Position numbers and translations under genes: made by a program. From Gammaproteobacteria bacterium (GTDB lineage Bacteria > Pseudomonadota > Gammaproteobacteria > Ga0077554 > Ga007554), in contig JAHFRW010000011.1 of the NCBI GenBank assembly GCA_023266055.1, forward strand, positions 1 to 64,000: a DNA stretch of 64,000 nt. The letters are read 5' to 3'. The notes under the pieces are model-generated. The model did not search any database. It had not been told where the DNA came from and was given only the letters and a program-made list of their open reading frames with translations. Position 1 is the first letter of the stretch. Each line of letters starts with the position of its first letter. Shown piece after piece: positions 1 through 64,000 of the stretch.

Positions 1-120
1 AACGTCCGCGTCACCGTCACATTAATCGCCCCCATCGCCATGGATGATGGCCTGCGCTTCGCGATACGCGAAGGCGGTCGCACCGTCGGTGCCGGGGTTG
101 TGTCCAAGGTAATTGAGTAA
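1..120 (+). CDS. tuf: Elongation factor Tu, C-terminal 39 codons (5' truncated by window)
   Basis: Translation [39 protein letters not shown] is the EF-Tu C-terminus; followed by tRNA-Trp and secE-nusG. Confidence 0.97.
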
Positions 121-200
121 CAAAAAAGATTGTTTTGAGTCGCAGGCCACCGCCGAGAGGGGTGGCCTGCGGGTTTTCACTTAAAGCATAACAATGTAAT

Positions 201-276
201 AGGCCAGTAGCTCAATTGGCAGAGCGGCGGTCTCCAAAACCGCAGGTTGGGGGTTCGATTCCCTCCTGGCCTGCCA
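201..276 (+). tRNA. tRNA-Trp (CCA anticodon), CCA end encoded
   Basis: Acceptor AGGCCAG/CTGGCCT, anticodon loop CTCCAAA, T-arm GGTTCGATTCC, 3' GCCA. Confidence 0.97.
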
Positions 277-351
277 CACGTGGCAGGGTGCTTGAGTTAT
301 ACCCACTGGTGTTGTGGGGCTCGGTAGTCTGATTAAGGATCGCTAGAACGC

Positions 352-699
352 ATGGCAGACAAGATTAAGTTGCTCGTAGCGGTACTGTTGATTGGTGCCT
401 CGATAGGCGTGTTTTATTATTATGGTGACCACTCCTTGCTGGTGCGCATCATCGTGATTCTGGTGGCGATGGGGGTTGCTACCGCTATCGCGTCGCAAAC
501 GGCAGTGGGTCAGAAGACGCTCGGGTTTATGCGCGACTCGCAGGTTGAAGTGCGCAAGGTAGTATGGCCTACGCGGAAGGAAACCGCCCAGACGACCATG
601 ATTGTGCTGGCAATGGTCATCGTGATTGCGATTTTCTTGTGGTTGCTGGATATGATTTTATTGTGGGCGGTCCGATTATTGACTGGTCAGGGAGGCTAA
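352..699 (+). CDS. secE: Preprotein translocase subunit SecE
   Basis: Three-TM SecE with [17 protein letters not shown] motif; adjacent to nusG. Confidence 0.96.
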
Positions 700-703
700 G
701 CGC

Positions 704-1237
704 ATGACAATGCGATGGTATGTGGTGCATGCGTATTCCGGGTTTGAAAATCAGGTAGTGCGTTCACTTGGTGACCGTATTGGACGCAGTTCCTTGCAGG
801 ATAAGTTCGGCGAAATCCTGGTGCCAACCGAGGAGGTCGTGGAAATGCGTGCGGGACAAAAGCGCAAAAGCGACCGCAAATTCTTCCCCGGTTATGTGCT
901 GGTGCAGATGGAAATGAATGACGATACCTGGCACCTTGTGAAGGAAGTTCCCAAGGTGATGGGTTTTGTTGGTGGTTCGAGTGACAAACCGGCTCCCATC
1001 ACTGACCGTGAAGCAGAAAAAATTCTGCAACGTGTGCAGGACGGTGTTGAAAAACCCCGGCCCAAAGTGTTGTTTGAGGCGGGTGAAGTGGTGCGTGTTA
1101 CCGAAGGACCGTTTGCTGACTTTAACGGCGTGGTTGAAGAAGTCAACTATGAAAAAAATCGCCTGCGTGTCGCAGTGCTGATTTTCGGACGCTCAACCCC
1201 GGTCGAACTGGAGTTCGGCCAGGTTGAAAAAGGCTGA
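704..1237 (+). CDS. nusG: Transcription termination/antitermination protein NusG
   Basis: [17 protein letters not shown]-terminus and KOW region [16 protein letters not shown]. Confidence 0.98.
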
Positions 1238-1338
1238 ACGCCCGGAGAGATTTTTAGCGTAGTATTTTGAGTTGTAGTTTTATTATTGTAGTTATATTAA
1301 TGGGGAGCCGCGAGGCGTTTGCACCCGAGGAGTAAGGT

Positions 1339-1773
1339 ATGGCAAAGAAAATTACGGCCTACATCAAGTTGCAGGTCAAAGCCGGTCAGGCTAATCCAAG
1401 TCCGCCCGTCGGCCCTGCATTGGGCCAACGTGGTGTCAATATCATGGAGTTCTGCAAGGCTTTTAATGCCCAGACTCAGGGTGTAGAGCCAGGTACCCCG
1501 TTGCCTGTGGTCATCACGGTTTACAGTGACCGCAGTTTCACCTTCATTACGAAGACCCCACCCGCGACCATTTTATTGAAGAGAGCGGCGGGCATTACCA
1601 GTGGTAGCAAAACCCCCAACACGCAAAAAGTTGGCAAGGTGAATCGCGCCCAGTTGGAGCAGATTGCTAAAACCAAAATGCCTGATTTGACGGCGGCCAG
1701 CATGGATGCCGCAGTGCGTACCATTGCAGGCAGTGCGCGCAGCATGGGTCTTGAGACGGAAGGAGTGGTATAA
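1339..1773 (+). CDS. rplK: 50S ribosomal protein L11
   Basis: [43 protein letters not shown]. Confidence 0.99.
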
Positions 1774-1774
1774 C

Positions 1775-2476
1775 ATGGCAAAAATAACCAAACGTGTTAA
1801 GTCTTCCCAGGCAAAAATACAGGCTGGCAAGGTGTACGCCATAGATGAGGCCTTGAGTTTGATCAAGGAATGCGCTACCGCCAAGTTCAATGAATCCGTT
1901 GATGTCAGCATCAATCTGGGTATTGATACTCGTAAGTCAGATCAGGTGGTACGCAGCTCTACCGTGTTGCCTCATGGTACCGGCAAGGTTGTTCGTGTTG
2001 CGGTATTTACTCAAGGCGCCAATGCTGATCTCGCGCGTGCGGCAGGTGCTGATATTGTAGGTTTCGATGATCTGGCGGAGTCTGTCAAGGCCGGCAACAT
2101 GGATTTTGATGTGGTGATTGCAACCCCTGACGCGATGCGTGTCGTGGGTCAGTTAGGCCAGATTCTTGGTCCGCGCGGTTTGATGCCGAACCCCAAGGTC
2201 GGTACCGTGACGCCGGATGTTGCTACGGCGGTTAAAAATGCCAAGGGTGGTCAGGTGCGTTATCGTGCTGACAAAGCCGGTATTGTGCATTGCACCATTG
2301 GTAAGGCGAGCTTTGATGTGGCTTCGTTGCGCGGTAATTTGCAAGCGCTGCTGGTTGACTTGAACAAAGCCAAGCCCAGCACCTCCAAGGGTATATACCT
2401 GAGAAAAATTGCTGTATCCAGCACCATGGGTCCCGGTGTGATGGTGGATCAGTCGTCATTGAGTGTGAGCGCCTGA
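1775..2476 (+). CDS. rplA: 50S ribosomal protein L1
   Basis: [15 protein letters not shown] start chosen inside the longer 1706..2476 ORF; L1 signature [15 protein letters not shown]. Confidence 0.98.
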
Positions 2477-2499
2477 TAAATAATTAGGCGACAGAACTT

Positions 2500-2740
2500 T
2501 GGGTTGGCGGTTCGGCAGTGCCGACCGCTGGCCGTCAAAGACCGCAGGTGCTTTTGCTTAATCGGGTTGTTGTATGACCTAACCAGCGTAGACGGTGTGC
2601 CCTGAACAGATGCCTTGCCATGTGCGGGGCACTGTGATGGTTACCGTATAAAAGGGTGGAGCACTCCGCCGGAGTGCTCTGATTTGTGCAAGGTAATCGC
2701 TGGAGGGGTTCGTAATACCCGTCAGTTGTTTACATACAGG
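2500..2740 (+). ncRNA. Probable L10 leader (rplJL autoregulatory mRNA leader)
   Basis: About 275-nt structured non-coding gap between rplA and rplJ, with hairpins such as GGAGCACTCCGCCGGAGTGCTC; position matches the known L10-leader location. Boundaries approximate. Confidence 0.65.
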
Positions 2741-2751
2741 AGAGTAAGCTC

Positions 2752-3258
2752 TTGTTAACGCTAGAAGAGAAAAAGACAATCGTTGCCGAGATGTCAGGGA
2801 TTGCGAGTAATGCCCTGTCAGCTATTGCAGCCGAGTATCGTGGCCTGCAGGCTGTAGATATGGCCCAGTTACGCGTTGACGCACGTAAGACGGGTGTATA
2901 TCTGCGGGTTGTCAAAAACACACTCGCGCGTCGTGCGGTTGAGGGTACAGGGTTTTCCTGCATGCAGTCCTCGTTGGTGGGTCCGTTGGTACTGGCCTTC
3001 TCTCAGGAGGATCCAGCGGCGGGTGCTCGTTTGATACGTGATTTTGCCAAGGGCAATGACAAGTTGGTGGTTAAGGCTATCGCCATGAATGGCAAGCTGA
3101 TGGCCCCCAGTGATCTTGAATCCCTGGCCAAAATGCCTACACGTGATCAGGCGATCAGCTTGCTGATGGCCGTGATGAAGGCGCCTGTGGAGAAACTGGC
3201 TCGTACCCTTGCTGCGGTGCGCGATCAAAAACAATCGGCTGCCGGTGTATCCGGCTAA
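2752..3258 (+). CDS. rplJ: 50S ribosomal protein L10
   Basis: L10-like sequence between rplA and rplL. Confidence 0.97.
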   Translation: MLTLEEKKTIVAEMSGIASNALSAIAAEYRGLQAVDMAQLRVDARKTGVYLRVVKNTLARRAVEGTGFSCMQSSLVGPLVLAFSQEDPAAGARLIRDFAKGNDKLVVKAIAMNGKLMAPSDLESLAKMPTRDQAISLLMAVMKAPVEKLARTLAAVRDQKQSAAGVSG

Positions 3259-3315
3259 CGCGTCTCGTGCCCTGAACAAACATGGCACGGTTACATTTAA
3301 TTTTAGGAGCATAAA

Positions 3316-3684
3316 ATGGCTGTAAGCAAACAAGATATGTTGGATACCATTGCCAATATGACAGTTCTGGAAATCGTTGATCTGATTTCCTCAATGGAAG
3401 AGAAATTTGGTGTTTCTGCTGCGGCAGCGGTAGCGGCTGCCGGACCTGCCGCCGCTGCGGCTGTCGAAGAGCAGACCGAATTTAACGTGGTTATGACCGG
3501 CTTTGGTGCAAACAAGGTAGGCGTGATCAAGGTTATCCGTGCGGTGACTGGCTTGGGCTTGAAAGAAGCCAAAGATATGGTGGAAGGTGTTCCTGCCATG
3601 GTTAAGGAAGGCGTAAGCAAGGATGATGCCGCTTCCATCAAGAAGCAGCTTGAAGAAGCCGGCGCTACAGTTGAACTTAAGTAA
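3316..3684 (+). CDS. rplL: 50S ribosomal protein L7/L12
   Basis: Ala-rich hinge and [28 protein letters not shown]-terminal domain. Confidence 0.99.
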
Positions 3685-3702
3685 GCATCAGGCTTTCTAA
3701 TT

Positions 3703-3736
3703 ACAACGCCTCTGAGTTTTCAGGGGCGTTGTTTTT
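3703..3736 (+). terminator. Rho-independent terminator/attenuator between rplL and rpoB
   Basis: ACAACGCCTCTGAGTTTTCAGGGGCGTTGTTTTT hairpin followed by a T run. Confidence 0.8.
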
Positions 3737-4036
3737 AGGTTTAAGTATAGGGCGATTTGCATCTGACGCACGAAAAATTGATTAAATGGGCGGCGGCGTG
3801 CGCGCACTTAATATTATGCCGCAATAAGTTGTGTTGGCTGGTGGCAGCGTCACCGGCCTTTTTCTGTTTCCGCCGGGCAGGATGCCCAAGTGCGGTGAGT
3901 GCAGGGATGCGCAAGAACCGCCGTAATGCATGGGAATGCGGCGAGCCTGCCTTGCCCTGTTTTCGTGAAATGAAATATTGATTTTATTACAGTATCCACG
4001 CGATTTGGTGTTGGTGATTGAACCTGAGGAACTCTG

Positions 4037-7000
4037 ATGTCCTACTCTTTTACTGAGAAAAAATGCATCCGTAAGGATTTTGGTAAGCGGCCCAGCATTC
4101 TGGAGACGCCGTATCTGCTGGCGATTCAAGTGGAATCGTATCGTGATTTTCTACAGGAAGATGCCGTACCGGAAAATCGTGCTGATCGGGGTTTGCATGC
4201 CGCGTTCAAGACGGTGTTTCCCATTACAAGCTACACCGGAAATGCTGCGCTTGAATACGTGAGCTACCGTCTGGGCATACCTGGGTTTGATGTGAAAGAA
4301 TGCCAATCACGTGGTATGACGTATGCTGCGCCGTTGCGCGTGAAAGTGCGCCTGGTCATTTATGATAAGGATGCGCCTGCGGGCACGTTGGCAATCAAGG
4401 ACGTCAAGGAACAGGAAGTATATATGGGTGAATTGCCGTTGATGACGGGCAATGGAACCTTTGTTGTGAATGGCACGGAACGTGTTGTGGTCTCACAGCT
4501 GCATCGTTCGCCGGGTGTATTCTTTGAACATGACAAGGGTAAAACCCATTCTTCAGGTAAATTACTGTTTTCAGCGCGTATCATTCCTTATCGTGGTTCC
4601 TGGCTCGACTTTGAGTTTGATCCGAATGATAGCGTGTTTGTGCGTATTGACCGTCGTCGCAAATTACCTGCCACGATTATTCTGCGCGCTCTGGGTTACA
4701 CCACAGAGCAGATCCTTGATCTGTTTTTTGAAACCAACACCTTTACCTTTGAAAAAGACACCATTCAACTGACGCTGGTGCCGGATCGTTTGCGCGGTGA
4801 GAGTGCGGCGTTTGATGTCAAGGATGCCAAGGGTAAGCTGATTGTTGAAGCGGGCCGCCGTATCATGGCGCGCCACATCAACGAAATGAAGAAAGCCGAT
4901 CTGAAAACGCTCACCGTGCCACGCGAATATGTGCTGGGCAAGGTGATGGCGCATGACGTGGTTGACCAGTCTACCGGCGAAGTGCTGGCGAATGCCAATG
5001 ATGAAATTACGGCAGATCTGATTACCAAGTTGATCAAGGCCGATGTACGTTCGATCAATGTACTCTTCACCAATGATCTGGATCGGGGTCCGTTCATGTC
5101 CAATACCTTGCGTATTGATCATGCCCGTACCGAGCTGGATGCGCAGGTTGAGATTTATCGCATGATGCGTCCCGGCGAGCCGCCGACCAAGGATGCTGCA
5201 CAGGCATTATTCAACAACCTGTTCTTCAGCGCGGATCGTTATGACCTGTCTGTTGTGGGCCGCATGAAGTTTAATCGTCGCGTTGGCCGTGAAGAAATTA
5301 CAGGCTCGGGTGTATTGTCCAGGGAAGACATCATTGCCGTAATGAAGGTTTTGATTGATATCAAGAACGGCAATGGCATTGTGGATGACATTGATCATCT
5401 GGGAAATCGCCGTATTCGTAGTGTCGGTGAAATGGTGGAAAATCAGTTCCGCGCCGGTTTGGTGCGTGTTGAGCGTGCTGTAAAAGAGCGTTTGAGCCTT
5501 GCCGAATCAGAGGGCTTGATGCCGCAGGAATTGATTAACGCCAAACCGGTGTCAGCGGTTATCAAGGAATTTTTTGGTTCCAGCCAGTTGTCGCAGTTTA
5601 TGGATCAGAATAATCCCTTGTCTGAAATTACCCACAAGCGTCGTATTTCGGCACTTGGGCCGGGTGGATTGACGCGGGAGCGTGCCGGCTTCGAAGTGCG
5701 TGACGTGCATCCCACACACTATGGTCGTGTCTGCCCGATTGAAACACCTGAAGGTCCGAACATTGGATTGATCAATTCCCTGGCGGTGTATGCGCGCATC
5801 AATAGCTACGGTTTTCTGGAAACCCCTTATCGCAAGGTGGTGGATGGCCGTGTTACTGACAAGATTGATTACCTGTCGGCTATTGAAGAAGGTCAGTATG
5901 TCATCGCGCAGGCGAGTGCCACATTGGACAAAGAAGGTCGCTTGATTGACGAACTGGTATCTTGCCGTCATGAAAATGAGTTTACTCTGTCCACGCCGGA
6001 TCGTCCTGAATATATGGACGTTGCACCCAAACAGATTGTGTCTGTGGCAGCGTCGTTGATTCCGTTTCTGGAACACGATGATGCAAACCGTGCATTGATG
6101 GGTTCGAACATGCAACGTCAGGCAGTGCCAACGCTGCGTGCCGAAAAGCCGCTGGTGGGTACCGGTATGGAACGCATTGTGGCTATTGATTCCGGTGTAA
6201 CGGTTGTTGCGACACGTGGCGGAGTGATCAACTCGGTGGATGCTGGACGTATTGTGGTGCGTGTCAATGATGATGAAACCGTGCCCGGTGAACCAGGTGT
6301 GGATATCTATAATCTGACCAAATACACCCGCTCCAACCAGAACACCTGTATCAATCAGCGTCCGTTGGTGAATGTAGGCGACGTGGTGGCGCGCGGTGAT
6401 GTATTGGCAGATGGTCCTTCAACGGATTTGGGTGAGTTGGCACTGGGTCAGAACATGCTGATCGCATTCATGCCCTGGAATGGTTACAACTTCGAAGATT
6501 CGATTCTGATTTCAGAGCGTGTAGTGCATGAAGATCGTTTCACGACCATTCATATTGAAGAGCTCACCTGCGTGTCGCGTGACACCAAGCTGGGGCCAGA
6601 GGAAATCAGTTCGGATATTCCGAACGTCAGCGAGACGGCATTGGCCAAGCTCGATGAGTCCGGCATTATCCATATCGGTGCCGAAGTTGTGCCCGGAGAT
6701 ATTCTGGTAGGCAAGGTGACACCCAAGGGTGAAACCCAGTTGACACCGGAAGAGAAACTGTTGCGCGCCATATTTGGTGAGAAGGCCTCCGATGTTAAGG
6801 ATACCTCGCTGCGTGTGCCCTCGGGCATGAGTGGTACGGTAATTGACGTGCAGGTGTTTACCCGTGATGGCGTACAGAAAGATACGCGTGCGCAGGACAT
6901 CGAACGCATGGCACTGGATAAGGTCAAGAAAGATCTGCATGACCAGTACCGCATTCTGGAAGACGATACCTATCAGCGTGTCGAGCAATTGTTGCTGGAC

Positions 7001-8122
7001 AAGGTTGCTGAAGGAGGTCCGAAGGGTCTGAAGGCAGGTGCCAAAGTGACAGCGGCTTATCTGGCCGAGTTGGCACACGAGAAGTGGTTTGAGATTCGTT
7101 TGCGCAATGATGACGCTAACCAGCAGCTGGAAATTCTTGGTGAGCAGCTCAAGCAGCAGCGTACCGATCTGGATGCCTGGCTGGAAGAGAAGCGTGCCAA
7201 ACTCACTGCGGGAGATGATCTGGCACCGGGTGTGCTGAAAATGGTGAAAGTCTATCTGGCCGTGAAGCGTCGTGTTCAGCCAGGTGACAAAATGGCCGGA
7301 CGTCATGGTAACAAGGGTGTGATCTCAATGATCGTGCCTGTGGAAGATATGCCGTATATGGCAGATGGTACTCCGGTAGACATTTTGCTGAATCCATTGG
7401 GTGTGCCTTCACGTATGAACGTGGGCCAGGTGCTTGAAACCCATCTGGGTTGGGCGGCCAAAGGTCTGGGTCTGAAGATTGGTCGCATGATAGAGGCACA
7501 ACAAAACGCCTCGGAAGTGCGTGATTTCCTCGACCGCATCTACAATTCCACTGGTGGCAAGAAGGAAGATCTCAGTTCGTTGACGGATGATGAGGTCATG
7601 AAACTTGCGGGCAATCTGCGCAAGGGTGTACCTACGGCCACTCCGGTTTTTGATGGTGCTACCGAGGCAGAAATCAAAAACATGCTGGCATTGGCTGATC
7701 TGCCGGTCAGTGGACAGGCCACCTTGTATGATGGACGTACTGGTGTTGCCTTTGAGCGGCCGATTACCGTGGGTTATATGTACATGCTCAAATTGAATCA
7801 TCTGGTGGACGACAAGATGCACGCACGTTCTACCGGGCCATACAGTCTTGTGACGCAGCAGCCCCTGGGCGGTAAGGCACAATTTGGTGGTCAGCGTTTC
7901 GGTGAAATGGAAGTGTGGGCACTGGAAGCGTATGGTGCTGCCTATACATTGCAGGAAATGCTTACGGTGAAGTCGGATGATGTTGCCGGACGTACCAAGA
8001 TGTATAAAAATATTGTAGATGGGGATCACCGTATGGAAGCCGGTATGCCGGAGTCCTTTAACGTGCTGGTCAAAGAAATTCGCGCATTGGCGATTGACAT
8101 TGAATTGGAGCAGAGCGAATAG
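4037..8122 (+). CDS. rpoB: DNA-directed RNA polymerase beta subunit
   Basis: 1361 aa; canonical RpoB blocks ([46 protein letters not shown]). Confidence 0.99.
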
Positions 8123-8211
8123 CGCCCTGATTGGATCACAGTGGATGGGCGTTAATGCGCCCATCCCGTCCTATTCCATACAGCACACGAAACAAAGCAG
8201 GAGAAACGGCA

Positions 8212-11200
8212 TTGAAAGATCTAATCAATTTGTTGAAGCAGCAAGGTCAGGTCGAGGAGTTCGATGCGATTCGCATCGGTTTGGCCTCGCCTGCCAAGAT
8301 CCGTTCGTGGTCATTTGGAGAGGTCAAAAAGCCGGAAACCATTAATTATCGTACCTTCAAGCCTGAGCGTGATGGCTTGTTCTGTGCCAAGATTTTCGGG
8401 CCCATCAAGGATTATGAATGTTTGTGCGGCAAATACAAACGTCTGAAGCATCGTGGCGTTATCTGTGAAAAATGCGGCGTGGAAGTCACGCTGGCCAAAG
8501 TGCGTCGTGACCGTATGGGACACATCGAGCTTGCCAGTCCGGTAGCACATATCTGGTTCTTGCGTTCCCTGCCTTCGCGCATGGGTTTGTTGCTGGACAT
8601 GACGTTGCGTGATATCGAACGTGTACTGTACTTTGAAGCGTTCGTGGTGATTGATCCAGGCATGACGCGCCTGGAACGTGGTCAGTTGTTGTCTGATGAA
8701 ACCTATCTGGAAGCCATTGAAGAATATGGTGATGAATTTGATGCCCGTATGGGCGCCGAAGCCATTTTTCAATTACTCCATACCATGAACCTGAAAACAG
8801 AAGTGGTCAAGCTGCGTGAAGATATTCCCGGCACCACCTCTGAAACAAAATCCAAGAAGCTCACCAAGCGTCTGAAACTCATGGAAGCCTTTCTGGAATC
8901 AGGCAATAACCCTGAATGGATGGTGATGACGGTGTTGCCGGTGTTGCCGCCTGAATTGCGCCCCCTGGTGCCGCTCGACGGCGGACGTTTTGCAACGTCT
9001 GATTTGAACGACTTGTATCGTCGGGTGATTAACCGTAACAACCGTTTGAAGCGTTTGCTTGATTTAAGTGCGCCTGACATTATCGTGCGTAACGAAAAAC
9101 GCATGCTGCAGGAGTCGGTGGATGCCTTGCTGGATAACGGTCGTCGCGGCAAGGCGATTACCGGTTCCAACAAGCGTCCGCTGAAATCTCTTGCGGACAT
9201 GATCAAGGGTAAGCAAGGTCGCTTCCGCCAGAATCTTCTCGGCAAGCGCGTTGATTACTCAGGTCGTTCCGTGATTGTAGTGGGGCCAACGTTGCGTCTC
9301 CATCAGTGTGGCCTGCCAAAGAAAATGGCACTGGAACTATTCAAGCCATTTATTTTCAGTAAACTGGAGCGCCGGGGTCTGGCGACAACCATCAAGGCTG
9401 CCAAGAAACTGGTGGAACGTGAAGGGCCTGAGGTATGGGATATTCTCGAAGAAGTCATTCGCGAGCACCCGGTATTGCTTAACCGTGCACCTACTTTGCA
9501 TCGTCTGGGTATTCAGGCGTTCGAACCTGTGTTGATTGAAGGTAAGGCCATACAGTTGCATCCACTGGTATGTACCGCATTTAACGCCGACTTTGACGGT
9601 GACCAGATGGCAGTGCACGTACCGTTATCGCTGGAAGCGCAGCTTGAAGCGCGTACCTTGATGATGTCCACCAATAACGTATTATCACCTGCCAACGGTG
9701 AACCAATTATTGTGCCATCGCAGGACGTGGTACTGGGCCTTTATTACATGTCACGTGAGAAAATCAACGCGCGTGGCGAAGGTATGATCTTCTCGGATAC
9801 CGCAGAAGTGCATCGTGCCTACGAAACCCGTACCGTTGAATTGCAAGCCAAGGTTACGGTACGGATTCGTGAGACCACCATGGATGCGCAAGGTGTGAAG
9901 CGTGCCGGGGTGCGCCGTGTCAACACCACGGTGGGACGCGCCTTGTTGTCTGACATTTTGCCGGATGGCATGCCGTTTGAGCTGATCAACCAGAACATGA
10001 CCAAGAAAGCCATCTCGCGCCTGATCAACTCATGCTACCGTTTGCTGGGTTTGAAAGAAGCCGTGGTGTTCGCCGATCAATTAATGTATACCGGTTTTGC
10101 CTATGCAACACGGTCAGGTGTGTCGATTGGTGTGGATGATATGGTGGTGCCCGATGAAAAAGCGGGCATCATCAGTGCGGCCGAGCAGGAAGTAAAGGAA
10201 ATCGAAAACCAGTACACCTCGGGTCTGGTGACCAACGGCGAACGCTACAACAAGGTCGTCGATATCTGGTCGCATACCAACGACCAGGTGGCCAAGGCGA
10301 TGATGGACAAGCTGGGTTCGGATGTAGTGACCGATGCCTCAGGCAAGCCGGTCAAGCAGCCGTCCTTTAACTCCATCTACATGATGGCCGATTCGGGTGC
10401 ACGTGGTAGCGCAGCACAGATTCGTCAGTTAGCAGGTATGCGCGGTCTGATGGCCAAGCCGGATGGCTCGATCATTGAAACACCCATTACCGCCAATTTC
10501 CGTGAAGGGTTGGACGTGTTGCAGTACTTTATTTCAACCCACGGTGCACGTAAAGGTTTGGCCGATACCGCACTGAAGACTGCGAACTCAGGTTATCTGA
10601 CACGTCGTCTGGTGGACGTGGCGCAGGACATGGTGATCTCGGAACCTGATTGCGGCACTATCCATGGCTTGCTGATGGCGCCTCTGATTGAAGGAGGTGA
10701 CGTAGTTGAGCCGTTGCGTGAACGTGTGCTGGGTCGTGTGCTGGTGACGGATGTCATTCGGCCGGGTTCGGCAACGGACGTGGCGGTGCCTGCAGGTACG
10801 TTGCTTGATGAAGCGTGGGTAGACAAGCTTGAAGAGATGAGCATTGACCAGGTGAAGGTGCGTTCACCGATTACCTGCGAAACGCGTTACGGCATTTGCG
10901 CGGCGTGCTACGGACGTGATCTGGCGCGCGGTCATCGCATCAACATCGGTGAGGCGGTGGGCGTGATTGCAGCGCAGTCGATTGGTGAGCCGGGTACCCA
11001 GCTCACCATGCGTACCTTCCATATCGGTGGTGCGGCATCGCGTTCTGCGGCAGTCAATTGCGTTGAACTGAAAACCAAAGGTAAGGTGCGTCTGCATAAC
11101 ATCAAGCTGGTGCAACATGCCAGTGGTAATAACGTTGCCGTGTCACGTTCGGGCGAACTGACCATGGTTGATGACTTTGGTCGTGAGCGCGAGCGTTACA

Positions 11201-12417
11201 AAATCCCTTACGGTGCAGTGTTGACCGTGAGTGATGGTGATATGGTGCAGGCCGGGCAGATCGTGGCCAACTGGGATCCGCATACCCATCCCGTGGTGAC
11301 CGAAGTGGCAGGCCGCATCAAATTCAGTGATGTGATTGAAGGTGTTACGGTACAGCGTCAAACCGACGAAATGACCGGGCTGAGCAGCCAGGTGGTTATT
11401 GATCCGAAGCAGCGCGGTGGTGCTACCAAAGACCTGCGTCCCATGCTGAAACTGGTGGATGCACAAGGCAATGATCTACGTCTTGCCGGTACTGATATCC
11501 CGGCAATTTACTTCCTGCCAGCGGGCGCTATTATCACGTTGGAAGATGGTGCCGCAGTGGGCGTGGGTGATGTTATTGCACGTATTCCGCAGGAAACCAC
11601 CAAAACCCGTGATATCACGGGAGGGTTGCCGCGTGTGGCTGACTTGTTTGAAGCTCGCAAGCCGAAAGATCCGGCAGCACTCGCTGAAATTTCCGGGACA
11701 GTCAGTTTCGGCAAGGAAACCAAGGGCAAGCGTCGTTTGGTGATTACGCCAAAAGAAGGTGATGTGCATGAGGAATTGATTCCGAAATGGCGTCACGTCA
11801 CGGTGTTTGAGGGTGAAAGCGTGGAGCGTGGTGAAACCATCGTTGATGGCGCACCTGATCCACATGACATCCTGCGTCTGCTGGGCATACCACCGCTGGC
11901 TAACTACATTGTTAACGAAGTGCAGGATGTGTATCGCTTGCAGGGCGTAAAAATCAATGACAAGCACATTGAAGTTATTGTGCGCCAGATGTTACGCAAG
12001 GTGGAAATTCGCAATCCGGGTGAGACCAAATTCATCAAGGGTGAGCAGATGGATCGTGCGCGTGTTCTTGAAGAAAACGAGCGTGTTCTGGTTGAGGGTA
12101 AAATGCCTGCGACCTGCGAAACCTTGTTGCTGGGTATTACCAAGGCCTCTCTGGCTACGGAGTCCTTCATCTCGGCCGCCTCGTTCCAGGAGACCACTCG
12201 TGTACTTACCGAAGCCTCTGTCAGTGGCAAATGTGACGACTTGCGTGGTCTGAAAGAAAACGTCATTGTAGGACGTTTGATTCCAGCCGGTACTGGCTTG
12301 GCGTATCACAACGAACGTCGTCGTGTACGCAGTCGCGACAAGGAAGAAGCTGCACAGGCCAAGATGGCACATGCTGCAACAGCAGAGCAAGCGTTTAAGG
12401 CACCCGTAGGGGCATAA
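8212..12417 (+). CDS. rpoC: DNA-directed RNA polymerase beta' subunit; probable TTG start
   Basis: [12 protein letters not shown] active-site motif. ORF track starts at 8131, but homologous N-terminus (M)[26 protein letters not shown] begins at TTG 8212, preceded by AGGAGA. Confidence 0.97.
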
Positions 12418-12448
12418 ACAAACCACATTGTTTAGGAGTGGCTGATCC

Positions 12449-12486
12449 AGGGGCTAGTGCAGGTAACTGCACTGGCCCTTATTTTT
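12449..12486 (+). terminator. Rho-independent terminator after rpoC
   Basis: AGGGGCTAGTGCAGGTAACTGCACTGGCCCTTATTTTT. Confidence 0.85.
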
Positions 12487-12567
12487 GGGTGTATGCGATG
12501 ACAAGCGTTGTCGGGCGTGGGTGTCAGTCGGTGCTTAGACTGGCCAATGTCCATTGGATCAGGCGTT

Positions 12568-13269
12568 TCAGCAGATTGCCCCCCCATCGACCACCACCAC
12601 CGTGCCGGTGGAGTATGCGCTCACAAACAGGTACAGGTAAGCATCAGCAATGTCACCTGCCGTGCCAAGTCGATTCAGCGGTAAGGTGGGCGATAATGTT
12701 CTGACGTATTGGGTGCGATCGGGTGTTGGCGGATCGGTATCTACAAAGCCTGGACAAACCGTGTTTACCCGAACGGGTGCAAGCTCCATAGCGATTACTT
12801 TGGCAAGCGCTTCAGTTGCTGCATTCATGGCGCTGATAGCCGAGTAGCCGATATATCCACGGTGAGCAGCGATGCCTGATGTGAATGTGATAGAGCCATT
12901 TTGCCGGATATATTGCGCGCCATGTTGTGCCAACCGAAATTGCCCCCAGAATTTGGCATCAAAAGCAGCCATGGCTGCTTTTGACCCGGTTTCGAGAAAT
13001 CGCCCAGCGGGTAATGAAGGTTTGATGGTTATTGCCAGATGATCGAAGTGGCCGATACGTCGAAAAAAATCTTCGACAGACTGTTCATCCGTCGCATCAA
13101 CTACTTCAGTCTGTACAGGGGTGCCGAGTTGCCGGGCGGCAGTCTGGAGCTTTTCACTGGAGCGAGAAGCGATAACAACCTGTGCGCCAGCATTCAGTGC
13201 TTTTTGCGTTATTGCGTAGCCGATACCGGAGCTGCCGCCCACCAGCACCACTTTTTTATTTTTGAGCAT
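12568..13269 (-). CDS. SDR-family oxidoreductase
   Basis: N-terminal VVLVGGSSGIGYAI (TGxxxGIG-type) and YSAISAMNAATEALAK active-site region. Confidence 0.88.
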   Translation of the reverse strand: MLKNKKVVLVGGSSGIGYAITQKALNAGAQVVIASRSSEKLQTAARQLGTPVQTEVVDATDEQSVEDFFRRIGHFDHLAITIKPSLPAGRFLETGSKAAMAAFDAKFWGQFRLAQHGAQYIRQNGSITFTSGIAAHRGYIGYSAISAMNAATEALAKVIAMELAPVRVNTVCPGFVDTDPPTPDRTQYVRTLSPTLPLNRLGTAGDIADAYLYLFVSAYSTGTVVVVDGGAIC

Positions 13270-13272
13270 GAT

Positions 13273-13743
13273 TTATACCTTGCATAGCCTGTTGTCCAAT
13301 TGCATGGGAATTGTGACAACACCCTTTCGTTCTTGTGGTCCTGATTGTGCCAAAAAGCCAAAGGATTCATATACAGATTGAGCATATCTTGAAGCGTTTA
13401 CCGTGAATATGCCGGGGTTACCTGCCATCTTGCAATGCTGCATGGCTACGCCCCATAATTGCCGGGCAATACCTTTTCTCTGAAATACTTCATCGACAAA
13501 CAAGTGGTATAAATGCACATTATCTTTCATGCCAATGATGCCGACAATATTTCCATTGATCTCTGCGAGATGATAGCGTAACCCCGATTCAATGAGTTGT
13601 CTGATGCCATCAACCATCATGGATTTCAGGAGCGCATCACCGGCTTCAGCGGGAAACCCGGGGGTCACATATTTCCCGGAAAGAGAGCACGCAAGACTAC
13701 TTATCGCCTGTGCATCACTTAACGTTGCTTCCCTGATTTTCAT
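13273..13743 (-). CDS. GNAT-family N-acetyltransferase
   Basis: MKIREATLSDAQAISSLA and HLFVDEVFQRKGIARQLW acetyl-CoA binding motif. Confidence 0.85.
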   Translation of the reverse strand: MKIREATLSDAQAISSLACSLSGKYVTPGFPAEAGDALLKSMMVDGIRQLIESGLRYHLAEINGNIVGIIGMKDNVHLYHLFVDEVFQRKGIARQLWGVAMQHCKMAGNPGIFTVNASRYAQSVYESFGFLAQSGPQERKGVVTIPMQLDNRLCKV

Positions 13744-13789
13744 TTTACAGGCTACCCGTCACCAAGCTTTCATAATGTTAGGCATACGC

Positions 13790-14095
13790 CTACTCGAATA
13801 CAGGGCGCATGAAAGAGCGTTCATAGCTAATGAAACATTGGGTCTCTTCGTAGTAGCGCATGGCAGCCTGGCATTCTGGATCATGGGCGGCTGTGGTGCG
13901 ATAGGTTTCATAGGCGGCAAGCGAAGGAAACGAAAACAGGGCAAAGGCGATATTATTGGCGCCTTCGTGAGGCATAAAGTAGCCATGATGTTTGCCGCCG
14001 AATTTTTTCACCAGCGGTATCCACATCTTTCCGTAGGTCTCAAATTCCCTGCGCTTGAAGGGATCGATCACGTAGCGAAGATAGCAGGTAATCAT
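13790..14095 (-). CDS. NIPSNAP family protein
   Basis: MITCYLRYVIDPFKRREFETYGKMWIPLVKKFGGKHHGYFMPHEG; start at internal ATG of the track ORF. Confidence 0.8.
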   Translation of the reverse strand: MITCYLRYVIDPFKRREFETYGKMWIPLVKKFGGKHHGYFMPHEGANNIAFALFSFPSLAAYETYRTTAAHDPECQAAMRYYEETQCFISYERSFMRPVFE

Positions 14096-14187
14096 GACAT
14101 TCTCCTTTCGTTTCAACTCCGCAAATAGCGGGATACGTTGCTGCAATAGGGTGTGTTGTCTTTCAAGGCGGGCATGCCCGCCTGTCA

Positions 14188-15186
14188 TCATGTCTCTGTC
14201 TGGCGAGCCCCCAGTTTCTTCTCCCATGCCAACGATGTCTCCACAATCACGGCCAGATCATCGTAACGGGGTTGCCAGCCGAGCATATTGCGAACGCGAT
14301 CTGCTTTGGCCACCAGCATGGGTGGGTCACCGGCGCGACGGGGCATTTCCTGAATGGTGAAGGGCTTGCCGTGTACGTGCTGCACGGTATCAAGCACTTC
14401 ACGCACGCTGTAGCCATGACCATAACCGCAATTCAACGTAGTGGAATGGCCACCATTGCGCAAATAGGTGAGCGCTTGCAGATGCGCATCGGCGAGATCT
14501 TCAACGTGAATATAGTCGCGCACGCCGGTACCATCGGGTGTGGGATAATCCGTGCCGAAAATCGAGACGTGAGGGCGTTTGCCGAGCGCGGTTTCACAGG
14601 CGACCTTGATCAACAGTGTGGCATCGCGCGTGGATTGGCCGATGCGTCCTTGCGGATCAGAGCCAGCGACGTTGAAGTAGCGCAGTACCACGTGACGTAA
14701 ATCGGTGACGGCGCTTAAGTCACGTAGCATCATTTCGCTCATCAGTTTTGAGGTACCATAGGCATTGATGGGTGCAGTGGGCGTGTCTTCACTCGCCATT
14801 GGGCTGTCAGGCATGCCGTACACGGCAGCGGTGGAAGAAAAAATAAAATGCTTGATGCCTGCTTCGCTGCAACATTGCAGCAGGCTGCGGGTGTTGCTGG
14901 TGTTGTTACCGTAATATTTCAGGGGGTTGCTCACCGATTCAGGTACCACGGTATGCGCGGCAAAGTGCAGCACGGATTCAATTTCATGTTCGCGCAGCAC
15001 ACGCGCTACCAGTTCGCGATCGCCTGTGTCACCGACAATTAGTTTACCGTAGAGGACGGATTCGGCAAAGCCGCTGTAGAGGTTGTCGAGGACGACAATG
15101 CGTTCATCGGCTTCGCCGAGCTGTCGTACGACATGGCTGCCGATATAACCCGCTCCGCCTGTTACCAATACGCCTTTTTTTGACAT
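14188..15186 (-). CDS. galE: UDP-glucose 4-epimerase
   Basis: VLVTGGAGYIGSHVVRQL; YGTSKLMSEMMLRD; 332 aa. Confidence 0.93.
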   Translation of the reverse strand: MSKKGVLVTGGAGYIGSHVVRQLGEADERIVVLDNLYSGFAESVLYGKLIVGDTGDRELVARVLREHEIESVLHFAAHTVVPESVSNPLKYYGNNTSNTRSLLQCCSEAGIKHFIFSSTAAVYGMPDSPMASEDTPTAPINAYGTSKLMSEMMLRDLSAVTDLRHVVLRYFNVAGSDPQGRIGQSTRDATLLIKVACETALGKRPHVSIFGTDYPTPDGTGVRDYIHVEDLADAHLQALTYLRNGGHSTTLNCGYGHGYSVREVLDTVQHVHGKPFTIQEMPRRAGDPPMLVAKADRVRNMLGWQPRYDDLAVIVETSLAWEKKLGARQTET

Positions 15187-15329
15187 GAAATCGTTCCTTT
15201 TTATGTGTCAGATGCCCCATTGTGCAAATGACAATTTAACCAGAGTACGCCTGAAAAATCATTATATTGCATTTCAGGGGCTATTTTTGGGAATTGTTGC
15301 AGCCAAAATTGAACAGGGTGGGGTACAAC

Positions 15330-15350
15330 GGTATAATAACGGATTATACC
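15330..15350 (+). promoter_or_regulatory. Perfect 8-bp inverted repeat overlapping a TATAAT sequence upstream of argG
   Basis: GGTATAAT-AACGG-ATTATACC, 20 bp before the argG ATG. Confidence 0.4.
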
Positions 15351-15369
15351 TGTTGCTGGAGCGAATCGT

Positions 15370-16596
15370 ATGTCTGACGTCAAAAAAGTGGTGCTGGCCT
15401 ATTCGGGCGGGTTGGATACCTCGGTTATCCTCAAGTGGCTGCAGGATACCTATGGTTGTGAGGTGGTGACATTTACCGCAGATATCGGTCAGGGTGAAGA
15501 GCTGGAGCCGGCGCGCGCCAAGGCGCAGCAGATGGGTGTTAAGGAGATTTATATTGACGATTTGCGCGAGGAGTTTGCGCGTGATTTCGTGTTTCCGATG
15601 TTTCGTGCCAATGCGATTTATGAAGGTGAATATCTGCTCGGTACTTCCATTGCACGCCCGTTGATTGCCAAACGTCAGATCGAAATTGCCATGGCCACCC
15701 AGGCCGATGCCGTGTCGCATGGCGCCACTGGCAAGGGTAACGATCAGGTGCGCTTTGAGCTGGGTTATTATGCGCTCAAGCCTGATGTGCAGGTGATTGC
15801 ACCGTGGCGTGAGTGGGATTTGAATTCACGCGAAAAACTGTTGGCGTACGCCGAAAAAAATGGTATTCCGGTGGAGAAAAAGCGCGGCAAGCAATCACCA
15901 TATTCCATGGATGCCAATCTGCTGCATATTTCCTATGAAGGCGGTGTGCTGGAAGATCCGTGGGCTGAAGCGGAAGACAGTATGTGGTTGTGGTCTGTGC
16001 CACCAGAGCAGGCCCCTGACAAGCCCACTTACATTGAATTAACCTACGCCAGCGGCGATATTGTTGCCATTGATGGTGAGGCCATGAGTCCTGCCACGGT
16101 GCTGGCTACGTTGAATCGTTTGGGTGGCAGGAATGGTATTGGTCGTCTGGATATTGTCGAAAATCGTTATGTGGGTATGAAGTCCCGTGGATGTTATGAG
16201 ACACCGGGCGGCACTATTATGTTACGTGCACACCGCGCGATTGAGTCGATTACGCTGGATCGTGAAGTAGCGCATCTGAAAGACGAGCTTATGCCGCGTT
16301 ACGCCAGTTTGATTTATACCGGCTACTGGTGGAGCCCGGAGCGTAAACTGCTGCAGCAGATGATTGATGCCTCCCAGTCCAGTGTGAATGGTGTGGTGCG
16401 ACTCAAATTGTACAAGGGTAATGTGACTGTTGTCGGGCGCAAGTCCGAAAGTGATTCGTTGTTTGATCCTGCCATTGCGACGTTTGAGGATGACGCGGGT
16501 GCCTATAATCAGGCCGATGCGGGTGGTTTTATCAAACTGAATGCGTTGCGTATGCGTATTGCCGCCAAACTACATGCGCGTCCGCGCAAAACCTGA
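15370..16596 (+). CDS. argG: Argininosuccinate synthase
   Basis: [19 protein letters not shown] and [21 protein letters not shown]. Confidence 0.98.
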
Positions 16597-16609
16597 GGGA
16601 ACGTAAGTC

Positions 16610-16930
16610 ATGAGTTTTAAAAATGTCGAGATTAAAAAGAAGGCTAACGTCTACCACGATGGCAAAGTCACCAGCCGTACCTTCATTACCTCTGCGGGTG
16701 AAATGAAAACCCTGGGTGTGATGTTGCCGGGTACGTACCGTTTCAGCACGCAGGCGTCTGAAGTGGTGGATGTTACACAAGGCCATTGCCGTGTCAAACG
16801 GGCTGATAGTCAAGCCTGGGAAAGCTATGAGGCCGGGCAGAGTTTCGATATCCCCGCCAACTCACACTTTGATGTTGAAGTGACGGCGTTGCTGGATTAC
16901 GTGTGTCACTTTGGACCGATTACATCTTAA
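16610..16930 (+). CDS. ppnP: Pyrimidine/purine nucleoside phosphorylase (PpnP/YaiE family)
   Basis: MSFKNVEIKKKANVYHDGKVTSRTFITSAGEMKTLGVMLPGTYRFSTQASEVVDVTQG. Confidence 0.9.
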   Translation: MSFKNVEIKKKANVYHDGKVTSRTFITSAGEMKTLGVMLPGTYRFSTQASEVVDVTQGHCRVKRADSQAWESYEAGQSFDIPANSHFDVEVTALLDYVCHFGPITS

Positions 16931-17167
16931 TCGTAAGCAAAGGAATAATGTTTCCGCACGGCGCGTCGGCCGCTCCTGTCTTTGCCGGCGTGCCACCCTC
17001 GGGGGTGACCATGACGTCACCTTCGAGAAAATAACAGGTTTCCGTGCTGTCGTACATCCAGGGAAATGCCGACACTTCCTTGATCCAGGTGGGTCACTGT
17101 GTGACGTTCAGATCCGATCAGCCAGCTGTTGTGGTGACGGATTTTTATTCACGAGAATCGTGTTCAT
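16927..17167 (-). pseudogene. Decayed cupin-domain (DUF861/cupin_3-like) gene
   Basis: Reverse strand in three frames: MNTILVNKNPSPQQLADRI*, then NVTQ*PTWIKEVSAFPWMYDSTETCYFLEGDVMVTPEGGTPAKTG, then VRKHYSFAYD*. Order matches DUF861 cupins with a frameshift, an in-frame TGA at an expected W, and a missing internal piece. Confidence 0.72.
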
Positions 17168-17170
17168 GTT

Positions 17171-18037
17171 TTATTCCTTGGATGATTTTTTTAAACGAAA
17201 TAACGCGGAAATATCTTCGTCGCCGTAACCGGCTGCCATCAGTTTTTCATAGTGTATGAGGGTCATTTCGGTCACAGGCAGTGGCAGGTTTGCTTCATGT
17301 GCCATACGTGTGCAGATAGCCAGATCCTTGTGATGCAGCGCTACCTTGAAGCCTGGCGCGTAGTGGTTGTTCGTCATGGTTGCGCCGCGATGATTGAGAA
17401 ACCAGTTACCTGCCGCGCCACCGCCGACGACATCAATCACTTTTTCCAGTGGTAATTGCATCGCCCGGGCAAAGCTCAGTGCTTCTGTTACGGCCTGATT
17501 AATGCCCGCGGCCATGATTTGATTCACGGCTTTGGTGGCCTGTCCGCTGCCTGACGGCCCCATATACACAATGCGTTTGGCAATGGCCTGCAGCGTGGTG
17601 CGGATTTTTTCCAGCGCGGCAGCATCGCCGCCCACCATCATCACCAGGCCTACGTTTTTTGCGCCCTCTACACCGCCGCTGACCGGGGCATCCAGAAACT
17701 GCGCCCCTTTGGATGCGACCTGTTGCGCCATCGCGCGTGCGGTGTCCGCGCCTATTGTGGAGGTATCCACAATAATGGTGTTCGGGGCAAGCACCGGTAG
17801 CATTTCATCTATCATCTGCCGCACATCCGCATCGGCAGAGACGCAGATCAGTATCAGGTCACACTGCGCCGCCAACGCGGCCGGGCTGCTGGCAATGTTC
17901 AGAGGGTTGCATTGCGTTGCCAGCGTATCCGCAACGGCGCGTGTGCGGTTCCAGACGCCGGTCAGATGCCCTGCTTTGTACAGATTAATGGCAATGGGAA
18001 ACCCCATGGCGCCGAGTCCTATTATGCCGGTTCTCAT
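17171..18037 (-). CDS. NAD-binding 3-hydroxyisobutyrate dehydrogenase-family protein
   Basis: MRTGIIGLGAMGFPIAINLYKAGH; DAPVSGGVEGA; GSGQATKAVNQIM. Confidence 0.92.
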   Translation of the reverse strand: MRTGIIGLGAMGFPIAINLYKAGHLTGVWNRTRAVADTLATQCNPLNIASSPAALAAQCDLILICVSADADVRQMIDEMLPVLAPNTIIVDTSTIGADTARAMAQQVASKGAQFLDAPVSGGVEGAKNVGLVMMVGGDAAALEKIRTTLQAIAKRIVYMGPSGSGQATKAVNQIMAAGINQAVTEALSFARAMQLPLEKVIDVVGGGAAGNWFLNHRGATMTNNHYAPGFKVALHHKDLAICTRMAHEANLPLPVTEMTLIHYEKLMAAGYGDEDISALFRLKKSSKE

Positions 18038-18136
18038 TGGCGGTGCTCCTTAGGGTGGGATCAGGATATTCTACTTGAGCCTGATCGAGGTCGGTGATAT
18101 TTTGATATACGATGAATTGGTTGCCAGGAGTTACCC

Positions 18137-18550
18137 ATGTTGCGTATTAGCTATCTTTTTGTGCCTTTTGTATCGTCAATGTTGCTGATCGGGTGTTCGG
18201 GAGGACAGTCAGACGGCAAAGTTCAGCAGGCGGGGGCGTTTTTTCTGTCGGTGAATACAATACCTAATCCACCGGAGGTGGGAAGCAGTGCCGAAGTGGT
18301 TGTCACGATCAAGGCGGATGATCAACCCAGCAGCCATTGCAAGGTGGAATTTCGGCAATTCATGCCGGAGATGGAAATGAGTAGTGATAAAGCCGTTTAT
18401 ACCATGGTGCAGGAAGGCGCCAGTGGCGTCTACAAGGCACGTGGTGGCGAGTTTTCAATGGGCGGTGAGTGGGTGCTGGAATTCAGCCTGGCGTGCGACG
18501 GCAAGGCCCAGACGGTGAAGTTTCCCTATAGTCTCAAATGGCCGGAGTAG
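18137..18550 (+). CDS. FixH/YtkA-like lipoprotein
   Basis: Lipobox LLIGC; FxxxMPEMEM motif and GGEFSMGGEWVLEF typical of YtkA-like/FixH domains. Confidence 0.6.
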   Translation: MLRISYLFVPFVSSMLLIGCSGGQSDGKVQQAGAFFLSVNTIPNPPEVGSSAEVVVTIKADDQPSSHCKVEFRQFMPEMEMSSDKAVYTMVQEGASGVYKARGGEFSMGGEWVLEFSLACDGKAQTVKFPYSLKWPE

Positions 18551-18906
18551 GTGTGCGGTGCCAGGGAAGTTCTGAAGAATTTCATCCTGAGATTTTTCAG
18601 GATATGAACAGCAAAAATATGGCCATCAAAGATTATTATGGGTGTTTTTTTCCGGTTAAATCACACCCCGCAACTGGGGGAAGACCGCCATTGTCTGTCC
18701 TGATTATAGAGCCAAACAGTAGCGGCAGGGAAGTGCCATACTTTAATTCTCTTGTATTCCTTATTTATGGTGAGAAATATAGCGGGTTTATAGGTAATAA
18801 AGCGCCAAGTGCATTGACGTGGCAAAGGGAGCTTGCTATAACGAGAAATCAGTTTTATGTGCTCATGAAGACATGGGTGGGGTGGTACAGGGTGTCAGAA
18901 TTCTAA
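18538..18906 (+). CDS. Uncharacterised ORF (doubtful)
   Basis: Open frame in the gap before the cytochrome c gene; no recognised motif. Confidence 0.25.
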   Translation: MAGVGVRCQGSSEEFHPEIFQDMNSKNMAIKDYYGCFFPVKSHPATGGRPPLSVLIIEPNSSGREVPYFNSLVFLIYGEKYSGFIGNKAPSALTWQRELAITRNQFYVLMKTWVGWYRVSEF

Positions 18907-18921
18907 CAAAGGGCTGGGTCT

Positions 18922-19596
18922 ATGGTAATGTTAAAAAAGGTAAGCGGTTTATTTGCATTGTTTTCACTGGTATTTTTTACTCAAAACGTGTTGGCGGCGG
19001 GTGCACCCATTGGTGATCCTGTCGCAGGTGCGGACAAGTCGGGATTGTGTCAGGGGTGTCATGGCGCGACTGGTAACAGTGAAAGTGCGGACTTTCCTCG
19101 TCTGGCAGGCCAATATGCTGGTTATATCGTCAAACAAATCAAGGATTTCAAGAGTGGGGTGCGTGCCAATAACGATACCATGGCAGGCATGGCTGCCACA
19201 GTGGAGAGTGTGCAGGACATGAAGGATATTGCCAGTTATTTTGCGCAGCAGAAGATGGCGTCGGAACCTTTGCACAAGCCGAACAAGAAACTGGCTGAAA
19301 AAGGCGAGGAAATTTTTACCAAGGGGCGTCCTGAAAAGGATCTGTATGCGTGCATTAACTGTCATGGTGAGCGCGGCAAGGGCAAGGCAGGCACTATTTC
19401 TACCTTCCCCGTGATCGGTGGTCAGCATAAGGATTATATTATTAAGGAACTACAGGATTTGCAGTCGGGTTTACGGGCTAATGATCCAGCCGGGATGATG
19501 GCTGATATTGCCAAGAAACTGAGTGCTGATGAGGTTGAGGCGGTGGCAGAGTATCTGTCGTTGCAGCTCGCGCCTAATGATAAGGACAAGAAATAG
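18922..19596 (+). CDS. Di-heme cytochrome c4-like protein
   Basis: Signal peptide and two CxxCH motifs (CQGCHG, CINCHG) in duplicated domains. Confidence 0.9.
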   Translation: MVMLKKVSGLFALFSLVFFTQNVLAAGAPIGDPVAGADKSGLCQGCHGATGNSESADFPRLAGQYAGYIVKQIKDFKSGVRANNDTMAGMAATVESVQDMKDIASYFAQQKMASEPLHKPNKKLAEKGEEIFTKGRPEKDLYACINCHGERGKGKAGTISTFPVIGGQHKDYIIKELQDLQSGLRANDPAGMMADIAKKLSADEVEAVAEYLSLQLAPNDKDKK

Positions 19597-19626
19597 ATTA
19601 ATCTGGCAACCATGCCGTGGTTTCAC

Positions 19627-19652
19627 AAAAACGGGCCTTTCGGCCCGTTTTT
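19627..19652 (+). terminator. Rho-independent terminator (bidirectional)
   Basis: AAAAACGGGCCTTTCGGCCCGTTTTT between convergent genes. Confidence 0.85.
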
Positions 19653-19695
19653 CGTTTGCGGAGTATTCAACCCTTGATATGCCCCGATGGTCCGT

Positions 19696-21999
19696 CTAGT
19701 GGAACAGGCTATGTTTGCCCGAAATGCTGCCGCCCCTGATCATGCCGCCCAGGCCGGCATTTTCGAGTATGGTGTTGATGCAGATCCGAATGGCATTGGC
19801 GTCATCCAGGGTCAGCACCTGAGCGAGCATGTCTTGTGCCTGGGTGCGGGTAAAGTTACGTATGACCCACTTTACACGTGACAGGCTTGCAGCGCTCATG
19901 CTGAGGCTGTCGATGCCCATGCCCATCAGTAACAGGGCCGCCGCCGGGTCTCCGGCCATTTCACCGCAGACACTCACAGGGGTATTTTGCTTGTGCGCCC
20001 CCTGTATTATTTGCACCAGGGCATGGATGACCGCGGGATGCAGTGAATCATACAGGTTGGCGACTTGTGGATTATTGCGATCAACCGCGAGCAGGTATTG
20101 GGTGAGATCGTTGGTGCCGATGGAAAGAAAATCGACGCGCCTGGCCAGTGCTTCCGCCTGGTATGCAGCAGACGGGACCTCCACCATGACACCGACACGG
20201 GGGCGTTCGATGGTTTCGCCCGCGTCACATAATTCCTGCCGGGCGCGGTTGAGCAGCACGAGGGCTTCGTCAACTTCCGTGACACGGCTGATCATGGGCA
20301 ACAGAATATGCAGATTATTCAGACCGACACTGGCACGTAACATGGCGCGCAGCTGGGAAAGGAAAATTTCCGGGTGGTCAAGGGTGATGCGTATACCGCG
20401 CCAGCCGAGAAAAGGGTTGTCTTCGTTGATCGGGAAGTAGGGAAGCTCCTTGTCGCCGCCGATGTCCAGAGTGCGTAATGTGACAGGGCGGGGCGCGTAG
20501 GCTTCCAGTACCTGGCGGTAGACGCGGCGCTGTTCTTCCTCGCTGGGAAATCGCTGGCGGATCATGAAGGGCACTTCAGTGCGGTACAGGCCGATGCCTT
20601 CGGCGCCACTGTTGAGTGACGAGGCCACGTCAGACAGTAACCCGGTGTTGGCGTACAGAGGGATGCGCAAGCCGTCCTGGGTAATGGCGGGCAAGTCACG
20701 CAATTCTGCAAGGCCGGCAGTCAGTTGTTTTTCTTCGCGCAGCAGGCGATCGTATTCGGCACGCAAGGCGGGGGAGGGCTGTACATAAACCTTGCCCAGA
20801 TAGCCGTCGACGATCAGTTCGCGCCCATCCATGCGCGCCACGGGCAGGTCACCTGCACCGACAACCGCAGGAACGCCGAGTGCGCGTGCCAGAATGGCAA
20901 CATGCGAGGAGCTGGAGCCGCGTGCTGAAATAACCCCCTTTAATTTTTCGCCGGGTACTTCTGCAAGCATGGTAGCCGTGATTTCTTCGCCGACTAAAAT
21001 GGTATTGTCGGGATAAGGCGGTGCGTTACGTTTGCCACTTTGCAGGCATACAAGAATACGTCGTCCGAGATCACGCACGTCTTCGGCACGTTCACGGATG
21101 TATGGGTCGTCCATTTCATCAAAAATACGTGCGTGCTCGTTGACGGTTTCACGCAGCGCACCTGATGCCCAGCTGCCTGTGCGAATGCGATCCAGTGTAT
21201 TGTTGATCAGGGTGTCACTGCCGAGCATCAGCCGGTAAGCGTCAAACAGGGCGCGGTCTTCCACGCTGAGCTTGGGGCTGAGGCGCAGGCCCAGAGCGGC
21301 CATATCATCCTGTACGCTTTTCACGGCGGCCATAAAGGTGGCAATTTCAGCGTCAATGTGGGTAATTGTACGGTCAGGAATAGCGTCCAGATCGGCGGGT
21401 GGGTATACCACCATGGCGGTGCCGATGGCGATACCCGGCGCACCGGGCAGACCTTCCAGAGCGCGTCCATCGTGGTTATTGCCTTGCAACAGGCCACGGC
21501 CAGATATTTGAATGGCACCAATGACTTCGGCGTGAGCGATAGCCCCCGAGAGCTGGGCCGCGACTGTGACCAGAAAGGCCACTTCATTTTCTTCAAAACG
21601 CCGCTGTGCATGTTGCCGCACCACCACGATGCCGAGTACTTTGCGGTGATGAATGATGGGTACGCCCAGAAAGGCGTGGTAACGGTCTTCGCCTGTTTCC
21701 GCAATGAAAAGATAGCGTGGATGATCGGTGGCATTGTCAATATTCAACGGTTCCGCCGTTTCGACGACGACGCTGATAATGCCTTCACCCGGCGCAAGAC
21801 GTACGCGACCGATGGCCTCAGGGTTCAAGCCGTCACTGGCCATCAGTACATAATGCTGGGTGTCCGAGTCTGCCAGGTACACGGAGCAGACCTCCACCGC
21901 CATGGACTGCTTGACGCGTTTGACGATGATAGACAACGCCTGCTCAAGATCCTGAGCAGCGTTTACTTCCTGGATGATGCGGCGCAATATGTCTAACAT
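19696..21999 (-). CDS. ptsP: Phosphoenolpyruvate-protein phosphotransferase PtsP (GAF + PTS enzyme I)
   Basis: GAF domain then ARGSSSSHVAILARALGVPAVVG and SIGTNDLTQYLLAVDRNN. Confidence 0.95.
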   Translation of the reverse strand: MLDILRRIIQEVNAAQDLEQALSIIVKRVKQSMAVEVCSVYLADSDTQHYVLMASDGLNPEAIGRVRLAPGEGIISVVVETAEPLNIDNATDHPRYLFIAETGEDRYHAFLGVPIIHHRKVLGIVVVRQHAQRRFEENEVAFLVTVAAQLSGAIAHAEVIGAIQISGRGLLQGNNHDGRALEGLPGAPGIAIGTAMVVYPPADLDAIPDRTITHIDAEIATFMAAVKSVQDDMAALGLRLSPKLSVEDRALFDAYRLMLGSDTLINNTLDRIRTGSWASGALRETVNEHARIFDEMDDPYIRERAEDVRDLGRRILVCLQSGKRNAPPYPDNTILVGEEITATMLAEVPGEKLKGVISARGSSSSHVAILARALGVPAVVGAGDLPVARMDGRELIVDGYLGKVYVQPSPALRAEYDRLLREEKQLTAGLAELRDLPAITQDGLRIPLYANTGLLSDVASSLNSGAEGIGLYRTEVPFMIRQRFPSEEEQRRVYRQVLEAYAPRPVTLRTLDIGGDKELPYFPINEDNPFLGWRGIRITLDHPEIFLSQLRAMLRASVGLNNLHILLPMISRVTEVDEALVLLNRARQELCDAGETIERPRVGVMVEVPSAAYQAEALARRVDFLSIGTNDLTQYLLAVDRNNPQVANLYDSLHPAVIHALVQIIQGAHKQNTPVSVCGEMAGDPAAALLLMGMGIDSLSMSAASLSRVKWVIRNFTRTQAQDMLAQVLTLDDANAIRICINTILENAGLGGMIRGGSISGKHSLFH

Positions 22000-22183
22000 G
22001 AAGGTTGGATGCCCGCGTATCCGTTGAGTGCGTAGGGAAAACTGTTGCTTTACCGGTTAATGAAATTAACCGTGTCGCCGTCTGTTTCAGACGATGACAA
22101 CGATCAATGTGTCAGAGCGGGTATGGGTGAAGACGCTCCTCCGTGCCTCATATATGACTGTGCTCATCTTGGTTGAAGAAATG

Positions 22184-22732
22184 TTAGCGCTTGAGGCTGT
22201 GCTGCGCACGCTCTTCAAACGCCCGGTTTGTTTCAACAGATGTTTTTTTCTGTGAGGCGCTGGTCTGTAGCAAGGGTGCCAGTTCGTGCAGGGCACGTTG
22301 ATATACACGACGTTTGAACGACACAATTTCACGTAATGGATGCCAGTAGGTTACCCAGCGCCAGGCATCAAACTCGGGTGTGTTGGTGACATCCAAGCGC
22401 ACCTGGGTCTCTTCACTTATCAGACGTAACATGAACCACACCTGCTTTTGGCCGATGCACACCGGGCTGCACCTGTGACGCACCAGTTTTTCGGGCAGAC
22501 GATAGCGCAGCCAGCCACGGGTGTGGCCGATAACTTCGACGTCGCGGACTTCCAGGCCAATCTCCTCATGCAACTCGCGGTACATGGCATCCACAGGTGC
22601 TTCACACGCCTGGATGCCACCTTGAGGAAATTGCCATGCTTCCTGGCCAATACGCCGAGCCCACAATAGTCGGCCTGCATGGTTGCTTAGAATGATCCCG
22701 ACATTTGCTCTGTAACCGTCTGTATCAATCAC
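22184..22732 (-). CDS. rppH: RNA pyrophosphohydrolase; probable GTG start
   Basis: (V/M)[16 protein letters not shown]...[28 protein letters not shown] Nudix box; track ORF extends 5' beyond the homologous start. Confidence 0.93.
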
Positions 22733-22846
22733 GTTTGCACTACATCTGAATAGGCTGTATATAAGGCATTGTTTCACAAATTCCGGCGCTACGCAATGTA
22801 ACAAAAATGCCTTATTATGGCCGGGATCAGGTGGAAATTCAGGCAA

Positions 22847-24142
22847 TTACAGGGCGCGCCATGCCAGTAGTAAAATGGTGCCTACGGACACGGTGGCCAC
22901 GGCGATGATGGCGCCCAGTCCGGCACTGGCTGGAGCGGTAGTAGTACGGTCGGCCAGTCCCCATACCATGCCAAGTTTTATCAGCAGGTTGCCTACGGCA
23001 GCAAGGGTAATGCCCAGTACGACAACGGCAGTGGGTATTCCGCCTGAAGCATGTAATTGCGCCATGGATAATGTGACGGCATCAACGCTTACGATACCGG
23101 CGATTAATGACAGGGCATATACGCCCATCGCACCATAATGGCTGAAAGTGAGTTGTACCAGTGCAAACAACAGGCCGTAAAGTGCGCCAAACTGTAATAC
23201 GGTGACCAGATCCAGTGGATTGCTGAACGGGACATCTGTGTGACGGGTGGAGGAGGTAGGGGGTGTGGCACGCATCATGTTAGAATGGTTGCGCCATGCC
23301 AGCCATGCGCCTGTCAGCATGGTGGGTAGAAAAAGCACCATGGTGATGGGAAGGAGCGCGGGTTGTACGATAGCGACTTCCAGCAGCAAGCGCAGAAACA
23401 TGACGGTGGAAGCGGCAATAATGCCGGTGACGATGCTGGTCGAAAGGTCAGGCCGGGTATGGCTGAGGCGTGATAAGGCCAGCGTGATGGCCGTAGAACT
23501 GATCAAGCCGCCAAAGAGTGCAGTGAGCATGAGATGTCGACGTTGACCCGCTGCCCGCATGCCAAAGTAGCCAATACAGGCAATGCCTGTGACCAGCAGT
23601 ATCATTGACCAGATTTGTCGGGGATTGATGTTAAGCGGTGTATATTCCTGGTTCGGCAGAATAAGATAGGCTACCATCGCCAGCAGCACAAATTTGCCGA
23701 GAATGGTCATGTCACTGGCGGTTTTGCGGTGCTCGCCACCACTGTTGCCGGAGCGTATGCCTAGCACCAGCGTGGTAACAACGGCGATCACCAGGGGTGC
23801 AACCCACTCGCCGGTGGCGATGATGCCACCCAGCAGCCAGCACAGCAGGATGGACACTTCCTGGGTGATGCCCGTGGAGCCACTGATGATGCTGTTGCGA
23901 ATAAATACGGCGGTGACGAGGATGCCGAGCACAGCCAGCCCCAGCAGGAACACCCACTGGGACGGCCACCAGTGCATGGTCATGAAACCGCCCATGGCGA
24001 TCAGGGGGAGTGTGCCTATGCCGCTGAAATGACGGTTGCCGGAGTTCGGTGGATTATCCTGCTCAAGGCCGATTAACAGGCCGATGATGAGCGCGAGCAT
24101 CAGTGATATTGTCCAGGTCGGAATGAATTCCAGTGAAAGCAT
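22847..24142 (-). CDS. MgtC/SapB + DUF4010-type membrane protein
   Basis: LIIGLLIGLEQD N-terminal MgtC-like motif, about 12 hydrophobic segments, 431 aa. Confidence 0.85.
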   Translation of the reverse strand: MLSLEFIPTWTISLMLALIIGLLIGLEQDNPPNSGNRHFSGIGTLPLIAMGGFMTMHWWPSQWVFLLGLAVLGILVTAVFIRNSIISGSTGITQEVSILLCWLLGGIIATGEWVAPLVIAVVTTLVLGIRSGNSGGEHRKTASDMTILGKFVLLAMVAYLILPNQEYTPLNINPRQIWSMILLVTGIACIGYFGMRAAGQRRHLMLTALFGGLISSTAITLALSRLSHTRPDLSTSIVTGIIAASTVMFLRLLLEVAIVQPALLPITMVLFLPTMLTGAWLAWRNHSNMMRATPPTSSTRHTDVPFSNPLDLVTVLQFGALYGLLFALVQLTFSHYGAMGVYALSLIAGIVSVDAVTLSMAQLHASGGIPTAVVVLGITLAAVGNLLIKLGMVWGLADRTTTAPASAGLGAIIAVATVSVGTILLLAWRAL

Positions 24143-24197
24143 GAAGTTGCAATACTCCAGTGTTAGGATTTCGAGTATAGTCTGGCAGTTTAACCTA

Positions 24198-24216
24198 AAT
24201 AATGATAATTAGTATC
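24198..24216 (+). promoter_or_regulatory. Fur-box-like site
   Basis: AATAATGATAATTAGTATC matches GATAATGATAATCATTATC at 16 of 19 positions (counted by eye); lies between two divergent genes. Confidence 0.65.
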
Positions 24217-24261
24217 AAATACGCCTTTTAAAATTTCAGGGTGAGGGGATGACATAAAATA

Positions 24262-25029
24262 ATGACAACGACGATGAAAATTCTAATAAGTAATGATGAT
24301 GGTTATCTTGCCCCGGGTTTAATCTGTCTGGCGGCGGTGTTGCGTGAGGTCGCGCAGGTGACCGTCATTGCGCCGGATCGTGATCGTAGCGGTGCCAGTA
24401 ACTCTTTGACACTGTCGCGGCCAATACGTGCCACGCAGGCTGAAAACGGTTTTTTGCGTGTTGATGGTACGCCGACGGATTGTGTACATCTGGCGATCAC
24501 CGGCCTGCTTGATTACGAGCCTGACATGGTGGTGTCGGGTATTAATGCAGGTGCCAATCTGGGTGATGATGTACTGTATTCCGGCACGGTAGCAGCGGCG
24601 ATGGAAGGGCGTTTTCTGGGGTTCCCGGCTCTGGCGGTGTCGCTGGCCGGACAGGAACTGCAACATTACGAGACAGCAGCACGGGTGGTGAAAAACCTTT
24701 TGGGTCATTTACGCATGGATCCGTTGCCCGCGGATACGATCCTGAATGTGAATGTGCCGGATGTGCCGTGGGAGCAACTGGAAGGTTTTGAGGCCACCCG
24801 CCTGGGACATCGGCATAAATCCGAGCCGGTGATCAAAAGCCTCGATCCACGTGGGCGCGACATTTATTGGGTAGGCCCTGCAGGTCCCGAGCAGGATGCC
24901 GGGCCGGGTACAGATTTTCATGCGATTAAAAATCGGCGTGTTTCAATCACCCCGATTCAGGTCGATTTAACACGCTATTCCGCGCTGGATAAAGTCGCCA
25001 GCTGGCTCACCGGGTTAAAGCAGGTATGA
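24262..25029 (+). CDS. surE: 5'/3'-nucleotidase SurE
   Basis: [16 protein letters not shown]...[15 protein letters not shown]; start may be 24274. Confidence 0.97.
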
Positions 25030-25724
25030 AGCATCAGCATATCGGTATAGGCATGACCTCACAACGCACCCGCGAACGCCTGATTCAACGTTTGCAGGAA
25101 GAAGGTATACGCAATATGGCATTACTCGAAATCATGCGCAGTACGCCGCGTCATATTTTTGTGGACGAAGCACTGGCGAGCCGTGCCTACGAAGATACGG
25201 CGTTACCCATTGGGCATGGTCAGACCATTTCACAGCCGTATATTGTGGCACGCATGACGGAAGCGCTGATAGGTACCAATCCCGGTGCGGCACGGCTTGC
25301 CAAGGTACTGGAAATCGGCACGGGTTCAGGGTATCAAACCGCTATTCTTGCCAGGCTGGTAGAACAGGTGTACAGCGTGGAACGGATCGACCCTTTGATC
25401 AAACTGGCGCGTCAGCGCTTTTCCGAGATGGGGTTGCGCAATATTCGTCTCAAGCACGATGATGGCACTCTGGGCTGGCCCGATTATGCGCTCTACGATG
25501 GCATTATCGTCACCGCCGCACCGTCAGAGGTGCCGATGGCATTGCTGGAGCAGTTGGCCATGGGTGGGCGGCTGATTATCCCGGTGGGCGGGCCCGTCGA
25601 ACCCACCGGCCGTGCTCAAACGTTGTTACGCATTACGCGTACCCCTGAGGGCTACCCGCAGGAAAAACTGGATGCCGTGAGTTTTGTACCGCTGGTGTCG
25701 GGCAGAGACTATTCTCACGCATAG
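25026..25724 (+). CDS. pcm: Protein-L-isoaspartate O-methyltransferase
   Basis: [27 protein letters not shown]; overlaps the surE stop. Confidence 0.96.
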
Positions 25725-25754
25725 CCCTGGCCTGATCCTGTTCAGGAGAGGAAC

Positions 25755-26489
25755 GTGAAGACAGCCACGTATGCCATGGTCTTGATGGTGCTGGGGTCAG
25801 TATTGTCCGCCTGTGGTAATCATGTCTATCATCGGGTTGATCGGGGTGACAGCCTGTATTCCATCGGCTGGAAATATGACCAGGATTACCGGCAGGTGGC
25901 CGCCTGGAACAATATCCCACCCCCCTACGTGATTTCACCCGGGCAGTGGTTACGTGTCGCCCCGCCCGCGCAAACCACGGCAGGTGCTTCAAGTGTGTCC
26001 AGCCGGGGTCAGGCCACCGGGCGCGCGCCAGTGGTTGACAGTAGCCGCTCGGTTGCGACGGCCCCCGTCCCTGCGTCGGTATCCGTCCGCCCCCCTGTCC
26101 CTCCGCCATCCGCCAGGGCCTGGCTATGGCCAACCCGGGGCGAGCTGGTACGTGCTTTTTCTGCTGACGAGCCTGGCAAAAAGGGTGTGGATATTCGTGG
26201 GCGCCTTGGACAACCCATCCGTTCGGCGGCTGCAGGGCGGGTCGTGTACGGTGGCAGCGGCTTGGCAGCGTACGGTAACCTATTGATTATAAAACATGAT
26301 GATAATTATCTGACAGCCTATGCCCACAATCATACGTTGCACGTTCAGGAAGGGGATACCGTCACTGCCGGACAGCACATTGCCGACATGGGCAGCAGTG
26401 GCGCGGAGCAGGTCATGCTTCATTTTGAAGTACGCTACCAGGGCAAGCCGGTAGATCCGCTCCGTTATTTACCTCCGACAATGCCTTGA
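25755..26489 (+). CDS. nlpD: NlpD-like lipoprotein (LysM + M23 peptidase fold)
   Basis: Lipobox LSAC; LysM HRVDRGDSLYSIGWKYDQDYRQVAAWN; C-terminal M23 domain IKHDDNYLTAYAHNHTLHVQEGDTV. Confidence 0.9.
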   Translation: MKTATYAMVLMVLGSVLSACGNHVYHRVDRGDSLYSIGWKYDQDYRQVAAWNNIPPPYVISPGQWLRVAPPAQTTAGASSVSSRGQATGRAPVVDSSRSVATAPVPASVSVRPPVPPPSARAWLWPTRGELVRAFSADEPGKKGVDIRGRLGQPIRSAAAGRVVYGGSGLAAYGNLLIIKHDDNYLTAYAHNHTLHVQEGDTVTAGQHIADMGSSGAEQVMLHFEVRYQGKPVDPLRYLPPTMP

Positions 26490-26538
26490 ATAGCACTCAC
26501 AAGCCCGGTATGATGGATTATTATTCAAGGGGGGCGGT

Positions 26539-27030
26539 TTGCCCTTCATGCCAATGGTGCGAGGTGCTATGGTTGCGGCGGCTATTACAATGACCCAGGA
26601 TCGGCGTGCTCGTGCTGAGCGGCGTTATGGAGCAACGTCACCCTTTAGTCGCTTTGCCTGGCAGGGCAGACGGGGTGGTTCACGGCGTGGGCAGGACACT
26701 ACCAATAGCTACGTCGACTTATACGAAGCACGTTGGTTTTATGTGGCGGTGGCAGTGTTGTTGCTGAGTTGTACCGATGCCATGCTCACCCTTAACCTGT
26801 TACACCTCGGCGCATATGAGGTTAATCCGTTCATGGCATGGTTGCTCAGCATTAATGCCAATCTATTTTTTTTCACCAAACTTGTGTTGACTGCCGGGGG
26901 AGTAGTGGTACTGGTAGCCTACAAGAATTTCCGCCTGTTTAATTGCCTGAAAGCCGGGCACGTACTCTATGCAGTTTTAGTGGGGTATGCGTTGCTGATT
27001 AAATATGAATTGATGTTATTGTCAGCATAA
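26539..27030 (+). CDS. DUF5658-like small membrane protein
   Basis: ARWFYVAVAVLLLSCTDAMLTLNLLHLGAYEVNPFMAWLL; TM-rich C-terminus. Confidence 0.6.
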   Translation: MPFMPMVRGAMVAAAITMTQDRRARAERRYGATSPFSRFAWQGRRGGSRRGQDTTNSYVDLYEARWFYVAVAVLLLSCTDAMLTLNLLHLGAYEVNPFMAWLLSINANLFFFTKLVLTAGGVVVLVAYKNFRLFNCLKAGHVLYAVLVGYALLIKYELMLLSA

Positions 27031-27178
27031 ACATGTTTACAGCCAGAAGATGGCTGCTATCCAGCCTGGTTTCCCAGTAATTTAAAATCATAAACGCACA
27101 CAAACCTGTACGTAACCTCCCTGCACCAAGTAAAATCCTCTGTAGTTCGTAACCTTTTAACCTTTAAAGAAGATAACC

Positions 27179-28885
27179 ATGCGCGTATCCCGATTTTTAT
27201 TGTCTACCGTTAAAGAAACCCCCGCCGATGCTGAGGTTATCAGTCATCAATTAATGTTGCGCGCAGGTATGATCCGCAAGCTTGCAGCAGGCCTCTACAC
27301 CTGGCTACCGCTGGGCTTGCGCGTATTGCGCAAGGTTGAGGCGATTGTGCGTGAAGAGATGGATCGCGCCGGTGCGCAAGAGGTATTGATGCCTGCCGTG
27401 CAGCCTGCCGAGTTGTGGCAGGAGTCAGGCCGGTGGAATCAATACGGGGCAGAACTGCTGCGCATCAAGGATCGCCATCACCGTGAATTCTGTTTTGGGC
27501 CGACTCATGAAGAGGTCATCACCGATGTAATACGCCGTGAAATTCGCAGCTATAAACAACTGCCCGCCAATTTTTACCAGATCCAGACCAAGTTCCGCGA
27601 CGAAACCCGCCCACGTTTCGGCGTGATGCGCGCGCGTGAATTTATCATGAAAGATGCTTACTCATTTCATCTTGATCTTGCTTCATTGCAAGAAACCTAT
27701 GACTTGATGCACAGCACGTATTCACGTATTTTTACGTGTCTGGGGTTGCAGTTCCGTGCCGTAGAGGCTGACACCGGCAGTATCGGTGGTCGTTCTTCGC
27801 ATGAATTTCATGTGCTGGCAGATTCGGGTGAAGACGCGATAGCTTTTTGCGACACCTGTGATTATGCCGCCAATGTTGAAATGGCAGTCAGCCGGTTACC
27901 TGCACCGTCACACGAAGCCGTGCGCGCCAAGGAAAAAGTCACTACGCCCGGCATTCGCACGGTGGATGAACAAGCCACAATGCTTGGCATTTCACATGAG
28001 CGCATTGTTAAAAGTATTGTTGTCATGGCTGACGATAAACCGGCGGTATTTTTCATCTGCGGTAGTGATGACCTCAACACCATCAAGGCCGCCCATGCGT
28101 TGGGTGCCATCACATTACGTCTTGCAGAAGCCGCCGAAGTACTGGCCGTCACAGGTGCGCCAGTGGGGTTTGTCGGGCCATTGAATTTGCCAGCAACGCT
28201 GACAGTGATTGTCGATTCCCAGGCCGCGCAGACACACAATTTTTCCAGCGGTGCGAATCAAGTGGATTATCATTGGATCAATCTCAACTGGGGCGTGGAT
28301 GTGCCGTTACCGACAGTGGCTGATGTGCGCAGTGTGTGCATTGGTGAACAATGCCCCCGCTGTGATGGACACTTGTCGATTCGCCGTGGCATCGAAGTTG
28401 GCCACATTTTTCAGCTGGGTACCAAATACAGCCAGGCATTGAACGCCACGTGTCTGGATGAGCAGGGCAAGGCCACAGTGATGACCATGGGTTGTTACGG
28501 CATCGGCGTGTCGCGCATTGTCGCTTCAGCCATTGAGCAAAACAATGACGCGCAGGGTATCATCTGGCCAAATTCCATTGCGCCGTTTCATGTCGCTTTG
28601 TTACCCATGAACATGCATAAATCCTATCGTGTGCGTGAGGCTGCGGAAAAATTATATGATGAATTATGCGCCGCCGGCATTGAGGTATTATTTGATGACC
28701 GCAAAGAGCGCCCCGGCGTGATGTTTGCCGACATGGAGCTGATTGGCATTCCGTATCGTCTGGTGCTGGGTGAGCGTGGTCTTGATGAAGGTGTCATCGA
28801 ATACAAGGAACGCCGCACCAACACTGGCCAGAATATTGGGTTAGCGGACGTAGTGGCATTCATGCAAGCGCAATTGACGCAGTGA
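27179..28885 (+). CDS. proS: Prolyl-tRNA synthetase
   Basis: [50 protein letters not shown]; class II motifs [11 protein letters not shown]. Confidence 0.98.
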
Positions 28886-28900
28886 TCCGGCTTTATTAGC

Positions 28901-29323
28901 GTGATCATAATCACCCCCAGCCTGTCCATTGACGAAGATGAGCTGCACGAAGATTTCGTGCGTTCATCAGGCCCAGGCGGCCAAAACGTCAACAAGGTTT
29001 CCACTGCGGTGCAATTACGTTTTGACGTGGCGCGTTCACTTTCATTACCGGATGATGTGCGCGCACGTCTCATAAAGTTATCCGGCAATAGAATCACCGC
29101 CGAAGGTGTATTGATTATTGAAGCACAACAGTTTCGTTCCCAGGTGCGCAACCGGCAGGATGCGCAGGATCGTCTGGTGGAGTTGATACGCAAAGCCACC
29201 CAAAAACCCAAGCCCCGCAAGAAAACCAAACCCACCTTCGCCTCGAAACTGCGTCGCTTGGATTCCAAGAAAAAGCGTGGTCAATCCAAGCGTTTGCGCG
29301 GTTCAAGCATTGATTCCGAGTGA
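28901..29323 (+). CDS. arfB: Alternative ribosome-rescue factor / peptidyl-tRNA hydrolase ArfB (YaeJ-like)
   Basis: VRSSGPGGQNVNKVSTAVQLRFDV GGQ motif and basic C-terminal tail. Confidence 0.93.
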   Translation: MIIITPSLSIDEDELHEDFVRSSGPGGQNVNKVSTAVQLRFDVARSLSLPDDVRARLIKLSGNRITAEGVLIIEAQQFRSQVRNRQDAQDRLVELIRKATQKPKPRKKTKPTFASKLRRLDSKKKRGQSKRLRGSSIDSE

Positions 29324-29586
29324 ATTTTTAAAAAGCGATTGAGTCATCGGGCGCGCGGTACTCACCTGAAAATCCAAACCCAGCTTGTCCCCCCGCCTCT
29401 GGCGCATTTAATAAAACCACCATATTGAGCCGATAAGCTATCAGCACGACCCATTCGTATGGGAGGCGTTCTATTGCAAAATATTTAGATGTTGTCTAAA
29501 AGGTCGGGTCAGGCAGATTTTGCTTCTGATAGTGATGGGGTTCTATTGTCTTTCTTTCTCAAGGAAGATCAAATGGGTAAGATATT

Positions 29587-31176
29587 ATGCGTACGCTGAA
29601 TGCTGTGCTGACAATCTGTTGGATTGGAGTAATGCTGGTGACACCTCCCTGTATTGCCAAATCATACCAATGGATTGATGAGAACGGAATAAAAAATTTC
29701 ACCGATGATCCATCAGCAATACCCCATAGTGCCCAATCGCAGGCCATGACGGATAAAGAGTCCGAAAGTGCCCCACCATTAAAAACATTATTTCCAGCAT
29801 TGGGCATACGAAAAATGCTTGGCGACAGGAATTTTGAAAAATTAAATATGACTTTAGAGGATTATTACAAGGAATACACGCGGGATGCTCGTAATGAAGA
29901 GGCTCTATATAATGCTTTTGGTTCTTTTTCTGTTAATGATGAAAGCTATGAGCCATTACTGGATGAATGGGTTAAGAGCTATCCCGGTAGCTATCAACCC
30001 TATCTTGCACGGGCATTCTATTTTTATAATTCTGGATGGAAAAGCAGAGGCGGTAAGTGGGCAAGTGAGACGACGAATGTCCAGAGTGAAGCGATGAGGC
30101 ATTATTTTTCACAAGCAAAAAAAGATCTTGAACAGGTTTTACAGATCAAGCCGAATCACGTTGTATCCTATTATTTATTGATCAATATGTATAAGGCAAC
30201 GGGAGGGAAATATGAAATCAGGGAGATTGCCAAAAAGGCCCTGAAAGAAAATTCGGGTTCTTTCAGTATTAGATCGTCTTATCTTTTGTCGTTAACTCCC
30301 AGGTGGGGTGGAACGTACACGGAAATGGATCAATTCGCCACAGAAGCTCAGAAATATGTACTTAAAAATCCGAAATTAAAGGCCCTGCAAGGGTATGTAT
30401 TTTATGATGCCGGCAGCATGCATCTTAATGCCAAAAATTATGGGGTAGCCCTCCAGTATCTGGACAAGGCATTATCGTTTGGTGATTTAGCAATGTTCTA
30501 TGAGGAAAGGGCCGATATCTATTATCGGATGGATAAGGATGATGAGGCGTTAAAAGATATTGGTAGAGCTATTGAGATGGCGCCACAGAATGCGGATTTT
30601 TATTTGTTGAGATCAAAAATCCTTGGCAGTAAAAAAATGATGCACGTAGCGCTTAAGGATATCGAGATTGCCGACCAATTAAATCCGAATGATGAATATA
30701 TTGCCAAACAAAAGAAATGGCTCGCCGACTCGTTTATATATTCCGGGTATGCACAACAAAAATCCAAAAATCTTTCAGGTGCCCTGATGGATTTTAATGC
30801 CGCAATACAGATTAACCCCGGTAATGCTGATGCATATTATCGTCGGGCGCGAGTATTTATCGACCAAAAAGATCTGGCCTCTGCCATCAATGATTTAAAC
30901 AAGGCAATTGAGCTTGGTCCAAATAATTTTGATTTTTATCTGTTGATGGATTGGTTATTAACTCAAAAATCTGACTGGTCCGGCATAATAAGCCATTGGA
31001 ACAGATTCATAGCCTTGAATCCAGGTTCTGACAGAGCTTATCTTGAAAGGGGAGGTGCATTTTTTCGTAAGGGTGATTTGTCTTCGGCGGTCGCTGATGC
31101 TAAAAAAGCAGCTGACTTGGGCAATGCCGAAGGCCAAAAGATCGTTGACAGATACAAGGGTCAAGTGGGGAAATAG
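29587..31176 (+). CDS. DUF4124-like N-terminus + TPR-repeat protein
   Basis: KSYQWIDENGIKNFTDDPSAIP then multiple TPR-like repeats (ALKDIGRAIEMAPQNADFYLLRSKIL). Confidence 0.8.
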   Translation: MRTLNAVLTICWIGVMLVTPPCIAKSYQWIDENGIKNFTDDPSAIPHSAQSQAMTDKESESAPPLKTLFPALGIRKMLGDRNFEKLNMTLEDYYKEYTRDARNEEALYNAFGSFSVNDESYEPLLDEWVKSYPGSYQPYLARAFYFYNSGWKSRGGKWASETTNVQSEAMRHYFSQAKKDLEQVLQIKPNHVVSYYLLINMYKATGGKYEIREIAKKALKENSGSFSIRSSYLLSLTPRWGGTYTEMDQFATEAQKYVLKNPKLKALQGYVFYDAGSMHLNAKNYGVALQYLDKALSFGDLAMFYEERADIYYRMDKDDEALKDIGRAIEMAPQNADFYLLRSKILGSKKMMHVALKDIEIADQLNPNDEYIAKQKKWLADSFIYSGYAQQKSKNLSGALMDFNAAIQINPGNADAYYRRARVFIDQKDLASAINDLNKAIELGPNNFDFYLLMDWLLTQKSDWSGIISHWNRFIALNPGSDRAYLERGGAFFRKGDLSSAVADAKKAADLGNAEGQKIVDRYKGQVGK

Positions 31177-31211
31177 TGAGAGGGGGTAGCGTCTGTTATG
31201 AGCCCACAATG

Positions 31212-31787
31212 TCAGGTTTGAGCAAGCGACGCATCGTTCTGCTTGATCCATATAATTACATCACTTACATTTTTATCGGGTGGAAATACTGGATAAAATG
31301 TTTTTTTAATGACGCCATCTATTGCAATGACCGTTATTCGCTTTATGTAAGTCGATGCCCCGTACTCGAAGGTGGGAAGATTCATCGCGTGCGTTAATTC
31401 AAGCGGTGTATCATTCAAAAGTTCATACGGTAGTGCAAGACGGGTGCTGGCTTCTTTTTGATCGGCCAGGGGTTGTGAGCTAACGCCAAATACCTTTGTA
31501 TCCATTGCGACTAATTGTGTATAATCATTTCTGAACGAGCACACTTGAGGTGTGCACCCCCGAGCTCCCGGAATGTCATTCCATCCAGTCATCGGAGGCG
31601 AGTCTGACCTTCCATTCATGGGATAGAAAAATATTACAGCCGTTCCTGCTACGGCGCCAAGGTCAACACTTTTTCCAGAGGTACTATTAAGGTAAATAGA
31701 GGGTACCCTTGAGCCGAGCAGATGATTACACGCGCCATCATCGACAGGTACCGGTAAATTGTCCGGAAGTTCGTGAAGATCCTTCAT
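31212..31787 (-). CDS. Peroxiredoxin (AhpC/TSA-like)
   Basis: AVIFFYPMNGRSD...GCTPQVCSFRNDY and KVFGVSSQPLADQKE. Confidence 0.85.
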   Translation of the reverse strand: MKDLHELPDNLPVPVDDGACNHLLGSRVPSIYLNSTSGKSVDLGAVAGTAVIFFYPMNGRSDSPPMTGWNDIPGARGCTPQVCSFRNDYTQLVAMDTKVFGVSSQPLADQKEASTRLALPYELLNDTPLELTHAMNLPTFEYGASTYIKRITVIAIDGVIKKTFYPVFPPDKNVSDVIIWIKQNDASLAQT

Positions 31788-31827
31788 TTTCGGGTATTGC
31801 TCCTCTATTCAGGCAGATAGTTCATGG

Positions 31828-32217
31828 CTACGATTTCACGGGGTGTTCCGGAAATTGCGTGACATCGTCACAGATTTCGTACCAGACGGGCTTGCTGGTC
31901 ACAAACTCATGAAAAAGATTGCGAACAATGGGGTCATCATCAAAACAGTTGGCCGCAATGGGGAAGGAATCTTCCTGTGACTCGACTTCACCGAGCGCCG
32001 TGCCACACTTTTGGCAGAAACATCGTGTGTAAATACCAGATTCGTAACGTGAGATGAATTCACGCCCTTGAATCCAACGAAAAGAATCTTTATTAACAAA
32101 AACGATGGTGCTGGCTCCTACTTTTCTGCATTGCGAGCAATGACACGTCCCCATCATGTTTGGCTCAGACGAGAGCTCGAACTTAATGGTACCACAGCAA
32201 CAGCTTCCTCTGATCAT
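31828..32217 (-). CDS. GFA-family (glutathione-dependent formaldehyde-activating-like) protein
   Basis: MIRGSCCCGTIKFEL...CHCSQCRKVGAST...CQKCGTALG; start at internal ATG. Confidence 0.88.
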   Translation of the reverse strand: MIRGSCCCGTIKFELSSEPNMMGTCHCSQCRKVGASTIVFVNKDSFRWIQGREFISRYESGIYTRCFCQKCGTALGEVESQEDSFPIAANCFDDDPIVRNLFHEFVTSKPVWYEICDDVTQFPEHPVKS

Positions 32218-32422
32218 CTTCGATTCCTCGACCTTCTGGTAAGTGACGCAAGCCATTTATTGGCGTTATCCCCTCTCTGACGTTAAGCGCGACCCCAACC
32301 TTTAGATTTGGCGGCGACGGGTAATGAGCAATGTCATACTTTTCACAAATTTCTTTCTGTGCATTTTCTACCGCCTTACCAAGGCACAACGCATTCTTCA
32401 TCTGCTGAGAATAGCGGCTCAT
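32205..32422 (-). pseudogene. Truncated Imm33-like immunity-domain fragment fused into the GFA gene start (3' limit approximate)
   Basis: KVGVALNVREGITPINGLRHLPEG resembles Imm33-like proteins, but the frame then runs antihomologously through the GFA 5' end; the expected GWYIWAGEE segment is missing. Confidence 0.5.
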
Positions 32423-32441
32423 CAGTTTTTTCTAGGAAAAG

Positions 32442-34100
32442 CTACATATCCACATAGTTCGGCCCACTACCCCCCTCCGGCGTCACCCACGTAATGTTTT
32501 GTAATGGGTCTTTAATGTCGCAGGCTTTGCAGTGCACGCAATTGGCGGCATTGATCTGCAAGCGGGGCGTCTGTTCAGGCGCGCGTACAATTTCGTACAC
32601 CCCCGCCGGGCAATAGCGTTGCTCGGGTGCATCATAAACTTTCAGATTGTGTTCAATGGCAAGCGGGGGCTGGGCGAGTTTGAGATGGATGGGTTGATCT
32701 TCTTCGTGGCTCAGGTTGGACAAATAAATGGAACTGAGTTTGTCGAACGTCAATACGCCATCCGCTTTTGGATAGGTGATGGGCTGGCAGGCAGCAGCGG
32801 GGCGCAGTGATGCATGATCAGCGCCACTATGCTGCAGCGTCCACGGTAGCCGTATGCCAAAATGGCGTAACCACAGATCAACACCGGCATAGGCCATGCC
32901 GCGCCATAAACCCCAGCGTGATAGCGCAGGTTTGACGTTGCGTACTGCGTCGAGATCCTGCTGTATCCATGAATCGGCAAATAATTGTGTATAACCTGTC
33001 AATTCATCGTGACCCGCGCGGCCCTCCGTGCAAATGGCCTGAAACGCCGCTTCAGCAGCAAGCATGCCACTTTTCATGGCATTGTGACTGCCCTTGATGC
33101 GTGGCACGTTCACCAGGCCGGCGCTGCATCCGATTAATGCTCCACCGGGGAAGGTGAGTTTCGGCAATGATTGCAGGCCACCTTCACTGATGGCACGTGC
33201 GCCGTAACTCAAGCGTTCACCGTTGATGAAGGTGTCTCGTATCGCTGGATGCGTTTTGAAACGCTGGAATTCATCAAACAGGCCAAGATGCGGGTTTGCA
33301 TAATCAAGATGGATGACGTAGCCCACTGCAACCGTGTTGTTGTCGAGGTGATATAGGAAGCTGCCCCCTCCGGTATGTGAATCCAGCGGCCAACCCAGGG
33401 TGTGCAACACCAGGCCGGGTTGGTGCCGTGCCGTATCGACACGCCACAATTCCTTGAAACCCAGCCCGTATTTCGGCACATCGGATGCGGCGCGTAATGA
33501 ATAGCGCACTTCAATCTGTTTGGCGAGTGAGCCACGCACGCCTTCAGCGATCAAGGTGTATTTTGCATGCAGTTCCATGCCCGGCGTGTAACCAGATTTG
33601 TGTGTGCTGTCCTTGCTGATGCCCATGTCGCCGGTAGCAACACCCTTAACGCTGTCATCATTGTTATAAAGTATTTCGGCAGCCGCGAAGCCGGGGTAGA
33701 TTTCCACGCCCAACGCTTCGGCTTGTTCGCCCAGCCAGTGGCAGACATTACCCAGGCTGGCAATGTAGTTGCCGTGATTACGCATGATGGGAGGTAACAA
33801 CGCATGCGGGATGTGGGTGCTGCCGGTTTCAGTCAGCAGCAAAAAGCGATCGTCAGTGACCGGTGTGTGTAATGGCGCACCGCGTTCACGCCAGTCAGGG
33901 ATCAGTTCATTCAGCGCAATCGGGTCGATGATGGCACCGGAAAGAATATGTGCGCCTACTTGTGCGCCTTTTTCCAGCACGCATACGCTTATTTCCTGAT
34001 GTGCAGTGGCGGCGAGTTGTTTGAGGCGAATGGCGGCCGCCAGTCCTGCCGGCCCGGCGCCGACAATCAGTACATCATATTCCATTACATCACGTTGCAT
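32442..34100 (-). CDS. Electron transfer flavoprotein-ubiquinone oxidoreductase
   Basis: VLIVGAGPAGLAAAIRL; C-terminal 4Fe-4S NCVHCKACDIKDPLQNITWVTPEGGSGPNYVDM. Confidence 0.96.
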   Translation of the reverse strand: MQRDVMEYDVLIVGAGPAGLAAAIRLKQLAATAHQEISVCVLEKGAQVGAHILSGAIIDPIALNELIPDWRERGAPLHTPVTDDRFLLLTETGSTHIPHALLPPIMRNHGNYIASLGNVCHWLGEQAEALGVEIYPGFAAAEILYNNDDSVKGVATGDMGISKDSTHKSGYTPGMELHAKYTLIAEGVRGSLAKQIEVRYSLRAASDVPKYGLGFKELWRVDTARHQPGLVLHTLGWPLDSHTGGGSFLYHLDNNTVAVGYVIHLDYANPHLGLFDEFQRFKTHPAIRDTFINGERLSYGARAISEGGLQSLPKLTFPGGALIGCSAGLVNVPRIKGSHNAMKSGMLAAEAAFQAICTEGRAGHDELTGYTQLFADSWIQQDLDAVRNVKPALSRWGLWRGMAYAGVDLWLRHFGIRLPWTLQHSGADHASLRPAAACQPITYPKADGVLTFDKLSSIYLSNLSHEEDQPIHLKLAQPPLAIEHNLKVYDAPEQRYCPAGVYEIVRAPEQTPRLQINAANCVHCKACDIKDPLQNITWVTPEGGSGPNYVDM

Positions 34101-34114
34101 GCTAACCGTACTCT

Positions 34115-35059
34115 TTAGACAATCAGTGGAAGTTTAATTTCATCGCTGCGGGTAATGCCTGCTGTGAGCGTGCGGCATAGCGCCAGAAATTCGCGCATGC
34201 CTGCTGTCTGATATTTCTGTTTGTGCCAGACAAAACGAAACTGGCGGCGTAAATCCAGGTCCGGCGTGGTAATGGGCACCAGGTTGCCACGCCGGAATGC
34301 TTCGTGCAACGCCAGGCGCGAGATGCAGCCAATCCCCAGGCCAAATTCCACGGCACGTTTGATGGCCTCGGTATGTTCCAGTTCCAGGCGGATGTTGAGT
34401 GGCACAGGCTGGTTTTCATTTCGGGTAGCATGGCGTATCGCCCGATCAAGGGTCTCACGTGTCGCCGAGCCGTGTTCGCGCATAATCCAGGGCTCTGCAG
34501 CGAGTGCACCCAGGCTAATGTGCGGGTGTTTGGCAAGGTGATAATGTGAGGCGCAAAATACCACAAGCTCATCTTCTACCCAGCGCTGTGATTCCAGGTC
34601 GGGGTGATGGCAATCACCTTCGATCAAACCCAGGTCAAGCTCATAGCGTGCTACCTGCTGCACTATAGTAGCAGTATTGTGTACCTGTAGCCGGATGCGG
34701 CTTTCGGGGTGTTGTTGCAGAAAAGAGGCGACGATCAGCGTTGCCAGATAATTGCCAATGGTGAGCGTGGCACCAATCTCGATGGTGCCCAGTCCGGATT
34801 TGCCCTGTAGCAGATCTTCGATCTCGCGGGCACGATCCAGTAGTTCCACGGCTTTGGGTAGCAATTGGTGGCCAAGCTCGTTGAGGTGGAGAGTTTTTCC
34901 AACTCGATCAAGGAGTTGTCCGCTAAGCTGGCGTTCAAACCCGCCCAGTGCGGTACTGACAGCGGACTGGGACAGCGACAGCATTCTGGCGGCCTGCGAC
35001 ACGCTTTCACAGCGTCCCACCGCCACAAACACTTCCAATTGCCGTAATGTATATTTCAT
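34115..35059 (-). CDS. LysR-family transcriptional regulator
   Basis: MKYTLRQLEVFVAVGRCESVSQAARMLSLSQSAVSTALGGFERQL HTH. Confidence 0.95.
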   Translation of the reverse strand: MKYTLRQLEVFVAVGRCESVSQAARMLSLSQSAVSTALGGFERQLSGQLLDRVGKTLHLNELGHQLLPKAVELLDRAREIEDLLQGKSGLGTIEIGATLTIGNYLATLIVASFLQQHPESRIRLQVHNTATIVQQVARYELDLGLIEGDCHHPDLESQRWVEDELVVFCASHYHLAKHPHISLGALAAEPWIMREHGSATRETLDRAIRHATRNENQPVPLNIRLELEHTEAIKRAVEFGLGIGCISRLALHEAFRRGNLVPITTPDLDLRRQFRFVWHKQKYQTAGMREFLALCRTLTAGITRSDEIKLPLIV

Positions 35060-35067
35060 ATCTGCAT

Positions 35068-35088
35068 TTTAGATGACATCTATCTAAA
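35068..35088. promoter_or_regulatory. Palindrome in the lysR/etfB divergent intergenic region (putative LysR-type operator)
   Basis: TTTAGAT-GACATCT-ATCTAAA, nested AGATG-A-CATCT; adjacent to the LysR start. Confidence 0.55.
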
Positions 35089-35146
35089 TAATCAACTTAA
35101 CAGATGATTGGCGGGAGGATATAATAGTGCAAGTCAGGGGGTTTTC

Positions 35147-35899
35147 ATGAAGATATTGGTCGCGGTAAAGCGTGTGGTAGATTATAACGTCAAGGTGCGC
35201 CTCAAGCCAGACGGTTCTGATGTCGACATTGCCGGCGCAAAAATGGGTATCAACCCATTTGATGAAAATGCGATTGAAGAAGCCTTGCGTTTGAAGGAAC
35301 GCGGTCACGTCTCCGAAGTGGTTGCAGTAACACTGGGCATGGCGGCCTGTCAGGACGTATTGCGCCACGCATTGGCCATGGGCGCGGATCGCGCCATTCT
35401 GGTGGAAACCGATGTGTTGTTGCAGCCGCTGGGCATTGCCAGGCTCCTGAAGGCCGTGGTTGAGCGCGAACAGCCGGACTTAATCATTCTGGGCAAACAG
35501 GCGATTGATGACGATGCTGGTCAGACTGGGCAAATGCTTGCCGCATTGCTGGGTGTGGGGCAGGGCACGTTTATCTCGGCAGTGGACGTGCATGAGGGTG
35601 AAGTGCATGTGACCCGTGAAGTCGATGGCGGCACTGAAACGCTGGCATTACGCTTACCCGCTGTAGTGACTGCCGACTTGCGGCTTAATGAGCCGCGCTA
35701 TGTTAAATTACCCAACCTGATGATGGCAAAAAAGAAGCCGATTCAGACGTATCAAGCAGTCGACTTTGGTATTGATGCTAGCCCGCACCTGAAACAACTC
35801 ACTGTTGCTAATCCACCGACGCGTAAACCCGGTATCAAGCTTGACAGCGTGCAGGAACTTGTAGAAAAACTTCGCACTGAAAAAAAGGTGATAGGATGA
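35147..35899 (+). CDS. etfB: Electron transfer flavoprotein beta subunit
   Basis: MKILVAVKRVVDYNVKVRLKPDGSDVD; start at internal ATG. Confidence 0.96.
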   Translation: MKILVAVKRVVDYNVKVRLKPDGSDVDIAGAKMGINPFDENAIEEALRLKERGHVSEVVAVTLGMAACQDVLRHALAMGADRAILVETDVLLQPLGIARLLKAVVEREQPDLIILGKQAIDDDAGQTGQMLAALLGVGQGTFISAVDVHEGEVHVTREVDGGTETLALRLPAVVTADLRLNEPRYVKLPNLMMAKKKPIQTYQAVDFGIDASPHLKQLTVANPPTRKPGIKLDSVQELVEKLRTEKKVIG

Positions 35900-36834
35900 G
35901 CGTTCTGATTCTGGCCGAGCACGATGGCCACACACTCAAGCAGGCCACGTATCGCGCCGTAACAGCCGCACAACACTGGCAGTTACCGGTGCATGTTCTG
36001 GTGGCGGGCCACACTACCGCGGCTATCGCGCAGGAAGCAGCCGCTATTCAGGGTGTGGCGCAGGTGATACAGGTCGATGCCGCCGTGCTGGCACATCCGC
36101 TTGCAGAAGATATTGCCGATTTGCTGGTTCGGGCAGGTGGTGATCATACCGTGATTCTGGCGGCGCATACCGCCTTTGGTAAAAACGTGTTACCACGTGT
36201 TGCCGCGTTGCTGGACGTTGCCATGTTGTCAGATGTCGTGACTATTGTGGGGCCGAAAACCTACGTGCGTCCCATTTACGCTGGCAGTATTTATGCTACG
36301 GTGGAAAGTATCGATGCACTACAGGTGCTCACGATACGTGCCAGCAGCTTTGCTGCTGCGAGCGTATCGCCTGGCAACGCAGCACCCATAGTGATGATGG
36401 ATGTGTCTACGACCACAGCGCATGTACGGTGGCTTGGTCAGGTTCATAATGTATCCGAGCGTCCCGAACTTGCCAGTGCCCGCGTCGTGGTGTCCGGTGG
36501 ACGTTCACTGGGCAGTGCCGAGAAATTCCAGGTGGTATTGGCACCCCTCGCAGAAAAACTGGATGCTGCGCTGGGCGCAACGCGCGCAGCGGTGGATGCC
36601 GGGTTTGCGCCAAATGATATCCAGGTGGGTCAAACAGGTACCGTGGTTGCACCGGAGTTATATATCGCCGTGGGTATTTCCGGCGCGGTGCAACATACGG
36701 CGGGCATGAAAGACAGCAAGGTCATTGTCGCCATTAATCATGACGCCGATGCCGCGATTTTCCAGGTATCAGATTACTATCTGGTAGCCGATTTGTTCGA
36801 GACCGTACCCGCGTTGACGGAAGCACTGGGTTAA
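35896..36834 (+). CDS. etfA: Electron transfer flavoprotein alpha subunit
   Basis: VVSGGRSLGSAEKFQVV...GQTGTVVAPELYIAVGISGAVQHTAGMKDSKVIVAIN. Confidence 0.97.
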   Translation: MSVLILAEHDGHTLKQATYRAVTAAQHWQLPVHVLVAGHTTAAIAQEAAAIQGVAQVIQVDAAVLAHPLAEDIADLLVRAGGDHTVILAAHTAFGKNVLPRVAALLDVAMLSDVVTIVGPKTYVRPIYAGSIYATVESIDALQVLTIRASSFAAASVSPGNAAPIVMMDVSTTTAHVRWLGQVHNVSERPELASARVVVSGGRSLGSAEKFQVVLAPLAEKLDAALGATRAAVDAGFAPNDIQVGQTGTVVAPELYIAVGISGAVQHTAGMKDSKVIVAINHDADAAIFQVSDYYLVADLFETVPALTEALG

Positions 36835-36900
36835 TGCCGTTTAATCCTGGAATTCCCCGTGCGTAGTCGAAACAGTTTAATAATATAGGCCCGTAATGAT

Positions 36901-37677
36901 ATGAGTAATTTAGCAACCGAACGTGTTTTGAGTGTACATCACTGGAACGATACCCTGTTCAGCTTTAAAACCACCCGTGATCCGGGGCTGCGTTTTATCA
37001 ATGGTCAATTTGTCATGATTGGCTTGATGGTCAATGGCAAGCCGCTGATGCGCGCTTACAGCATTGTCAGTGCAAATTATGAAGAATATCTGGAATTTTT
37101 CAGCATCAAGGTTCAGGATGGCCCGTTAACCTCACGTCTGCAACATCTCAAGGAAGGTGATGAGTTGCTGGTGAGTCGCAAACCCACTGGAACGCTGGTG
37201 CTGGATGATCTCCTGCCGGGTAAAAATCTTTACCTGTTGAGCACGGGCACGGGGCTGGCGCCGTTCATGAGCATCATTCAGGATCCGGAAGCGTATGAAC
37301 GGTATGAGAAAGTGATTCTGGTGCACGGTGTGCGATATGTTAACGAACTGGCGTATGCGGACTTCATTAAAGCCGAATTGGCCGAAAATGAATTCTTTGG
37401 CGAGATGATTCGCGAAAAACTCATTTATTATCCGACCGTCACACGTGAAACATTTCTTTATGAGGGGCGCCTTACTGATTTGATCAACAACGGCAAGTTA
37501 TTTGATGACATCGGCCTGCCAGCGATTAACCCCGAACATGACCGCGTTATGCTCTGCGGTAGTCCGGCCATGTTGAAGGAAGCCTGTCATCTCCTCGATC
37601 ACCGCGGTTTCGAGGTTTCGCCGCGTATCGGCGTACCGGGGCAGTATGTGATTGAACGGGCTTTTGTGGAAAAATAG
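36901..37677 (+). CDS. fpr: Ferredoxin--NADP+ reductase
   Basis: RAYSIVSANYEEYLEFFSIKVQDGPLTSRLQHL and LLSTGTGLAPFMSII. Confidence 0.93.
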   Translation: MSNLATERVLSVHHWNDTLFSFKTTRDPGLRFINGQFVMIGLMVNGKPLMRAYSIVSANYEEYLEFFSIKVQDGPLTSRLQHLKEGDELLVSRKPTGTLVLDDLLPGKNLYLLSTGTGLAPFMSIIQDPEAYERYEKVILVHGVRYVNELAYADFIKAELAENEFFGEMIREKLIYYPTVTRETFLYEGRLTDLINNGKLFDDIGLPAINPEHDRVMLCGSPAMLKEACHLLDHRGFEVSPRIGVPGQYVIERAFVEK

Positions 37678-37704
37678 TGATCACTGTTGTTTCGGTAGTA
37701 TAAA

Positions 37705-37741
37705 TTGATCAGGCACGCCCACATTGGACGCGCCTGATCAA
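37705..37741. terminator. Hairpin between convergent fpr and monooxygenase-like gene
   Basis: TTGATCAGGC...GCCTGATCAA 10-bp perfect inverted repeat. Confidence 0.6.
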
Positions 37742-37762
37742 ACACTTTATTGAATACAAGAA

Positions 37763-38092
37763 TCAGGCGTATTTTTCAAAATGACTGATTTCGTTGGAAT
37801 GTTCGATTCTTACCGAATCCATGTCTACCAAATCTCCGTACGCTTTTGCGACTGGATTTTTCATGAACTTCGTTTCAACTGCTCTGGCGGCAGATGCATC
37901 TCTCCAAAAAGCCAGGTCAGCCCAGGTTTCACCATCGTGCAGCAACAATAATTTTCTCGATAAAAATCCATCTTCACCCGCCAGAAACTTTGCATTAAGT
38001 GCGTCAGAATGTTTATGAAATTCTTCAATCGCGGTACCCTTTTTCAATTTGAACGTAACATACTCAATACATGGACGATTATGTGATGTCAT
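37763..38092 (-). CDS. Small dimeric alpha/beta-barrel (antibiotic biosynthesis monooxygenase-like) protein
   Basis: PCIEYVTFKLKKGTAIEEFHKHSDALNAKFLAGEDGFLSRKLLL. Confidence 0.55.
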   Translation of the reverse strand: MTSHNRPCIEYVTFKLKKGTAIEEFHKHSDALNAKFLAGEDGFLSRKLLLLHDGETWADLAFWRDASAARAVETKFMKNPVAKAYGDLVDMDSVRIEHSNEISHFEKYA

Positions 38093-38179
38093 GCTCCTGT
38101 CTCCTTGGCTTTTAAGTAACGAAACCCATTGCTGTTATTGGTGTTCACAGTAATGATCAAGAGAGTAATTTTACAGAGA

Positions 38180-38207
38180 CTCTCCTGACAGCATGATGTC
38201 AGGAGAG
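38180..38207. terminator. 10-bp hairpin in intergenic region
   Basis: CTCTCCTGAC-agcatgat-GTCAGGAGAG. Confidence 0.45.
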
Positions 38208-38293
38208 TTTGTTCGATTGGTACTGACGCCTGAAATATGGCGGGTTGTTGGTCTATCGTAATCGTAATCAGAGGTTGGACAAAATCAATGGCA

Positions 38294-38635
38294 TTATTTA
38301 ACGTCGACTTTCAGTATCATGCTTGGATGAATGGCGCACTCAACTTCCACCATGCCTGCCTTATCGAAAACTGCCGGTTTGGATTGGCCTTTCGGATAAG
38401 AGCCCAGATCGAAGGTTTTGATATCTGATAATGAAAAGATGTTGTGGAACCATGGGTCTTCGTTTCTGAAGTGAATAGTGTCGCCAACCTTGATCGAAAC
38501 GGTCTCGATTTTGGCGCCATTCATTACAAAGGATTTATCCTTCTGGCCAATGGTGATTTCTCCTGCGGAGGCGCTTGCAGCCACCAATATGCCCATCAGC
38601 ATTAAACCTGTAGATAGATAACCGGTACGAAACAT
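38294..38635 (-). CDS. Cupredoxin (plastocyanin/azurin-like), periplasmic
   Basis: Signal peptide; copper ligands in HNIFS and VECAIHPSM. Confidence 0.85.
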   Translation of the reverse strand: MFRTGYLSTGLMLMGILVAASASAGEITIGQKDKSFVMNGAKIETVSIKVGDTIHFRNEDPWFHNIFSLSDIKTFDLGSYPKGQSKPAVFDKAGMVEVECAIHPSMILKVDVK

Positions 38636-38658
38636 GCTTTATCTCCTTATGTAGTCAA

Positions 38659-39696
38659 TTATTTAACCGGCAACTGAGGGTAAGTAATCATTAACGGACT
38701 TCCCGTCAAGGACTTCAGAAATTCCACCAGATCCTTTTTCTCCTGTTTCGATAAATCCAGTTTTTTCATGTTCGGATCCAGATTATCAAACGTAGGTGTG
38801 CCGCCATTGTTATAGTGGTCAACGACTTCTTCCAGTGATTTATACTGGCCATTGTGCATATAGGGTGGGGTTAATGCAGCATCACGCAATGTAGGTGTCT
38901 TGAAAGCACCTTTCATGACCTTGATAGGTTTGATGGCGAAGCGTCCTGCATCCGTATTATTCGGCAGACCTATGTTGTGAAAGCCATTGTCAGTGAAATT
39001 AAAGCCACTATGACACGCAGCACAATTGGCCTTGCCCTTGAATAAATCAAAACCGCGTACAGCGGCTACGCTCATGGTGTTTTGTCCCTTCAGCCACAAG
39101 TCAAAGGGTGAATCACTGGATACTACCGTTCTTTCAAACGTGGCAATGGCTTTGGCAATGGTGTCATTGGTGATGCCTTGCCCTGGATAGGCGGTATCAA
39201 ACATTTTCCTGTACATGGGGAGATCGCTCAGATCCCTGATTACATTTTCCATGTTACCTGCCATTTCGGGCTCGGCTTGAATCGGCCCCAGTGCCTGCTC
39301 TTCCATGGTGGCAGCACGGCCGTCCCAGAACTGGGATTTCTGATACGCAATATTGAGAATTGTCGGTGTAGAACGTCCCAATACCTGCATGCCGTGACCA
39401 ATGGCAGTTGGCAAGCCATCCGACCAGCCCAGCGCCGGGTTGTGGCAAGTAGCACAGCTGATCCACCCCGAGCCTGACAAGCGAGGATCAAAAAACAAGT
39501 GTTTTCCCAGTTCTACACGTTCAGGTGTTGAAAGATTGCTTTTCGGTTGCGGAACTTCCATGGGACGAAGGTATGTTTTAATATCATCTTCACTTGGCGT
39601 AGCGGTTGCTGCCTGAGTGATACAGTTCATCAGTCCTAGCGTAACACCGAGTAGCGCTGTGGTCAGTGCTTTGGAGCGAGAGACACGAGTGATCAT
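38659..39696 (-). CDS. Di-heme cytochrome c peroxidase/MauG-family protein
   Basis: CATCHN and CAACHS heme motifs; start at MITRVSRSKALTTALLGVTLG (track ORF is longer). Confidence 0.93.
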   Translation of the reverse strand: MITRVSRSKALTTALLGVTLGLMNCITQAATATPSEDDIKTYLRPMEVPQPKSNLSTPERVELGKHLFFDPRLSGSGWISCATCHNPALGWSDGLPTAIGHGMQVLGRSTPTILNIAYQKSQFWDGRAATMEEQALGPIQAEPEMAGNMENVIRDLSDLPMYRKMFDTAYPGQGITNDTIAKAIATFERTVVSSDSPFDLWLKGQNTMSVAAVRGFDLFKGKANCAACHSGFNFTDNGFHNIGLPNNTDAGRFAIKPIKVMKGAFKTPTLRDAALTPPYMHNGQYKSLEEVVDHYNNGGTPTFDNLDPNMKKLDLSKQEKKDLVEFLKSLTGSPLMITYPQLPVK

Positions 39697-39822
39697 AAAA
39701 TCTCCTGTTAATCTGCGAGTGAAACTACAAAGGCGCCCCCGCCAGGGAGAGCCACGCGAAAGCGAGCGGTGGCGGACGCAGGCCTGTCCGGCGCCGAAGG
39801 CATAGCGGTCGCCGAGCGCAGT

Positions 39823-39851
39823 CATTTTGGGGACTGGAATGTCCCAAAATG
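39823..39851. repeat. Strong hairpin within a GC-rich structured intergenic block
   Basis: CATTTTGGGGAC-tggaat-GTCCCAAAATG; upstream block also contains GCCAC...GTGGC. Confidence 0.5.
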
Positions 39852-39900
39852 GTTCGCGAGCACGGCGACACACTTTCTATATAACGGCAATTTATGACGC

Positions 39901-41535
39901 TTATAATTTGAATTTGTCCACTACGCGTCCCAGCCCCATGGCCGCATTATTGAGTGAGGAGGATAATCCATGCAGTACATCCGTCTGGTAGCTGGTTTCT
40001 GTGCTGAGTGAAAATAAATCATGCACTGCCTCGTTAATGCCTTCCATGGCTTTTTCCTGGCCTACCATCATTTGTACTACTTCGTGCATGGTTTCGCGTA
40101 AAGAGATGGCTTGATCCCGGCTCTGTTTGGTATTTACCACGACCTCTCCCAGGCGCTCGATATTGGTATGTGATTCAGTGACGGATTTTTCCAGCATGCC
40201 TATGGCGACTGAAACATTACCGGAAATGGTTTTTATCAGATCAGAAATTTCCGTGGTCGCGGCTGCGGTTTTAATCGCCAATTGCCGTACTTCGGCGGCG
40301 ACTACGGCAAAGCCACGCCCCTGTTCGCCAGCACGGGCGGCTTCAATCGCCGCATTTAACGCCAGCAAGTTGGTTTGTGATGAAATATCGCGAATGGTTT
40401 TGGTAATGTAAGTGATGGTTTCCGCCGTTTTTTCCAGCTCGCGGGTGACGCCTGCAGTGGCTTCTATCTGTTTCTGAAAGTGCTCGAATCCTTGGGTGGC
40501 TTCATTGATTTTGAGAACGGTATCTTCCGCACTGCCGGCTGTTTCATGTGCCCGGTGGGCGGCTTCCTTCAGTTGTTCTACAGCACCGCTGGTGGTAATG
40601 GTAACGGTGTTGGCGGAATGCTTGATACCCTCAACACTGGCATTCAGGTGGAGCGAAACATCGTGCATCATGTCTGCTGCTGTTGAGATATTCTCGGCCT
40701 CAGCCGTCAGAGTGTCAGTGTCAGTGTGAATCTTGGATACAATGGCATGGAGATCGGCCACGGTGCTTGACATGGCATGCACCATCCTGCCAACTTCATC
40801 TCTGCCTGGGTTATCCAGTTTTACACGTAAATCACCCGTGGCCATTGCCCGCATGGCTTGTTCCAGTTTGAACATGGGTTTTACGGAGTAATGTACTACT
40901 ACCAGACTCAGAGTGATGTTTATGAACAGGCCACCCAGGATAATCAATCCAAGCATTAAGATGGTTTTTTTACCCTTCTCCTGAATATGGGCCAACTCGT
41001 CTTCAACCTTGTGCCGTTGTTCTGTAATAATCTGGCTGGATAATGCGTCGGCCTGGTGAAAATCGGCTTCCATGATTTTGATCAGCGCCAATGCTTCTGC
41101 ATCCTGATTGGCGCGTGCCAGTTTGATAATTTCCATACGTTTGGGTTTGAGCTCCGGAATCAATTGAGCGAGACTGGCTACTGCGGGGTCGTTGGGCAAT
41201 GTGGTTTGCAGATGATGAATTTTTTCATCCAGCTGCGCCGCAGCCTTGATCGCATCTACCGCTGCTTTTCGCGTGTCAGCCGGATCAGCGTAGGCAATGG
41301 CCTCCGCCTGGGCAGAACCCACTTTCAGGAGGGCAAATTGTGTATCTTCCACCGTGTTCATACGTGTCGCGGCCTGCACATTGATCTGTTGAGCGTCATC
41401 GTTCAACGTTTGAATGGCATACGCTCCCATGCCACCGACGATCAGTACGCTAATGGCAAAAATCCCCGCCAGGCCAAGAATCTTGGTGCGCCAGGTTATA
41501 TTGCCAAGAAAGTGCTCCAATTGTGTGTGTGCCAT
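39901..41535 (-). CDS. Methyl-accepting chemotaxis protein (4HB-type sensor, HAMP, signalling domain)
   Basis: [33 protein letters not shown] hairpin signature. Confidence 0.95.
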
Positions 41536-41945
41536 ATATGACGTCCTGCCTAATATTTGTGCTAAAACGATGGCTTTTCTGAAAATTCAAGCGACTTGAT
41601 TGAGTCAGAATCGGGCCATTTGCGTTTCAGTTATCGGGCAGATTGACGCAAGTCTTTATAGCCGCCATCGGTCAACGCTAAATAAAAACGGTTTGGTGGT
41701 CAATTGATTGAGAAATAGCCTGGACAGTGTCTGGTATTAATGCTTCCAGGTTTTTGATTTTTTAGGTAAATCAATGATAATGCCTGGTGTTGTCCAAGGA
41801 AATTACCGCAGATGCATTTTCTGCGGGATTTTCAGAATTTGCCTGAGTCTTGTCTGGGCGTGAACCCGATGGATTTTTGATATTGCTTGATAAATGGGCG
41901 AGGTGCGATCAGTCATGCCGACATGATGCTCCGTTTTTCTGAGGA

Positions 41946-42290
41946 TCAATCTTTGGCGATAGCCGTCAGCGCATCTATTTTGGCTGCACAAATAAAATCA
42001 TTTTCTGACAGACCATTGACGGAGTGGGTGTTGTAACGTACTTCACAACAGTTGTAGTGCACGGTGAGTGCAGGATGATGATCTTCCTGATGGGCAATCC
42101 ACGCGACGGCATTTACGAACGCGAGTGTTTGGTAGTAGTTTTTGAAATAATAGGTGCGGTTGATGTGAGTGCCTGCATGGTTGAGTTCCCAGTTTTGCAG
42201 GTGTTTGAGCAGTGCCTGTGCATCGGCTATGCTCAGTGCTGCTTCGCCTGTTATACAGGGACGACAGTGTTTGCGACTCAGGTCTGTCAT
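41946..42290 (-). CDS. phhB: 4a-hydroxytetrahydrobiopterin dehydratase
   Basis: YYFKNYYQTLAFVNAVAWIAHQEDHHPALTVHYNCCEVRYNTHSVNGLSENDFICAAKID. Confidence 0.93.
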   Translation of the reverse strand: MTDLSRKHCRPCITGEAALSIADAQALLKHLQNWELNHAGTHINRTYYFKNYYQTLAFVNAVAWIAHQEDHHPALTVHYNCCEVRYNTHSVNGLSENDFICAAKIDALTAIAKD

Positions 42291-42307
42291 GATGGGGCTC
42301 GTGATGC

Positions 42308-42610
42308 CTACTTTGCCTGGAATTTATAAAAGGTATTGTTCAGGTGGGCTACAACGCCCTCTATCTGTATGGGTGACCAGTTGAGTTGAGCGTTATTCTG
42401 ACAAAATTGCACGCGTTTCTTGAGCGCGGAAAATGAGTGAATAATGGTGTCAGGGCGTGTGTGAATTTTGGAATCGTGGCATGAGAAACAATGTGTTTCG
42501 TAGAGTTTTTTGCCTTGATCTGCATCAGCAGCCTTGGCCTGGCTGGCGTAACATACCAGTGCCAGCAAAAGCATGCCTGTGTTAAGCAAGAAGCGTTGTT
42601 GTTGATCCAT
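42308..42610 (-). CDS. Small mono-heme cytochrome c
   Basis: Signal peptide and CFSCHD heme motif. Confidence 0.8.
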   Translation of the reverse strand: MDQQQRFLLNTGMLLLALVCYASQAKAADADQGKKLYETHCFSCHDSKIHTRPDTIIHSFSALKKRVQFCQNNAQLNWSPIQIEGVVAHLNNTFYKFQAK

Positions 42611-42642
42611 CGTAGTATCCTCCTGGTGTAACCCTGATTTAG

Positions 42643-42699
42643 CAGGCTGTTGAAAAACAGTCTGCGTGCGGTGTATGAATGGCCTTTTTCAACATCCTG
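42643..42699. repeat. IS/MITE-like inverted repeat
   Basis: CAGGCTGTTGAAAAA ... TTTTTCAACATCCTG (14/15 matched arms) spanning 57 bp between two genes. Confidence 0.55.
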
Positions 42700-43977
42700 T
42701 TAGAGTGACTTTGGCATGCCGCCTAATTTAGCAGATAAATGTGCAATACGCACCGGGGCAGGGGGGTGCGAGTCATGATACGCTGAATAGAGTGGGTCAG
42801 GTGTCAGTGTGGCTGCATTTTCCTTGTATAGTTTTACCAGTGCCCGAATCAGGTCGGTGGGATTGGTTTGAGTGGCGGCATAATCGTCCGCCTCAAACTC
42901 GTGTTTGCGCATCATATGGCTCTGTATAGGCTGCATGAAGAACGTAAACACGGGCAGGACCAGAAGAAACAGAATCAACGCGATGTACGACGACGGTTGT
43001 GTCACACCCAGACCGGTGTAAAACCAGGGTTGAACCATCAGCCAGCCGAGCAACGCAAGGCCCGCCAGTGTCATGATGGCGGTAGTGGCGATACGTTTAT
43101 GGATATGGTGATGTTTGAAATGCCCCAGTTCGTGGGCCAGCACCGCTTCAATTTCATCGGGAGTCAGCGAGTTGAGCAGGGTGTCATAAAACACAATGCG
43201 CTTATTGGTGCCCAAACCGGTAAAATAGGCGTTGCCGTGACCAGAGCGGCGCGAGCCATCCATCACGAAAATACCCTGGCTGGAAGTAAAGCCGTTTTTC
43301 TGCAACAGCGCCAGTACGCGTTGCCGCAGTTCACCCTCCTGCAGGGGCGTAAAGCGATTGAAGAGCGGTGCAATCAGGGCCGGGTAAGCCCACATTATCA
43401 GTAACATAAACCCCATCCACGCTGCCCAGGTGGTCAGCCACCACCATCCGCCGCTGCTGTCCAGCAGCCACAGCACCAGACTGGCCAGTGGCGCCCCCAG
43501 GATGATCAGCAGCATGCCTTGTTTGACCGTGTCGCCCAGGAAAAGTGCGGGAGTGGTGCGGTTGAAGCCAAAGCGCTGTTCCAGCGCAAAGGTGTGATAG
43601 ATCGACAATGGCAGCTCCAGTAATTGCCCTAGCACAAACACGCTCAGCAGTACTGCTACGCCCGTTACGAGGGGTGAAAGCTGCAGGTCGCGCCAGCTTG
43701 CATCGAGCCAGGCCAGTCCACCGCCCAGTGTCCATATCAGTAACAAGGCCGCGCTGATAAAAATATCGAGCATTTCCAGACGGGTTTTGGCGATGGTGTA
43801 GTCGGCGGCACGCTGATGGTTGTCGTGTGTGACCTTGTCGCGAAATACTTCAGGCACGTGTTGACGATGATTTTGTACGTGCACCTGATGGCGTCGCGCC
43901 AGCCACAGGCGTACGCTCATGCTTATTATCAGGGCGCTTATAAAGATAATTGTAAAAACTGGCATCGAGATACCCAT
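42700..43977 (-). CDS. M48-family (CAAX prenyl protease 1-like) zinc metallopeptidase
   Basis: HELGHFKHHHIHKR zinc motif, multiple TMs. Confidence 0.93.
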   Translation of the reverse strand: MGISMPVFTIIFISALIISMSVRLWLARRHQVHVQNHRQHVPEVFRDKVTHDNHQRAADYTIAKTRLEMLDIFISAALLLIWTLGGGLAWLDASWRDLQLSPLVTGVAVLLSVFVLGQLLELPLSIYHTFALEQRFGFNRTTPALFLGDTVKQGMLLIILGAPLASLVLWLLDSSGGWWWLTTWAAWMGFMLLIMWAYPALIAPLFNRFTPLQEGELRQRVLALLQKNGFTSSQGIFVMDGSRRSGHGNAYFTGLGTNKRIVFYDTLLNSLTPDEIEAVLAHELGHFKHHHIHKRIATTAIMTLAGLALLGWLMVQPWFYTGLGVTQPSSYIALILFLLVLPVFTFFMQPIQSHMMRKHEFEADDYAATQTNPTDLIRALVKLYKENAATLTPDPLYSAYHDSHPPAPVRIAHLSAKLGGMPKSL

Positions 43978-44061
43978 AAAAAATCAAAATTTTCCTGTCA
44001 GCCCTGCTAGAATGATCGAATATATAACATCCGAACCTATAACATCTGGGAGTAATGATGG

Positions 44062-44610
44062 ATGGCGCAAGACCCGAGTAACCTGATTTGGATCGACCTG
44101 GAAATGACAGGCCTGGATACAGAGCAGGATTATATCATTGAGATCGCCACGGTGGTTACTGACGGTCACCTCAATGTGATTGCCGAAGGCCCGGTGCTGA
44201 TTGTTCATCAAACGGCTGAAGTGCTGAATGGCATGGATGCCTGGAACAAGGCTCAACACGGCAAGACCGGCCTCATTGATCGGGTTCTGTCCAGTCGTAC
44301 CAGTGAAGTTGACGCTGAGCGCATGACACTGGACTTCCTGAGAAAATATGTGCCGGCCAATAAATCGCCAATGTGCGGCAACAGTATTTGCCAGGATCGG
44401 CGATTTTTGCACCGTGGTATGCCGGAGCTGGAGCGTTATTTCCATTACCGTCACATTGATGTGAGCACGGTCAAGGAATTGGCGCACCGTTGGGTGCCTA
44501 ATATAGCAACAGCATACACCAAGGAATCCAGCCATCGGGCACTGGATGACATCCACGAGTCAATCCGTGAACTTAAGTATTATCGCGAGCATTTGTTCAG
44601 ATTGCCGTAA
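44062..44610 (+). CDS. orn: Oligoribonuclease
   Basis: [40 protein letters not shown]. Confidence 0.97.
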
Positions 44611-44757
44611 TATTTCCGCAGTACTTTCAGTGGCATATGATTTTATTGAGACATTGGGTGTGGCGCGGTGGCCAGTTGACGCGCGGGTTGAAATTGACCT
44701 GCCACGCCGGTCTCTGGTAAGATTCCGCGCTTATTTTGCAAACTTGTTGGGGTAGTA

Positions 44758-45540
44758 ATGATGCGGCAGTCACTGGTCGCCGGAAACTGGAAAATGAACG
44801 GATCACGGGCCAGCGCCAGGGATCTCATTGAGGATATACGGTCAGGCATCAGCAGTATTACCAAGGGCAATACCCTTGGTAATAAAGGCGCATGTGTGGC
44901 AGTTTGCCCCCCCTTTGTGTACCTTGCCGATTGTGCCGCGCTGCTGGAAGGCAGTTCCATCGCATTGGGCGCGCAAAATCTGTATCATGCCGCCGCAGGC
45001 GCGTATACTGGTGAGGTTTCCGCAGCCATGCTGCTGGATTTTCAGTGCCGTTACGTGATTGTCGGGCATTCCGAGCGTCGCGCCTTGTTTGGCGAAAGTG
45101 ATGATGATGTGGCGCATAAGGTCATCGCTGCTGTCAAGGCGGGTCTGGCACCGATCCTATGTGTTGGCGAACAATTGGACGAACGTAAAAGTGGCCGCAC
45201 TGAAGAAGTGGTGGCGCGACAGCTGGATGCCGTATTGCACAGTGCTGGCGGTATTGCAGCACTTGCCAGCAGCGTGATCGCTTATGAGCCCGTGTGGGCG
45301 ATAGGCACGGGTGTAACCGCCAGTCCGCAGCAGGCGCAGGATGTGCACGCCTTTATCCGGCGGCGGATTGCGGGGCATAACGTGGCGCTGGCCGACAGGA
45401 TTCAATTACTTTATGGCGGCAGTGTCAAGGCCGCGAATGCAGTAGAGCTATTCAGTATGCCGGACATTGACGGCGGCTTGATCGGGGGGGCATCCCTGGA
45501 GGCGTCCGAATTTCTGGCAATTTGCCGGGCGGCGGGTTAG
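44758..45540 (+). CDS. tpiA: Triosephosphate isomerase
   Basis: VAGNWKMNGS; YVIVGHSERR; AYEPVWAIGTG; LYGGSVKAAN. Confidence 0.98.
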   Translation: MMRQSLVAGNWKMNGSRASARDLIEDIRSGISSITKGNTLGNKGACVAVCPPFVYLADCAALLEGSSIALGAQNLYHAAAGAYTGEVSAAMLLDFQCRYVIVGHSERRALFGESDDDVAHKVIAAVKAGLAPILCVGEQLDERKSGRTEEVVARQLDAVLHSAGGIAALASSVIAYEPVWAIGTGVTASPQQAQDVHAFIRRRIAGHNVALADRIQLLYGGSVKAANAVELFSMPDIDGGLIGGASLEASEFLAICRAAG

Positions 45541-45585
45541 TGTATTGATCTGTCATGGTTTATGAGTTTTTCGGCGTAATGTGAA

Positions 45586-45969
45586 ATGGTAACGATTATT
45601 CTGGTTGTGCATATTTTGATAGCGATCGCCCTGGTCGTGCTGGTGCTCGTTCAGCAAGGCAAGGGTGCTGACATTGGCGCTGCGTTTGGTAGCGGTGCTT
45701 CACAGACCGTCTTCGGGAGTCGGGGTGCGGGATCATTTTTGACGCACATCACGGCAGTACTCGCCGCTGGATTTTTTATCACCAGCCTGTCGTTGGCCTA
45801 TATTTCAGGCAATCGGACGGATGGGAAAAGCGTTACGGCGATTTCGGCGCCCGCCAAATCGTCCGATTTACCTACTTTGCCTTCCGGCATGACGCCCATA
45901 GCGCCGCCAGCGAACGCCCCGGCACAGCCTGCGGCCCCCTCGGATGTGCCAATCGTGCCGGGAAAGTAA
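45586..45969 (+). CDS. secG: Preprotein translocase subunit SecG
   Basis: VLVLVQQGKGADIGAAFGSGASQTVFGSRGAGSFLTHITAVLA. Confidence 0.95.
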   Translation: MVTIILVVHILIAIALVVLVLVQQGKGADIGAAFGSGASQTVFGSRGAGSFLTHITAVLAAGFFITSLSLAYISGNRTDGKSVTAISAPAKSSDLPTLPSGMTPIAPPANAPAQPAAPSDVPIVPGK

Positions 45970-46032
45970 CCTGATTATAATTGGGCACTACGGGAATCCA
46001 GCTTTGATTTCCATTGCTCAGTTCAAGATTTA

Positions 46033-46117
46033 GCCGATGTGGTGGAATTGGTAGACACGCCACCTTGAGGTGGTGGTGGCGAAAGCTGTGCCGGTTCGAG
46101 TCCGGCCATCGGTACCA
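46033..46117 (+). tRNA. tRNA-Leu (GAG anticodon)
   Basis: GCCGATGTGGTGGAATTGGTAGACACGCCACCTTGAGGTGGTGGTGGCGAAAGCTGTGCCGGTTCGAGTCCGGCCATCGGTACCA; type II tRNA fold. Confidence 0.97.
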
Positions 46118-46528
46118 TAATAAGATGGCCTCGTGCCTTTTTCGACATGTTGTTAGCGCCGTCCATGAAGTTCGTTGACGCTGGTGTGCGGCGCATGCAT
46201 TCATGAATTTCAGGAAGGAATGCTGCGCACCATGATTGTGCGTGAAATCAGGGTTTCATTTGAATAATCGAAAAAGCCCCTGTTTTTACCTGATTCATAA
46301 AAAGTCTGCTTTTGTATCAAGCCCTTGGTTTTTTTTCATTCTACGTAACCTCATGAATCGTATGGTCGCTCCATCGAATTTATCACTTGACAGTGTCTTG
46401 TTTCGTGCCATAGACTCGAAAACTGGCCTATTTTCTGTTGGGCGAGATAATAACTATATATTTTAACGATACCCGTTCGGTTCTGAACCGGGTGTTTGCA
46501 GGGTTGTAACAGTGGGTGGGGTTGCTGC

Positions 46529-46885
46529 GTGTTAGAAAACTATTTACCAGTATTGGTGTTCCTTGCGCTGGGCGTCTTTTTTGGCGTTGCACCGGTGATT
46601 GGCGGCTTTTTGCTGGCGCCACATCGTCCCGATAGTGCAAAAAACTCCCCTTATGAATGTGGCTTTGAAGCGTTTGAAGATTCGCGCATGAAGTTTGACG
46701 TGCGTTACTATCTGGTGGCCATCCTGTTTATTGTATTTGATCTCGAAATTGCCTTTCTGTTTCCTTGGGGAACGGTGCTGACAGAAATTGGTTTGTTCGG
46801 CTTTTTTGCGATGGTGATGTTTCTGGCTATTCTCGTGATTGGCTTTATTTATGAGTGGAAGAAGGGAGCCTTGGAGTGGGAATAG
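46529..46885 (+). CDS. nuoA: NADH-quinone oxidoreductase subunit A; probable GTG start
   Basis: (M)[14 protein letters not shown]...[43 protein letters not shown]. Confidence 0.95.
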
Positions 46886-47352
46886 AAGGCATTCTTGAAA
46901 AAGGCGTCGTGACAACGACGGCTGACATGGTTATCAACTGGGCGCGCACCGGTTCGTTGTGGCCCATGACGTTTGGATTGGCCTGCTGTGCTGTAGAGTT
47001 TATGCATGTCGGCGCTTCACGTTACGATATGGATCGTTTCGGTATCGTTCCTCGTCCCAGTCCACGTCAGTCTGATCTGATGATTGTCGCGGGCACGCTG
47101 GTTAACAAGATGGCGCCCGCCTTGCGCAAGGTCTATGACCAGATGGCTGAACCACGCTGGGTGATCTCGATGGGTTCCTGTGCGAACGGTGGTGGTTACT
47201 ATCATTACTCCTATTCCGTGGTGCGTGGTTGTGATCGCATAGTGCCGGTTGATATTTATATTCCGGGGTGCCCACCTACGGCCGAGGCATTGTTGTACGG
47301 CATTATTCAGTTACAAAACAAGATTAAACGTACCAACACCATTGCGCGTTAA
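46876..47352 (+). CDS. nuoB: NADH-quinone oxidoreductase subunit B; probable GTG start
   Basis: [53 protein letters not shown]. Confidence 0.97.
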
Positions 47353-47398
47353 ATTTCCGATAAATTCCGGATAAATTATTATGGCCGAGTTTTGATTC

Positions 47399-48058
47399 AT
47401 GTCTGATATAAAACAGGATTTAGCAGCAGCACTGCAAGCACGCTTTGGCAGCAGCATTATTGACTGTCGCGTGGCGGTGGGCGAGGTTACCGTGCAGGTG
47501 CCGAGTGAGAAATTGCTGGAGGTGTGCAAGGCGTTGCGTGATGAACCGGCGTTCTCATTTGAACAGTTAATTGACCTGTGCGGTGTGGATTATCTGGAAT
47601 ACGGTGAGACGGCATGGCAGGGGCCACGTTTTGCAGTGGTTTACCACTTGTTATCCATGAAAAACAACCAGCGCCTGCGCCTTAAGGTGTTTCCGCCGCG
47701 CTTGGACGCACAGGAGCGACCTGTGGCGTTGTCCAGTGGGGATCTCCCGCGCATGGATTCCGTGATTGATATCTGGAATGTTGCCAGCTGGTATGAGCGT
47801 GAGGCATTTGATCTGTTTGGTATCTTGTTTGAGGGTCACCCTGATCTGCGTCGTTTGCTCACTGACTATGGATTTATCGGACACCCGTTCCGTAAGGATT
47901 TTCCGTTGATTGGTAATGTTGAAATGCGTTACGACCCGCATAAAAAACGCGTCATGTACGAACCGGTGAGTATTGAGCCGCGCATTCTGGTGCCGCGTGT
48001 GATACGTCATGACAACCGTTATGAAGAAGAAGGTGTCAAAGGGGTGAAGCGTGGCTGA
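47399..48058 (+). CDS. nuoC: NADH-quinone oxidoreductase subunit C
   Basis: [40 protein letters not shown]. Confidence 0.97.
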
Positions 48059-49304
48059 GATACGCAACTACACCATGAATTTTGGGCCGCAGCATCCGTC
48101 TGCTCATGGCGTGTTACGTTTGGTGCTGGAAATGGACGGTGAGGTAATCGAACGTGCTGACCCGCATATCGGCCTGCTGCACCGCGCCACCGAAAAGCTG
48201 GCCGAAAGCAAGCCGTATATCCAGAGCATTCCTTACATGGATCGCCTCGATTACGTATCCATGATGTGTAATGAGCATGGTTATGTGCTTGCCATGGAGA
48301 AATTACTCGGTGTTGAGCCGCCGTTGCGGGCACAATACATTCGCGTCATGTTTGATGAAATCACGCGCGTGTTGAATCACCTGTTGTGGCTGGGTGCGCA
48401 TGCGCTGGATATTGGTGCCATGACGGTGTTTTTGTATTGTTTTCGCGAACGCGAAGATTTGATGGACTGTTATGAAGCTGTGTCAGGTGCACGTATGCAC
48501 GCGGCGTATTATCGCCCCGGTGGTGTATATCGTGATTTGCCTGCCAGCATGCCACATTATCAGGCATCCAAATGGCACAACCAGAAGCAAGTGGATGGAC
48601 TCAACAGTAATCGTCAGGGTTCATTGCTCGATTTTATTGAGGATTTCACGCGGCGTTTTCCTACGTATGTTGATGAGTATGAAACCCTGCTGACCGATAA
48701 CCGCATCTGGAAACAGCGCACGGTGGGTATTGGCGTCGTAACGCCGGAGCGTGCCTTGCAAATGGGCTTCACCGGGCCCATGTTGCGTGGTTCAGGTGTG
48801 GCGTGGGATTTACGCAAGAAACAGCCCTACGAAGTGTATGACCGGTTACAGTTTGATGTTCCAGTGGGCGTGGAAGGGGATTGTTATGACCGCTATCTGG
48901 TACGCGTTGAAGAAATGCGTCAATCGAACCGCATCATCATTCAATGTGTGGACTGGCTGCGCAAGAATCCTGGCCCGGTGATGATTGATAACCACAAGAT
49001 TGCATCGCCATCCCGTATGGAGATGAAAGGAGACATGGAAGCATTGATCCATCATTTCAAGTTGTTTACCGAAGGTTTTTGTTTGCCCGAAGGCGAGGCG
49101 TATGCTGCAGTTGAGCATCCCAAGGGCGAGTTTGGTGTGTACCTGGTATCCGATGGCGCGAACAAGCCATACCGCATGAAAATTCGTGCGCCGGGTTTTG
49201 CACATCTGGCCGGGCTGGATGAGATGGTGCGTGGTCACATGATTGCAGATGTTGTGGCTATTATTGGTACACAGGATATCGTATTTGGTGAGGTTGATCG
49301 CTAA
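48051..49304 (+). CDS. nuoD: NADH-quinone oxidoreductase subunit D
   Basis: [45 protein letters not shown]. Confidence 0.98.
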
Positions 49305-49831
49305 TGTCTTCGGTTGATACAGCGTCACACATTGATAAGGCGCAGATAAGTGGCGGCGTACTTTCACATGAGGTATGTGTTGCCATAGATCGTTGGGTTG
49401 CCAACTTTCCGCCTGAGCGCAAACAATCTGCGGTCATCCCGGCGCTGCACATTGTGCAGGATGCCAATGGTGGTTGGCTCAGCAAGGAGTTAATGGATGC
49501 GGTGGCCGTCTATCTGGAGATGGAGCCTATTTCAGTTTATGAAGTGGCGACCTTCTACACCATGTATTCCCTTAAGCCCACGGGGCGCCACAAAATCAAT
49601 GTATGCACCAATGTGTCATGCATGTTGCGTGGTTCGGATGAGATTGTCAGCCATCTTGAAAGCAGATTGGGCATCCGTTTGGGGCAAACCACGGTAGATG
49701 GCAAATTTACACTCAAGGAAGTGGAGTGTCTGGCGGCATGTGCCGGTGCTCCCATGTGTCAGATTGGCAAGCATTACCATGAAAATCTGACACCTGAAAA
49801 AATTGACGAAATTCTCGCGAACCTTGGCTAA
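49304..49831 (+). CDS. nuoE: NADH-quinone oxidoreductase subunit E
   Basis: 2Fe-2S motif CTNVSCMLRGSDEI and ECLAACAGAPMCQI. Confidence 0.96.
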   Translation: MSSVDTASHIDKAQISGGVLSHEVCVAIDRWVANFPPERKQSAVIPALHIVQDANGGWLSKELMDAVAVYLEMEPISVYEVATFYTMYSLKPTGRHKINVCTNVSCMLRGSDEIVSHLESRLGIRLGQTTVDGKFTLKEVECLAACAGAPMCQIGKHYHENLTPEKIDEILANLG

Positions 49832-49848
49832 CCTATTGAGCGGCGGAC

Positions 49849-51162
49849 ATGGCTAACGAAATCTGTTTTAACACCATGCATCTTGAAAAGCCCTGGACAC
49901 TGGAGTCGTATCTGAGTGTAGGTGGCTATCAGGCGTGGAAAAAAATCCTTGCAGAAAAAACCCCGCCGGAAGAAATCATTGCCGAGCTAAAAACCTCGGC
50001 ATTGCGTGGTCGAGGAGGGGCAGGGTTTCCCACCGGACTGAAATGGAGCTTCATGCCGCGTAATTCGCCGGGCCAGAAATACATTGTGTGTAATTCTGAT
50101 GAAGGTGAGCCGGGTACGTTTAAAGACCGTGATATTTTGCGCTATAACCCGCATGCATTGATTGAAGGCATGGCAATTGCGGGTTATACCATTGGCGCGA
50201 CGGTGGGTTATAACTATATGCGCGGCGAATTCTGGGAACCGTATGATCGCTTCGAAGGCGCGCTGGAAGAAGCACGTCGTGCCGGTTTTCTTGGCAAGAA
50301 TATCATGGGATCCGGTGTTGATTTTGAGCTGCATTCCCATCTGGGTGCGGGCGCTTATATTTGCGGTGAAGAAACCGCATTGCTGGAATCCCTGGAAGGC
50401 AAAAAAGGTCAGCCACGCTTCAAGCCGCCTTTCCCGGCCAGTTACGGTTTGTATGGTCGTCCTACCACTATCAACAATACAGAGACACTGGCGTCTGTGC
50501 CCCTGATTCTGAAAAATGGTGGCCGCTGGTTTTTGGAGCTTGGCAAGCCGAATAATGGCGGTACCAAAATTTTCTCCGTGTCAGGTCATGTCAATAAGCC
50601 TGGTAATTATGAAGTGGCGATGGGCACACCGTTTTCCAGGCTACTGGAGATGGCGGGCGGTGTGAGTGGCGGGCGCAAACTCAAAGCGGTGATCCCCGGT
50701 GGCTCATCCGTGCCGGTAGTGCCGGGCGATGTCATGATGGGTGTGACAATGGATTATGATTCCATCGCCAAGGCGGGATCCATGTTGGGCGCCGGATCAG
50801 TGATTATTATGGATGACACGACCTGCATGGTGCGTCTGTTGGCGCGCATTGCGCATTTTTATTATGAAGAGTCATGCGGTCAATGTACCCCGTGCCGTGA
50901 AGGCACCGGATGGCTGTCACGTGTGATACATCGTATTGAACACGGTCAGGGCAAGCAGGATGATCTTGATATGCTGGTGGACGTATCCAATAAAATACAG
51001 GGCCGCACGATTTGCGCTCTGGGGGATGCAGCGGCATTGCCGGTGATCAGTTTCATCAAACATTTTCGGGAAGAATTTCAGTATCACATTGATCATCGCC
51101 AGTGCATGGTGGGGCATCACGCCGGGCATGCATCTGCAACGTTGCGTGCTGGTGCGGCATGA
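49849..51162 (+). CDS. nuoF: NADH-quinone oxidoreductase subunit F
   Basis: [32 protein letters not shown]. Confidence 0.98.
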
Positions 51163-51222
51163 TGATGTGGTGTGCCCCCATCAATGAATGGTCAATCAAC
51201 GATTAATAGCAGACGGGCGACT

Positions 51223-53526
51223 ATGGTAAACATCGAAATTGATGGCAAGCAGGTTCAGGCAAAAGATGGCTCGATGGTTATCGAGGCAGCGGATGATGCA
51301 GGTATTGCTATTCCGCGCTTTTGCTACCATAAAAAATTGTCTATTGCCGCTAACTGCCGTATGTGTCTGGTTGAGGTAGATAAAGCCGCTAAGCCCTTGC
51401 CTGCCTGTGCTACACCAGTGACAGAGGGGATGCGTGTATACACCAAATCACCGCGTGCACTTGATGCACAAAAAGGTGTGATGGAGTTTTTGTTGATTAA
51501 TCATCCGCTCGATTGCCCGATTTGCGATCAGGGTGGTGAGTGTGATCTGCAGGATCTGGCGTTGGGTTATGGCGCCAGCAATTCGCGTTTTCTGGAAAAC
51601 AAGCGTGTCGTTAAAGACAAGGATATTGGCCCATTAATTTCCACTGAAATGACGCGTTGCATTCATTGTACACGCTGCGTGCGTTTTGGTCAGGAAGTGG
51701 CGGGCGTTAAAGAGCTGGGCGCCACCGGTCGCGGCGAGCATATGAAGATTGGCATGTATGTGGAAAAGGCCATGGTTTCCGAGTTGTCGGGCAATGTCAT
51801 TGATTTATGCCCGGTGGGCGCGTTGACCTCCAAGCCTTTCCGTTATACCGCCCGTGTCTGGGAGCTGGCGCAGCGCGATACGATTGCGCCGCATGATTGT
51901 ATCGGTTCTCATCTATGTGTTGATGTGCGCGGTAACAAGGTCATGCGTTTCCTGCCGGGTGAGAATGAAGAGATCAATGAAACCTGGATTTCTGACCGTG
52001 ATCGCTTCAGCTATGACGGCTTGAACAGTGATGATCGTTTGCGCGTGCCGATGATCAAAAAAGATGGCAAGTGGCACGAGGTTGACTGGACCACAGCGTT
52101 TGAGTTTGCGGTGGCTGGTTTAAAGCCTGTGCTCACGCGTTATGGTGCAACACAGCTGGGTACGCTGGTGTCTCCGATTGCGACTGTTGAAGAAATGTAT
52201 CTGGCACAAAAACTGGTGCGTGCTCTGGGCAGTGATAATATTGACCATCGTTTGCGACAGCAGGATTTCAGCGATCAGGAAACCGCACCCCTTTATCCCT
52301 GGTTGGGGCAGAGCATCCCCGATCTTGAAAAGCTGGATGCTGCGTTACTGATCGGTTCAAACGTACGTAAAGAGCAGCCGATCGCCGGATTGCGTTTGCG
52401 CAAGGCAGCGTTGCATGGCGCAAACATCATGTTTGTGAATGCACAGCATCATGATTTTAATTTCCCTGTCAAGGCACAGCTGACGTCAGGCGTGGCGGGC
52501 ATGGAGCATGATCTTGCTGCGCTGGTGAAGGCGCTCCTGCATATTGCCGGCATGCCCGCAGGATCCGGCGTGCCGCAAGGTCTGGAATCATTGCTGGCCA
52601 ATGTTACCGTGACAGAGGCCCATACTGAGGTGGCCAAACGCCTGCATGCGTCAACCCGGGTGACGGTACTGCTGGGTAATCAGGCGCTGGCGCATCCCGC
52701 GCTGTCTACCTTGCGTGCGTTGGCGGGTGTGATTGCACAATTGAGTAATGCCGTATTGGGTTACCTGCCAGAGGCGGGTAACAGCGTCGGAGGCTGGTTG
52801 GCGGGTACTGTGCCACACCGCGGCCCGGCGGGCAGAATAGCGACCAGTCAGGGGCTGGATGCGAGCGCCATGTGGAGCGCTGGCCTTAAAAGTTATTTAT
52901 TGATGGGCATTGAACCCGAGTTTGATTGCGCCAACCCTGTGGCGGCCATGGAAGCGCTGGCAGATGCAGATTTTGTAATCTCTCTGACGGCCTACAAGAC
53001 CGATGCCATGCAGCAATATGCCGATGTGCTATTGCCTGTCACGCCCTTCACGGAAACATCCGGGACATTGATTAATGCCGAGGGGCGCTGGCAGAGTTTT
53101 TCCGGGGTGGTGGCTCCCTTGGGCGAAGCGCGTCCCACATGGAAAGTACTGCGTGTCATGGGTAATCTGTTTGATTTGCCAGGATTTGAATACATGTCAT
53201 CAGAAGAGGTGTGTGGTGAAGTGCGTGCCCTGGTGGCGGCGGTCAAGCCGGACAACACCATGCCGTGGCGCTGTCCTGAAGCTTTGAGTACTGACGATAA
53301 TTTACGTATTACTGCGGCACCAATATATGTGGTGGATGCGATTGTGCGTCGTTGCGATGCCTTGCAGCAAACGGTGGATGGCCAGCAGGGTGCATACTGT
53401 TTTGAAGAGGCGGCCAGCGCACAGCAGGCATTACGTCACGCCACACGTAACGCAGGCCATGCGGCGTCGCACCTGACCAGCCCGACGAGCACATCATCAA
53501 CGGGCAGGGTGGTATCACATGTTTGA
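51223..53526 (+). CDS. nuoG: NADH-quinone oxidoreductase subunit G
   Basis: [52 protein letters not shown]; FeS-cluster motifs; start at internal ATG. Confidence 0.97.
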
Positions 53527-54565
53527 ACTGGTTCAAGGCATATGGGGCGAGCTCCCCGAGCTCCTGAAAATTGTCCTGAAAATTGTGGTGATCGTGGTGC
53601 CCATCATGCTTTCCGTGGCCTATCTTACGTTGGCCGAACGCAAGGTGATTGGTTTCATTCAGGTGCGTATTGGCCCCAATCGCGTTGGGCCGGGTGGCTT
53701 TCTGCAGCCCATTGCCGACGGTTTGAAGCTGGTGCTCAAGGAAATCATTATTCCCACCAACGCCAATCGGTTTTTGTTTATATTGGGTCCCATCGCGGCA
53801 CTGGCACCCGCTTTGGCGGCGTGGGCGGTGATCCCGTTTAATGAAACAATGGTGCTGGCCAATGTTGATGCGGGATTGCTGTACATTCTGGCCATGACCT
53901 CCATGGGTGTCTACGGCATTATCATCGCCGGCTGGGCATCCAATTCCAAATACGCCTTTCTGGGCGCGCTGCGTTCTGCCGCACAGGTAGTGTCGTATGA
54001 AATCGCCATGGGTTTTGCCTTGGTGGGTGTATTGATTGCGGCAGGCAGCATGAATCTGCGGGAAATCGTGCTGGCGCAGCAAGGGAGCTTGCTGCACTGG
54101 TTCTGGTTACCGTTGCTACCGTTGTTTCTGGTATTTTTCATCTCCGGTATTGCCGAAACCAACCGTGCCCCCTTTGACGTGGCCGAAGGCGAGTCCGAAA
54201 TTGTAGCTGGCTTCCATGTTGAATACTCGGGAATGACATTTGCGCTGTTCTTCCTGGCGGAATATGCGGCCATGATCCTGGTGTCGATACTTACATCGCT
54301 GATGTTTCTGGGCGGATGGTTGTCGCCGTTTCAGGGTATACCGTTTCTGGAGGATGCGTTTGCGTGGGTACCGGGCATCGCCTGGTTATTGGGTAAGACG
54401 GCAGTATTCCTGTTTTTGTTCCTGTGGTTCCGTGCTACTTTTCCACGTTACCGCTATGACCAGATCATGCGTTTGGGCTGGAAGATATTTATCCCCATCA
54501 CGATTGTCTGGCTATTAGTGGTTGGCGGCTTGGTGTTGGCTGAAGTTGGGCCCTGGTTTGATTAA
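53519..54565 (+). CDS. nuoH: NADH-quinone oxidoreductase subunit H
   Basis: [54 protein letters not shown]. Confidence 0.98.
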
Positions 54566-54570
54566 TGGGC

Positions 54571-54609
54571 ACCTCTATAAGTTCGCGCCTTGATCGAATT
54601 TATAGAGGT
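54571..54609. repeat. 15-bp inverted repeat at the nuoH/Rhs junction
   Basis: ACCTCTATAAGTTCG-cgccttgat-CGAATTTATAGAGGT, 14/15 paired, 5 bp after the nuoH stop. Confidence 0.75.
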
Positions 54610-54656
54610 ATCCATATACCTGCACCCTATAAAAATTTACTGAGCAAGAGAATGTA

Positions 54657-57600
54657 ATGCGTATCTTTGGCAAACTACTTGGCCCCATTCTTTTTTTCTG
54701 TGTAGCTGTTTTTTTTCTGCCTTCGGTTTCATTTTCTGCTCATGCTCCCGTTCCGCCAGGTTCACATCTTGTTTATTTTTACGACAACAGTGGCCTCAGC
54801 GGACTTCCTCCTGCGCCAAAATTCCCTACTTCGTTGCAAGCTGCAGAGTATGGTATTCAGTGCTTTATAGTCGGATGCTATGGCAGCCTTGGCATTACCC
54901 CTATCCCTAATTATCAATCTCACGTTTTTACACGAATGGCGGTCACTGACACATACAAGGACGTGTATGTTTATACCATTACCCAATCAACAATTTGTTG
55001 GGGGGGCGTCCTCTGCACACGTGAAATCCCTATTACCGTCTATCACGAACTTCCACCCCCACCGCGCATCGTCATCCTGGACAAAACCAAAAAAAATCCC
55101 GACATATGTCTTGTGGTGGGCAACCCGATCCATCCAGCCACTGGCAACAAGCAGCAAGTCGAAACCGACTACAGCGGCATGGGCCTGTTCCCGCTGGTTC
55201 ACCAGCGCACCTATAACAGCGCCGGGGAGCTGGGTGCGGGTTGGCGCAACTTCTATGATCGCACTGTTTCCTGGTATTCCGTAACTGATCCGGTCACAGG
55301 CACTACAGTCAGCACCGCTACTGTCACCCGCCCCAATGGCAAGACCTACACATATACACTGAGCGGCAGCACCTGGGTGGTAGACGCCGATATCAGTGAC
55401 CGGCTGACCGGCAACAACTCCACGGACTGGACGTACACTTCTGCCCAAAATGACGAGACCGAAATTTACAGCGCTAATGGGGCGCTGCTGTCCATCACTA
55501 ACCGGGCGGGCTTAACGCAAACCCTGGCCTACGATACCCAGGGTCGTCTTTCAACGGTGACGGATCCCGTCGGACGCCAACTCACGTTCACCTACGATAC
55601 CTCCGGCCGCATGGCCACCCTGACCGATCCGGCCAGTGGGCTTTATCTCTACACCTATGATGTCGATGGTAACCTCAGCACCGTCACCTACCCGGACGGC
55701 AAAACCCGCACCTACCTCTACAACGAGCAAGCCTACACCCAGAACACCGCGCAGCGTCGTGCGCTCACCGGCATCATTGATGAAAACAACAGCCGCTACG
55801 CCACGTTCGGCTACAACGCCACCGGCCTCGCTATTTCAACAGAGCATGCCGGCGGTGTCGAACGCGTTACTGTCAACTATGGCACGCCGCCGCGCATCGA
55901 ATCGTCTTCGTACCTCGATCCGGTGACGAATATCACCTACGTTACCCTCTATTACGTGCCGCCCACCGTCACCACCGTCACCGATGCCTTGGGCACAACG
56001 CGGGGTTATGATTTCCAGTCGGTTAACGGTGTGATTAAAAATACTGGCCTCACCCAACCCTGCCCCACCTGTGGCGGGGACACCGCGGCCAGCACCTATG
56101 ACGCCAACGGCAACCCGGCTTCCAAGACCGACTTCAACGGCAACGTCACCACCTACGGCTACGACCTTACGCGTAATTTAGAGATCAGCCGCACCGAAGC
56201 CGCAGGCACGCCCCTGGCGCGAATCACCACCACCACGTGGCACCCCACCTTCCGGCTACCCACGCAGATCACCGAACCCAACCGCGTCACCACCTTCACC
56301 TATGACACCCAAGGCAATCTCACGCAAAAAACCATCACTTCCGGCACGCTCAGCCGCACCTGGAGCTATACTTATAACGCCTTGGGTCTGGTCACCCGCG
56401 TCAACGGCCCGCGCAGCGACGTTGCGGACGTGACCACCTATACCTATGATGCTCAAGGCAACCTCGCCAGTGTCACCAACGCCTTGGGCCATGTCACCAA
56501 CATCACCACCTACGATGCTCACGGTCGTCCTTTAACGATCCAGGACCCCAACGGCGTCATTACCCAGTTGCGCTATGATGTACGGGGTCGCCTGATTTCC
56601 CGTTTAGTGGGCACTGAATTTACCCAATTCCAGTACGACGGTGTTGGCCAGCTCACCCGCATCATACTGCCCGACAGCAGCTTCATGGATTACCGCTACG
56701 ATGCGGCTCACCGCCTCATCGCCATGACCGATGCGCTGGGCAACAAAATTAGCTACACGCTGGATGCGCTGGGCAACCGTATCAAGGAAGATATCCTCGA
56801 CCCCAGTAACGCTCTCACCCAGCAGCGCCGCCGCGTGTTTGATGGCCTCAACCGCCTTGCTCAAGACATCGGCGCGCAAAACCAGGTTACAGCGTATCAA
56901 TACGATGCCAACGGCAACCTGCTCAGTCGCACCGATCCCCTGGCGAACACCACCACCCACGGCTATGACGCCCTTAATCGTTTGGCGCAAGTTACTGACT
57001 CTGCCAGTGGCATCGCCCGCTATACCTACAATGCCAATGACCGCCTCATTCAAGCCATCGACCCGCGTGGTATCGGCACCGCCTACAGTTATGATGGCCT
57101 CGACAACCTCACCCAGACCGTAAGCCTGGATGCCGGAACGAGTGCCCACACCTATGATACGGCGGGCAATCTTGCCACTCAAACCGACGCCCGCAATAAA
57201 AAGACCGTCTACACCTATGACGCCTTGAACCGCCTCATCCAAACCCGGTTCGCCGACGCCACCCGCATTGTCTACCAATACGACACCGGCACTCACGCCA
57301 TCGGCCGTCTGATTAAAATGACCGATCCGGCAGGCATCACCCAATGGACCTACGACCCGCAAGGGCGGGTTATCACCCAAACCCAAACCACCGGCACCCT
57401 CAATCAGGTACTGCGTTATGGATACGACGCCAGCGGACGCGTGGCGCAACTCACCTACCCTTCGGGCAAAGTGATCAGCTACGGTTATGACCTTGCCGGC
57501 AACCTCGCCCAGCTCGGCCTCAACGGCCAACCCCTGCTCAACAACATCCGCTACCAGCCCTATGGCGCGGTGAAAGAATGGACCTGGGGGAACGGTACCC

Positions 57601-58760
57601 TGCACAGCCGTGCCTTTGATGCTGACGGGCGCATGGTCAGTCACCCCCAAGGCAATGCCCCGCTCTCCATCAGCTACGACAGTGCCGGGCGCATCGTCCA
57701 GCAAACGCAGAGCACCGGCGTACACAGCTACGGCTATGACAGCGTCGACCGCCTCACCCAGCACGTCGACGCCACCGGCCTGCTCAGTGACTACCAGTAC
57801 GACACCAACGGCAACCGTACCCAACTCACCCAGGGCAGCCTCGCCACCGCCTACCACCTCTCGATCACCAGCAACCGCCTCAATAGCCAGAGCGGGGCGG
57901 TAACCAAAAGCTACACCTACGATGCCGCAGGCAACCTGATCAGCAACGGCACCCATGCTTACACTTATAATGCACGCGGACGCCTTGCTAAAGTCACCTA
58001 CGGCACCCGCAGCAACACCTACGCCCTCAACGGCCTCGGTCAGCGCATCCGCAAGACCGGCTACGGCGTCAGCACGGGCACTAACCGTTATGTCTATGAC
58101 GCACAAGGCCACCTGCTCGGTGATTACACCAGCACCGGCGTCGCGATCCAGGAAACCGTGTATCTGGGTGACATTCCCGTGGCCGTGCTTCAGGGCACCG
58201 CAGTGTATCACCTCCATGCCGACCACCTCGACACCCCGCGAGTGATCACCGACAGCACCGATAAAGTGATCTGGCGCTGGGACAGCGACCCGTTTGGCAC
58301 CACCGCCGCCAACGAAGACCCTGACGGGGACAGGAAGAAATTCATCTATAACCTGCGTTTTCCGGGACAATACTTTGACAAGGAGACCGGGCTGCATTAT
58401 AACTATTTTAGGGATTATGACCCGAGGGTCGGGCGGTATGTGCAGAGTGATCCGATTGGGTTGCGGGGTGGGTTGAATACATACACCTATGTCGATGGCA
58501 ACCCGATAAGTTATATTGATCCGTTAGGATTAGCCAAATTACCACCTATACCACCGCGACCTCCAACCAACACAGAACGACCTGTTCCGCAACCTGTTCC
58601 GCCGCCGACATCAGGAAGACCTTCGTGCGATTTAGTGTTTTCCACTTGCATGGCAGCATGCGTGTCTAAATGTCCAGGCCCTGGATTAGTGAAGGTTGGA
58701 GCTTGCGGAACTCTGTGTGTAACTTTGTTTTTGATCTGCAAGCATGATGGTGGCGAATAA
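54657..58760 (+). CDS. Full-length Rhs/YD-repeat protein with Sec signal peptide, DUF6531-like region and Cys-rich C-terminal tip
   Basis: Signal peptide MRIFGKLLGPILFFCVAVFFLPSVSFSA; VGNPIHPATGNKQQVETDY; many YDAxGNL repeats; Rhs core end FPGQYFDKETGLHYNYFRDYDPRVGRYVQSDPIGL then a unique tip. Confidence 0.95.
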   Translation: MRIFGKLLGPILFFCVAVFFLPSVSFSAHAPVPPGSHLVYFYDNSGLSGLPPAPKFPTSLQAAEYGIQCFIVGCYGSLGITPIPNYQSHVFTRMAVTDTYKDVYVYTITQSTICWGGVLCTREIPITVYHELPPPPRIVILDKTKKNPDICLVVGNPIHPATGNKQQVETDYSGMGLFPLVHQRTYNSAGELGAGWRNFYDRTVSWYSVTDPVTGTTVSTATVTRPNGKTYTYTLSGSTWVVDADISDRLTGNNSTDWTYTSAQNDETEIYSANGALLSITNRAGLTQTLAYDTQGRLSTVTDPVGRQLTFTYDTSGRMATLTDPASGLYLYTYDVDGNLSTVTYPDGKTRTYLYNEQAYTQNTAQRRALTGIIDENNSRYATFGYNATGLAISTEHAGGVERVTVNYGTPPRIESSSYLDPVTNITYVTLYYVPPTVTTVTDALGTTRGYDFQSVNGVIKNTGLTQPCPTCGGDTAASTYDANGNPASKTDFNGNVTTYGYDLTRNLEISRTEAAGTPLARITTTTWHPTFRLPTQITEPNRVTTFTYDTQGNLTQKTITSGTLSRTWSYTYNALGLVTRVNGPRSDVADVTTYTYDAQGNLASVTNALGHVTNITTYDAHGRPLTIQDPNGVITQLRYDVRGRLISRLVGTEFTQFQYDGVGQLTRIILPDSSFMDYRYDAAHRLIAMTDALGNKISYTLDALGNRIKEDILDPSNALTQQRRRVFDGLNRLAQDIGAQNQVTAYQYDANGNLLSRTDPLANTTTHGYDALNRLAQVTDSASGIARYTYNANDRLIQAIDPRGIGTAYSYDGLDNLTQTVSLDAGTSAHTYDTAGNLATQTDARNKKTVYTYDALNRLIQTRFADATRIVYQYDTGTHAIGRLIKMTDPAGITQWTYDPQGRVITQTQTTGTLNQVLRYGYDASGRVAQLTYPSGKVISYGYDLAGNLAQLGLNGQPLLNNIRYQPYGAVKEWTWGNGTLHSRAFDADGRMVSHPQGNAPLSISYDSAGRIVQQTQSTGVHSYGYDSVDRLTQHVDATGLLSDYQYDTNGNRTQLTQGSLATAYHLSITSNRLNSQSGAVTKSYTYDAAGNLISNGTHAYTYNARGRLAKVTYGTRSNTYALNGLGQRIRKTGYGVSTGTNRYVYDAQGHLLGDYTSTGVAIQETVYLGDIPVAVLQGTAVYHLHADHLDTPRVITDSTDKVIWRWDSDPFGTTAANEDPDGDRKKFIYNLRFPGQYFDKETGLHYNYFRDYDPRVGRYVQSDPIGLRGGLNTYTYVDGNPISYIDPLGLAKLPPIPPRPPTNTERPVPQPVPPPTSGRPSCDLVFSTCMAACVSKCPGPGLVKVGACGTLCVTLFLICKHDGGE
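57724..58463 (+). repeat. Rhs core duplication, copy 1
   Basis: Near-identical to 59743..60482 (constant offset 2019 at the points checked). Confidence 0.9.
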
Positions 58761-58761
58761 T

Positions 58762-59091
58762 ATGGATACACTCGCCTACCCTTCAAAAGGCTTTGTGAAA
58801 AACGTAATAATCGCTATTAAAAATAGCCATGAAATAAAAATTATTGTCCTTCCGGGATGGCGAAAAAAAATAATATTAACTGAGTTGCCTGGTTTTTTAC
58901 ATGACAAAGTGGCCAGCAATAGTAAGCGGAGCTGGAAATTTATATTTGGTATGTTCCTAGTATCACATTTTCTTACTGCCTATTTTTACGCTAGATCTGG
59001 GGGGTATACTGCAAGTTATATGGATGGTGACGAATTAATTGTAAATTTGAAGCCGCCCGGTGGATCGAGCTCGGTAGGTTGGGCTGAATGA
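58762..59091 (+). CDS. Small TM protein immediately downstream of Rhs tip 1 (candidate immunity protein)
   Basis: ATG one base after the Rhs stop; TM segment FIFGMFLVSHFLTAYFYA; last residues SVGWAE* are encoded by a GTAGG repeat. Confidence 0.5.
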   Translation: MDTLAYPSKGFVKNVIIAIKNSHEIKIIVLPGWRKKIILTELPGFLHDKVASNSKRSWKFIFGMFLVSHFLTAYFYARSGGYTASYMDGDELIVNLKPPGGSSSVGWAE

Positions 59092-59105
59092 GATGAAGCC
59101 AAGCC
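59074..59105. repeat. GTAGG-hairpin REP-like repeat R1
   Basis: GTAGGTTGGGCTGAATGAGATGAAGCCaAGCCC. Confidence 0.65.
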
Positions 59106-59113
59106 CGTAGCCC

Positions 59114-59144
59114 GTAGGTTGGGGTGAATGAAATGAACCCCAAC
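59114..59144. repeat. GTAGG-hairpin REP-like repeat R2
   Basis: GTAGGTTGGGGTGAATGAAATGAACCCCAAC. Confidence 0.75.
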
Positions 59145-59206
59145 AAAAAGCTGGCGGCTTGCGCAATGGGTGGTTATGAATGATGTATTGTGCGGGTCTG
59201 TGAAGA

Positions 59207-59314
59207 ATGCGATATCGGCGTGCGGATGTGACTGGGGGTACGTATTTCTTTACGGTCAACCTTGCGCAGCGAAGCCGTACATTATTGGTTGATGAGGGCC
59301 GTAGGTTGGGCTGA
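59207..59314 (+). pseudogene. Truncated REP-associated tyrosine transposase (RAYT), N-terminal fragment
   Basis: MRYRRADVTGGTYFFTVNLAQRSRTLLVDE then runs into repeat R3 and stops. Confidence 0.8.
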
Positions 59315-59330
59315 GGCACGAAGCCCAACA
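59301..59330. repeat. GTAGG-hairpin REP-like repeat R3
   Basis: GTAGGTTGGGCTGAGGCACGAAGCCCAACA, identical to R6. Confidence 0.85.
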
Positions 59331-59374
59331 ATGTTGGATAAGAACACTGACGAAATGTTTAACGCGCGTAAGGC

Positions 59375-59408
59375 GTAGGGCAGATTAGGCGCGAGCCGTA
59401 ATCCGCCG
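59375..59408. repeat. GTAGG-hairpin REP-like repeat R4 (divergent)
   Basis: GTAGGGCAGATTAGGCGCGAGCCGTAATCCGCCG. Confidence 0.6.
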
Positions 59409-59435
59409 AATGTAACAACCGGATGTGTTGATAAT

Positions 59436-60785
59436 TTGTTGCAACGAGGCATTTTTTCTGTGAATTTTGGAGCGATGGCTGATGTTTCTGCAAAGGCGCG
59501 AAGCGCGTCGCCGATGGGTGCGAGACGCTTGGCTATTGCACCCTATGCTTGCCGGGGCATCAGCTACAGCTACGACGGTGCCTTACCGCTCAGCGAAACC
59601 TGGAGCGGCGTCGTCACACGCGCCTACAACGCCGACTTCAACTACAGCGGAGCAAGGGGTCACGTCTTGACATCATTCATTTTATTCCGGTGGACAGCTC
59701 CGGCGCGTTGCAAATGGCTAGCGAAAACGGCCCCTACCGTACAAAGCTATGGCTATGATGCCGTCGACCGCCTCACCCAGCACGTCGACGCCACCGGCCT
59801 GCTCAGTGACTACCAGTACGACACCAACGGCAACCGTACCCAACTCACCCAAGGTAGCATCGCCACCGCCTACCACCTCTCGATCACCAGCAACCGCCTC
59901 AATAGCCAGAGCGGGGCGGTAACCAAAAGCTACACCTACGATGCCGCAGGCAACCTGATCAGCAACGGCACCCATGCTTACACTTATAATGCACGCGGAC
60001 GCCTTGCTAAAGTCACCTACGGCACCCGCAGCAACACCTACGCCCTCAACGGCCTCGGTCAGCGCATCCGCAAGACCGGCTACGGCGTCAGCACGGGCAC
60101 TAACCGTTATGTCTATGACGCACAAGGCCACCTGCTCGGTGATTACACCAGCACCGGCGTCGCGATCCAGGAAACCGTATATCTGGGTGACATTCCCGTG
60201 GCCGTGCTCCAGGGCACCGCGGTGTATCACCTCCATGCCGACCACCTCGACACCCCGCGAGTGATCACCGACAGCACCAACAAAGTCATCTGGCGCTGGG
60301 ACAGCGACCCGTTTGGCGCCACCGCCGCCAACGAAGACCCGGACGGGGACCGCAAAAAATTCACCTATAACCTGCGTTTTCCGGGGCAGTACTTTGACAA
60401 GGAGACGGGGCTGCATTATAACTACTTCAGGGATTATGATCCGAAGATCGGGCGGTATGTGCAGAGTGATCCGATTGGGTTGGCGGGGGGGGTGAATCTC
60501 TATCAGTATGCCAAATCCAATCCACTCATCTATACCGATCCGACCGGAGAGAGTCCAATTGACTGTGCAAAAACATTTATCAGATGTAAAAAATGTGTAG
60601 ATGAAGGAAAAGAATGCCAGCAGAAACATTCTGATCCAATAGCCTGCCTCGATAGAGGTGAGAAACTAGGATTGAGTGTTTTTGGGCATATTGCGCAACA
60701 GTGCGCGCTGAAAAGTCCAGCGTGCGTGAATTGTGCAGTTGACATTATCAAATGTGGCTTTCAACCCTTGCCATTACCAAAGTAA
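59436..60785 (+). pseudogene. 5'-truncated mosaic Rhs copy 2 with a different Cys-rich tip
   Basis: Starts without a signal peptide, contains an Rhs piece (SYSYDGALPLSETWSGVVTRAYNADF), a foreign stretch, then the duplicated Rhs core and tip DPTGESPIDCAKTFIRCKKCVDEGKECQQ.... Confidence 0.75.
59743..60482 (+). repeat. Rhs core duplication, copy 2
   Basis: Near-identical to copy 1; even closer to copy 3 over 60021..60482. Confidence 0.9.
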
Positions 60786-60801
60786 TAACAAAGTCAAGGC
60801 A

Positions 60802-61254
60802 ATGAAAAAGAATACAAAATTAATGTTCTTTTCAATAGGGATACTATTAACAGGGTTTGCTGGTGGATTTTATATGGGGCAAACAATGACTAGCCAAATA
60901 CTTAATGGTGGAGCAGTAACTGTTTCAGCAAAACTCATTGAATTAGAAGCCAGCGATGCGGAGCGCGCATACAAATCAGGCAACATTTTAAAACAAATTT
61001 ATGGTCTGGAGCATTTTGGAAAGATTCTTGAGCATAATGTAGGTTCGTCACCCATTGTTGCTGATGAGGTAATTTATATTGATCTTGCTATTACATATAC
61101 ACGACTTGGCTTGTTGTCTCAGAAAATGAATAATCAAGAGAATGCGAATATATACTTTAATAAGGCGGTTGTTTTTTATAAAAAAACAGGAAAAGAGATA
61201 GCGGTTGATAAGTTAGTTAGCTTGGTTAAAAGAATGGATGAAAATTTGCAATAA
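60802..61254 (+). CDS. Single-TM-anchored protein downstream of Rhs tip 2 (candidate immunity protein)
   Basis: MKKNTKLMFFSIGILLTGFAGGFYMGQ membrane anchor, helical remainder; 16 nt after the Rhs copy 2 stop. Confidence 0.6.
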   Translation: MKKNTKLMFFSIGILLTGFAGGFYMGQTMTSQILNGGAVTVSAKLIELEASDAERAYKSGNILKQIYGLEHFGKILEHNVGSSPIVADEVIYIDLAITYTRLGLLSQKMNNQENANIYFNKAVVFYKKTGKEIAVDKLVSLVKRMDENLQ

Positions 61255-61322
61255 CGCTGACTGGATGGAATCGAAGAAGCCGAATAAAGGCTCATCTGGA
61301 ACTGGAATCTGATGGTGCCTCT

Positions 61323-61910
61323 ATGCCTTTAAATATTGGAGAAAACCCTTCGCAGGTAGAAGAAATACGTGTCGCGAGCGAATTGCTGCATGACGGGAAA
61401 TATCGTGATGCTTATGAGCACTTTTTGAGCCTAGCACAGAGGGGATCAACAATGGCTTGGTTTAATCTTGGATGGATGTATCACACGGGAACAGGTGTCG
61501 ATAAAGATCTTGATAAAGCAAAGCAGTATTATCAACAAGCAGCTGATAGTGGATCTCCGATAGCGCGTCATTATCTTGGAACGCTTTATCGCGCGAAAGG
61601 AAGCTTCAATGACGCTCTTCATTGGTTTGAGCTTGCGGCAAAAGATGGTTATCTGCCGTCGATATATTGGGCCGGAAGCATGTACTTGCTTGGTGAGGGC
61701 ATTTCACAAGATGTTAAAAAGGCAGAGATCTATCTGCGAACTGCAACCGAGAAAGGACACGTTTACGCTAGGCGCGATCTAGCGCTCGCCTTAATTAAGG
61801 GCTCTTTCGGGCATAGAGAGATCGTTAAGGGTGTGTTTGAATGGCTAGGATCAATCATTGCAGGAATGCGCCTCGGTGCTCGTGAACCTCAAAGCGAACA
61901 ACTAATGTAG
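61323..61910 (+). CDS. Sel1-like repeat protein
   Basis: AWFNLGWMYHTGTGVDKDLDKAKQYYQQAADSGSPIARHYLGTLY and SIYWAGSMYLLGEGISQDVKKAEIYLRTATEKG. Confidence 0.88.
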   Translation: MPLNIGENPSQVEEIRVASELLHDGKYRDAYEHFLSLAQRGSTMAWFNLGWMYHTGTGVDKDLDKAKQYYQQAADSGSPIARHYLGTLYRAKGSFNDALHWFELAAKDGYLPSIYWAGSMYLLGEGISQDVKKAEIYLRTATEKGHVYARRDLALALIKGSFGHREIVKGVFEWLGSIIAGMRLGAREPQSEQLM

Positions 61911-61913
61911 CCA

Positions 61914-61944
61914 GGTAGGATGGACACGGAAGGCGTGCCCACGG
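61914..61944. repeat. GTAGG-hairpin REP-like repeat R5 (divergent)
   Basis: GTAGGATGGACACGGAAGGCGTGCCCACGGG. Confidence 0.45.
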
Positions 61945-62021
61945 GGAATGAATAAACGTGATGACTGATGAAACATTGTGGACGTTGCTTGTCGTCAAGA
62001 TGAACTATAACGGCGTGATAT

Positions 62022-63167
62022 TTGATAACGAAAAAACAACCAGGGATCATGATTAAGTTGAAATACCCTCATCCAAATTACAATACCGTACAGCCAGCCC
62101 GCGCTGACCGCTTGCGTCTATTGTGGTACTGGTTACAGGATCACTGCGATAATGGTACGCATCGGCTGATTGACGTTTATAAAATCCACGGCAATCGTAT
62201 AGCGCATAACGATGCCGCAGGCAACCTGATCGGTGTTCTGACCGGCACGGGTGCCCAACTCTACGCCTACAACGCACGCGGACGCCTCGCCGCCAGCGTC
62301 ATCTATGAGAATGCCCAGGGCACCCGCAGCAACACCTACGCCCTCAACGGCCTCGGTCAGCGCATCCGCAAGACCGGCTACGGCGTCAGCACCGGCACTC
62401 ACCGTTATGTCTACGACGCACAAGGCCACCTGCTTGGTGATTACACCAGCACCGGCGTCGCGATCCAGGAAACCGTGTATCTGGGTGACATTCCCGTGGC
62501 CGTGCTCCAGGGCACCGCGGTGTATCACCTCCATGCCGACCACCTCGACACCCCGCGAGTGATCACCGACAGCACCAACAAAGTCATCTGGCGCTGGGAC
62601 AGCGACCCGTTTGGCGCCACCGCCGCCAACGAAGACCCGGACGGGGACCGCAAAAAATTCACCTATAACCTGCGTTTTCCGGGGCAGTACTTTGACAAGG
62701 AGACGGGGCTGCATTATAACTACTTCAGGGATTATGATCCGAAGATCGGGCGGTATGTGCAGAGTGATCCGATTGGGTTGGCGGGTGGGCTTAATACATA
62801 CGCGTATGTCGCTAACAATCCTTTGCGGTTCACCGATCCAATGGGATTGATGGGATCAAGTGGCATGCAATCTCCTTCCTCTCCTGGAGCCAGTGCATCT
62901 TGCGATGGTCGGTGGCGCAAGATTCGATGGATCCGGGATCCATTTTCAGCGTTCACGCTCACATGTACATGTTATTGGAGCTGCACATCCTGTCCCAATT
63001 CTGGTAAGGGGGACGCATTCTCTGACCCTAACTTTGGCCAATATTCGACCAAAGGCAAAATTATTTTTTCCGGAAAACCCGGTGTTGATTACGATCCGGA
63101 AGCTGGAGATGCATGCCAATGTGGTGAGCCGGGGTCGTCAAAAGGTTGTGATCCATGCGGAAACTAA
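62022..63167 (+). pseudogene. 5'-truncated Rhs copy 3 with a third Cys-rich tip
   Basis: No signal peptide; Rhs core from about 62212; tip DPMGLMGSSGMQSPSSPGASASCDGRWRKIRW...CTCYWSCTSCPNSG...CQCGEPGSSKGCDPCGN. Confidence 0.75.
62319..62780 (+). repeat. Rhs core duplication, copy 3
   Basis: Near-identical to 60021..60482 (offset 2298 at two checked points). Confidence 0.9.
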
Positions 63168-63670
63168 TATTCTTCCGCGTGAGAGCGGTGTTAAGCAGCG
63201 TTTTCTTAACGACCATTCTTGGTTGTTCTTCTGGAACGGAGAATTACGATCTTATTAAAGAATTCTCCGTGCCGGAGGGCGCTTATAACGTGAAGAGACG
63301 GACACTGGGGAGCAACGGTGCAGAACAGCTATTTTTTCAAACCAAAGAGACTTATCCATCCACTCGCGTGCTGGACACGTATCGGGACTTTTTGCGAAAT
63401 CATGGGTGGATACAATGCTCTGGCGCAAACAAGAAATGGTCATCTCACGAAGACAGGTCGTCTAGCCCGTATTTGTTAGTTCATAAGTTGAGTGAGCATT
63501 GGATAAAACGAGGTGACCACAAGCTGCTCATACTGAGCGCGATGTATTACTCCGAGAAACTTACTAACGAACGACCCGACAATGACGAGCAGCACTTGAT
63601 TGTCTGGGTGCAGCGTGTCGCAGATCTGGAAAAAGAACTATCTGGTATTGGCGTAGCCTGTAATCTATAG
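63155..63670 (+). CDS. Putative lipoprotein downstream of Rhs tip 3 (candidate immunity protein)
   Basis: MRKLIFFRVRAVLSSVFLTTILGCSSG lipobox; overlaps the Rhs copy 3 stop by 13 nt. Confidence 0.65.
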   Translation: MRKLIFFRVRAVLSSVFLTTILGCSSGTENYDLIKEFSVPEGAYNVKRRTLGSNGAEQLFFQTKETYPSTRVLDTYRDFLRNHGWIQCSGANKKWSSHEDRSSSPYLLVHKLSEHWIKRGDHKLLILSAMYYSEKLTNERPDNDEQHLIVWVQRVADLEKELSGIGVACNL

Positions 63671-63674
63671 CGCG

Positions 63675-63704
63675 GTAGGTTGGGCTGAGGCACGAAGCCC
63701 AACA
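63675..63704. repeat. GTAGG-hairpin REP-like repeat R6
   Basis: GTAGGTTGGGCTGAGGCACGAAGCCCAACA, identical to R3. Confidence 0.85.
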
Positions 63705-63817
63705 TGATTGGATTAAAAATTTTGGTGCGATGTGTAATCGAGAGCATTGGTTTTGAGACATGAATAAACGCATGACAAAATGCATAGCAACAACATGTTG
63801 GGGTTCGCAAAAAGCGC

Positions 63818-63847
63818 GTAGGATGCGGTGAGGAACGAACCGCATCG
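63818..63847. repeat. GTAGG-hairpin REP-like repeat R7
   Basis: GTAGGATGCGGTGAGGAACGAACCGCATCG, directly upstream of a RAYT start. Confidence 0.8.
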
Positions 63848-63882
63848 TTCGAGAATGCAAGGGGTGACAAGGAGAAAGGCCA

Positions 63883-64000
63883 TTGACTGAATATCGTCGT
63901 GCCCGTGTGCCGGGCGCCACATGGTTTTTCACGGTGGGACTTATAGACGGATTTGGCCGAACGGCGGGGCAATGGCTTGTTGGTTGAGAGAATCGATACT
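63883..64000 (+). pseudogene. REP-associated tyrosine transposase (RAYT) 5' end, apparently frameshifted; continues past window
   Basis: TTG start after AAGGAG; frame 1 (M)TEYRRARVPGATWFFTVGLIDG..., then homology resumes in another frame as LAERRGNGLLVERIDT from 63953. Confidence 0.75.

Follow-up and report, generated by a model that had tools for sequence, protein, structure and literature searches.

The stretch of DNA analysed here (the window, 64,000 nucleotides) carries an array of three Rhs cassettes on the forward strand, which sits inside a respiratory operon: the gene directly upstream in the operon is nuoH (53519..54565, +), and nuoI lies farther along the contig, past the array. We find that cassette 1 (ORF 54657-58760, 1367 aa) encodes the only full Rhs protein with a signal sequence among the three. 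This protein combines a hydrophobic Sec-type signal (MRIFGKLLGPILFFCVAVFFLPSVSFSA, hydropathy 2.9) with a full-length, exported core (54657..58532, +) that contains DUF6531, about 19 YD/RHS repeats and an Rhs_assc_core, with matches to PF05593 (5e-107) and PF20148 (3e-11) in Pfam and to TIGR03696 (8e-25) in NCBIfam. Pfam detects no PAAR domain in the full-length protein, the Pfam and NCBIfam scans return neither a TPS secretion domain nor filamentous repeats of the CdiA type, and a search for TssB (PF05591), positive in an E. coli control, finds none in this 94.6% complete genome. The core ends here in GRYVQSDPIGL, not in GRF..APNPxxWxDPLGL. Cassettes 2 and 3 are truncated core ends that lack an export signal, one at 59742..60548 (+) inside ORF 59436-60785 and the other at 62319..62849 (+) inside ORF 62022-63167.

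Core copies and tips

The initial annotation had described three near-identical core copies with one common end (58463, 60482 and 62780), and this holds at 95-99% DNA identity: counted back from the common end, copies 1 and 2 are 96.2% identical over 740 b, copies 1 and 3 are 95.0% identical over 462 b, and copies 2 and 3 are 98.9% identical over 462 b, with 100% identity in the last 300 b. Past this end the copies share about 33-38% identity in the 300 b that follow. The same annotation had the sequences diverging fully right after VQSDPIGL, which we correct, since the Rhs core motif persists past it as GG-x-N-x-Y-x-Y...NP....DP-x-G for about 23 residues; the tips proper are therefore 75, 78 and 105 aa long.

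With these boundaries the tips are still short and Cys-rich, as first described. Tip 1 (58533..58757, +) has 7 Cys arranged as CX6CX3C...CX3CX6C, tip 2 (60549..60782, +) has 9 Cys arranged as CX6CX2C...CX2CX6C, and tip 3 (62850..63164, +) has 9 Cys on a scaffold that also occurs on the Rhs of another family. The three had been called unrelated; their sequences are indeed distinct, but the common pattern CX6CX2-3C...CX2-3CX6C, found in one further tip among about 190 examined, suggests that tips 1 and 2 may be partly related. Their lack of resemblance to recognised toxins is borne out, as no Pfam or NCBIfam model matches tips 1-3 at E ≤ 1, and we found no convincing relatives of tips 1 and 2; both observations count against a toxin reading of the locus. 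An AlphaFold model of tip 3 (pLDDT 49) is too poor for a fold search, a search of genome contigs with tip 3 alone matches the core motif only, and a search of plasmids with tip 3 gives zero matches.

Partner genes

Each tip is followed by a small ORF at the spacing originally given (+1 nt, +16 nt and a 13-nt overlap). Partner 1 (58762..59091, +; 109 aa) has one marginal TM helix, which a hydropathy rule fails to pick up, and matches no Pfam or NCBIfam family; its last residues, SSVGWAE, extend into a REP-like repeat. Partner 2 (60802..61254, +; 150 aa) has an N-terminal membrane anchor and TPR-like repeats (weak TPR_8 match), and partner 3 (63155..63670, +) is a 171-aa lipoprotein with the lipobox ILGC, whose gene overlaps tip 3 by 13 nt. 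The earlier assignment of all three to the envelope is thus clear for the anchor of partner 2 and the lipobox of partner 3, but marginal for partner 1.

The AF2 model of partner 3 (pLDDT 79) is closest in the PDB to the DcrB and Eag chaperone folds (SciW, EagT6), at TM-scores of about 0.3-0.4 and E >1e-3. A relative of partner 3 occurs in L024 (E 1.6e-12); a further match, L085, is flanked by housekeeping genes and was discarded as chance. Between cassettes 2 and 3 lies an ORF for a Sel1-repeat protein (61323..61910, +; PF08238, 8e-20), and Sel1 relatives are encoded directly behind Rhs tips in other genomes (L181, L182 and L188), so the ORF is, to judge from sequence, probably a fourth, orphan immunity gene. 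PADLOC also gives matches for partner 3 and the Sel1 ORF, all of them either weak or due to repeats. Relatives of partner 2 (E 1.6e-9) stand alone on Pseudoalteromonas plasmids, not beside Rhs, and relatives of partner 3 are also found standing alone; this is evidence against the toxin/immunity reading, and it is also what orphan immunity genes would give.

Related loci

In genome G001, of the same genus, the gene order is nuoH, rhs, a DUF6188 partner, DUF4258 and nuoI. The orthologous rhs core is 81% identical in DNA over 2.5 kb (window 55970-58492), and identity stops just past the DPIGL junction, where G001 carries a different tip. As expected of Rhs/YD proteins, different tips thus occur at one core junction, also at the orthologous locus, and the export signal, YD shell and polymorphic C-terminus of teneurin-like toxins are all present. 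In genome G313, of another family, an Rhs tip shares all 9 Cys columns with tip 3 and is followed by a lipoprotein gene with the identical 13-nt overlap. Homology of this lipoprotein to partner 3 is suggested by position, length, lipobox and multiple alignment; the evidence for it from pairwise BLAST is weak (E 2). Pair 3 therefore recurs behind an unrelated Rhs core, but pairs 1 and 2 were not seen in other genomes; of the proposed set of undescribed families, tip 3 and partner 3 stand, and tips 1 and 2 are undescribed but unproven as families. The cassette repeats with their junction, the tip swap at the orthologous locus and the recurrence of pair 3 uphold the initial view of Rhs tip/partner cassettes with displaced orphans.

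At comparable loci, sibling tips score above the Pfam cut-offs for Tlde1, TseH, eCIS_core and Tox-REase-9, and PLA2 models match others weakly, the PLA2-type tips having a CxxHDxCY disulfide scaffold. Partners of the Tox-PLA2-, Tlde1- and TseH-type tips have TM helices or signals. Behind GRYxxSDPIGL cores, 46/78 partners are envelope-located, versus 2/36 behind PAAR-like Rhs (p=1.5e-8). The remaining 32/78 on this core type are predicted to be cytosolic and, with the Tox-REase-9 tip, a nuclease, mean that an envelope target is not implied by the core type.

An odd number of cysteines

We then compared tips on the GRYxxSDPIGL core type, which is mostly Sec-exported (class S), with redundancy handled by shared 4-mers. 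The Cys count is odd in 83/86 non-redundant tips and in 9/9 tips from named plasmids, or 92/95 overall on exported Rhs of this type, and in a replication with 38 further non-redundant tips class S gives 17/17 odd and class P 5 odd, 6 even and 1 none. Among tips of PAAR-like Rhs parity is unbiased (22 odd, 17 even and 2 without Cys). The rule also holds for tips whose partners are predicted to be cytosolic; 13 of the odd tips have a single Cys, and CXC and CXXC spacings are present in tips.

A boundary artefact is rejected, as 78/86 remain odd when the last 60 core residues are added, and so is redundancy, given the agreement of the 4-mer-filtered tips, the replication subset and the named plasmids. 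Pairing of the odd Cys with the partner is also rejected: the partners have no preferred parity (53 odd, 40 even and 14 without Cys), and the lipoproteins among them are mostly even without the lipidated Cys. Nor can pairing with the core be the general explanation: the mature cores of L118, L122 and L134 contain 0 Cys and their tips 5, 7 and 5, and total Cys parity in 20 full-length proteins is about half odd and half even.

Our best guess is that the rule reflects an intermolecular disulfide or use of a free thiol. We see an even chance that tips of exported, non-T6SS Rhs proteins carry exactly one Cys beyond their intra-tip pairs, no matter where the partner acts and whether the toxin domain is a nuclease, a phospholipase A2, a peptidase or of unknown type, and that, because some cores have no Cys at all, this thiol acts outside its own chain; its mate during delivery could be, for example, a sister tip, the exporter, a carrier or a target receptor. 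Unpaired Cys are avoided by many of the proteins that Gram-negative bacteria export, and a preference for even counts has been discussed (PMC7678975). We found no prior account of the odd-Cys rule for Rhs tips in the literature, and a term search of the teneurin-like toxin paper (PMC13018210) returned no Cys-parity rule. One unpaired Cys in almost all of these diverse exported toxins would point to a shared delivery step that a one-residue mutation could find, in effect a handle on the outer-membrane route and target entry of Sec-exported Rhs toxins; if the idea is true, contact-toxin delivery would include a general step that is so far undescribed.

Discussion

We assign a probability of roughly 0.78 to the reading of this region as a polymorphic toxin locus, in which a Sec-exported Rhs protein with putative toxin tip 1 is accompanied by displaced cassettes, partners and a Sel1 orphan. 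The toxin/immunity reading of the cassettes is well supported by sequence comparison; toxicity, neutralisation, target and the route across the outer membrane are what we infer. Tip 1 would be the current toxin, and the two core-end/tip cassettes, with their partners and the Sel1 orphan, would be remnants of earlier tips. Export of the Rhs protein would need no type VI system, and the YD-repeat shell would enclose the tip until release into a neighbouring cell. The tips are probably disulfide-rich and so would fold in an oxidising compartment, with the envelope or periplasm as their most likely place of action. Tips arriving from siblings would be neutralised in the producer's envelope by the adjacent partner, itself membrane-anchored or a lipoprotein; orphan cassettes would not be exportable, and their partners may stay as protection against relatives that use those tips. 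Homologous recombination within the conserved end of the core would exchange tip and partner together.

An envelope target is likely for tips 1-3. We consider it unlikely that they are aimed at the cytoplasm, for example as membrane-crossing nuclease-like domains whose entry the envelope partners merely block: Tox-REase-9, a cytosolic-type toxin, and the cytosolic partners, behind which the odd-Cys rule also holds, would suit such a target, but the window tips are short and lack the charged catalytic motifs of nucleases, and partners 2 and 3 have a clear anchor or lipobox. The intact ORFs, the conservation of pair-3 scaffold and order in another family and the Cys parity maintained over the whole core type make it quite improbable that displacement left the tips behind as decayed or inert C-termini, with unrelated cargo genes after them, a fate with which the missing export signals of cassettes 2 and 3, the REP-like repeat at the end of partner 1 and the lack of close relatives of tips 1 and 2 would agree.

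The CXC and CXXC spacings could also belong to zinc-ribbon-like metal sites, the odd count then having no redox meaning. This seems very improbable to us, as 13 odd tips have just one Cys, export of the protein is by Sec, a disulfide scaffold is present in PLA2-type tips, and metal binding would impose no fixed parity on domains that are unrelated. On the reading as a toxin locus, the array adds a new 9-Cys toxin candidate with a lipoprotein partner.

Comparison with known systems

The best-studied Rhs/YD toxins with displaced tips are of the PAAR/T6SS type. The window Rhs differs from these in its Sec-type signal, its genome without TssB and its GRYxxSDPIGL core end, and the locus differs in its Cys-rich tips with odd counts and in the mostly envelope-located partners on its core type. 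How Sec-exported Rhs toxins cross the outer membrane and enter their targets is, to our knowledge, not established. Partner 3, whose nearest PDB folds are DcrB/Eag (SciW, EagT6) at low scores, is a lipoprotein encoded after its tip, whereas a DcrB-related gene precedes rhs in a T6SS locus (L318, n=1). Tox-PLA2 (Zhang et al. 2012), Tlde1 and TseH appear as sibling tips on comparable loci, and the three tips of the window match none of them. The core, Rhs_assc_core junction, variable tip, small adjacent gene and dissociated tip arrays are shared with Rhs/YD toxins (PMC2935791; Zhang et al. 2012, PMC3482391), and C-terminal displacement with such arrays has a precedent in Enterobacteriaceae rhs (PMC2935791). 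With bacterial teneurin-like toxins, one C-terminal domain of which inhibited E. coli only with a secretion signal (PMC13018210), the locus shares a signal-bearing YD shell, a polymorphic C-terminal putative toxin and a candidate immunity gene.

Array structure and the nuoH-nuoI site

We find that the three core repeats of the Rhs array share a common end point, as the initial annotation had proposed and comparison of the copies bears out. The tips do not begin at VQSDPIGL, where that annotation had placed their start; the protein motif GGxNxYxY..NP....DPxG runs on past this point, and the tips proper, counted after it, span 75, 78 and 105 residues (58533-58757, 60549-60782 and 62850-63164). 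Cassette 1 (54657-58760) encodes a complete exported Rhs protein with a hydrophobic N-terminal signal, DUF6531, ≈19 RHS repeats and Rhs_assc_core, and the other two cassettes are core ends that lack a signal. Over the last 300 core bases, copies 2 and 3 are identical and copy 1 differs by 6%, so the core ancestor of copies 2 and 3 is more recent than that of either with copy 1. The tips (44-50% G+C) and the partners (34-47%) are poorer in G+C than the cores (57-60%), which is consistent with horizontal acquisition. A Sel1-repeat ORF between cassettes 2 and 3 (61323-61910) is probably an orphan immunity gene, since its relatives stand directly behind Rhs tips in three other loci (L181, L182 and L188). 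Tips 1 and 2 have a mirrored cysteine pattern in common and may represent one structural type; no relatives of either that could test this were found. REP-like repeats GTAGGTTGGGCTGAGGCACGAAGCCCAACA lie between cassettes (59072-59110, 59295-59344 and 63669-63718; ≈11490-11530 of locus L258, on contig C15 of the same genome, G000), and the repeat at 59075-59091 forms the end of partner 1.

The array, a REP-associated tyrosine transposase (RAYT) gene and an orphan membrane protein together split the complex I operon (54565-64000 and L258 10898-12248). nuoH (53519-54565) flanks the array upstream, the right end of the array meets a contig break in this fragmented assembly, and nuoI is found on C15, the far end of which carries the rest of the RAYT gene followed by the orphan membrane protein; the RAYT gene (63884-64000 and L258 12008-12248) is apparently cut by the break between contigs C3 and C15. 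Five genomes from other genera of the family, together with G313, a genome from another family, have nuoI immediately next to nuoH, with 15-92 nt between them. In G001, of the same genus, the order is nuoH, rhs, a DUF6188 partner, a DUF4258 gene and nuoI, with rhs directly after nuoH; its core DNA is 81% identical to that of the window over 2.5 kb, and identity stops just beyond the same junction, followed by a different tip with one cysteine. Tip and partner are thus exchanged at one chromosomal place, nuoH-nuoI, with the core retained. The operon is also split in another genome of the genus, G002, where an smc-like gene replaces nuoH before nuoI (L270, on contig C123).

Pair 3 in another family

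The initial annotation called for a search for the same tip and partner pairs behind other Rhs cores; this located pair 3, and no relatives of tips 1 and 2 were found. Among ≈370 genomes of the class, a tip 3 relative occurs in G313 on a 1602-residue signal-bearing Rhs protein (E = 6e-6), with all nine cysteines aligned. The gene that follows encodes a similarly long lipoprotein and has the same 13-nt overlap with the tip as in the window. The G313 protein (L081 3833-8641) carries a calcium-binding/dockerin-like repeat insert (DRDGDGLTDLDE) ahead of the core end. Two more lipoproteins of the partner 3 family (63155-63670 in the window) stand alone in genome G022, one adjoining a REP-associated transposase. 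The predicted model of tip 3 is poor and that of partner 3 is good (pLDDT 79); the closest PDB folds to the latter are DcrB and Eag chaperones, a fold-class hint only because the TM-score is low.

Toxin domains and delivery type

By analogy with the family, the array would work as toxin/immunity pairs, with the window tips as candidate toxins and the partners as putative immunity proteins. Sibling tips exceed Pfam cut-offs for Tlde1 (a tip whose core end does not belong to class S, the window's type), TseH, an eCIS_core metallopeptidase and Tox-REase-9, so the tip position of such loci carries toxins. Three further Rhs tips (L105, L146 and L290) contain the secreted phospholipase A2 motif CxxHDxCY, with a membrane-type partner where called; the phospholipase A2 Pfam scores of L105 and L146 are below cut-off.

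TIGR03696 surveys gave ≈190 non-redundant tips, which were sorted by core end into class S (YN..R.YD...GRYxxSDPIGL), PAAR-like class P (GRF...APNPxxWxDPLGL), class R (RARYYDP) and others. A hydropathy rule, used in place of SignalP, predicted a signal, lipobox or TM segment in the partners that follow 46 of 78 tips in class S and 2 of 36 in class P (Fisher p = 1.5e-8). TssB was not found in G000 (94.6% complete), with a positive E. coli control. One of nine class S tips from plasmid records, that of Kosakonia, lies in a T6SS locus, and the core end is therefore an imperfect marker of Sec export. In each of five genomes (G244, G882, G792, G129 and G292), Rhs core ends number between 9 and 30, and most of them are short orphan cassettes.

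Class S tips almost always carry odd numbers of cysteines

Of 86 non-redundant class S tips, 83 have an odd number of cysteines and three an even number, and none is without cysteine (p = 2.7e-21). The first set, on which the class was defined with its boundary redrawn once after data inspection, gave 66 of 69; a second set, with the definition unchanged, gave 17 of 17. All nine class S tips in named plasmid records are likewise odd, e.g., Methylobacter WP_268121009.1 (five), Thiodictyon WP_172965424.1 (nine) and Mitsuaria WP_067283610.1 (three). No parity bias is seen in class P tips (22 odd, 17 even, 2 none), class R tips (12 odd, 9 even, 7 none) or the partner proteins. Odd counts prevail equally whether the partner is cytosolic (32/32) or envelope-located (45/46), so the rule is a property of delivery type and not of target. 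The last cysteine falls within seven residues of the C-terminus in 39 of 86 class S tips (18.5 expected), and the C-terminal cysteines often form CxC or CxxC.

A core cysteine as the general pairing partner of the odd tip cysteine is ruled out, as three cores lack cysteine. We hypothesize that the extra thiol serves an intermolecular disulfide or thiol-dependent delivery. No prior account of the rule was found in the literature searched, which was largely outside subscription journals and included toxin papers. The odd counts of class S tips are opposite to the reported preference for even cysteine counts in exported proteins of Gram-negative bacteria (PMC7678975).
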